Assembly (NCBI GenBank): GCA_025403435.1 | Contig: CM046348.1 | Span: forward strand, 11,216,606 to 11,280,605 | From: Artocarpus heterophyllus | Lineage: Eukaryota; Streptophyta; Magnoliopsida; Rosales; Moraceae | Direction of reading: 5' to 3' | Length of the DNA stretch: 64,000 bases | Shown: one piece after another, positions 1 to 64,000 of the stretch | How positions within the stretch are numbered: the first letter of the stretch is position 1 | Layout of the letters: each line of letters opens with the position of its first letter | The notes under the pieces: model-generated | The model's input: only the letters and a program-made list of their open reading frames with translations | Told to the model about the DNA's origin: nothing | Database searches by the model: none | Made by a program: the position numbers and the translations under genes

Positions 1-68
1 GTATTTCAAACTAAATTAACACTCACTCAAAGTTAAAAGAGAACACCATCAAGGAGGTAGCAACACAC

Positions 69-2062
69 CTCAATGCAAGCTAGGAGGATCCTCAAGGCCA
101 TTTCGTGGCAATATTTTCCTTTCAAAGGATAGGAACCATATCTAGTACAACAAAATAGCTGTTCAAAATTAAGTCCCAAAAAAGAATTCATTACTCAATC
201 AAAATCTTTAGCAGGAAATTATAAAGCCCTACTTTGAATAGCAAACCTCCCCGTTTCCCCCACAAAGCACTGCCATATCCGTTGCTGTACACATCAGCAT
301 GCCTCCATCAACAACTGACTGAACGGCAGAGTCCAAGAATACAGAAGGTGAGCCATAAGGATCAAGATCGACCTGCAACTCAAATGAATAAAGATTATGA
401 ATTGTGATTGATATCAAGAGGTTTGGACATAAGCTCTAGCAAGAATCTCTGAATGCAAAGTTTCTGCAACATTGATATGAACACACAAAAAGAGCCTATA
501 CATACCACATCAAATTCTTTTGGATGGGTGAGCATGTATACACAAGCATCAGCAAGATGTGATTCGACCTTTGAACATGCCACTGAACCATTGAACTTGA
601 TGTTTCTCTTACAAGCTTCAACTGACACTGCAGAAATGCAGTAAAATATAACCAATCACTTCTAGAATTCATAGGTTAGCCAGAAGACAGATAAGAACTA
701 TATTACAGGCTGAGTATGAATTTTTATTTATTTTTTAAGCTAGCGGACAAATCAAATGCCTATAATATTAATATCTCAATGTGCAACTATGCAAAAAAAA
801 AAAAAAAATCTCAATGCAAAGTCTCTGAAAAGTTTTTTGATTTTTTCAAAAACATATTACATATACATAATACTGTTTTAATAAACATGGAGAGATAGAG
901 GCACTTCTGGAGCTCAAGTAATATAATGCGCAAATATATTTCCATCACAGTGTAAGAAGTTTGGCAATAACCTTTATCGTTGTCAAGAGCCACAACTTTA
1001 CCAATTCCCTCCACTTCACGAGCATATCTCAGAGCTCTTAGACCAGAAGCTGATAGAGCCTGTCAATGCACATAGAAAAGGAGAAGGTTAATCAGAAAAT
1101 AATTGAAAAAATGTGGGTTGTTATTTTCACCAAATATTGGGGTATAACAAAAGAGAAATGTGACAGCATATCAAACAAAAATAACACAATTTCAAGAACC
1201 TCAAGAACTTTTGGAGGCTTCAGTTGTGCTGGTCCTTTTCCCTCCGATATCTTCACATGCTCGTCAGAAACGCCACAAGGTTCCTCGTGAGATGCCTTTT
1301 CTTCTTCTTCACAATCTCCATTAGATATTTCGCCATTTATAGAAGATCCATTAGGTGCTTCTTCTGGAACATCTTCTGAAGCATCCTTTTCAGATGCCTT
1401 TGTTGCTGATTTTGTTCTTTTTAACAAACGCGCTTCGTGTTCATCTTTTCGTTTAGCTATAAAAGTCCTTAGTACAGCAATGGATATATCCCTGTTATTA
1501 ACCTGACCATTAAAAGATAACCATCACAATCCTTTATACGAAAGAAAACAGCTAACTTAGCCGGTACAAACAAGAAACCAACAAGTAAAAAAATCTTTCA
1601 AATGATAACGCAACAGCCTCCAAACCTAATCAAATGGAAAATTAACTGACAAGATAAAATCTTATTATCTTCTCCAAGGTAACATCTTTAGACGTTTCAT
1701 ATTTTCTGTTCCATTCTCAATGCTATTACAAGTCCCAAAAAAGACAGATCTCCTAAGTCATGACAATACGAATTATACATATAATTGTTCCCGTACCTAA
1801 ACTATTTTACCAGCAACCAACGCAGCTTTTCAACTTAACAACACTTTAACCCACTTCCAATTCATAACCGCGTCCCAAACAGAAAACCCACAAAAATCCC
1901 AACTCAGAGACTCCATCAAAACAATCAGAACAACACAAAATCATCAAAAAGAGGAAATTCCGGCACCTGGGTTTTGTTGTAAAAGACTTCATTTTTAGCG
2001 TGCATCAAAATCTCAGCCTCTCCTTCCTTGATGATGGTATAATCACCGAGATCCGTCGACAT
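69..2062 (-). CDS. TRM1: tRNA (guanine26-N2)-dimethyltransferase, 5' six exons (partial)
   Basis: TRM1 enzymes use S-adenosylmethionine to dimethylate G26 of tRNAs. Exons read on the minus strand: 2062-1967, 1502-1200, 1059-972, 627-506, 372-233 and 141-69; all introns are GT-AG and the phases join without a stop. The start is the first ATG, giving [19 protein letters not shown], the usual N-terminus of plant TRM1. An acidic Ser/Glu-rich insert follows in exon 2. Then come the methyltransferase motifs: [13 protein letters not shown] (SAM loop), VVALDNDK (acidic motif II) and DLDPYGSP (catalytic motif IV). Exon 6 encodes [19 protein letters not shown] and ends at a donor at 68/67, so the rest of the gene lies left of the window. 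Intron 1 (1503-1966) is the longest here. The predicted part is intact and looks functional. Identity is very likely; exon ends are inferred by eye. Confidence 0.93.
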
Positions 2063-3873
2063 TTTCTCCACACCTTCATGCAAAAAAAATCTCCGCCTCT
2101 CCTTCTCTTACGCCGCCCCCTTGTTTAGTTCGTCTTGGAAAACGAGCCAACAAAACAAAGGCCGCAAAAAGAAAAGGGCTTGTATAGTTCTTCGTCCTAG
2201 TCCAAGCTCTTCCTAGGAAGAATTTGAAAAAAGGGCAAAAAAAAATTCCTTTGTATATGGATTTTTTTTTTTTTTTTGTTTTGTTTCACGGAAACCCTAT
2301 CCAACATGACTATTACTGCGCTTAAAATTTTGCAATTCTTTTTTTTTTCTTCGATTTAAAAATGAAATAAATAAACAAGTTTTTTTTTTAAACAAAATGG
2401 GGTTTCTCTCTTTTCCTTAAACCCTAATTCCTGACCCGGTACATGTTAGACTATGTTAGTATTTTGGTGCTAAAATGAGCTGATGGCTTAAAAGAGGGTG
2501 GGTGGATCGCGGGTCAGGCGAATATATGAAACGAAGGGTCCAACTGTCCAAGTATGAACCAAATAAGAACATCCTCAAATTTTATTGTTGCATTGAGAAG
2601 AAATCTGTAGGATTAGTTGGATTTGAAATGGATGATATGGGGCTCGTTTAGTTCTTATTTTATAACTATTTTTTGCGTTTGTCGAGATAATTAATTTGAA
2701 AATGATTTCTAAACAATGTTCTACTGGTATGTATTTTCAATCATTGTTATAAAATTAAAATTCACTGTATTCAAAATATTTTAAATTTTATAATAATTAT
2801 TTTAATGATATTATTTTGGGTATTTTAATGATATTATTTTGGGGCATATTAAAATATTTACAAATTGGAGTATTTTAATTTAATAAACATAATTAGGCCA
2901 TTGTCTCCTTAATTTCAATTCACTTTTTTAGGGCTTATTAACATTACTCTATCAGAGAATCCAAATATTATTAATCACATAATTTGGAACTTAATAACAT
3001 AATCAATACTTAATTACTGAGAATCAAAGAGCATTAATCCACTGATGAATTAACAATACACTAATTGTCACTAATTAATCAATAATCATGATTTAGTAAT
3101 ATTTCTATTAATTACTAATTTATTGATTATTATTTTCTTATTAAGCAACTGAAGATTATAAATTATTTCATGCACTCCCTACATATTATCATAAACATAA
3201 CCAGATACATGTTATTTTTTGTTTTTATAAAAAATTCCTAATTAACCAAAACACAATTTTAAAGACAGTTCTAACATTATCCCTTGATAAATTGTATTTT
3301 TATATATATATATATAAGGAAAACAAAATCTATTGTGAGAAATGCTCACAACGTCCTTAAATTTTAAAGGAATTTTCACCTATACTTAAACTTCTTTTGG
3401 TCTAGCTCAACATAGTGAAAATCATATGGAACTCACCTAGAATATTGTCTTTAGTTAAAATATCTTGAATATTTATTTCGCCGTTATGACATAATTGAAT
3501 TAGGTATAAGTGATCATGACATAATTGATTTTTTTTTTTTTTTGGTCACTATCATTTACTTCGTATTCCGTATGGTTTGTCCAATGCCTTTCCAAGGAAT
3601 TTGAGGATGCATTAGTACAAAAAATAATTATTCTAGCTCAAAGAAGCAAAACATAATGGTAGTTGACATTTATTGAGAGCTCACATAGGAATAGTTTTGA
3701 AAGGGGAAAGATAAATAAAATAAAATGTTATGAGGTCCAAGCAGACATTGCATAAAGGGGCCGTTCATGCTGACACAATACCGAGCTTGTGTTTGTTGCC
3801 TGCAACCTTATAGCTAGTGACGCAGCTATAATCTTTTCAGGGGTTAATATTTTAGACGGCATTGTTTAATAAA
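2063..3873. other. TRM1 5' flank and AT-rich intergenic DNA
   Basis: The first 100-150 bases hold the C/T-rich 5' UTR and presumed promoter of the minus-strand TRM1 gene. Beyond that are long A and T runs (2262-2278, 2338-2350, 3530-3543), a short TA repeat near 3300-3316 and AT-rich spacer. I see no coding region. Confidence 0.5.
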
Positions 3874-4023
3874 GTGTTTGATGGTTTATACTATTTTCTT
3901 AGTTATAAACAGTGTAAAGTTCTTATATATTATAATAATACAAAAAAAGCTACAACATAAAGCTCTTACATACTACAATAAAAATGGTTTTAATCAATTG
4001 TTCTAACTATCCTGTCAAACAAC
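3874..4023. repeat. fold-back MITE-like repeat, copy 1
   Basis: It begins GTGTTTGATGG and ends CTGTCAAACAACC, so the ends are roughly inverted. The interior has the family's recurring core (taaagttcttatatattataat / acataaagctcttac, each a variant of 'gctttacaYtRtaa'). Related copies lie at 7920, 9230, 48345, 48779, 48994, 49206 and 49979. Confidence 0.5.
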
Positions 4024-4107
4024 CTATAAATTTCGTAATTTTTTGAGCATATAATTTTTACGTATGTATATTATATAGGCACTTTCTAGGGTAAAAACGG
4101 TGCGTTT

Positions 4108-4123
4108 TCTCCACCGGTGGAGA
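4108..4123. repeat. 16-bp perfect palindrome TCTCCACCGGTGGAGA
   Basis: A GC-rich perfect palindrome in AT-rich DNA. A diverged copy of the same short stretch, with GATAGAAA at the same spacing downstream, occurs at 6851-6870. Function unknown; it may be part of an unrecognised repeat. Confidence 0.5.
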
Positions 4124-4520
4124 CTTTTGTACCAGCCTTTAGATAGAAACTCATTGGTTGAGAGTTCAATGCCTTTTCTATACCACGATTGGGCTGCACA
4201 CACAGGATTGAACAATCCCACTTTGTTACTTGCTGATGGAGGAGTAATTCACGCGCCATGCAAGGGCAGTGGAAGAAATCACACACGCTGTTGGACAGTG
4301 TACCGTACGCTCGACCTGCGTATTGATTGGAAGCTTCTGTCTGTGCGGCTTTCTCTGACGCTGCAAAGCTGGCCGAATAGGGTTCTGACATGTGGTGACA
4401 CAATATGACAAGGAGAGAGAGAAAATAGATGTTTTGGCTCCTAATTTGGCATTTTGTACACGATTTTGCCCAATTTTTACTCTAGATTTTAAATCTACAA
4501 ATAAATAATTAGAAGAAAAT

Positions 4521-5067
4521 TAGGGTCCATTTAGTAAATAGATTCAAATAAATGATTTGATTTGAATTAATTTGATTTGAATTAGGATTTAAGTTGATGA
4601 TTTAAATTGTTATCTGAATTGACGTTTGTATATGTATTTAAGTTTTAATCTGAGTATGTAATAAATTTGAAATTTGTGTTTGAAGAGTAGTAAAAATAAT
4701 TTTTGATTTATCAATAAATCTAATAAAATTTTAATGTTAATAATCCTAAAAAATATACAATATGGATCTTAATTTATTCTTTACTTCACTAGAAACACAA
4801 TGAAAAAAGAATCATCTCAATTAGATAACATATAAAGAAGTTATGATTTTTTTCCTCAAATATAAAAGAGAGAATTTTAGTTTTTACTGTAACAGAGATA
4901 TCCAAGTATCAAAAGTTTAGAGGGAAATCAGAACTCTGAAAACTTGGATCTTGATACTTAAAGGATTCAGATTTTAGAGGAAACAAATACGTATCCAAAG
5001 GATTCTTAATATTCGAATCCAAATTCAAATCCAAAGATTCAAAGAGTTCTTGAAACAAACAGGCTTT
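4521..5067 (+). repeat. dispersed ~0.5-kb MITE-like repeat, copy A
   Basis: Starts TAGGGTCCATTTAGTAAATAG and ends GAAACAAACAGG. It matches 47371-47884 along nearly its whole length (shared stretch around 'caatatggatcttaattta' and 'aagaatcatctcaatt') and 34745-34900 in inverted, truncated form. No coding capacity is seen. It is likely a non-autonomous DNA transposon; the superfamily is not established. Confidence 0.6.
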
Positions 5068-5801
5068 GATGTTTGGAAAAATCTTATCGCAGTTACCAAA
5101 AGTTCTATTGTTGTTGACTCAAGATGTAATTTACCAATTCCCAAATTTTGTGGGAAAAATGTGTAAATCATACAGTAAAGTGTCATTTAAATGGTACTTA
5201 AAACTTCTTTAATTGGACTTTTGAAAGAGTTTAAACAATAAACTAATATTTGATTGATAATTCCCCAGCAACCTCCAAAAAAAAAATAATAAACACAAAA
5301 GAGAAATTAGACGTGCTTCATACATGGGACAAGATGAAAACTGAATATCATTTTCTCACAGTAATAATGCCACATAAAAGTCTCCCATGGGCTACAGACT
5401 TAGGAATGTAGTGTTTATTTATCATTTGCATCCTTTGCTTTCTGTTGTACTAGACAAATTTGATGACAAGTGGAACATACAAATACTTTAATTAAAGGAT
5501 TTAATGGCAAATAAAAGAGTAAAATGATGAAAACAACATTAAATCTTTTAATATTACTATTTTAAATTTTAATTTGTCACTAAGTCATTTGATTAAAGCA
5601 TTTGTATGTTAAATAATTATTTTGAGTCAGTTCGACAAAACCGTATAAATATGTATTCTTTAATATTTTACGTTTTTTAAATTATTTTAGTTCAAAAAAT
5701 ATTTGTTTAATTTTTATGGCTATTCAACTCATAAAATAATTAATTTTAGTTCACTTATTTATCTGTAGATTTAAAATATAGAGCAAAAAGGAGTAAAATA
5801 G
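5068..5801. other. AT-rich spacer without recognised features
   Basis: No ORF of interest and no clear repeat beyond simple AT-rich sequence. It ends at the 8-bp target duplication (TAAAATAG, 5794-5801) of the next element. Confidence 0.4.
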
Positions 5802-6512
5802 TAGGGCCGACAATTTGGGTCACGACACGATGACACGACACGAACCCGACATGAAAAATGCGGGTTAGAGTTGGGAAAATAGGCCTCGGGTTGGAATTGG
5901 CTCGAACCCGTCTGACCCGCACAAAAAACGGGTTGGGTTCGGGTCAACCTGAAATAACCAGCCAAAAATGTGTCGAAATAAGGTTGACCTAAAAATTGTT
6001 AATCAACCCGTGTAATCCGAATTGAACTCGTGTGACCTTAATGTAACCCATATAATATGAAATTAATTTTAATGTGTCAAATTAGTCTAACATTTGTTGT
6101 ATATCTAACTTAACATGATTCTAATTTTTAGCATATTTGTTTTTGTTAAACTTATACAAAGTTTTGTTAACTTTTTTTATGGTTTTGTTTTGTTAGGTTA
6201 TTGTTTATTTTATAAGCTTATTGTTGGGTCTATCGTGTTGTAGGTCTATCGGGCTTAGTGGGTCAGTGTGTCGTGTCAACACGAACATGCACAAGTAGCA
6301 TATTGGTAGGTTGTACGGGTTGGGTCGGGTCAACCCGTCTACACGTCAGGTCGTGTCCGGGTTGGAGTTTTTTTGACCCGTCAAGTCATGTTCGGGTTGG
6401 AGTTTTTTTGACACGTTAGGTCACGGGTCGGGTTTAGGTTGGCATATTGGCTGTTTATATAAGGGCTCAATTCGACCCGAACCTGACCCGTGGATCCGAA
6501 TTGCCAGCCTTA
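5802..6512. mobile_element. hAT-type MITE with TAAAATAG target duplication
   Basis: The element begins TAGGGCCGACAATT and ends AATTGCCAGCCTTA, an imperfect terminal inverted repeat (TAGGGCCGACAATT against TAAGGCTGGCAATT). It is flanked by identical 8-bp copies TAAAATAG (5794-5801 and 6513-6520), the duplication length typical of hAT elements. Both ends are rich in GACCCG/CGGGTC words (GGGTCGGGTCAACCCG and variants) around an AT-rich middle. There is no transposase, so it is non-autonomous. Its GC-rich ends give spurious short ORFs. Confidence 0.85.
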
Positions 6513-6520
6513 TAAAATAG

Positions 6521-7013
6521 TATAAAAAATACCAAATTTAGAGCCAAAACAGATATTTTTGTCATTATTTTTCACTAAAACACGTGTCATTAATCTATTC
6601 GTCAGCTCCGCTTGCGTCAGCAGGACCCGTGGACCGAAGCTTCCATGCACTACCCAATCCAGAATGTGCATGTCATCCAATTGTCTCGTTTGGCGCGTCA
6701 CACTCTCTACCATCCATAAGTAAAAAACGTGGGCCCACCATTAAGTTAAGCAGGTGATCCCTTGAATTATGTGTACGCAGCCCAATGAGTTTTATTGAAA
6801 AGGTGTTGCTTTCTTGGCCATCGGATTTTGATCTGGTGGTCAGTACGAAAGTTCTCCACCGGTGGGGAACAAGGACGGTCTCTACGATAGAAATTCCGTA
6901 TCATATGAGTAGGGGGAAAAAAAAGTTTGAGGGGGCTCCTAACTTATACATGCCTTCGTGTTGGCCTCTAGCCCTCGAATTCCAAGCTTCAACCATCTTC
7001 TCGGCATCCAATT
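6521..7013. other. spacer with CCACCGGTGG palindrome at 6851-6870
   Basis: GTTCTCCACCGGTGGGGAAC at 6851-6870 is a near-perfect palindrome (one mismatched pair) related to 4108-4123. No gene was recognised; a 103-codon open frame starting at 6785 has no recognisable protein features. Confidence 0.4.
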
Positions 7014-7793
7014 TAGGGCTGTACAAAAACCACTCCGCACCTGCCAACCGTCTGCGTCCGCGCCCGCCCATCTTGAAAAAAACAGGTTTACGTTAACAAC
7101 CCACTGGTGGGCGGGTTGAACCCGTCCACCAATATATTCAATAGGCGGGTTTGGTTTTAAGTTTTTGAGGGCGGGTTTTTACCCGCACCCGTCTGGCTAT
7201 ATATTTTTTTAAAAGAACTTATCATTTATTTGATTTTGTTCTTACTTTAGAGATGATTGAACAATCCAACACTCCAAGCACGGGCTCGGCTACCTCTTGA
7301 CGTATTGGAAATTGAAAATTCTCCTATTATTTCGTGAAGTGATCAAAATTCAAATCAAGTAAGTTAGTAAAGAAAGCCCTAAAAGAAAAAAAACACTTGG
7401 CTTTGTTCATCATTTCATTTGTAACATTCTATTATTTTCGAACCTAATGAATAGGCTTTAATCTTTATGGACTCTTGACTTTGTTCATCACTTCATCTGT
7501 AGTTGATGTTTCTTGTTGCATTGAATGATTATGTTTCTTAATTTATACTTTTGAATATGGTCACTGTCTTTTCTTCACTTTCTAAAAAAAAGGTTCAAAA
7601 AATTACATTAGGCAATAACATAAGGCTAAACCGCCTCAACCCGCCCTCACCCGCCCTCAACCACCCAAAACCAAACCGAAACCACCCGCTATGTGGTGGG
7701 CGGTTTGCGGGTTGGTTAATCGCCAACCCGCCATTAAAAAAAACCGCACCGCACCCGTCAAAAAATCATCAAACTGCCCGCCGTTCACCTCTA
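7014..7793. mobile_element. second hAT-type MITE, diverged 8-bp target duplication
   Basis: Begins TAGGGCTGTACAAAAACC and ends GCCGTTCACCTCTA, giving inverted ends TAGGGCTGTAC / TAGAGGTGAAC. Flanks are ATCCAATT (7006-7013) and ATCTAACT (7794-7801), 6 of 8 identical, so the insertion is older than the one at 5802. Subterminal GGCGGGTT/AACCCGCC words flank an AT-rich centre. No transposase is encoded. Confidence 0.75.
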
Positions 7794-7919
7794 ATCTAAC
7801 TCCATGGCGTCAAGCCATAATCAAACCAGCCCAAACTTGGCACCAACAAACCGAGCCATCTACTTTTCATATCTCTTGTGCCTCTCTACTCCTTCCAACC
7901 CCTCACACACCATAATGTT

Positions 7920-8089
7920 CTAAGGATATTCGACAAACATAGTTAAAACTAACGTTTTACTTCTAAATACTGTAACATGTGAGGGCTTTACATTGTAGTA
8001 ACTTTTTATTTTTGTTGTAGCATGTGAAAGCTTTATACTATTTGGTAACTAAAAAGTTGGTTCTAACGATATTTGTCAAACACCCTAAG
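7920..8089. repeat. fold-back MITE-like repeat, copy 2
   Basis: Contains two opposed core words (tgtgagggctttacattgtag and gtagcatgtgaaagctttata) and ends in TTTGTCAAACACCCTAAG. Same family as 3874-4023. Confidence 0.55.
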
Positions 8090-9229
8090 ATCTGTTTTCC
8101 ACACATCTCCTCCTCCAGCACTAATCTCCCTTCACTAGATGAGGAGGCCTCAAAAGTTGAGTCCAATGAGTCAAATATCACGCTGTAATAGCACAAACTC
8201 CCAAGAAAACAGTCCACCAAACAGATTATGGTCGGCTTCTTGCTCTAGTAATAGTACTAGTCTTGGTGACATTGCCCTAACCATTGCTAGAAATTGAGTC
8301 TTGTATGCCCTCATCTTAGTTATTGCTGGCCCCAAAATGTGCATCTACACTATCATCTTCGGCCAATAACACATGTAGACTGGGAATTTAGACGAAGGCC
8401 AAACCCTCTCCGGGTCTTACTTGAACCATTTCTGTGCTCACCTTGCAGTATTTGACGTTTAGGGGGTTGCATTGAAAGCCCATTCATAAGGCTTCTGCCT
8501 CTTTAAAAAGCCTCTGGCCCAATTTATCCAAAATTGATTTCCCAATGACGAAAATTACATATTATGCTACACTTTGAAAAAATTGTTTTTATTTATATCA
8601 TAGTTTTAAAAAATTATACTATACTATTATTTATATTACATATTAAGTTACATCATAAATAAACATACATGACATTTATAAAGAAATAAGTGTTAAAAGA
8701 TAAGTTCCTGAAAATCCCACAATGAACACAAAACAAGCTCAAATGGGGAGTGGGGCCATGTCCACCTCACTTGATGGCAAAACTCCTCATAAACGGGACC
8801 CACAAACTCGGGTTGCCGAAACCCAAGTCAACGACATGGACCAAGCCATCATAGATCTGTGCTTTTTTAGACAGAATTAAGTGAGAATGTTTCGTGTTAC
8901 TTGTTGGTTAACTTTAATCTTTTCAAATAAATAAATAAAATTGGTCAATGGAAGGGCCATCATGGCATGTTGATGATTTATCTCGCAACTAGAGAGAAAA
9001 TTTAAAGTTTTTGATATCGTTTTGATGATGTAAATAATATTGTTAAGAAAACTAAAACTAATTAAGAAGGCATCACGACCTTTTTTGTTTTCGGTTCAGC
9101 AGATTTATTATTGATCATTTGATGATCAACTGAAATATTTTCAAGGTCTGTTCTTCACAATGGGTTTTCATTTGTCAGTAGTTTGCTAAGAAATCTGGAC
9201 TTACATAAGTCAAATATAAATCTAACTAT
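8090..9229. other. intergenic DNA, nothing recognised
   Basis: Moderately GC-rich patches (8240-8520, 8740-8860) lie in AT-rich spacer. No open frame with recognisable protein similarity. Confidence 0.4.
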
Positions 9230-9345
9230 GGTGTTTAGCAAAATTAATTTTAACTAAAATTTTTGACTATTACAGTATAAACTTTCATATGCTATAATTT
9301 TTAGATCAAAAGTTTCAGTTTTAACAAGGCTCCCCAAACACCCTA
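9230..9345. repeat. fold-back MITE-like repeat, copy 3
   Basis: Starts GGTGTTTAGCAAAATT and ends CTCCCCAAACACCCTA, so termini are inverted (GGTGTTT / AAACACC). The interior core is 'aactttcatatgctataatt'. Confidence 0.55.
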
Positions 9346-9556
9346 ATAGACTTATATGAACTCATATATAATCATTGGTCAAAGATATAGTTTAATAATT
9401 CAAATATTTTTCATATATGACGCGTGATTTTGTGTTTGCATGGGAGTAACCTTACGGTGTCATCGTTTGCCGCTTCATCTTTAGCTTTTTCGACGTTACG
9501 TGCCTTCGGCTACATAGCAAAGAAAACAAGTCTTGGCTAAAAAAGGTATTACACAT

Positions 9557-9604
9557 ATGTGTGTGTGTATATATATATATGTATGTATGTATGTATGTAT
9601 GCAT
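9557..9604. repeat. GT / AT / GTAT microsatellite
   Basis: Consecutive (GT)n, (AT)n and (GTAT)n tracts; a separate (TTA)n tract lies at about 9681-9702. They create false short ORFs. Confidence 0.85.
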
Positions 9605-10094
9605 GCGTAAACCTCACACAGTTTGCCTTTCATGATATTGAATACAATATTGTTACAGTTTCAAAACAAAAAATATATATATTATTATTATTATTATTAT
9701 TTAATTTTGGTCTAAGTAACGGTGGTTTCTTTAGCTTTTAGTGGATTAACTGTAACATGGAATTTTTCAGGTAGAGAACAAAGGGAACGATGCGATTTGG
9801 AATATATATCAAACATAAAGAATCTTGAGTTTGATATGCTTCGTACTTATTCGGATATGATTCAGTACACATATAGCCTTATAGATAGACAAAGAAAAAA
9901 AAAATAAATCCAAATAACAGGAAACGTGATATATATAGATGTAAGAAACGCATTTAGTGATCGACACGTATATATGTTATATGCATCGAATCTGATTAGT
10001 CTTCTCCTCTTCTTAGTGCCGTGTATTTATGTACTTTTAAAATTCAAAATGCCAAGTTCTAGATCTCCCCACGTTAATTCACTACAACAATTAT

Positions 10095-10430
10095 ATGATT
10101 TAGCGACTAAACTTTTAAGGACGACATTTTGTCGTCGCTAAATTATTTTTCAGCGACTATATTGTCGTCGCTAAATCTGTACAGAATACGATTTTGTAAT
10201 TTAGTAATAAAATTTTTAGAGACGATATTTATCGTTGGTTATTATATTTAGCGATGATATAATCGTCGCTGAATATTTGTAAAAATTTCATCACTGAATT
10301 CCCAAACACGTGCCATAAATTCGCGGGCTTTGCATATTAAGCGACGATAAATGTCGTCGTTGAATTCTAATACGTTGTCGTTTTGGTATGTATATATTTA
10401 GAGACGACATATGTCGTCGCTAAAAGACAA
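10095..10430. repeat. CACTA left subterminal repeats
   Basis: Repeated TTTAGCGAC / GTCGTCGCTAAA words in both orientations about every 30-60 bases. In En/Spm such subterminal arrays bind the TNPA-type protein; that role is inferred here. Confidence 0.85.
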
Positions 10431-10530
10431 TACTTATTCCCAAAACCCAGCTTTCCCCTCACCCGCTTCTCGATCCAGCCTCTTCATCTCGTCTGAGAGG
10501 AATCGATCCTCTCTCCCTTTTCAACGCTCT

Positions 10531-10890
10531 CTCAGACTCTCTCTCACTGAAATTTTTTTGAAACAACACTTTGCGACCCGTTCGAGCCCCGTCGGAGCTA
10601 GACAGTGTCGTTGGCCGGATTGTTGCTGTTTTCCACGCCGGAGATTCGTTGTCGCCCCACCAGGTAAGGGTTTTTTTTTTTGTTAAACTTTCCTGCCTTG
10701 ATTTCCTCTGAGATTTGTCTGTGTAGAGATTGTATCTCAGACTCTCTCTCTCTGAAATTTTTTTGAACCAACACTTTGCGACCCGTGCGAGCCCCGCCGG
10801 AGCTAGACAGTGTCGTTGGCCAGATTGTTGCTGTTTTCCACGCCGGAGATTCGCTGTCGCCGCACCTGGTAAGGTTTTTTTTTTTTTTTT
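10531..10890 (+). repeat. tandem duplication (205-bp offset) of the CACTA leader with splice donor
   Basis: About 150 bases starting ctcagactctctctc occur at 10531-10680 and again from 10736. Both copies contain 'gacagtgtcgttggcc' and 'ccacgccggagattcg' and end in a consensus splice donor (CAGGTAAGGG, TGGTAAGG) followed by a T run. This looks like a duplicated untranslated first exon or promoter segment of the element. Open frames here on the minus strand are composition artefacts. Confidence 0.7.
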
Positions 10891-11913
10891 TTTTATACTT
10901 TCCACACCTTATCTGACATGAGATGCCTTCCCAAGATCGCTTCAATATTGGAATGGATACACTCCTTTTACCATTTTTGTTCTGCTCGACAAAGATGAAA
11001 CAAGCCTGAGAGAACTATAGAGGCTTAAAGCAATTTATAATTAGCACGTTTTTGTCAAAACCGTAAATACAATTGTATGGATTTCATGATTTATTTTTGA
11101 CATTCCTTCGAGGCTTAAAGCAATGCGGCATAGTTTTTGTTTCCTCTGTTCAATATAGGTGGACTAGAACTATAGAGTAATAAAGGAGAACTACTAATTC
11201 ACCTAGCATACATTCATTTTAACTCCTAATTCACCTAGCAAACATTAATTTTCTTTGCGGGAGTACAGAAGCAAAATGAAAGGCACACCATTGAGTTTTT
11301 TTTACCTTTTTTGCCATATAAAGAAAAAAAAAAAAAACACCATATCCGACTGCAGTAAAAACACCATAGACAAATAACATAAAAGTAAAAATTTATATTC
11401 TAATTATATTTGCACCTTTCGGAAGATGGATCTTGTGCTTTCTGATATATATATTGTTAGGATCTCCATGTTGAATTTTAAGCAATCTCAGATTATTCAT
11501 ATTTTGAAACACTATAGGGTGCAATTCCAACTCTCTACAAAATATTTGAGATGTATCTAGAAATATGCCTTCGACGCGTACAGCCCCCTGACATTATTAA
11601 AAAAAACATTTAAATAAATATATATAGGGTAGAGATTATTAAAATGCCAAGACCAACGTATAAAGACATTTCAATTTGTTTTTTTTTTTCCAATAAGAAT
11701 ATAACTTTATATTAGAGATGATTTTCCTACGTCCCCTTTTCTTTATAAGGTTCATGTGCATAAAAAAGAAAATCTAATGCGCACATTACTTACTTGATAA
11801 TTTTTCAGGAGCAAATGGCTATCTAGGGACAACCTGCTGCAATTTCCAAGCTGTCTAGATCGTTGGCGTATAATTTTCCAACCCAACTGTTGTAGCGTAT
11901 CGTCCATCCAAAG
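10891..11913. other. CACTA internal spacer, no gene recognised
   Basis: AT-rich DNA with A runs between the duplicated leader and the captured NB-ARC fragment. No protein similarity seen. Confidence 0.4.
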
Positions 11914-12660
11914 CTACTTGTCATGATTGATAGTTGTGAGATACTTAGCAATGAGATCATCCATGATTTTTTCTACATCTCTTCGACTTTGGAAGAAACA
12001 TGCAATATCAAGAAATATGTCCTTCACTTTGTCGTCCAGTCCACCATAGCGAGTCGCCAATTCTTTAGTTTGAATGTCATCATTTCCAAAAGCATTCCAA
12101 TTGAACCGATCACGAAGGTGATATACTGTAGCTAAATCAGCTCTCATAGTCTTAAGCAGTTGTGGAAATCTAGTTGCTACAATGATTCTATTTCCAACAC
12201 TAAACCGATTGTAGTGCTCTCTCACTAAACGTCGAAACTGGTTTAGATCATCAACATCATCAAGAACAAGAAGGACTCTTCTACTCTGATGCTTCTCGAT
12301 TACAGATGTTGATCTTGAAGACAGACCGCGTAAACGTGGATCTCTTTCGTTAAATAGTTCAGCAAGAAGCTTTATATTTAAGGAAATTAGTCCATTTTTC
12401 TTTGATTCTTCTCCAACATTTGCAAGAAAGCAGCAATCTTCAAATTGAAAAAAGAGGCGGTTATATACGGCATTAGCAAGAGCAGTCTTCCCTACACCAG
12501 TCTCCTCCCAAATTCCTATTACGCAAATATCATGCGAACCAATATGCACTAGCTTTTCAATCTCTTCAATACATTCTTCAATTGTGAGTAGGCCCTTCCA
12601 ACTATCACTTGGAAATGGACGATTCAGTTTTTTACATTCAACATGCATTCTTTCCTGCAC
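11914..12660 (-). pseudogene. captured NB-ARC fragment of a TNL-type resistance gene
   Basis: A 248-codon open frame, antisense to the transposase genes and wholly inside the CACTA element. Order of motifs: CVIGIWEETGVGKTALANAVYN (P-loop; the first P-loop glycine, usually GMGGIGKT, is Glu), FEDCCFLANVGEES (RNBS-A, TIR type), RRVLLVLDDVDD (kinase 2, Asp-Asp kept, TNL-like), NRIIVATR (RNBS-B, usually SRIIVTTR), then LDDKVKDIFLDIACFF (RNBS-D, TNL type). The stretch between WNAF and GGLDD, which should hold the GLPL motif and about 60 residues, is missing, so there is an internal deletion. TIR and LRR domains are absent. It is a gene fragment carried by the transposon rather than a working receptor. 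Whether it is transcribed, and could act on related NLR transcripts, is unknown. Confidence 0.85.
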
Positions 12661-13059
12661 TTATTTCTAATGGTTGAAGTTTGCATCTTTGCACCTTGGA
12701 TGCTCAATGTGTGCTATGATTGCTTAACAGTTCTTTGTGTTTGACAATGCAAGTCACCCTTACCAAGAGACAGTGTTTGTTGTTGTTGTCAGCTGGTTCT
12801 TTGTCACATTTCTTCTTCGATCACTTAGGTGAGGTAATTTTCTTTAGAAATTTGACATGTTATTATTTCTATCATTCTCATCGTGTGAAGTTTTTAACCG
12901 CATGAATTACAATATGTTTGATAATCTAATTTTGATTGCCATGCCTTTTGCTTAGTTTGTATTATGTAACGCAATATTATGTAACTATATTTGTTTAGTA
13001 GAAAATTTTCCATATTTATGAGTTATATAACATTTGACAATAGGATTGAAAACATCAAT

Positions 13060-16000
13060 ATGACAATTGACAAGAGTTAGATTTTTCAAAATGATCGCTT
13101 TTCTGATCGATACTGGAATGCTGCAATGGCATTTTTGGAAAGAGCAAAAAACTACATGAATGAGAATGGGGTAGTTAGTTGTCCATGCATTAATTGTCTG
13201 AATGTAGCAATACAAACATTACCAGTGGTTGAAGCTCATATAATTAACAAGGGATTTAGTCGAACATATACTATGTGGATATACCATGGAGAATCTTATA
13301 ATGCGAACATTAATGGTTATGAAACACATGAACAATCTACTGACGAGATGCGAAATGTCTTAGATGATGTAGTGGGGGCCAACAATCATGTCGAACCAGA
13401 AGAGTCAAGTCCAACCGAAAAATACAATTCTGGGCAGTTTGAAAAACTTTTTGCTGAGCTTGAGGCAGAGTTGTATCCTAGATGCGAAAACTTTTCATCT
13501 CTTGATTTTTTAGTAAAATTGATGCATCTAAAGGTGCTTCATAGATGGACCAACAAATCTTTTGACTCTTTGCTAAAGCTTTTAAACGAGGCATTACCAG
13601 AGGGGAATAATATTCCTGCTTCACATTATGAGGCCAAGATGAAGTTACGCAAGTTGGGTTTAGGTTACGAGACAATTCATGTGTGCAAGTACAATTGTGC
13701 TTTATTTTGAAAAGAATATGCTATTAGAAACACTTGCCCTATATGTGGTGAGAGTCGATGGGTGAATCCAAACACAAAGAGAAAAAGAGTGCCTCATAAA
13801 GTATTACGCTATTTCCCTTTAAAGGATCGGTTGAAGCGTTTGTATGCGTCGAGACATACTGCAAGAGATATGAGATGGCATGGTTTTGGTCAATCTACGT
13901 AAGGCGTTTTGCAACATCCAGTAGATGGAGAGGCATGGAAGGCATTTGATCGTAGGTATCCTGATTTTGCTTCTGAAGTAAGAAATGTTCGTTTAGGTTT
14001 TGCGGCTGATGGATTTAGTCCGTTTGGAAATATGAGTCAACCTTGCAGTATGTGGCCAGTTATCTTCTCAACATATAATCTACCTCCATGGCTTTGTACA
14101 AAGGAACCATACTTGATGTTGACTTTGTTGATTCCGAGACCTAATGCTCCTGCAAAGGATATAGATGTGTTTTTGAGACCAATTGTAGATGAGTTGAAAG
14201 AGCTTTGGGAGTATGGATTGGTAATTCATGATGCCTACGCTAATGCATCATTTAGGATGCATGCTGCGTTGTTGTGGACTATCAATGATTTTCCTGCTCA
14301 AAGTAGTTTGTCTGGTTGGAGTGGCCAGGGATACAACGCATGTCCAACGTGCATCATGCATACTCCTTCTAAGCGTTTAAGGAGTAAGATGTGTTATATA
14401 GGCCATCAACGATTCCTTCCAACTTCAAATATCATGAGGAGAGACAAACAATTTGACGGTACGATTGAGAAAAGACCCCCGCCTCCACGCTTGTCTACAA
14501 TTGAAATATTAAATCAGTTAGAACGTGTGCGACGTAGATTACCAGGCAAGCACATTGATTTTGGAGGGAAAAAATGTAGGCGAGAACCTAACGAGTTAAA
14601 CTGGACGAAAAAGAGTATATTTTTTGAATTGGAATATTGGTCAAATTTGTTGTTAAAACACAACTTAGATGTCATGCATATTGAGAAGAACGTCTGTGAT
14701 AGCTTGTTGGGCACAATATTGAATATTGATGGGAAGTCAAAGGACACAGACAAAGCAAGAATGGATCTAGCTGACATGCAAATAAGGAATGAATTGCATC
14801 TTTATAAGGATGGGGATCGATGGATGAAACCTCATGCAGACTACACTTTAACTCCTATAGAACGAAAACAATTTGGTTCCTTTATTAAATCCGTTAAGTT
14901 TCCTGATGGGTTTGCGGCAAATTTGAAAAAGAACGTCGATGAAAATGGTAAGATCACTGGACTTAAATCGCACGATTGTCATGTCATCATGCAACGTCTT
15001 TTGCCGGTCGGTATTCGTCCATTTCTGAAGAAAGAGATCACTAATATAATTATTGAACTTTGTTATTTCTTTCAACAAATTTGTTCTAGAACCCTAAAGA
15101 TCTCTGATTAGAGAAAGCTGAAGACCAAATTGTCATAATATTATGCAAGTTGGAAAGAATATTTCCGCCTGCATTTTTCGATATAATGGTTCACTTGGCT
15201 TTTCATTTGCTGGAAGAAGCCATGCAAGGGGGTCCTGTTCATACAAGGTGGATGTACCTTTTCGAGCGATATATTGGGTCACTTAAGCAGTATGTTAGAA
15301 ATCGAGCACGATTGGAATGATCAATTGCAGAAGCTTATGTTGTAAATGAGGCATTGAGTTTCTGTTCACGTTACTTTCATGGTATCGAAACTAAATTCAA
15401 TTGGCCTGAATGGAACCTGCCTAATCATGATTCTGCTCCAAAGAAAACAATATCGGTCTTCCAATCACAATGCCGACCAATGGGAAAGATTGTAGCAACT
15501 CATTTAAATGAGCAATTAAGGAAGAAGGCCGAGTGGTATATTTTAAATAATTACCAAGAGATCCGAAGATACATAGAGTAAGTTTAACTCTTTAATTATT
15601 CACTTTCTAGTATGTAGTATAGCATAAATTTTATGAGACCCATTTCATGTATAGGGAACACATGCGTGAGCTTGAAATTACTGGTAAAAGAAACCTGAAT
15701 AAGGTTCAGATTGATGAATTTCCGACGTGGTTTTACAAGAAGGTAAAAAAAATTTTTAATCTTTTTAGGCGAAAAATCATATTTAAAAATTTAGTAACAA
15801 TAATAATTTTCTCATTATAGGTGTACCATTTACGGAAAAATCATTCACCGGAGGCCACTGATGAATTGCTAGCCTTGGCGTCTGGTCCCAATGACACTAC
15901 ACTATCATACTCTGCTTGTGTGGTAAATGGGGTCAAGTTTGTGTGCAACAATCGTGATGTTGAACAAAAAACACAAAACAGTGGGGTTTCTGTACCTGGT

Positions 16001-16600
16001 GTTGATGACAACATATATTACGGTCAACTCGAAGATGTATTGGTACTTCGATATGTGAATGATTGTTCGGTTGTGTTGTTTAGGTGTAAATGGTTTGACG
16101 CAGATCCAAGAAAGAAAAGAATCTTAAATAATAAAAACTTCACAAGTGTGTTTGTTAATGCCGAGGCTTATAAAGATGATCCCTTTATATTATCATCACA
16201 AGCAAAACAAGTGTTTTATCTTGAAGATCAACTTAATGGCCCTAATTGGAAAGTGGTCCAATAGTTTGGGCATCGACATGTGTGGAATCTTCCTGACATC
16301 GAACAAGAAGATTCTAGTTCAGTTGAGGTGCTACAAGATGCTTATTCAAATTTTGAACTTGTAGTTGAGCTACCCAATTTGGAGTCAACAACATTTAGAA
16401 GAAATGATGTTGATCCTAATGTCGTTGAGAATGCAACACTAATCGAAGTGGGTCATGGAAATGATGGCATTGAGGTTGACCTTGAGATGGATGATACTTT
16501 ACTGGAGTACGACGATGATACAAGCACAGAAAATGAAGATGAAGACGATGATACCAGTTTTGAACAAACTGACAACAAGAGTAGTAGTGATGACGAATAA
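13060..16600 (+). pseudogene. TNP2-type CACTA transposase, decayed
   Basis: Transposase of plant En/Spm elements. Reading from ATG 13060: transposase-associated domain (RYWNAAMAFLERAKNYM, VSCPCINCLN), then the TNP2 catalytic region (CPICGESRW, LRYFPLKDRLKRLY, DGFSPFGNMS, GYNACPTC, HNLDVMHIEKNVCDSLLG), DUF4218-like (MVHLAFHL, GPVHTRWMY, ERYIGSLK, ARLE) and DUF4216-like (YYGQLEDVLVLRY, VVLFRCKWFD) segments and an acidic tail. Introns at 15578-15654 and 15743-15820 are GT-AG. Disabling changes: TAG 13078 and TGA 13708 at tryptophan positions, TAA 13900, a one-base deletion with TAG 15109, TGA 15318 where Gly is expected, and TAG 16262. Surrounding sequence is well preserved, so inactivation is mostly by point mutation. 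Confidence 0.92.
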
Positions 16601-16754
16601 TGTACTTATAAATTTAACTTGTTTCCATTACTTCTAGTTCTCAATGAACTTCCTTTTTTTATATTAAGTTTTTTAATAAATAATGTCTAAGTAAGTTGTT
16701 TGCAATAGGTGATTAGAATGACTGGACCCGTTGCTACGTGTGTTGGATCTTCTG

Positions 16755-19700
16755 TGTCACAACCCGCCTTTTCAGGCTATGATAAAACTCTTTCTTACTT
16801 ACTTTAGGGCAAAAATTTAGGAAATTTTTTTTTTAAACAAAAATAAATATTTACTTACATTAACTTTGATAACTCCCAAAATACTTTCACATACTTGTAT
16901 TTACATAATTAATACTTTTACTTTCATAACATCTTTCTTTTAATCATTTCATATCAAAATAACTTTAAACATGCGTGGCGGAAAATATTACAGCAGCGGA
17001 CTCCATACCCAATCTGCACACCTCATCCGTCCGCCAGCTCATCATTACGACTCATTCTGACCTTTTCGTCAGAATACCTACAGCATGAAAAACTTAATGA
17101 GCTAACGCCCAGTAAGTCCCATAAATCCCACATGGATATTCACATGAATGCATGAATCAATTATGCTTTCTTATAAACTTTCTTTATTCTCATCATTTCT
17201 TATCTTTACTAGGGCCCAAGTGTTCGTACCATTGCGCAATTTCATTTAGGTCTACGTAACACCGTGACCGTAACATATCCTTTAAACTCCCCTTGAGTTA
17301 GGAGCCGGTACGACACTTTTCTTAATTTCTGGTGATACATTTACCAGTCCATTTATTATGGTTGACATACCATGCATGAAGTGATAATCACATATTATCC
17401 ATGAAACATAAATTCTCTTGTATAGCATAGTACACACAGGTACTTACTTTTTATACACACTGGTACACATTAATATACGCACAGGTATATAGCATAATGT
17501 ACTCACAGGTACTTAACATAAAATGTACACACAGATACCTACTTTATACATACTCAAGTATTTATCATTGTACACACAGGTACGAAATCATGATACACAT
17601 GTTCATTTTCATTATTGTACACACAGGTACACAATATATTATACACACAGGTACAAAATCATGGTACACATGCTCATTTTCATTATTGTACATACAAGTA
17701 CATAACAGCTTGTACACACTGGTACACATTAATATGCTCACACTTATTCATACATGACTATACCCCTAGGTATTCATATCATGGCAAACATACAAGTTCA
17801 CACTTAATTATACGCACAGGTATACATATACATAAATTTCTTTCTAAACCTACATTTCATACTGTAGGTGGGAAGGGTACTTACCTGATGCGAATGTCGG
17901 GCAACTTAACCTCGATTTCCCTTCTCCTATACTCCTAGGATCATGTTGGCCAATTACAAAGCCATTAGCCAAATTTCACTATGTTTCGATACGAAACATC
18001 CGTTAGTTAATAAATTGAGTTGCATTACTATGTACAACTCTAAAAACCACTGGTTTTTTTCTTATTTCTATCTAACTTTACCCTATCGTTTCTAACGAAG
18101 GGCGGGAACCTTTCTAGTCATTTTCTTATTCCATTGGAAACATTTTAAAACGGTTCGGGTTATTTGGACAAAAATTACGATTTTGCCCTTCGTGGGTCCA
18201 CTAACCTACCCGAGCTTGATTTCGTTATTCTTATGAAAATAACCACATGCTAATTTCAAAATAACACCCTAGTGGGTCAAATCTCTTTATTTCTCAATTA
18301 TACCCCATTTTCATAAAACTTTGCGGTTTAGTCCCTGAACTGAAAATTTTGACGATTTTACCCCCGGGACTAAAATTTACTTCTTTGCATCAAAATTTCC
18401 TATTTTTCTCAAGGATCATTTTTACTTAAGGTACCATACCTTAAATCATTTGCAAAAATAACATTTTTGCCATTTAACACTTTTTTCACTTTTAATATAT
18501 TCTTGAAAAATCAAAAACTCACAAACGATTAAGTTTTTAGGCAAACTGTTCGCCTGACCTAACAGTTTCATCGAGATCTACAACTTTTATGTTTTAACTT
18601 TTCCCAAAATCTCACTGTACAGGGGCGTTTTTGACTATTTTTCAAATCTGTGGAGAAGGAACTTTTTCTTTCAATTTAGTCCCTTTGGCATTTTTATAAA
18701 AATCCGTTTCAAACTTGCAATTCTACCCCTGCAGAAACCATTCCATGCCTTAATCCACACATTCTCATGCTCAAACATCACTTTTACAAAGTCAAACATC
18801 AAAATTACAAAAATAACGCTTTTTACAAAAATTGCCGTTTTGCACTATAAACCAAAGTTTCACAACTCAGACTTGCCAATCATCACATATACATAAAATT
18901 CCATCAAATACATGCTCAAAACCCCTCATGGGTTTGAAAGAATAAAAATCAAGACAAATTCAAAACTTTAAACTTCAAAACTTACCCAAATAACACTTTT
19001 TTGGATTTCTAGCCTTCAAAGGCTTCTTGAACTCCTTCTTGGACTTCCTTTTCATGCAAAAATAGCATGGATTAATTTTTGCCCTTTACCCATGAAAAAT
19101 TCCTTGAAAACTCATGAAAAAGTTTAGGATTTTACCTTAAAACTTGTGGAAAATCCTTGTTCTTGCTTGTAAAACTTGTTTGGGGTTATTTTTGCAAAGT
19201 TTGGGGGCTGAGAAATTTTTTTAGAGACCTGTACATGGCTGCCGAATCTTGGAAGGAAAGAAAGGAAGTGAATTTTTGTGATAACTTTGCCTTAAATGCA
19301 TCCTTATCGCATTTGGTGACTCATGGTAACCCATGAGTATACCACTAGGTGTCCTCATCTTATTGGGCCACATTGCATGGCTTGTTGGCCCAATAGAATT
19401 CAAGCAAATGTCCACTTTGTGGAGTTAAAAATTTATACTGTGTAATTTTTCATCACACAGTATTTTTTCTATACTGCAGTGGTCAATTCAGTGTACTTTC
19501 TATCCTTAGACTGTATAAAAATATTTAACTTACTTTTCGTTTACTTTTTGAGGCCAATCATAACATTTTTCGTATCTGCGTTTTCATTTAGCAGTATTCT
19601 TATACTGCTCTGGCCTCCTTTCTACCCCCGGTTAGGGTTAGGACAACCTCTATGTCCTATTTACATTCTAATCATTCATTCATTTATATCACAATTTCAC

Positions 19701-19963
19701 AATTAATTGTGACATGAAATTCATTTTATGGATATTATGCACAAATCTCTGAGTCATCAAACTCATAAAATTTGTATTTTATAATATCCATCATTGCATC
19801 ACATATGCCATAAAATTTACAATCAATGCCGCTCATTCATATTTTATTGTAATTTTCACATAAATTACAATTTTTACAAAATTTCACATTTTTAAGAATA
19901 AATTCATTAATTAAACCTAATTAAATATTATGTTTTATTGATGACGTTTTCTCGGTCATTACA
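16755..19963 (-). mobile_element. 3.2-kb solo LTR (or LTR-like insertion) nested in the CACTA element
   Basis: Ends TGTCACAACCCG and TCGGTCATTACA (TG...CA), flanked by identical 5-bp duplications TTCTG (16750-16754, 19964-19968), as integrase leaves. No ORF with gag or pol similarity, no primer site and no internal second LTR seen, so a solo LTR is the best reading. Orientation is inferred as minus because plant Ty3/gypsy LTRs often end GGGTTGTGACA. The TGTCACAACC end and the following 'ctttcttacttac' resemble both outer ends of the inverted element at 38576-44946, suggesting related families. Confidence 0.8.
17428..17830. repeat. degenerate CACACAGGTAC minisatellite inside the LTR
   Basis: About eleven copies of a CACACAGGTAC-like word (variants CACACTGGTAC, CGCACAGGTAT, CACACAGATAC) spaced 20-50 bases apart. 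Apparent short ORFs here are produced by the repeat. Confidence 0.75.
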
Positions 19964-21804
19964 TTCTGGAGGTGCAAAACCTCCACCAGGGCCAAGAAGA
20001 CTTTCAGCAGATTGTGAGTTAGGTATGACTGAATAAAATAAGTCTTCTATCAAATGTATTATAAATTTTATATAAAATCTAACACTCTTGCATTGTCTTG
20101 TTTTTTGGTTTTATTTTTCAGTATCAGCTGCCGCTAAGAAGGTTCGTGGACGCACAAAGAATAAGGAAGTCCACAAGATTATTGGTGCTAGTAAAGGAAA
20201 ACTTCCAGTATTCCTAGACATTGAAAGAAAGACATATAAAGGCTTAGGGGACAATGTAGCCCGTTTAAGTAATTGTATAGGTCAGGCGGTACGATCCAAA
20301 ATTCCTTCATATTATATTAGTTGGAAGAAGGTTCCCGCGGTATACAAGGATCAAATTTTACCTCAAACACGGGTAATATTATTTCATTTTTTATTTATAA
20401 TATATAATTTTAACGACCTTGTATTAATTGTGATATTTATAATGAAATTATAGGATCTTTTTTATTTTGATTTAACTCCTATATCAGCGGCATCAATAGA
20501 TCGTAATGCACAAGACCGGTATAAGGAATGGAAAAATGACCTTCATGAATATTTCAGACAATTAAGGGGGGCAAAAAATGTAGTTAACGTGAAGAAGCAA
20601 CGTTCCGACAATGTACGAACACAAGCAGATTGGGAGGCTACTTGTAATCGCTTCTGCAGCGAAGCTTTTCAGGTTTAAAGTTATAAACTCTATTTCTCAT
20701 GATTATTGCATATTTTAATATAACGTACTAATTTTAATTATTCATCTATGTAACAGAAAAGGTCAGCGACAAATAAAAGAAACATAGCAAATGTAAAGCA
20801 ACCAAGTCGTCATGGAACACAATCGTATGCTAATTTGAGATATCAAAAGGTAGTAAATAAAAATTTATTAAACTATGTTTTATTTTTTCTTTAAGATATG
20901 TATTGTTCTAACACAAGCCTATCCCTTCTGTAGAGAAATCCTAAAACTGGTGAGTTGCTCTCAATTTTGGAAAATTGGCATCAATGTCATCAATATTCTG
21001 ATGGTAGATAGGTTAATGACGCTATAGAGGCTAGATATGTAAGTCATATAACTTATTTAGTTTTTGTTATGAAATTTTAAGTTGGATTGTAATTTATTTT
21101 GTTAAATGGAATTTGCAGAAGGAAATGCTTCAGATGCATACTCAACAAACCCAAGCTGTTGCTGCATCTGCTTCTGCTTCTAGTTCGAGCACATCTTAGA
21201 CAACACATCCATGAATGAAGAAGAGATAACAGAAAATGTGCTTGGATCACACAGAGGGCATAGGAAAGGAGTGGGCCCGAGGATGAGAAAAGACATTCTT
21301 GTAGCAGCTACTCTTGAGGAGGCTCGTTCACAGTCACAAGTACCTCCACAGGTGCAACAATGGATGGAGGAACAATCTCGATGTAACACACAACAAACCC
21401 AATATCAAAATCAAATAGCTCAATATCAAAATCAAATGACAGCAATATTTAAGCGTCTACTGCCGGATTTAGATTTACCAATGCCTCCCCCTCCTCCACC
21501 ACCACCACCACCACCACCACCACCATCACCTCCACCTTTTATGTCTTCCTATCCACGTCACGAAGAAAACAATGATAATGATGGAGAAACCGATAATTTA
21601 GGAGACTAGTTTATATTTTTATGATTCAGACTTGTTGACTTAATGTATATATAAACATATTGTCTATATAGTTATATTTTATTTATATCAAACTTTTTTA
21701 GTTAGTATAGTGTGACAAGAAAATATATCTGTGACTTGATAGTTATTTGCTTGCATGGTTTATTATGGCTAGGGATGAAATTTTAGAGCATTCTAAAAAA
21801 AAAA

Positions 21805-22125
21805 AACGATTTACAACGACGACATTTGTCGTCGCTTATGATTAAATACAACGACTATATTTGTCGTCGATAATACCTCATTATAGACTACAACGACGAC
21901 ATTTATCGTCGTTGATATTTTTAACGACGACAAATGTCGTCGCTGAATTTGTTACAATTTACACAGTACTAAAATATTTAGCGACAACAATAATTAGCAA
22001 CGACTAAAATGTCGTCGCTAAATATTTTTAGTTACCATATATTAGCAACGACATTTAGCGACGACATTTAATTTTAGAGACGACTTTTTAATTTTAGCGA
22101 CGATAAATGTCGTCTCTAAATGGTC
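21805..22125. repeat. CACTA right subterminal repeats
   Basis: Repeated ACGACGACATTTGTCGTCG and TTTAGCGACGAC words in both orientations, mirror-like to the left end. This defines the right subterminal region of the CACTA element. Confidence 0.85.
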
Positions 22126-22159
22126 TTCTTCTTATAGTGATTATTGATCAGAATTGTAG

Positions 22160-22375
22160 TAAATATTATTTTTTAAAACTTATTAAAGTAAATAAGATGT
22201 TTTGAAAATACTTGTAATATGTAGCATTAAATAAACAAATTTATGGGAAAAATTTTTTCACTTATCTATTTATTATGAGAGATTTTTTTACCGTTATTTT
22301 TTTTTTACTTCTATTTACTACAAGTATTTTCAAAATAAGATAACTACTTCAAAATCTTTCAAAAATTGACAAGTA
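22160..22375. repeat. short fold-back repeat next to the CACTA end
   Basis: TTTTGAAAATACTTGTA at about 22200-22216 is repeated inverted as TACAAGTATTTTCAAAA at about 22319-22335, with partial pairing beyond on both sides. No TSD was settled. Probably a small MITE. Confidence 0.4.
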
Positions 22376-22434
22376 CTAATTCAATCAAGGACCATATTCA
22401 CAAATTTGGTGAAGTCTATTTATAAGCCATGGAC

Positions 22435-22665
22435 AGGGCAGAGCTAGAAAAATTAGTCAAGACGAGCGGGATGGGAAAAAAAAAGATAGAGAATTTTAGA
22501 GAAGACGGAATAAAATTTTAAAGGGGCTAAGTATAATTTTAAGATGGGTGAAACACTAGTTTTATTAAATTTTATATACAAATTTAAAAAGAAAACAAAA
22601 ATTCAGGGGGCGACCACCCACCCTGATCCTTGAGTGGTTTCGCCCTAGTAGTGGAGCTAAAAAAT
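22435..22665. repeat. possible MITE with CAGGGCAGAGCTAG / GGTTTCGCCCTAG ends
   Basis: The ends are loosely inverted (CAGGGCAGAGCTA against CTAGGGCGAAACCA) and enclose an AT-rich core followed by GGGGGCGACCACCCACCC. The layout resembles a common plant repeat that contains 'gcggagccag' at its ends. Boundaries uncertain. Confidence 0.35.
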
Positions 22666-22669
22666 ATAT

Positions 22670-35653: not shown

Positions 35654-37339
35654 GTTTCTCTCTTCTTCTTCTTCTTTAAATTTCTATCTTTTTGATTTCT
35701 CAATTAATATATATTCTTTTTTAGTTGGCCTTTTCAAAAGACTCGAAGAAAGCCAATTGATATGAGTTCTGGCATTGAATTTGATCTTGGAACATAAATA
35801 AAGAGAGAATTTTAATTAAACAAGAAGAAATAGCCATTGTTTTTGAGTAGAAATATAGATTGGATGGATAATCAGAAGAAGAATAGAAAAGATTCACATT
35901 TCAGAAGCTTTTTAAAATTAGAAGCAAATCTTTTAGCAGTAAGAATAAGGAGAGAGAAAGTTAGGCGACTATAAGGAAATGAAACCTCAAATATCATGAG
36001 GCAATTTTGCGAAGCTTAGAGAAGTCATTCTTTTTCTTTTTTTTTTTTTTTTGAAAAAGCTTAATTTTGATGTGGCACTGGCAGTCTGAAGATTAATACC
36101 TTGGCCCTTGGGACCTGCAAAATAGTTTAACATTTTTTTATCTTCTCTCGTCTCGTGTTGCAAACCCAGATCAACGCCCTTTTTTTTTTTGGGCATTAAC
36201 GTTTTCTTCTTATCTGGTTTTTATCCAAATATAAATAAATCAAAATTCTCATTTTTGCTTTTCTGCAACTTCTTCGTCTACAATTATTCACCTACCTTTC
36301 CTCAACACGCCATAACTACTTCTTCTTTTCTTTTTGTCAAGTTTCAAAATCATTTGTTGTAAATGGGTATTGTGGTTTTTATTTTTCTGAAAGAGTTTAA
36401 AGGAGATTTTTTTTTTTTTTTTTTTGTGCGTGTTTTCTTGTCTTCTTTAATGGAGATGGATTTATGGAATAACAAGAGAGAGGGAGAAAAAAAAAAAAAG
36501 CAAGATCTTTACATTACCATTACTTTGTCTTAAAAACAGGATCAAGAAAATTTATTCCCATTACAAGTTCTCATGACAACTTCTACTCGTAATATACCCA
36601 GAAAAAAAAAAAAAAAAAAAGGGCTCATGGCAACTCTCAAAATTATAGAGATGATTGTGTCTAGTCTTCTTTTTTTTTTTTTTTATGTCAGATCTGTTCC
36701 GGAAAAAAACCATTTGATTGTAGAGTTGCTTTGTACTTTTACCATTGCGTATGGGGAGATTAAGCAGGGAAAAAACATTCATGAAAGAGTCCAAATTCCA
36801 TGATCCAAATTATAAGTCGGGGTCATATTCATAGAAGACTTAAAACAAAAAAAAAAGAAATTTCATGGAAAGTAGAATCGTAGAAGAACGAAGAGAGATG
36901 GAATTGAAAACGTTTGAGTTGTTTGACAACTTTGACAAAGCTGCAGCCGGCATGAGAAACGGTGAGGGCGGTTGTAAGGTGAGGAAGATAAAGCGAATTT
37001 TTTAGCTTTTATCAAAATTATTTTGTGGTTCCACAATCATCGAAGAATGCAAAGAAGCGAATAAAGAAGGCGGAAGAAGGCAAGGGGGAAAAAAAGATTG
37101 GGGTCAAGTGAAGAGAGAGGAAATTTACTATTTTGTGGGCCCATATGGTGTAAAAGTATGTCAGACAATAACTTTTATTTTTTATTTAAAAATGGGTCCC
37201 ACAAGACCCCAAATAAAGAGCCACGTTGTGCCACGTCGAGTGGGGAGGGGCACCTGTAACTTTATGCTTTGTACAAAAGATTAAGGGGGATTTAATATGC
37301 AGTGATATTGAGGATTGAAATAAGAATATGCAAAAGTTT
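35654..37339. other. probable first intron or intergenic DNA
   Basis: Contains several A and T runs (36037-36052, 36404-36425, 36600-36620, 36670-36685). No exon-like sequence recognised. A short frame near 36710-36790 (LLCTFTIAYGEIKQGKNIHERV) faintly recalls a pentatricopeptide repeat protein, too weak to call. Confidence 0.35.
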
Positions 37340-38570
37340 TACGTTTATATAAGCATTTTAATTTTTAGATTTTTAAAAAACTCAAACTTATAAATTTTAT
37401 TTTATTTTATTTTAGGTAATCTGAATTTCATTTAACAAAATAATATTCATATTTTGAAGAATCTTAAAACTATAAGAAATTTACCTTTTTTATATGATGA
37501 TGATAATTAAATAATATAATATAATATAATAACTATTGAATATTTATAATATTATTAAAAATTAATATTATTATTTAATGTTAATATATTATGAAATAAT
37601 AATATATTATAAAAAATTATATTTTTATTATTATTTGTATTCATATTTATATATTATATATTATTTACCATAAAATATATTATATATAATATTTTAAAAT
37701 AATTCTATTATTATTAAATTATAATAAAAAATATTATTATAAATTAACATTTTTATACAATATAAATGTAAAAATTATTTCAATATAAAATAACAATTTG
37801 ATAACAACGCTAATAACAACATTAACAATAATAATAAAAATATATAATATATTACATATAAAATATTTAAATGTATTATATATTATTATTAACTAATATT
37901 AGTATATAATATATATAAATACTTTAATAATAAAATAAAATAAAATAATTTTATACTATTATTATATAATATATATAAATATTATATCAATATAAAATAA
38001 TAATTTAATAATAAAGATAATAATAAAATTAACAATAATAATAATAACATAATAACATAATATCAATATGAATAGTATAATATTAATATTCATAGTAATA
38101 TCAATATTAAACTATATTAATACTATTATAATAATTATAAATATAAAATATAACTAAATATGTTTAATAATTTTTATAACAGTATTTTTATTTAATGTTA
38201 ATATTAATATAAATAATAATATATTATTAAAAATTATATTTTTATTATTAGTTATATCCATATCAATATATTATATATTATATAAAACATTTTAATACTA
38301 ATATATTGTTAAATAATAATTCTATGATTATTATAAATTAATATTTTTATATAATATATAGTATTATATTAATATGAAATAATAGTATTTAAAAATAATG
38401 ATAATAATAACATTAATATTTGTAGTAATATTAATGTTAAATTATATATAATATTATTTTATTATTCATATTTGTATTATTATTATTATTTAATAGTAGT
38501 ACTAACATATTATGTTGATATATTTAATGTAATACTACAACTTATTTTTATTAATTATACAAGATTCCTA
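37340..38570. repeat. 1.2-kb almost pure A/T block
   Basis: Long stretches consist only of A and T in TAATATTATTA-like words; scattered C and G are isolated. It ends at the TGTAC target site of the inverted retroelement. Confidence 0.85.
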
Positions 38571-38753
38571 TGTACTGTCACAACCTGTTTTTTTTTTTTT
38601 TTCGGGCTGTGGTTTAACACTTTTCTTACTTACGTATCTAAAAAAAAATCTCGCAAATATTTTTTTTAGCTTCAATAAATATATTACATATACATACTAA
38701 AACTTCTTTTATAATTATATGTATAATTACATAAACAACTTTTTTTTTAAACA

Positions 38754-39503
38754 TCACCTACTTAGCATATCCAAAAGAGATTTCGTCGCCCGTTTCATAC
38801 AATCTTCCATATCCTTAGGAGCTTGCCCTCCACTATCAATTATAAGAGCAGTATCGGTTTGGAACATCCTCATCAGTCTTCTTATTCTTTCTCGATCAGT
38901 AGGTACTAGTTCAGGACAAAGACATGCCAATTGATTGAATCTTCTCACAGCATCAGCCATTGACAGATTCCCTTGTCCAAAATTGTTGAATTCCTCTTGT
39001 TATGCAGCCATAGTTTCCACATTAAAATAAGCCCGTCCAAACTCTTCGACCAACTCAGACCAGGTCATTACATCAACGTTTCTCCTGTACTCAACAGACT
39101 CCTACTATCTTTTCGCATCCTTAGTAAGAGAGAAGGAGGCATATAGAACTCTTTCACGATCGCTAAGTCCCATAAACTTCAAAACCCTTTCAATACCAAT
39201 AAGCCAGTCATCTGTGATCAACAGATCTGTAGAACCGTCAAACTCTGGGACTTTCATTCGTCGAAATCTCTCGTAAAATTCAGTAACGAGAACTGCAGGA
39301 GCTATTGAAACTACCAGCTTTGCCTGCAGGGTCGGCGGTGGTGGTGGCAGAGAAGCCGCACATGCTAAGGGTGTAGGGTTTTGTTGAGCCAGGTGCTCTC
39401 TCAACCCTTACATCTCCTGTTCCTGAGCTTGGAGCCTCTGTTGTAGCTCAGCGATTAGGGTCATTAAGTCCGAGTTTACTGCTCCTCCAAGTACTTCCGC
39501 CAT
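38754..39503 (-). pseudogene. gag N-terminal fragment (gag-like A), left arm
   Basis: Reads MAEVLGGAV..., then Pro-rich linker, FYERFRRMKVPEFDGSTD, DDWLIGIERVLKFMG, and after interruptions AVRRFNQLACLCPELVP. This is the conserved core of plant Ty3/gypsy (chromovirus-like) gag. A stop near 39406 and others break it. Counterpart of 44022-44770. Confidence 0.8.
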
Positions 39504-39822
39504 CGATTATGGTTTAAAATCCTACCGTAAAATAATAACATTACATCAACACTCATATTATTGAGTTAATAAAATCATCAAAATTTTCTCAAGTTACATC
39601 AAAACTTTACATAGATGGCTAACATACACACTTAGTAAACTTTCTTGCGCATACTTTTTGTCATTCCGGGAGCAGCAATCTCTTCTAGCCAACATAACAT
39701 TACTGCCGAGAAGCACACCACTTTAGTACACTCATGTACAAAATCAGTAAGTTAAAATTACGCTAGCAACATAGTTCTATACACTAACGATATCAAAAAG
39801 TCATCAAGTGCTCATTTTCTTC

Positions 39823-40613
39823 CTAGTCCGAGTCAACCTCTGACATATCACTATTTTTTGGGTCCTCCTCTGGGTCTTCCTCCTCCTCCTCACTAGAGTC
39901 AGTGGATTCATCATCACTGGCAATAATTGGCTCAGGGGGTACGGGAACATCCTCAGGTTCCTCTTCCTTCTCTTCCTCATCATCTTCATCCATTTCCATT
40001 GAAGGGTCCTCAAGGGGTGCTACCACATTCTGTTCTGCATGCAGCACTTACATAATGAAGTCATCTAAGCTGGGGAAGGCTTTAGGGTACTGAATCTGTT
40101 GTTGTATCTCCACGACAGGTCTCGCCAATACGCCTTAAAAGGTATCTGCAGTGGGATCAATGGTATCATAATATGATGAAATCTCAGGATATAATAGTCC
40201 ATCGGTTCCTTTACGTACCGTTCTTGTATCGGTTCTACATGTATATAAAGCCGACAACGCCAATCTGCCCATACTAACAGGTGCACTCGAACTTGCATAT
40301 CATCGGCGGGTGGTAAAGGTGTAAATTCTGCTAAAATTTGTTCCCTAAAGCCTTGCCAGTCCATACGTTGCTCGTCGGGACCAATCCTAAGCCACCATGC
40401 AAGCGCTTTTCTCTGCAATCGTCCTAAGGCTAATAAAACCTGAAGGTGAGGTGGGATATGGCATGTGGCAAAAATTACTTCTATGGCGTGAAGCCACTCG
40501 GTCAGAACCATGGGCTGTCGACTCCTGTAATATCGTGGGGGTATCATGTCTTGGAAAGCAATGCTTGCTTTTCGATCCGCTTCTGCATTGGGTTCATTAG
40601 GTAGTGTTGCCAT
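39823..40613 (-). pseudogene. second gag-like fragment (gag-like B), left arm
   Basis: Reads MATLPNEPNAEADRKASIAF, MVLTEWLHAIEVIFATCHIP, WWLRIGPDEQRMDWQGFREQ, a retrotransposon-gag pattern distinct from fragment A. An acidic Glu/Asp/Ser tail follows. Broken near 40130. Counterpart of 42815-43617. Confidence 0.7.
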
Positions 40614-40688
40614 CTACTACAATTATCTTAATTAATATATTAATTCCACATAGAGTAAAATCTTAACATTCTTATACTTAAAATTAAA

Positions 40689-41711
40689 CTATCTTACTTG
40701 AGTTGTAGTAGAAGAGCATGTGGCAATGTGCAGTGGAATGGCAGGATATCCGCTCTCCAACAATTTCATTGCCTTCAATGTTGATATTAGCGCATTGGGA
40801 GTTTTGGGAATCTTCCCCAAGTACACAAACTTCTCACCTCCGGAAGGTCGAAATATGACCTTACGATGTTGGCAATTAATCTTGGCAGCATATTTTCCCA
40901 GGAAATCCATTCCCAAAATAACATCATAATCATGAATATCGATTATTATTAAATCGATAAATAATTCTCTACCGCAAATGATAATTGGTACATGACGTAA
41001 CTAATAATCAAAACTTAATACCTCCCTAGAGGGAAGTACGGTCATAAAGGTCCGTTCTATCTTATCCCCTTCATGTCCTATTCGTTTTGCAAATTTAAGT
41101 GATGCAAACGAATGTGTTGCTCCAAAATCAAATAAAACATAAGCATCAGTTTTGACAACAGAGAGCTGACCTGTTACCATTGTTGAGGTTCCTGCATCAT
41201 CCTCTTTTTTAGTGTAAGTGTAAATTCATCCAGTAAGTTCCAGAGCTTCCAATCAGCCTTGACTGATGCTGGGACCTTCATTTTGTGCTTGAATCGCATG
41301 TAGCTAAGTCCCTTGAAGCCTTTGTTGGTTCTGACTATTTTCATTTTGAGAAATGGAGTAGCAGTTTTTGGCATAATGTCCTTCTTTGCCGTAGATGTAG
41401 CATTTATTAGTGCCCGCTTTGCACTCTCCTGCATGTCTTTTTCCACATTGACTGCAGAGAGGTTTGCTATTTCCTCCATCATTTACCTTTTTCTGGGGTT
41501 GCCCTTTCCGGTTCCCTTGGTTGTTTGCGTTCCACTTTCTCTTATTAGTATTATTGCGGTTGCGCATAGTTTGATTGCTCTGGGTCTGACTCTAGCTCAA
41601 ATTACTTCCCTGTCCTTTTACTTCTAAGGCTTGGTTCTGCTTAGCCAAGGCCTTTTCCTCCCTTTGAGCCTTAAAGATCTTCGCCCTTTCTTCCTTATCA
41701 CGAGAGCTGAA
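40689..41711 (-). pseudogene. gag C-terminus, CCHC zinc knuckle and aspartic protease remnants, left arm
   Basis: From the centre outward: a basic stretch (KARREEKALAKQNQA type), two Cys clusters including CYIYGKEGHYAKNC (one knuckle Cys changed to Tyr), then the retropepsin region (LFDFGA at the active site position in its right-arm twin, ILGMDFLGKYAAKINC here). Several stops and frameshifts. Confidence 0.75.
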
Positions 41712-42730
41712 TTCAGGATCTCCCGTGATAAGGAGGAAAAGACGAAGATCTTTAAGGCTCGAAGGGAGGAAAAGGCCTTGGCTAAGCAGAACCAAGCCCC
41801 ACAAGCAAAAGGACAGCGAAGTAATTTGAGCCCGGGTCAGACCCAAAGCAATCAAACTATGCGCAACGGCAATAATAATAATAAGAGAAAGTGAAATGCA
41901 AACAAAACCAAGGGAACCAGAAGGGGCAACCCCAGGAAAAGGTAAATAATGGAGGAAATAGCAAACCTCTCCACAGTCAATGTGGAAAAAGACATGCACG
42001 AGAGTGCAAAACGGGCACTAATAAATGTTACATCTGCGGCAAAAAAGGACATTACACCAGAAACTGCTACTTCATTTGTTAGAATCAGAATAGTCAGAAC
42101 CAGCAAAGGCTTCACAGGACTTAGCTACATGCAGTTAAAGCACAAAATGAAGGTCCTAGCATCATTCAGGGCCGATTAGAAGCTCCAGAACCTACTGGAT
42201 AGATTTACACTTACACTAAAAAGGAGGATGATGCAGAAACCTCAACAATGGTAACAGGTCATCTCTCTATTGTCAAAACTGATGCTTATGTTTTATTTGA
42301 TTTTGGAGCAACATATTCGTTTGCATCACTTAAATTTGTAAAATGAATAGGATATGAAGGGGATAGGATAGAACGAACCTTTAGAACTGTACTTTCTTCT
42401 GGGGAGGTATTAAGTTCTGATTATTGGTTACGTTATGTACCAATTATCATTTGCGATAGACAATTGTTTATCGATTTAATAATAATCGATATTCAATATT
42501 ATGATGTTATCTTGGGAATGGATTTCCTGAGAAAATATGCTACCAAGATTAATTGTCGACATCGTAAAGTCACGTTCCAACCTTCTGGAGTTGAGAAGTT
42601 TGTGTACTTGGGAAAGATTCCCAAAACTCTCAAGGCGCTAATATCAATACTGAAGGCAATGAAATTATTGGAGAACGGATATCCTGTCATCCCACTGCAT
42701 ATTGCCACATGCTTCTCTTGTACAGCTTAA
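41712..42730 (+). pseudogene. gag C-terminus, CCHC zinc knuckle and aspartic protease remnants, right arm
   Basis: Frame pieces read FRISRDKEEKTKIFKARREE, SQCGKRHARECKTGTNKC, CYICGKKGHYTRNC (intact CX2CX4HX4C), YVLFDFGATYSF (retropepsin; D-S/T-G has become DFG, so the active site is damaged) and VILGMDFLRKYATKINC. It starts mid-gag at the palindrome centre. Confidence 0.78.
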
Positions 42731-42814
42731 GTGAGATAGTTTAATTTTAAGTATAAGAATGTTAAGATTTTACTCTATGTAGAGTTAATATATTAATTAA
42801 AATAAATATAGTAG

Positions 42815-43617
42815 ATGGCGGCACCACCTTAGGAACCCAATACGAAAACGGATTGAAGAGCAAGCATTGCTTTCCAAGACATGATACCCCCACGATATTA
42901 CGGAAGTTGACAGCCCATGGTTCTGACCGAGTGGCTTCGCGCCATAGAAGTAATTTTTGCCACATGCCATACCCCACCTCACCTTCAGGTTTTATTAGCC
43001 TCGGGACAATTGCAGAGAGAAGCGCTTGCATGGTGGCTTAGGATTGGTCTCAACGAACAATGTATGGACTGGCAAGGCTTTAGGGAACAAATTTTAGCAG
43101 AATTTACACCTTTACCACCCGCCGATGATATGCAAGTTTGAGTGCACCCGTTAGTATGGGTAGATTGACGTCGTCGGCTTTATATACATGTAGAACCGAT
43201 ATGGGGACGATACGTAGGGAACCAGTGGACCATTATATCTAGAGATTTCGTCGTACTATGATACCATTAATCCCACCGCAGATACCTTTGAGGCGTATTT
43301 GTGATTTGATTTGGCGAGACCTGCCCGTGGAGATACAACAACAGATTCAGTACCCTAAAGCCTTCCCCAGCTTAGATGACTTCATTATGGAAGTGCTGCA
43401 TGCAGAACAGAACGTGGTAGCACCCCTTGAGGACCCTCAAGTGGAAATGGATGACGATGACGAGGAGTTAGAGGAAGAGGAACCTGAGGATGTTCCCATA
43501 CCGCCAGAGCCTATTATTACTAGTGATGATAAATCCACCGACTCTAGTAAAGAGGAGGAGGAAGACCCAAAGGAGGACCCAGAAAATAGTGATATGTCAG
43601 AGGTTAACTCGGACTAG
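42815..43617 (+). pseudogene. second gag-like fragment (gag-like B), right arm
   Basis: Pieces read ASIAFQDMIPPRYY (frame interrupted near its start), MVLTEWLRAIEVIFATCHTP, WWLRIGLNEQCMDWQGFREQ, IWRDLPVEIQQQIQYPKAFP and a Glu-rich tail ending MSEVNSD. Broken by stops near 43139 and by a frame change before 43258. Confidence 0.7.
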
Positions 43618-44021
43618 GAAGAAAATGGGCACTTGATGACCTTTTGATACCGTTAGTGTATAGAACTATGTGGTTGGCGTAATTTTGACTTACTAATTTT
43701 GTACATTAGTGTACTACCAGTAAAGTGGTGTCCTTCTCGACAGTAATGTTAATGTTGGCCGGAAGAGATTATTGCTCCCAGAAATGATAAAAAGTTTATA
43801 TAAGAAAGTTTACTAAGTGTGTATGTTAGCCATCTATGTAAAGTTTTGACCATAGAAGATGTAAAAGAAAAGTAGAAATTAATGAAATGATAAGTTTATG
43901 TTATTGCTTGCATTTATATGGATGCATGTGACTTGAGAAAATTTTGATGATTTTATTAAGTCAGTAATATGAGTGTTGATATAATGTTATTATTTTACGG
44001 TAGGATTTTAAACCGTAAACG

Positions 44022-44770
44022 ATGGCGGAAGTACCTGGAGGACCAGTAAACTCAGACTTAATGACCCTGATCGCTGAGCTACAACAGAGGCTCCAAGCTC
44101 AGGAGCAGGAGATGCAAGGGTTGAGAGAGCAGCTGGCTCAACAAAACCCTACACCCTTAGCACGTGCGGCTTCTCCGCCACCACCACCGCCGGCCCCGCA
44201 GGCAGAGCCGGTAGTTCCAGTAGCTCCTGCAGTTCCTGTTACTGAATTTTACGAGAGATTTCGACGAATGAAAGTCCCAGAGTTTGACGGTTCTACAGAT
44301 CCGTTGGTCGCAGATGACTGGCTTACTGGTATTGAAAGGGTTTTGAAGTTTATGGGACTTAGCGATTGTGAAAGAGTTCTATATGCCTCATTCTCTCTCA
44401 CTAAGGATGCGAGAAGATGGTGGGAGTCTATTGAGCGCAGGAGAAACGTGGATGTAATGACCTGGTCTGAGTTCGTCAAGGAGTTTGGACGGGCTTATTT
44501 TAATGTGGAAACATGGCTGCACAACAAGAGCAATTCAACAATTTTCGACAAGGGAATCTCTTAGTGGCTAATGCTGTGAGAAGATTCAATTAATTGGCAC
44601 GTCTTTGTCCTGAACTAGTACCTACTGATCGAGAAAGAATAAGAAGACTGATGAGGATGTTCCAGACCGATATTGCTCTTATAGTTGATAGCGGAGGGCA
44701 AGCTCCTAAGGATATGGAAGATTGTATAGAACGGGCGACGAAACCTCTTTTGGATCTGCTAAGTAGGTGA
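44022..44770 (+). pseudogene. gag N-terminal fragment (gag-like A), right arm
   Basis: MAEVPGGPVNSDLMTLIAEL, a Gln/Glu coiled stretch, Pro/Ala linker, FYERFRRMKVPEFDGSTDPL, DDWLTGIERVLKFMGLSD, WWESIERRRNVDVMTWSEF. The frame shifts near 44515, then continues as RLMRMFQTDIALIVDSGG...LLDLLSR. The best-preserved gag copy in the element; the C-terminal part of the same gag sits at the palindrome centre. Confidence 0.82.
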
Positions 44771-44951
44771 TGTTTTTTTAAAAAAATTGTTTATGTAATT
44801 ATACATATAATTATAAAAGAAGTTTTAGTATGTATGTGTAATATATTTATTGAATCTAAAAAAAAATATTTGCGAGATTTCTTTTTTTTAAGATACGTAA
44901 GTAAGGAAAGTGTTAAACCACAGCAAAAAAAAAACGGGTTGTGACATGTAC

Positions 44952-45104
44952 AACCAAACACAGTAATATATTATTCATAAGAATCAAATAGAAGATTCCT
45001 ATATACAACCAAATGTGATAATATTGGTTTTCTGAAAATCATATTTCCTACTATCATTTTTTTGGGAATATGATTCATATTGATTACTGCATATCAAACG
45101 CCCC
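44952..45104. other. spacer right of the inverted element
   Basis: AT-rich, no feature seen. Confidence 0.3.
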
Positions 45105-45468
45105 CTAAGGGTCTGGACTTCTGCTTATGCTTAGTGAAAGAAGAGAAGCAAAAACTATAGCTTTTCAATAAGTGTTTAAAACCATATTTTTTAAAAGAAA
45201 TTTTATGGGTTAAAATAGTTTTATTTTATTTTTTTTAGTTACAGAAATGTTATATTTAAGCTTATAATATATTATTCACTTCGGTATAAGTTTCAAAGTC
45301 TTTTTTAGAAATGCTTTTTTAAGCAGACACATTTTGTGACTTTGACAGGAAGCACTTTTGAAGAGCAAAAACACTTATGACAGATTATTCTAACACTTCT
45401 AGAAGCAGCTTTTAGACTCAGGAAGCCAGAAGCAGCTTCTAGTAAGCTCTTTCAAATAGGCCCTAAAT
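45105..45468. repeat. probable MITE with 'agaagcagcttctag' ends
   Basis: Left TAAGGGTCTGGACTTCTGCTT and right AAGCTCTTTCAAATAGGCCCTA are loosely inverted, with several AGAAGCAGCTTCTAG-like self-complementary words inside. This pattern is common in plant MITEs. TSD not resolved. Confidence 0.45.
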
Positions 45469-45944
45469 CCACATATATGCCATGTCGTTGATCCATGCTA
45501 CGTCAGATACGCTTTGTGGAATGACGAGGACAATTTGAACAACCAATGAAAAATAATCAGTTTAGGAAATAGACGATGTTTATTAAATTGAAAGGTCTTA
45601 ATTTAGATAATCTCTCTCAGCCAATTGTCAAATGCAATGAAAATCACTACTCTGATGACAATCTCAGTTTGTATTGTCGTTTGTCTCTTTGAATTGCGTG
45701 GTTTTTGTTTCTTTCATGGTGATTCCATTTCTTGTGCATATTTCATTGATAACATATTCCACTAATAACATAACCACTAATTGCTCTTTGGATTTCATCT
45801 ATTTTGGTAATTGTGCATTTCTTACTTAATCAAGGCAGACCATTTTTTGAAATCTAAATTTCCTTATCTCTTCAGCTCAAAACATATTTTTGAATATACA
45901 CATATAGAAATCCGCTAATTTTGTGCCATGACCCTTTGTTCGGT

Positions 45945-46130
45945 TCTCCTGGTGTGTGCAAGAGATGTGGGAATCTGAGGATGATAGCCTGCAAAAAGTG
46001 CAAAGGAGCTGGATTAATCGGAGAAGTCTCACCCTTTGGTTTCACTTAAGTGGATGGCCCATAACAAAGATCTCTTTCATGCACAAATTGTCAAGGAAGT
46101 AGTCATTTTTCTGCCGTGAATGCTCTAATT
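45945..46130 (+). pseudogene. broken DnaJ-type Cys-rich continuation of the 35541 exon
   Basis: Reads GSPGVCKRCGNLRMIACKKC then KGAGLIGEVSPFGFT. The CxxC...CxxCxGxG pattern is that of a DnaJ-type zinc-binding domain and matches the expected exon 2 of the gene whose exon 1 is at 35541. Damage: the expected acceptor AG reads GG just before 'ttctcct', in-frame TAA at 46047 and 46062, an apparent loss of about 20 residues, then SLSCTNCQGSSHF with a frameshift near 46110 before a CREC-like remnant. The exon 1 donor and this exon are in compatible phase if the acceptor change is ignored. Likely a dead gene end. Confidence 0.6.
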
Positions 46131-46139
46131 CATCTCTTT

Positions 46140-47248
46140 GGTCATCATTTTTCCCTTTCATTTTGTGCTTAATTTGAAAATGTTTATATTTCTAGCTTTT
46201 GGCATCATAATATGGTCCACTTTCGACCACTTATATAGGACCAAAGAGGCTACAATATAATGTTCTTGGCGCTATTATTATGTTCATTCTCATGTATTTA
46301 TATCATGCCATTAGAATTGGTGTACATGGAACAATACTTTTCTGTGGTTTGGTTGTAATATGTGTCGTTTTCTTACCACCGGCCAAAAGATCTCAAATGC
46401 GTATCCTGTGTCCACTTTTATGGTATAATAGTCATCCCAAAGCAGTCAAATTATTCCATGGTGTTGCTTTTGTCATAAATTGGTTGATATTATTTTATTG
46501 TATATGGTCCAACTTTTCAGATCCAAGATACTGTTGTTACTTTTACCAAAGATGTTCCTTCTTGTCATTCTCATGTATAAATTTATGCTAAAAAGATTTG
46601 CTTGAAGAGAATTGGGAGTTGATAGAGGCATGAAGTTCAATAGGTGGGCTTTTAGGATGTGCCTTTCACTTTTTTGCCAAATATGGCAATAACAGCTCAA
46701 AAATTAACTAGTGTATTTGGAAAATTTTCCCTTGAAAGTAGCTTGTTAGTCTAGACTTTGAATGGAGTCCAGGTTAGCAATATGCTTTTTATCCATGGTG
46801 GAGTACTTGAGATGCACTTAAAGTTTGCAGAGAGCATTGTGAACAAAACAGAAAAGTGAAAAGACAACTTTGGACAGAAAAGAAGAGAAAGAAAACCTTG
46901 GTAAAACTAAGAAGAGAGAAAAAAATCCCACTATGCTAATGTAATAGCCACAAGGGGTGATACAATCATTATCAGTGGTACTCGGTAGCATTTCTATATG
47001 AAAAACCATTTTTAGCCCGGTTGGGTTGGGTCGGGCCCCTCACATGAGGCGGGTCCCACAAGGGGGAGACTCACTGTTGATTTTGAAGGTCAATCCGTCA
47101 TGCGAGTGAGAAAGAACATAAAAGTGGGTAATTTGCATTTTCACAAGCGGAGACAAGATGAATATCCTTGAGATGACGTTACAAAATATATTAACGTAGA
47201 GATATTGGGAAGAGACAAGGGACGCTGACTCACCTCTTCATCACTAGG
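46140..47248. other. unassigned DNA
   Basis: A 103-codon open frame (46280-46591) is rich in hydrophobic residues but resembles nothing I know. A short CGGGTTGGGTCGGGCCC patch near 47020 recalls hAT MITE ends but no partner was found. Confidence 0.35.
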
Positions 47249-47365
47249 GCCCGTTTGGTTCGAGTATTTAAATGAAATATTTGAATGAAGATTTAAATTT
47301 TTGTGAGAGAAAATACGGTAGCAAAATGATTCGAACCGTGATTCGAGTATCGAAACAAACAAAAG
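47249..47365. repeat. short MITE-like unit beside copy B
   Basis: Starts GGGCCCGTTTGGTTCGAG and ends ATTCGAGTATCGAAACAAAC. Its ends resemble those of the larger repeat that follows, so it may be an internally deleted relative inserted next to it. Confidence 0.4.
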
Positions 47366-47370
47366 ATTTA

Positions 47371-47884
47371 AAGCTCGTTTGGTAAATAGATTTGAATTAG
47401 TTATTTGATTTGAGTTAGTGTGATTTGAGTTGTTATTTGAATTCATGTTTGGATGTGCATTTAAGTTTTAATCTAAGTATGGAATAAAATTGAAATTTAT
47501 GTTTGGAAAGGTAGTGAAAATAGTTTTTGATTTATTAATAAATCTAACAAAATCTTAATGTTAATGATCCTAAAAAATATGCAATATGGATCTTAATTTA
47601 TTCTTTTCTTCACTAGGAACACAATGAAAAAAGAATCATCTCAATTGGATATCAAATGAAGAAATGATATTTTCCTCAAATATAGAAGAGAGAATTTTAA
47701 TTTTTACTGTAGCAAATATATTCAAGTATCAAAAGTTTAGGGGAATAAGAACTCTAAAAACTTAAATTTTTTATACTCAAAAGATTCAGTCGGGAAAACA
47801 AACACGTATCTAATAGATTCTTGATACTCGAATCCAAATTTAAGTCTATTGAGTCTAAATAATACTAGAAACAAACGCACCCTT
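47371..47884 (+). repeat. dispersed ~0.5-kb MITE-like repeat, copy B
   Basis: Closely follows copy A (4521-5067) from 'ggtaaatagattyraa' to 'gaaacaaacgcaccctta'. Non-coding. Confidence 0.6.
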
Positions 47885-48344
47885 AGAATGGAAGTGCAAC
47901 ACTATGCTTTGATATGGACTTGTAATTGGTACGCATGTTTATGGAGTGAGAAATATTGACCCCGTTTGTTTTTGCTCTCAAAATTTTTAAAAATATTTTT
48001 ACATATTTTTCAAGATAAATATTTTAAAAACACTCTTAGCACAATTCTTACAAATTTTTTATTTTTTAAAACAAAAATATTTTAATCTATTTTAAAAATA
48101 ATACCAAACAGCTCTATTATTCCCCAAAATTTTAAGACTTCATGGCATCCAAATTGACAATTCATATTGAAGTTCAAATCTTTAGCATGGTTAACGTGGG
48201 AAGAGGTGTACCGTGTACGTTTTGATTTGGTCTCAATTTCTTTGTTAGGTCCAATCAAACCGTTTTAGACGGTGTGGAAAAAATTACAACCTTGACTTGA
48301 CTATTATATAGTCGTCTGGTAATTTAATCCAGATCACATTTAGA

Positions 48345-48500
48345 AGTGTTTAAAAACCATGTTAAGATTTAATGTTAAAACTTAAAATTATAATATGTGA
48401 AAGTGTTATATTGTAACAAACTTTTAATTTCATTGTAGCATATGAAAGCTTTACACTATAACAGTTAAAATTTTTGCATTAAAATAGAGTTTCCAAACAA
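48345..48500. repeat. fold-back MITE-like repeat, copy 4
   Basis: From AGTGTTTAAAAACC to TTTCCAAACAAAG, with the opposed cores 'tatgtgaaagtgttatattg' and 'tagcatatgaaagctttaca'. Confidence 0.5.
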
Positions 48501-48778
48501 AGCCTACGTCTTAATGGGTCCAATTTTGGACTAAAATAGGAATAGTTCAAATGACTTTCTAAGAGTTTTTTTTTTTTAGATTTTTTGTGACTTCTTTTTA
48601 ATAAACTTTTTAATCCTTTCTAAGTTATTTAAAAGGTGAATACTTGAGAATATCTGCATCAGTAGTACTACATTTTATATTTTTTAAATTTGAAGTCTCA
48701 ATGAAACTTAAATACGAGTTACCACAAACACTGACAAAAAAAAAATGTAACAGTAATAATATCACCTAAACCCATCTT

Positions 48779-48936
48779 GTGTTTGAAAAATCAGTTTAAA
48801 TTCATGAGTTTAAACCATTTATAATGTAAAGCTCCTACATGCTATAATGTAAAATAAAAATATTATAATATAAAACTTTCATATTTTATAATGTTTGAAC
48901 TTATTTTTTGAGTTTAAACTCATAAGTTTGAACCGA
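48779..48936. repeat. fold-back MITE-like repeat, copy 5
   Basis: From GTGTTTGAAAAATCAG to CATAAGTTTGAACC, with cores 'tgtaaagctcctacatgcta' and 'aaaactttcatattttataa'. Confidence 0.45.
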
Positions 48937-48993
48937 AGTGTAAAGTTCTCAATATGCTATAATACAAAAAGCAAGAATATGTTACAGAATAAG

Positions 48994-49138
48994 AGGTGTT
49001 TGAGAAGTGTGATTAAAACTAAACATTTGAACTGAAACTGTAGCATATGAGAGTTTTATATTGTAACTTACTTTTTTTTATGACTTTACATTCTAACAAC
49101 TAAAAATTTTAGTTAAAACTGATTTTATCAAACACCGC
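48994..49138. repeat. fold-back MITE-like repeat, copy 6
   Basis: From AGGTGTTTGAGAAG to TTTATCAAACACCGC: clear inverted ends. Core 'gtagcatatgagagttttat'. Confidence 0.6.
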
Positions 49139-49205
49139 TTAAAACTCTCTCATTTTCTAGTGTATGAACACAATTTTTTAGTTAAAACTCATTTGTCATC
49201 AAATA

Positions 49206-49369
49206 TGGTGTTAGGTAAATTTTGTTAAAACTATAATTGTAGTTTAAAATACTATAACGTATAAAAATATTATATTATAATAATTTTTTATTTTTTATTA
49301 TAATATATAAAAATTTTATATTATTTAATAATTAAAAAGTTAATCCCAATCATTTGCTAAAGAACCCTA
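49206..49369. repeat. fold-back MITE-like repeat, copy 7
   Basis: From TGGTGTTAGGTAAATTTT to TTGCTAAAGAACCCTA, with a long self-complementary AT middle. Confidence 0.5.
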
Positions 49370-49978
49370 AAAGTCTATGCAAACTTCATGTTTTTTTTTT
49401 CTTTTTTTCTTTTTTAACTGGTTTGTCCAATAAGCAGAATGAAAAAGGGTATACTAGACAAGCACAAATTCGCCTGCGCATTATTACGGAGACCTGAGAT
49501 CGGCAGAGGGAGAACACTTTTATTGCGCAACCACAAATATCTTGTGGGGTCCGTGCTTCCGCTGTCACGTGACGACACGCGTTAGCTCAGAGCAATCAAA
49601 CTCTACTGTTTTAGGAGGCCATGGCCGTGTGTACGTTTTGGCTGGGCAAAGGTTTCATAACATCACTGCCGAGCACTGAAAAATCAAGGCCCAATCAACA
49701 GCCGCCACGTAGTCAAAAGCAGCGAGTGACCTTGGAAAGGGGTGCCACAACAACTAAAGTGGATCCGACCAAGGCCCCCAACATAAGGAAAGAGACGGAG
49801 TTCCCAGTGAAACACTTGTTTATCTACTAGATTCTGCTTTTCACTTTGGGGAAAGTGAAAACCATTCAATTATTTCCTTTTTTTTATGGCATTTTCTCCC
49901 ACAAGATAAAAGTTGATCTATCAATAAATGCCTATCTTTTACTTGTTAAATTTATAAAAAAAAATTATGATGAATATA
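49370..49978. other. GC-richer unassigned patch
   Basis: 49430-49830 is clearly more GC-rich than its flanks and contains TCACGTGACG (G-box-like, about 49564-49573) and CCACGTAG. No convincing coding frame; it could be an old promoter or unidentified repeat. Confidence 0.3.
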
Positions 49979-50121
49979 GTGTTTAAAAAACTAATTTAAA
50001 TTAAAAAAATTTAATTTAAAAATTATAACAAATAAAAACTTTATATTATAATAGTCTTTTACTTTATATTATAACTTATAAGACATTACATTGTTGTTGA
50101 TATCCAATCAGTTTACCAAAT
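49979..50121. repeat. fold-back MITE-like repeat, copy 8
   Basis: From GTGTTTAAAAAACTAA to CAGTTTACCAAAT. The most diverged member, recognised by the repeated 'aaaaactttatattataata' core. Confidence 0.4.
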
Positions 50122-51639
50122 AAAATATAGATCAAAGAGTTAGAACATATATAATACCGATAAGGTTTTTACCATAGAAAGACCCTTTGATTCTTCTACT
50201 TTATTTTATTTTATCTTTCTTTCTACGGTTGTATTATCCTCTTGACGTCCCTTCTTTTAAGTTGTTTTATTATAAATTATATAAAGAAAATTATTTTTAG
50301 ATAATTTCTTGCACTTTATTGACATTTTTTACCTACATTTTTGGGTTATTTAAACCTTATATTTTGAATGTTTTATATTAAATTACTATATTTTCTAAGT
50401 CAATTGCTGATTTGACCTCTAAGCCAATAATCTTACCTAATTGACCAATTGCTCTTTTCAACTTGGTTTAGAAATACATTTTCATGATTTTTTTTCTTTA
50501 TTCTTTAAACAATACACCTGATTCAGTTTTGGATATAGATTATCTATAAGGTACAAAAGTCAAATTTATCAATTAAATAGTCAAATTAAACTATTGACTA
50601 AGAAAAATGTATAAAATTGATATAAAGTTAAAAGTCAATGGTACAATATTGAGAACATCTAAAATATAAGGTTATCTTTCTCATAAACTAAAAATACATG
50701 GTAAAAAATTATAAATAACCGATTTCTGTTTCCACACGCTAAAAAACAAAAAGAACCAAGAACAAAAACAAAAACAAAAACAATTCCTTTCTTTCATCCT
50801 CTCACTTTGTGGCGACCGAAATATGCCTTGCGTTTCCCATATGGTATGTTGCAGTGGCTGATGTACAATAATGAAACTTGAAAAGAAAACCACCTATCTA
50901 TTCTCGTTTTGGAATTGGATGCTTCTCCGTTTAAACTTTCCTTATTTGGTATTGGTATTTGACATGATCTAAATTTACCCAGTTACTTATTTTAATGTCC
51001 ATCCTTTTCTTTTTTTTACCTTGGCCGTGTAAATTCTGTTGAATGGCTCACTCATTAAATACTACAAGCAGATTTTTTTTTTTTTTTTTTTTGGGTGACC
51101 TTTCTAAATTTATGCGACTTACTACACTAGCATATTGTGTACAGCATGTAATTTGAGGTAAAAATAACTTAAACAACAAGAAAATTATCAGGGTCTATTC
51201 TAATGTAAATCAAATTTCAGAATATCATCATAAAATGGCTAGAAGACATTGGCTTCTGTGTATTGGGAATAGCTGAAGAACAGTAGTTTTTCTCCAGAAA
51301 AAGGGAGAAAAATAATACAATTAACGAGAATTGTGATGCTATAATTATATATTACTTATTCCTTCACCTATGTTGAAAATTGGGTTATTTTTTATAGCAC
51401 AATAAAAGGTATTTTTTAAATATATAATAGTACTAATTGCGATGTTTTATTTAAAAAATTATATAAATAATTATTATAATTAGCACGAGTAGTATAGAAG
51501 TACCCTAAAAATGAGTATTATAAAAGTACAGTATTATGGCTGTTGGTAATTATTTTAAGTACTAAAAGGATAAGATGCGAATATTGGATAAAAAATCCAA
51601 ATCAATGTCTTTAGAATAATTTTTTATTCTAAAAAAATT
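50122..51639. other. AT-rich spacer
   Basis: No gene recognised. T run at 51069-51092. Confidence 0.35.
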
Positions 51640-51659
51640 CAAAGAAAGAGCGAGAGAAA

Positions 51660-52079
51660 GTGTTTGAGAGAAGAGAGAGAGTGTGCCACAGTTTGGCCTT
51701 CGTTCCTTCATCAATCGAGTGGTCGATGGGTGATCTTCACGATGTGGGAGTCCATGCAGTCATGGGTGACGCAATCAAAGAAGGCCGGAGTGTGTTCGAC
51801 ACCAAGGAAGACGAAGTCGTCTGTGGTGGCCATAGGGTGTGCGGTTTTCATCTTGACCTGGACTGGGTTCGAGAGGCGAGGTTGAAGTTTTGGTGGCTAG
51901 GCTTGGGAGTGGCCATGGCGGAATTTGCCGCCACTCATATGACGTTGGCATTAAGGGGCCCTGAAGGGTTCATGTTGCCAGTGCTAGTCGGGATGTGGTG
52001 GCTCGAAGCTCGCCATGGGTTCGACGACGGAGAAACCGCTTTCTGCCTTTGGCAGGGAAAGGACCAGAGAAGGAGTTAG
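51660..52079 (+). CDS. unrecognised 139-codon open frame in a GC-rich segment
   Basis: The frame begins MFERRERVCHSLAFVPSSIE and contains WWLGLGVAMAEFAATHMTLA and a Trp-rich end. I know no family like it. It sits in a GC-rich segment starting with a GAGAGA leader at about 51640. That segment seems to continue, after the LTR element inserted at 52228, to 61192-61530, where it ends near an (AAT)n tract. That shape suggests a transcribed unit or an old retroposon rather than random spacer, but the coding call is weak and the frame could be chance. Confidence 0.25.
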   Translation: MFERRERVCHSLAFVPSSIEWSMGDLHDVGVHAVMGDAIKEGRSVFDTKEDEVVCGGHRVCGFHLDLDWVREARLKFWWLGLGVAMAEFAATHMTLALRGPEGFMLPVLVGMWWLEARHGFDDGETAFCLWQGKDQRRS

Positions 52080-52227
52080 GTGTCAGGCTGGTTGGCTGTG
52101 TCAGATTTTAATACCAGAGATTGCTGTGGAGACTATTTTGATTGTTCAATAAAGGCGATGTTTTCACCTAGTTGTTTGTATTTTTTGTATTTTGGTTTGT
52201 ATTTATGTGTAATAATGGATATCGTTT

Positions 52228-54590
52228 TGTAACGCCCCTATATGGGGGTTAACAGTTTTTAATGAGATAAAATAAAAATAAATAATAAAAGTAAAACCTT
52301 AAAAATAAAATTTGCCCGGGACTTAAATGAAAACTCTCAACTCAAAAATAAAAATATAAACGACAAATAAACCACAGTTTTAATGTAGCACCTTAAATTT
52401 AATAATATAAACTGTTGTCATCATCATTTTAACCCTCAACACATTATAATACAGTCACAGAAAGTAACAATTGATGCTTACATTATCATGAAGAACATTC
52501 TTTACAATTGAGCAGTCCCAATGTAATATAGTTACATCGCTTCCTCAACTATATTTCTCGTAGCCACCTCACACTTAGTGAGTCCTGAAAAGATATAAAC
52601 ATAAGGGAATGAGCGACACTATGCTCAGTAGAGAAAGCCATTACTCACATTTAGGTTTTTATCATTACCACATTAAAACCTGCATGGTTAGTAGGTTACA
52701 TCATATTCCAGATTATGAGGTTTATTATGATCACATCTTATGGATACCGTAGTTAATCATTACCAAGTGTCATAATTACACATTTATACAAATATTACCA
52801 ATCATCATTGTTCCTAGGTATCCATGTTAAATTGAGTATCACTCAACTCATCGAAACCCAAATGGGCGCACTTGATCACCCTATAAACATTCCAAGGGTG
52901 TTCCGGTGAGGGGACATCAAGCCCCGAGTCCTCACCAAGTCGATTCCTGTACAGTGTGTTCTGGGACTTTCAACCCAAGGAAGCGTCATCGCCTTCCCCC
53001 TACTTTACCTTTTAGGGTATTCATGCCCAAGGACGTAACCGTCGCCCTTTTCATGTCTCACAATTTCTCTATATTAAATCATTATTAATAGAGTTAATTT
53101 TTCCTAACCATGCTTCTCAATTTATAACATGTGTCAATTCATTATGTTCCTCGCCGTACAATACAAGACGAGTCCATGTCATAGTTTCATATGTGATACA
53201 CATATAATATCAGTTCAACATAGATATATATATATTGCGGCAAAACAATCAATTTTAATTCTATAAAAACCTCACAAAAGATGAGTAATAGAATCCCTAC
53301 CTTTTAAGCTTATCAACAGTCTCTTAATCCTGGAATCAATTAACGTTAGCTCCATACTCCCTTGATCCTAAGGCGTGCATAAGGACAATTAAAACTAAAG
53401 CACAACATACAACTACATTCATAAATAAATCATGTGTAAACCTATCTTACTAGTATGCCATTAAAGCTTTTATATAAATCTCTTTTGAATACCACAGTAA
53501 ACAATTTTTGTCTTAACACAATATAAAATGTGAACAAGTAATCTATATGTTTTAGTCCCTAATAAGATTCATCAATCACTTAGGATAATATTGGAAAGGT
53601 TGCAAGACATTAAAGAATTAGGTGGTGAGCAAAGATGGGTTCTTGGTTCAGGTTAGCAGCTGGTATACCATAACAAACTGGCAGATTTACTAGTTTCCAA
53701 TACAAAAATTGAATAATTCTTAGAAAATAAAATACAACTCCGATTTAGGTTTATGATAGCTCGTTAGAAAGCCTAGGATGCTACTTTTCAAATATGCAAA
53801 CCAATTCATAAAATTCATTTTAATTTAATCTTAGAATTTCAAGAAATAACCACTGCCCATAGAGGTATTACAAAGTTTAACAATATAAATTTTCTGTCTA
53901 GGGCATATACACTTAGACTTCATACATATGCTCCAAAATAGCAACAAACATATACTTAGGTTTAAGAACGCAAATTTGAATAATCCTTTAGTATAAAAGA
54001 AAATTTATAAATGAAAGACTAAATTTGTTCATAAGATTCTAACCTCGGATTATGGTTAGTTGGAAGCTTGAAATGGCTTCAAAACAGGTTCCTTTACTTC
54101 GGTATGACTGAAATTCTTGCTCAAATGGAGGTGATGGTGGCTGATTTTTATGGCTGCCTTGAAGAAGTTCTCTAAGTATTTTGCTTCAGCAAAGAAATAA
54201 GAAGAAGAGTGTGGGAACCGTGGAAGAGAAAGGAAGAAAAGATGAAGTCTTTGAAGAGAAGTGATAGAAACAATTATAGAGGAGACATGTTGAAGCATGT
54301 CACGGAGGAAATAAAGAAAATGAGGGTCAAGAGTAGTTGGAAAATATATCCTTATGTCTCATCTAAAGACTTTAACACACATAATGCCAATATGACATTT
54401 TTGAGATTTATTAGAAGTTCTAATGCTTTTTAGTAATCATACTAAATAAATATAGGAGAATTTTAGAAAATTTAAAAATAGATAAAAATAAATATTATAA
54501 AATAAATTTAAATGAAGCAATTTTTTTTTTTATACATTAAAAATTAATTTAATTACCTCAATACCCGTTAGGAGAATAACGAGTGTCACA
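52228..54590 (-). repeat. left LTR (3' LTR of the minus-strand element)
   Basis: Plus-strand ends TGTAACGCCCC and GAGTGTCACA. Matches 58830-61191 base for base in the parts compared except an 11-T against a 10-T run near 54522. Short ORFs inside both copies are not genes. Confidence 0.93.
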
Positions 54591-54610
54591 GCTCTACCCC
54601 CCTTAAAGAA
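54591..54610 (-). other. polypurine tract
   Basis: Minus strand reads TTTAAGGGGGGTAGAGC directly before the 3' LTR, the expected plus-strand primer site of an LTR retrotransposon. A 9-bp hairpin (GAAATTTCG-TCCT-CGAAATTTC) lies just upstream of it at 54608-54629. Confidence 0.75.
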
Positions 54611-55545
54611 ATTTCGTCCTCGAAATTTCAATTCTAGCAATACTAGTAAAAATTTTAATTTCATTATGATTCCAATTCCGAGTCTAAACCGTTAATGTTG
54701 TTTGTCCTCCAAATTTAAGTTATCGTATCTCCACTTATTTACTTGCATAATAAATCTTACTCCTAAATCCCTCAATGAGAGTATTTCTGACAAGTTTCAA
54801 CTTATAACACCGTATAATAGTCTAAGAATCTGATCAGGCATACATATTGACCATACCATGATTCCAGTCCTTCATTGTCCATGGACTGTGATTTACAATC
54901 ACATTTAAGGAGATTGCTAGAGAAATTTTATATACTTCATCTTTAGCTTCCTTTTCCTTTTTGAGTAAGGAAAAGTCAAATATATTTGATTTCATACCTC
55001 AACTAATAAACTAAAACATAATCATAAAACATATATCACAAACACTTCTATTCAAAACCATACATTAAGCTTACTCATAGAGATATTAAACAGAATCTCA
55101 GAGTTGCAGACAAACCCGACATATTTTTCATTAAACAGCTATCCTCATGACACAAACATTCAATCCAAATAATATACTCATATTTCATATGGAATATCCC
55201 CATAACTGACTCTGGTACTTCCACATAATATTAACAGAATATTACACATTACAAACATGATACGGATACGTTTCGAGAGTACAAGGCACTCCGTATACCA
55301 GCTATCCATATCATGCATGCTTAGAGGATACAAAAACATCGATAAACAAAAGATCGGACCTTAAGAAGGATGCGTTTCGAGAGCATCAAGTACTCCGTAT
55401 CCAGCCATCCCGGCATTAGGCTCAATGAATCTAAAAGATTGAACAACGACGTACCACAAGAAACGCAGAATACAAGGCAAACGGTTATTCGTAACACACG
55501 AAATACGGACACACATGCCTACATGCCAAAGATAAAACAAAAAGA

Positions 55546-56235
55546 TTACAGATGGAGATTCAAATCAATTGGCCGCTCCCGGCTTTCCCTTTCCCATTCA
55601 AGCTTGGATGTTGCAGTGTCAGATTCTGGATGTATTATTTGCATTTTATCTATCAATTCCTCAGCTGTTGAAGCAGTGACAAAGATTTGTCTCTCCGATT
55701 CTGTAGTGATGTTTTCTTCCACAGCGTAATCTAGAAATTTCAAAAGACCGTCATAAAAACCCTTTACGTTCAGCAGTCCCAAAGGTTTGGAATAAAAGCC
55801 CAACAATTGCCCACAAGCAACTATAAATATTTCCTCAAGAGTACCTAGACCACCAGGTAATGCTATAAAAGCATCAGAATTATAGATTATGTCTTTAAAA
55901 TTTTTAGGGATACTCCTGACTCCTTCTCCCTTACCTATGGCTTCCTTACAAAGGTTTCCTTCAACTGGAATATGAGGCCAAATTCTTACATCAGTAGCGT
56001 CACTAGACCTAGCTGCTAGTGCCATATTTACCATCATTTTTATACTACCACCCCCATAGATTATGTTAATCTTCTTGCGTGCTAGGACTTGCCCTAAGTG
56101 ATTTGCAGCTTCTAAATAAGCTTTATCTTTTCCAAGGCTGGAACCACAAAAGACACAGACATTCTTTATTTTCTTCGTGGACTGGGAGGTAGACATATTT
56201 GGTTTATAGAAGTGGTTGCTTAATGTCTGCTCCAC
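55546..56235 (-). CDS. LOG-like cytokinin riboside 5'-monophosphate phosphoribohydrolase homologue inside the retrotransposon
   Basis: LOG enzymes cleave ribose 5-phosphate from cytokinin nucleotides, releasing active cytokinin bases. The 229-codon frame is uninterrupted and intronless, whereas plant LOG genes have several introns, so it came in as spliced RNA. Residues about 25-33 (NVCVFCGSS) and 58-64 (IIYGGGS) form the Rossmann nucleotide-binding part; 121-135 is DAFIALPGGLGTLEE, the hallmark PGGxGTxxE with the catalytic Glu; KPLGLLNVKGFYDGLL and TSKLEWE follow as in LOG. Length fits the family (about 210-230). Deviations: GGSIKMMV for GGSIGLMG, and IPKNFKDII where LOG has MHxRKAxM, so the conserved active-site Arg is missing. 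Activity is therefore doubtful, yet the frame is open. It lies in sense with the element, 584 bases after the first ORF. ATG 56193 region (MSTSQ) is an alternative start. Confidence 0.88.
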   Translation of the reverse strand: MEQTLSNHFYKPNMSTSQSTKKIKNVCVFCGSSLGKDKAYLEAANHLGQVLARKKINIIYGGGSIKMMVNMALAARSSDATDVRIWPHIPVEGNLCKEAIGKGEGVRSIPKNFKDIIYNSDAFIALPGGLGTLEEIFIVACGQLLGFYSKPLGLLNVKGFYDGLLKFLDYAVEENITTESERQIFVTASTAEELIDKMQIIHPESDTATSKLEWERESRERPIDLNLHL

Positions 56236-56819
56236 TTAGACTTCGGGTTCTACATGAGATTTTAAAGATGAGAAATATACAAAAAGGGCCAAAGAGATAG
56301 ACGAGTAGGTAATGAAAAGGTAATCCAAAGATTTAAACAAAATCTTGTGCGGATAAGAAAGTAAGATAAGGTGATTGATAGTTTACAGAAAATTTGATTC
56401 ACTTTTTGAAAAAGATTAGACTCTAATTGTATAACTTTTGACAATTGAGAACAATTCGACAGAAGACCCTCATGACACAACTGTAGACTTTTTGACAAAT
56501 ATACACCAAGTCTAGAAATTTAATATAAACGACAAATACTGTAGAACTTTTGAAATTTGAGACACAAATCTTGAAATATCTGGATAAGCTTTTCAAAATT
56601 CAAACATATTACTGTACCGTATGTAACGTGTATGATAAGATAATATATTTTATTATATATATATTTAAGAAAATCATAAATTAAATAAGATATTAACACT
56701 TACTGTATCAATCTAATAATCACAATTATTTCAAACACAAAAGCAAATATTCTGAGTAAAAGAAAAACACAAACTGCTTCAAATAAGTAAAGACTAAATA
56801 ACCTTTATAGAGCGATGAC

Positions 56820-57341
56820 TTATTTCCCATCCAGTTTTCTTATGGCTTGGCAAACAGGATCTAGAAATACCATATTCCTGAGGCGTTGTCTTTCTGTATA
56901 AAATTTAGGCCAGAGTTTAAAAATAGCTCCTTGAACATATCCACTAGGGTGACCGTGAAGAGGAGGATGGATGCTATCCAAGTTCTCCTTTGAAAGTCCA
57001 TCCCTACAAAACCTTATTTTATCCTCTCTATTCGTAGACATATAACCAGGTGAAGTACATTTACCGTTACAATTTTGTCTTCCACATTTGTTACAAGTGA
57101 CCACGATGGCACGAGCTCTTCTTTTCATTGCACTACGACTGGTACCTGTTCCTGGTAAACCGACATCTTGACTAAAGTCACTCGGACGGATTTTCCCCTC
57201 TATCAACATTCTCACATCACAAGGGATACCAAAACGCATAAGAATCCACAACCGAGTAATTCTAGCCTTGTATTTCTTTCTAAGAATCTTTTGGGAGAGT
57301 GATGGGAAATACTTTCTCAGGTGTTGGTACTTTGGGTCCAT
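56820..57341 (-). CDS. 173-aa Cys-cluster protein, first ORF of the LOG-carrying element
   Basis: Intact frame starting MDPKYQHLRKYFPSLSQKI. The first 90 residues are basic (RKKYKARITRLW, SAMKRRARAIVV). Near residues 93-105 is CNKCGRQNCNGKC (CX2CX4CX3C), a possible small zinc site that looks like a shortened gag zinc knuckle with Cys for His. The rest (LHGHPSGYVQGAIFKLWPKF, ERQRLRNMVFLDPVC) resembles nothing I recognise. It could be a degenerate gag-like nucleic-acid-binding protein, or a second captured host gene. It lies about 1.5 kb after the primer site, where gag would normally start, and precedes the LOG-like ORF on the same strand. Confidence 0.6.
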   Translation of the reverse strand: MDPKYQHLRKYFPSLSQKILRKKYKARITRLWILMRFGIPCDVRMLIEGKIRPSDFSQDVGLPGTGTSRSAMKRRARAIVVTCNKCGRQNCNGKCTSPGYMSTNREDKIRFCRDGLSKENLDSIHPPLHGHPSGYVQGAIFKLWPKFYTERQRLRNMVFLDPVCQAIRKLDGK

Positions 57342-58810
57342 GATGAGATGAAAGAAGAGTAAATAGAAAGGAAAAATTAAGATAGTAAATTGCAGAATCC
57401 TAGAATTCCTTCTTCTTTTAGAGAAAAAGAAGAATTTTTAATGAAAAAGAAGAGGATTTGCGATTTAGAGAGAAAATAACAAATTAAGAGAGAAAAAGTG
57501 AACTCGGAGAAATAAGGTCTTACGCACAGTAAACGTATATGTAAACAATAATTAAACCACTGTATATGACACGTATAGAGACCACGTGGGAGAGACAGTG
57601 TGAATCAAACTGATTTAGGATTTGAACTAGGCCCAAATGTTCTAAGTTGAAAATGGTCAGGTTGTTTCGGGCCTTAACACATTTAGAACGAGTTAAATAA
57701 CAAACATAAAATTGAAAACCAATTTGTATAAATCTTAAACCCAATTCAAAGTCCACTATAGATAAGTTAAGTATGAACAACAAATCTAATTTAACGACAA
57801 CAAGGATCTTCCTGAATGATATTTAAAATCATTTCATAACAACATAATCTTCCAGCAACTCAAATAATTTTGTTTTAATCAAAATCTTATTGAACAATAC
57901 ATACACCCATATGTTATTCATAATACTCAACATCTATAAATGGATTCATCATCATTGCTACCAAGGGTTTAGAATGCGACTAACCTTGAAATCAATACGA
58001 TTTACGTCTTTCAACGTAGACCATATCAACGAACAAAGACACTTGATGTTACTACTTAAGAACATCTACAATCCCCACAATTCTACTTACACAATATCGA
58101 ATTTCCTCATATAACAAAATCTTAGGTAACCAAAAGATTCACTGATACACTTAAATACAATGTTCGTAACGAAATATTCCAATTTTGATATTCATGCATT
58201 CTAGACTTTACACAGTCTCAACAGACCAAAAGTCTAACATTTATCTCTCTCAAGATTCAATACCATGATTCCCAACTTATATCATATTCCTCAAATAAAT
58301 AGAACTTTTAAGAAAAGACATTGACACTTATGTGCTCCATCGAATCCACACATAATCATTACTTAGGTTTGAATCAATTACGAAAAATTTGACATATCTA
58401 TGCCAAACTTTAAAATCAATAAATCAAGCCTTATATTTCTTATTGTTTTTCACGAGACAAAAGGCTCTTAAATCCTCGTATCTACACGAATTTCTCATCG
58501 TTTATACGAATTATATATGCTTATAGATCCAAATATTATACGAATCTCTCATAAGCATTCTACTTATAAACTCATTCCATATAATTATCATTCCCTCATA
58601 ACTATTAATACTTTCCTTCTATGTAATTATTGTACTCATATAACCATTAGTATTTTCATTCTATGGCCTTTCCATGTTACATCCTTCTAAACTGTATAAA
58701 TCAATGTGAAGGTTCATTTTGATGATGACAGTGAAAATTCAGCTTCAAAACCATCTCAAAAATATATTTTTTTAAAGTGGTGCTACACTCCCTAGGTTAA
58801 CCGAACCTAG

Positions 58811-58822
58811 GCTCTGATACCA
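58811..58822 (-). other. primer binding site for initiator tRNA-Met
   Basis: Minus strand TGGTATCAGAGC, complementary to the 3' end of plant initiator tRNA-Met (further partial match CCTAGGTT), 7 bases from the 5' LTR edge at 58830. This fixes the element's orientation as minus. Confidence 0.88.
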
Positions 58823-58829
58823 AAAATTC

Positions 58830-61191
58830 TGTAACGCCCCTATATGGGGGTTAACAGTTTTTAATGAGATAAAATAAAAATAAATAATAAAAGTAAAACC
58901 TTAAAAATAAAATTTGCCCGGGACTTAAATGAAAACTCTCAACTCAAAAATAAAAATATAAACGACAAATAAACCACAGTTTTAATGTAGCACCTTAAAT
59001 TTAATAATATAAACTGTTGTCATCATCATTTTAACCCTCAACACATTATAATACAGTCACAGAAAGTAACAATTGATGCTTACATTATCATGAAGAACAT
59101 TCTTTACAATTGAGCAGTCCCAATGTAATATAGTTACATCGCTTCCTCAACTATATTTCTCGTAGCCACCTCACACTTAGTGAGTCCTGAAAAGATATAA
59201 ACATAAGGGAATGAGCGACACTATGCTCAGTAGAGAAAGCCATTACTCACATTTAGGTTTTTATCATTACCACATTAAAACCTGCATGGTTAGTAGGTTA
59301 CATCATATTCCAGATTATGAGGTTTATTATGATCACATCTTATGGATACCGTAGTTAATCATTACCAAGTGTCATAATTACACATTTATACAAATATTAC
59401 CAATCATCATTGTTCCTAGGTATCCATGTTAAATTGAGTATCACTCAACTCATCGAAACCCAAATGGGCGCACTTGATCACCCTATAAACATTCCAAGGG
59501 TGTTCCGGTGAGGGGACATCAAGCCCCGAGTCCTCACCAAGTCGATTCCTGTACAGTGTGTTCTGGGACTTTCAACCCAAGGAAGCGTCATCGCCTTCCC
59601 CCTACTTTACCTTTTAGGGTATTCATGCCCAAGGACGTAACCGTCGCCCTTTTCATGTCTCACAATTTCTCTATATTAAATCATTATTAATAGAGTTAAT
59701 TTTTCCTAACCATGCTTCTCAATTTATAACATGTGTCAATTCATTATGTTCCTCGCCGTACAATACAAGACGAGTCCATGTCATAGTTTCATATGTGATA
59801 CACATATAATATCAGTTCAACATAGATATATATATATTGCGGCAAAACAATCAATTTTAATTCTATAAAAACCTCACAAAAGATGAGTAATAGAATCCCT
59901 ACCTTTTAAGCTTATCAACAGTCTCTTAATCCTGGAATCAATTAACGTTAGCTCCATACTCCCTTGATCCTAAGGCGTGCATAAGGACAATTAAAACTAA
60001 AGCACAACATACAACTACATTCATAAATAAATCATGTGTAAACCTATCTTACTAGTATGCCATTAAAGCTTTTATATAAATCTCTTTTGAATACCACAGT
60101 AAACAATTTTTGTCTTAACACAATATAAAATGTGAACAAGTAATCTATATGTTTTAGTCCCTAATAAGATTCATCAATCACTTAGGATAATATTGGAAAG
60201 GTTGCAAGACATTAAAGAATTAGGTGGTGAGCAAAGATGGGTTCTTGGTTCAGGTTAGCAGCTGGTATACCATAACAAACTGGCAGATTTACTAGTTTCC
60301 AATACAAAAATTGAATAATTCTTAGAAAATAAAATACAACTCCGATTTAGGTTTATGATAGCTCGTTAGAAAGCCTAGGATGCTACTTTTCAAATATGCA
60401 AACCAATTCATAAAATTCATTTTAATTTAATCTTAGAATTTCAAGAAATAACCACTGCCCATAGAGGTATTACAAAGTTTAACAATATAAATTTTCTGTC
60501 TAGGGCATATACACTTAGACTTCATACATATGCTCCAAAATAGCAACAAACATATACTTAGGTTTAAGAACGCAAATTTGAATAATCCTTTAGTATAAAA
60601 GAAAATTTATAAATGAAAGACTAAATTTGTTCATAAGATTCTAACCTCGGATTATGGTTAGTTGGAAGCTTGAAATGGCTTCAAAACAGGTTCCTTTACT
60701 TCGGTATGACTGAAATTCTTGCTCAAATGGAGGTGATGGTGGCTGATTTTTATGGCTGCCTTGAAGAAGTTCTCTAAGTATTTTGCTTCAGCAAAGAAAT
60801 AAGAAGAAGAGTGTGGGAACCGTGGAAGAGAAAGGAAGAAAAGATGAAGTCTTTGAAGAGAAGTGATAGAAACAATTATAGAGGAGACATGTTGAAGCAT
60901 GTCACGGAGGAAATAAAGAAAATGAGGGTCAAGAGTAGTTGGAAAATATATCCTTATGTCTCATCTAAAGACTTTAACACACATAATGCCAATATGACAT
61001 TTTTGAGATTTATTAGAAGTTCTAATGCTTTTTAGTAATCATACTAAATAAATATAGGAGAATTTTAGAAAATTTAAAAATAGATAAAAATAAATATTAT
61101 AAAATAAATTTAAATGAAGCAATTTTTTTTTTATACATTAAAAATTAATTTAATTACCTCAATACCCGTTAGGAGAATAACGAGTGTCACA
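58830..61191 (-). repeat. right LTR (5' LTR of the minus-strand element)
   Basis: Direct copy of 52228-54590. The 5' LTR should hold the promoter driving the two ORFs leftwards; no promoter element was pinpointed. Confidence 0.93.
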
Positions 61192-61529
61192 GGTTTGTAT
61201 TTTCCACCTGCTAAATAGCAGCACTGTGTGGGGGTGTTTCTCGACTAGATCTGAATCTATGCCAGGTTGTATGCTCCTTTTGATTCGGTCGATTGGTTTT
61301 GTCCATTGATAGTAGTGGATATTAGTAACTAGCCTTTTATGAGTTTTAATTTGGGCGTCGAATGGGTTCTTCCCTTTTGGGTTTTGATGCCGTCTTTTGT
61401 CCCTATACTTCATCTGATATTTACTCGTGTGGATCCAATCAGTATTCGAGATCATTGATGCCAATAGTGGGTGGCCCATGTAACTTTGTTTGTACTATCT
61501 ATTTTAGTTGAATGAAGCTACATTATCAA
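61192..61529 (+). other. continuation of the GC-rich host segment interrupted by the LTR element
   Basis: Starts 'ggtttgtattttccacctg' and runs on from 52227 ('ggtttgtatttatg') in style. Ends near 'tagttgaatgaagctac' before the AAT repeat. No coding frame recognised. Confidence 0.35.
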
Positions 61530-61582
61530 AATAATAATAATAATAATAATAATAATTATTATTATTATTATTATTATTATTT
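61530..61582. repeat. (AAT)n(ATT)n palindromic microsatellite
   Basis: About 9 AAT units followed by about 9 ATT units; the two halves can pair as a hairpin. Confidence 0.9.
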
Positions 61583-62833
61583 TATTTAATGTTAATCCTT
61601 GAAAATTGCAACTGAAACATCTTCTACGACAATATGGGCTATGCTAATAGGGAAATATCTATTTCCTATTATCTAGCCCCATAAAAGAAAGGATCAATAG
61701 GTAAATATATAATGCAATAATGACTGTGATTTAATTATTAACCAAAAATATTGGATGAGTTTTAATATACATTGAAGTGCTTTTTTTCTTTTTTTCTTTT
61801 TCATAAGATATGCCCATGTTTACATTTGACAGGAATTTAAATAGCACATGCGTGGATTTCATATTGAAAGTAAAATGAGACATGCAGTAAAAGCAGCTCA
61901 CATGTCTTTCTTTTTTTTGCTTTGTTTCATGCTCCCCAATAATGTGATGCCACGTTAATTAAAAAATTTTAAAAGACATGATATTTTAACAGTTGTGACA
62001 TGGTTTTTTTGTTTTCCATGGATCCTTGAAAGTCGCATTAGGTTCATTGCTCAATCAACAGTCTTCTGCATGTATGCATGAAATTGTAAACTTTCAACTA
62101 AGTGACATAAAAAGAAGACTATGCTTAATTTAAAGAGTCCTTGAAAAAATTATCCTTTTCCTTTTAGGCTATTCAAGGGAAATTCAAGTTCAATTCTAAA
62201 CAAAAGGAATGCCAACTTTAATTTGTCAAATACATGTCATTTGTTATCAAATTCGTTAATAAAATATATGACGTTTCTCTCTCTTTTTTCCATAAATATT
62301 ACCATCTTACTCTTCTGCATACTTTCCATTTTCTTAGGTTCAAAAATACGTAGACACATACATATACATATACATATGTATTTGTACATATCACATCTGT
62401 ATATATATAACGTCATCGTTCTTGTTTAGTGAGAAAAACGATATCAAAATATATCATTTTCCTTAGTAGCCCAATCATAAATCTTAGTAACCAAATTAAC
62501 AAGTTACTTTATTTAGGCCATGCACTTGCATGAATTGCTATCATCGTAGCTCAGCACTTGGTGGGATATTACCTATGAACTATGCCTTAAGATGTTACCC
62601 TTTTTCCCCCTTCCCAATTCATAAATTATGGTACCTAGTACCCGTTGGGGATTAGCTAATTATAATTAAACACTAATCTTATGGCAACATTTTGCAGGTT
62701 TTGGTAAATTAATCTCTGTTAGTCAGACAATTGTTTTCCCTTTTTTTTTTTATATTTTCCTTCTTTTGCACTATAAGAACGATTTAAGAAGAGAAATTTT
62801 AACGAAAAATTTCCAAATCCATTGAATTACCGA

Positions 62834-62839
62834 CACGTG
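62834..62839. promoter_or_regulatory. G-box CACGTG upstream of the MADS-box gene
   Basis: Perfect CACGTG within GACACGTGGAGA, about 630 bases before the start codon. bHLH/bZIP factors bind such sites; use here is inferred from position only. Confidence 0.35.
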
Positions 62840-63211
62840 GAGACGCCTTTAAGGTTGTTGACGACGTTCTGAAACTTAATTAAACCAAAGAAAATCATAG
62901 CACGCTCCGTTTTTAGCGCGTGGAACACGCCAAGTCAAAACCAACAAGATCATAGATCAACTTGAGAAATAACCGTACACGCTCTCTAAGAGCTCGTGGT
63001 GGTGACGGTTCTTCGACAAATAAAGAACGACAAGAGGCTTATAATTGCAAAAGAGGTTTTATACAAAACTGGGAAGAACACCAAACCCTAAAAAGAAAGG
63101 CTCTAATTTTTCTGTTCCATTTTTTCTAAAGGTATCAGATTTCTGCAAAATCTAAGGTCAAAAACCAAAGGCGAAAGAGAATCCAAAGAAACCCATTAAA
63201 ACTTCTGCTTC

Positions 63212-63251
63212 ATCTCTCTCTCTCTCTCTCTCTCTTCTCTTTCTCTCTCTA
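63212..63251. repeat. (CT)n microsatellite in the probable MADS-box 5' UTR
   Basis: About 12 CT units then imperfect CT-rich sequence. CT tracts are frequent in leaders of SEP-like genes. Confidence 0.85.
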
Positions 63252-63465
63252 GTGTTTCCCAGGGAGTTTTGGATCAGTAATCCAACTTTGTGTTGCGTTT
63301 CATAGATTTGGCTACAGTTTGGCACTGACCCAGAAAAAAGGAGGATCAGGTGAAGAAGAAGAAGAAGAAAAAAGAGCAAATATATACATATATATATAAT
63401 TAAGGAGAAAAGAAAATAAAAGAAAATTAGTAGTAATTATATATTATAGGAAAAGATCAGAAAAT

Positions 63466-63650
63466 ATGGGGAGAGGAAGAGTGGAGCTGAAGAGGATAGA
63501 GAACAAGATAAACAGGCAAGTAACGTTTGCAAAGAGGAGAAATGGGCTTCTAAAGAAAGCCTATGAGCTTTCTGTTCTCTGTGATGCTGAGGTTGCTCTT
63601 ATCATCTTCTCCACCCGCGGCAAGCTCTATGAGTTCTGCAGCAGCCCTAG
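63466..63650 (+). CDS. SEPALLATA-like (E-class) MADS-box gene, exon 1
   Basis: Encodes a complete MADS domain: [19 protein letters not shown], then [20 protein letters not shown] and [20 protein letters not shown]. The exon is 185 bases, the standard first-exon length of MIKC-type genes, ending AG|GTAAAT at 63651. [20 protein letters not shown] plus YEFCSS favours the SEP1/2/3 clade over AGL6 (usually VEMKR...YEFGS) or AP1. The only notable change from the common SEP sequence is Thr for Asn in FSTRGK. SEP proteins bind CArG boxes as partners in floral organ MADS tetramers. K-box and C-terminal exons lie beyond the window, so the exact SEP member cannot be told. Confidence 0.93.
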
Positions 63651-64000
63651 GTAAATTAATATTATTAACCAAACCTATATATATATATATATGTACAATT
63701 TATCCCTTTAGATATATCTCTTTGATCTGTTCAAAATTTGTTCTTCTTTTGTTGCTATATAAGTATGGATATTAATTTAATTGTTGTGTGCGTGTGTTAC
63801 ATGGAGTGGTTTAAAAAATTGGTCATTTTGATCTTTTCCTATTTGCCAAATTCGAGCTTCTTTTTTTTTGGTAGATTTTTTAATAAAAAATTTGTTTGTT
63901 GCACTGTGAAATTAAGATATTTTGAAGTGGGTTGCTTATTTGTAAGATTTCTTTTCTTTGATTAATTTGTTGAACCGAATTAATCTTTGTTTTTTTCTTT
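63651..64000 (+). other. first intron of the SEP-like gene (start)
   Basis: Begins GTAAATTAATATT, AT-rich, with a short TA repeat at about 63676-63692; no second exon before the window ends. Confidence 0.8.

Follow-up and report, generated by a model that had tools for sequence, protein, structure and literature searches.

Maize Bs1 is an LTR element which carries gene fragments and occurs in low copy number. Two Athila-like elements with similarity to LOGL4 were reportedly described by Steinbauerova in 2011, and our literature search found no report linking retrotransposons with LOGL4. For Gypsy elements of Citrus and Populus, the presence of a LONELY GUY (LOG, YgdH) domain is mentioned, and credited to Steinbauerova 2011, in PMC9289625; the same source describes Gypsy elements of orchids which carry an AlkB-type RNA demethylase, are giant and bear gag-pol. 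In sunflower, Tekay has a 5' additional ORF which was likened to double-stranded-RNA-binding proteins and proposed to be a silencing modulator (PMC11728184). Among plant viruses, cysteine-rich proteins (CRPs) suppress silencing and carry an NLS and a zinc finger (PMC12172455).

The element described here lies in a window of 64,000 nt, which is the whole stretch of DNA analysed. It resembles the Citrus and Populus elements in that a LOG-like ORF is located inside a plant Ty3/gypsy element. According to their source, the consensus sequences of those elements were found via reverse transcriptase, whereas the element in the window has no gag-pol ORF; it further differs by a primer site of the tRNA-Met type (chromovirus or copia type), by a neighbouring virus-like ORF and by a LOG lacking the catalytic arginine. 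With the CRPs of carlaviruses, allexiviruses and mandariviruses it shares a basic run, a zinc-binding arrangement of cysteines after this run and, at the level of the family, the Pfam matches, but here the protein is encoded in a plant LTR element, conserved stretches flank the aligned part, and no other viral gene is found beside it within the window. The orchid elements are likewise LTR elements with a domain also carried by flexiviruses, but differ by their giant size, their gag-pol and the protein concerned. Tekay is comparable in being a chromovirus whose additional ORF has been suggested to influence silencing; its protein is a different one, for which the accessible part of the source names no viral homologue. 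Bs1, finally, is also an LTR element with a non-element coding sequence, but unlike it the element in the window is high-copy.

Structure of the element

The non-autonomous LTR retrotransposon extends over positions 52228..61191, with the minus strand as its sense strand, and has TG...CA ends, near-identical LTRs and an imperfect target duplication (CGTTT at 52223-52227 and GGTTT at 61192-61196, 4/5 bases). TG...CA ends together with the LTR alignment define a 5' LTR of 2362 bp (58830..61191, minus strand) and a 3' LTR of 2363 bp (52228..54590, minus strand). In an alignment of slices which started 4 bases inside the element, the pair differs by a single-base indel in a T run and by no substitution. 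Each LTR holds one 80-aa ORF. Seven bases inside the 5' LTR follows the sequence TGGTATCAGAGCC (58810..58822, minus strand), which we take to be a primer binding site of the tRNA-Met type from its motif and from the call made in the preliminary description. The polypurine tract directly abuts the 3' LTR (54591..54604, minus strand) and reads AAGGGGGGTAGAGC in sense orientation. These features make this an LTR retrotransposon.

Between the LTRs, only two ATG-started sense ORFs of at least 80 aa exist. The first in sense order (56820..57341, minus strand) encodes a 173-aa CRP with a basic run followed by C-x2-C-x4-C-x3-C, the second (55546..56196, minus strand) a 216-aa LOG-like protein in which the motif PGGxGTxxE is kept. 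A 119-aa antisense ORF overlaps the latter; a Pfam search with it at E 1 gave no match. Neither the ORF list nor a three-frame translation judged by eye revealed a long gag-pol-like frame in the element. The preliminary description of a recent element with near-identical 2.36-kb LTRs, a primer site, a polypurine tract and two intact sense ORFs without gag-pol was therefore accurate.

Copia elements too use a tRNA-Met primer site, so that a site of this type is insufficient for an assignment to the chromoviruses. It is not used by non-chromovirus gypsy elements (PMC6317226). An ORF for an integrase with a chromodomain was found in the window element neither in the ORF list nor in the three-frame translation. 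A relative, c37, has LTR pieces 68-87% identical to those of the element and the same primer motif; it contains Retrotrans_gag and SH3_Tf2-1 domains and an integrase match (E 2e-14), and no chromodomain was seen. On the same contig as the element lies a decayed candidate for a gag-pol-bearing chromovirus with similar LTRs.

Relatives of both ORFs occur in other plants. For a LOG relative (P0065) and a CRP relative (P0149) the longest contig has the same length, 8723 bases, a hint that one contig may carry both, although agreement by chance is also seen among short lengths (905, 734). The scan of genome contigs yielded a single locus, L001, at which a CRP is located directly behind a Ty3/gypsy integrase. 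Judged by its motifs, this may be a non-chromovirus gypsy element with the ORF at the Athila-type accessory position. The contig, 3.3 kb in length, is filed in a bacterial MAG and its content is plant-like. A search without a control found no LOG in the genome holding L001.

Copies in the genome

In the element's own genome (985 Mb), the search with the CRP gave 5820 first-look candidates. The best 150 were scored and all were full length without stops, 50 of these 150 at 100% identity. For LOG there were 6120 candidates, of which the best 150, all without stops, were listed at 100%; being the best of the candidates, the scored matches are silent on the share of broken copies. Across the best 150 matches each, 23 CRP-LOG pairs were found in the same order with gaps of 645-648 bp, and no CRP and LOG on opposite strands within 3 kb. 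Altogether, at least 277 loci have one or both ORFs intact. Copy c11 has an LTR pair of 99.7% identity, both ORFs intact and a perfect 5-bp TSD (AGACA). In copy c29 (LTR pair 96.6%) each ORF has one stop and the target duplication matches in 4/5 bases, and in L032, of which a part was read, the CRP is intact and LOG has one stop. The copies occupy different sites with different target duplications. Because of these duplications and the at least 277 loci, the element can be classed as LARD-like, that is, as a large non-autonomous element mobile without gag-pol. This is a young, multicopy family without gag-pol in which both ORFs are intact in many copies, and the expectation of the same two ORFs at different target sites was thus confirmed.

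The cysteine-rich protein

The CRP changes outside those private to the dead copy were 8 synonymous to 2 non-synonymous (binomial p 1e-4), the private ones 2 to 9 (Fisher p 0.009 for the two ratios), which shows purifying selection on the CRP. In three copy pairs, coding divergence was lower than non-coding (p 0.029, 0.003, 0.011). For the LOG-like ORF, the same comparison over four copies gave 4 synonymous to 5 non-synonymous changes versus 10 to 21 among the private changes of the dead copy (p 0.69), and selection among copies, which the preliminary description had proposed to look for in this ORF, did not become apparent. One may ask whether both ORFs are passengers without function for the element, spread when a single master copy recently amplified. 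Such a recent burst predicts the nearly identical LTRs and the identical proteins in many copies, and the LOG counts agree with it; the mostly synonymous CRP changes, the lower coding divergence and the residues which are invariant among CRP relatives across several plant families speak against it. We consider this explanation rather unlikely, while granting it an appreciable chance.

The CRP is a member of a large plant family fitting the Pfam models Viral_NABP and Carla_C4 of carla- and allexivirus CRPs. At E 0.1, Carla_C4 matches 14 of 16 family members (best 3.5e-7) and Viral_NABP 13 of the 16 (best 1.9e-7). A few members additionally had weak, stray matches to families without a relation, such as MCM_OB in two of the 16 (best 0.011). 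When four relatives were tested singly, three scored above both viral cut-offs and the fourth above one; the CRP of L001 matches Viral_NABP above cut-off (E 3.5e-8). The CRP of the window itself matches the two models weakly (0.0096 and 0.1, below the cut-offs) and therefore its viral homology, including the CRP/NABP profile over basic run and zinc finger, rests on these relatives. Against PHROGs and NCBIfam, the CRP gave weak, unrelated matches only, and a scan of viral contigs with the CRP alignments, P0199, the LOG of the window and P0035 yielded no confirmed locus. A first fold prediction from 16 sequences was too poor; a second one from 50 sequences was better and still uncertain (pLDDT 71, pTM 0.36), and comparison of this fold gave no significant viral structural match. 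At rank 2 of 12 in this search appeared a silencing suppressor of Helleborus mosaic virus (E 2.7, probability 0.08).

The short basic run with a zinc finger, as also found in retroviral gag, could have led to a likeness by convergence. This would fit with the alignment of only about 30-90 residues to the viral models, with the sub-threshold scores of the window CRP and with the missing fold match. However, both models meet one common stretch of the CRP, the relatives pass the cut-offs as stated, and a control gag fragment with a zinc knuckle matched Retrotrans_gag alone at E 0.01 and no viral CRP model. Convergence thus appears unlikely. The second ORF of the preliminary description is intact as stated there, whereas its kinship to viral cysteine-rich nucleic-acid-binding proteins had escaped recognition. 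Among the papers listed by our literature search, none reported a carlavirus-type nucleic acid-binding protein, Viral_NABP or Carla_C4 in LTR retrotransposons, and those listed on silencing suppressors in such elements did not either.

The LOG-like protein

The second protein is, as noted before, a full-length, intronless LOG homologue (PF03641, E 9e-22; At2g37210, 2e-43). It has PGGxGTxxE and scores above cut-off with the family profile TIGR00730, but reaches only 85.6 of 300 bits with the enzyme model CtkRMPhLog. Glu122 is kept. Arg99, the proposed catalytic arginine, is replaced by Asn and Trp129 of the prenyl pocket by Gly (positions according to PMC4979012); among 120 listed homologues, the window included, 112 have Arg and 116 have Trp at these sites; Lys100 -> Phe and His97 -> Pro are further changes. 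Asn was found at the Arg99 position in all four element copies read. In CgLOG, alanine at Arg99 or at other AMP-site residues left almost no activity, according to the same source.

Extending the idea of the preliminary description, the element might spread a functional enzyme of cytokinin activation, with the LTR-driven LOG raising cytokinin in the host cell. The full length, the kept motif, the 100% matches mentioned above and the 5 synonymous versus 3 non-synonymous changes between window and c11 (binomial p 0.016 for 5/8) would agree with such a role. The four substitutions, the activity loss of the CgLOG mutants, the Asn shared by the four copies read and the ratios over four copies argue against it, and without the catalytic arginine and the conserved tryptophan a mobile cytokinin enzyme is quite improbable. 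Judged by its residues, the LOG-like protein has probably lost enzyme activity; in all likelihood it either binds nucleotides as a pseudoenzyme or is a passenger. Its location about 646 bp downstream of the CRP in the 23 pairs would require an own message or splicing.

A single transduction event of the Bs1 kind, in which pieces of host genes were picked up once, would suit the intronless LOG of host-gene ancestry, but is refuted in the element's own genome by the 23 fixed-order pairs; the many intact loci and the fact that either ORF has relatives elsewhere among plants also speak against it.

Proposed mode of propagation

We favour, with a probability of roughly 0.6, a non-autonomous chromovirus-type LTR family in which gag-pol was replaced by a two-gene accessory cassette of a putatively silencing-weakening CRP and a LOG-like protein. 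The element would be transcribed from its LTR and primed by tRNA-Met, and a gag-pol-bearing chromovirus with similar LTRs would provide copying and integration in trans. From the viral CRPs we infer an anti-silencing function: the CRP may enter the nucleus or bind RNA and so weaken silencing directed at the element or at its helper. Such an effect would explain why the CRP was retained while gag-pol was lost.

More tentatively, and at somewhat less than even odds, plant LTR retrotransposons may long have carried a homologue of a flexivirus suppressor as an accessory gene which moves between element lineages, behind an integrase in L001 and without gag-pol here. The viral CRPs may have arisen from it, or it from them; in the present genome it would have been kept together with a LOG pseudoenzyme and amplified to hundreds, perhaps thousands of copies.

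Conclusion

Gypsy elements of plants had previously been described to contain LOG domains (PMC9289625). New is a high-copy, gag-pol-less, chromovirus-type element which pairs a LOG-like ORF with a homologue of viral CRPs. The LOG-like part illustrates that an ORF may be intact and bear a famous name and yet encode a pseudoenzyme, and the CRP is the more notable of the two. According to PMC11728184, evasion of RNA silencing by plant retrotransposons is largely unexplained, with few candidate factors encoded by the elements themselves. An element without gag-pol, yet with a constrained homologue of a viral suppressor, makes silencing evasion by a transposon directly testable. If true, a pathogenicity protein of viruses would be tied in its origin to plant mobile elements.

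Anatomy and copies of the element

The element occupies 52228–61191, with its sense on the minus strand. Its LTRs (52228–54590 and 58830–61191) start with TG and end with CA; their alignment shows no substitution, and one base more or less in a T run is the only difference. A tRNA-Met-type primer site lies at 58810–58822 and a polypurine tract at 54591–54604. The internal 4.2 kb hold just two sense ORFs of at least 80 aa, one for a cysteine-rich protein (CRP, 173 aa, 56820–57341) and one for a LONELY GUY (LOG)-like protein (216 aa, 55546–56196); neither the ORF list nor frame translation gave a gag-pol frame there. In what it observed of the element, the preliminary description was correct. 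Elsewhere in the window there is a large inverted repeat at 38593–44934 (arms of about 3 kb, 89–93% alike, one with a retrotransposon gag match), a tnp2-type DNA transposon at 13081–16261 (PF02992, E 6e-90 at 13903–15108), which we take to be CACTA, and an exon or fragment of an NB-ARC disease-resistance gene at 11917–12660 (PF00931, E 5e-9).

Twenty 10-kb and eight 5-kb stretches, evenly spaced, were sampled from the same contig. In L008, L017 and L032, three of the 28, there was family DNA, from an LTR or from the internal part, at 91% or above; L021 held pieces of an LTR relative at 80–87%, whereas L014 held a decayed piece of CRP and L022 just a 37-base match. Further copies were read by enlarging such stretches. 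Copy c11 has an LTR pair 99.7% identical, lacking 378 bp present in the window LTR, both ORFs intact and a perfect duplication, AGACA. In copy c29 (LTR pair 96.6% identical) each ORF has one stop, and the partial copy L032 has an intact CRP and one stop in LOG. Three of the four copies compared (window, c11, c29, L032) have an intact CRP, and two an intact LOG. Near 11.01 Mb of contig C22 of the host genome a solo LTR, whose 5-bp duplication (CCTAG) is perfect, adjoins the complete copy c11, and close to both lies a 4-kb direct repeat, 99.2% identical.

Abundance in the host genome

Searches of the whole genome yielded 5820 first-look candidates for CRP and 6120 for LOG, unscored, from which the best 150 each were scored. 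All 150 CRP matches are full length without stops (50 at 100%, 100 at 99% identity) and all 150 LOG matches are without stops at 100% identity; these sets give a minimum for intact copies but no measure of the broken share, and the window's own LOG copy is not among them. Within the best 150 of each, at least 277 different loci carry CRP and/or LOG. At least 23 CRP–LOG pairs occur there, with CRP first, on the same strand and 645–648 bases apart (626 in the window copy), and no opposite-strand pair within 3 kb. The multicopy family considered in the preliminary description is therefore real and abundant.

On contig C9 (16537152–16564376) five LOG ORFs of 100% identity follow each other on one strand, 6.62–6.66 kb apart, roughly the length of an LTR together with the internal part. 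Such rows are head-to-tail arrays with common LTRs, which probably arose by unequal recombination. Four further neighbouring LOG pairs are spaced at 4.2–6.9 kb; besides C9, the contigs concerned are C7, C4 and C3.

The LOG-like ORF

The LOG-like protein matches TIGR00730 (5.8e-38) and aligns with At2g37210 across residues 5–204, and its score of 85.6 bits is far under the 300 bits that the cytokinin phosphoribohydrolase model demands. Compared with the active-site residues described for CgLOG (PMC4979012), Glu122 is retained, and Arg99 is replaced by Asn, Lys100 by Phe, His97 by Pro and Trp129 by Gly. Among the 120 LOG homologues listed, the window protein included, Arg99 is found in 112 and Trp129 in 116; Lys100 (16 of 120) and His97 (32 of 120) are variable in the relatives, too. 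The glycine-rich stretch GGGSxGLMG is likewise changed. Judged by its residues, the protein has probably lost its activity, and its earlier interpretation as a cytokinin enzyme is probably wrong in view of the changes at Arg99 and Trp129 and of the enzyme model score. In a tree of the 50 sequences left from 120 after thinning, its placement is unsure because no other end branch is as long as its own (1.31 changes per column).

The homologues P0020–P0060, from Populus and metagenomes, are about 217 aa long and come in many slightly differing versions, some under the NCBI name LOGL10; Arg99 is mostly retained in them, Lys100 is not. These proteins, too, may be carried by elements. The YgdH (LOG) domain is already described from Gypsy elements: a survey covering 121 angiosperm genomes lists it for consensus sequences from two Citrus species and, with one filter off, from Populus trichocarpa as well, in agreement with a 2011 report (PMC9289625).

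A virus-like first ORF

By homology, the first ORF encodes a cysteine-rich protein of virus-like type. Its own matches to the Pfam families of carla- and allexivirus CRPs, Viral_NABP (E 0.0096) and Carla_C4 (E 0.1), are both under the curated cut-offs; its viral affinity is carried by its relatives. Fifteen of these were found by single-sequence search and 856 by profile search at E 10 or better; the best 120 of the 856 are all at 4e-74 or better and include plant records from Hibiscus, Xanthoceras, Populus, Acer, Rhamnella and Orobanche. Carla_C4 is matched by 14 of 16 aligned members and Viral_NABP by 13, in both cases with E 0.1 or better. The relatives P0149, P0156 and P0238 pass both cut-offs and the protein of locus L001 that of Viral_NABP; a control gag fragment with a zinc knuckle matched neither family. 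Four cysteines, placed after a basic run, are conserved in 115 of 125, 123 of 126, 124 of 126 and 122 of 126 rows of a 126-sequence alignment. The fold model (pLDDT 71, pTM 0.36) is too uncertain to add weight, and none of its 12 structure matches reached E 0.001. In a midpoint-rooted tree of 91 of the 126 rows (near-identical rows and those below 130 aa removed), the window protein clusters with P0002 and P0003, separate from the other 88.

Viral CRPs of this type are described as proteins that combine a zinc finger with a nuclear localisation signal and serve as silencing suppressors and pathogenicity determinants, one being a transcription factor that causes hyperplasia (PMC12172455). CRP is not among the non-canonical domains named in the domain section of the angiosperm survey, nor does the word carlavirus occur in that paper (PMC9289625), and in the open-licence literature searched we found no report that links viral-type CRPs with plant LTR elements.

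Selection was counted at two-state sites over the four copies, and changes that occur only in c29, the dead copy, were treated as a set of their own; since the copies are few and related, the p-values are indicative. CRP has 8 synonymous and 2 non-synonymous changes outside the c29-private set (binomial p 1e-4) versus 2 and 9, stop included, within it (Fisher p 0.009). For LOG the counts are 4 and 5 (one of the five being the stop in L032) versus 10 and 21 (p 0.69), thus selection on LOG is not demonstrated over these copies. Between window and c11 only, CRP shows 4 synonymous and 1 non-synonymous changes and LOG 5 and 3. In three copy pairs the whole coding DNA is less divergent than the non-coding (p 0.029, 0.003, 0.011); for window versus c11, neither single ORF falls below 0.05 (LOG 0.16, CRP 0.086).

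Possible origin and function

L001 (DAIEQH010000041.1), the sole locus read outside the host genome, is a retrotransposon contig of plant-like content in a MAG assigned to Candidatus Nomurabacteria, where it is probably a contamination of the public genome. Its integrase ORF matches rve (2.1e-16) and a zinc-binding domain (1.1e-12), while neither a chromodomain nor SH3_Tf2-1 is matched at E 0.1, and is followed after about 190 bases by a CRP ORF in the same sense; the 983 bases behind the latter hold no LOG. Thus, at least one gypsy element with an integrase has CRP as a 3' accessory gene. This element is apparently not a chromovirus and, by its integrase motifs, is presumably Athila-like. In contrast, the window element has a primer site of the tRNA-Met type, described as not used by non-chromovirus gypsy elements (PMC6317226).

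The best reading of the window element is that of a non-autonomous chromovirus derivative. On the same contig, the decayed relative c37 has LTR pieces 68–87% alike and an identical primer motif, together with gag and SH3_Tf2-1 domains, a match to integrase (E 2e-14) and a frame which, from its motifs, we take to be of RT type. Elements of the c37 type could provide proteins in trans. The LOG-like protein might bind nucleotides but leave them unhydrolysed; it might instead pair with the LOG of the host or have no role at all. CRP may keep the element, or else its helper, from being silenced, and it is this virus-like protein that is the part of the element worth following.
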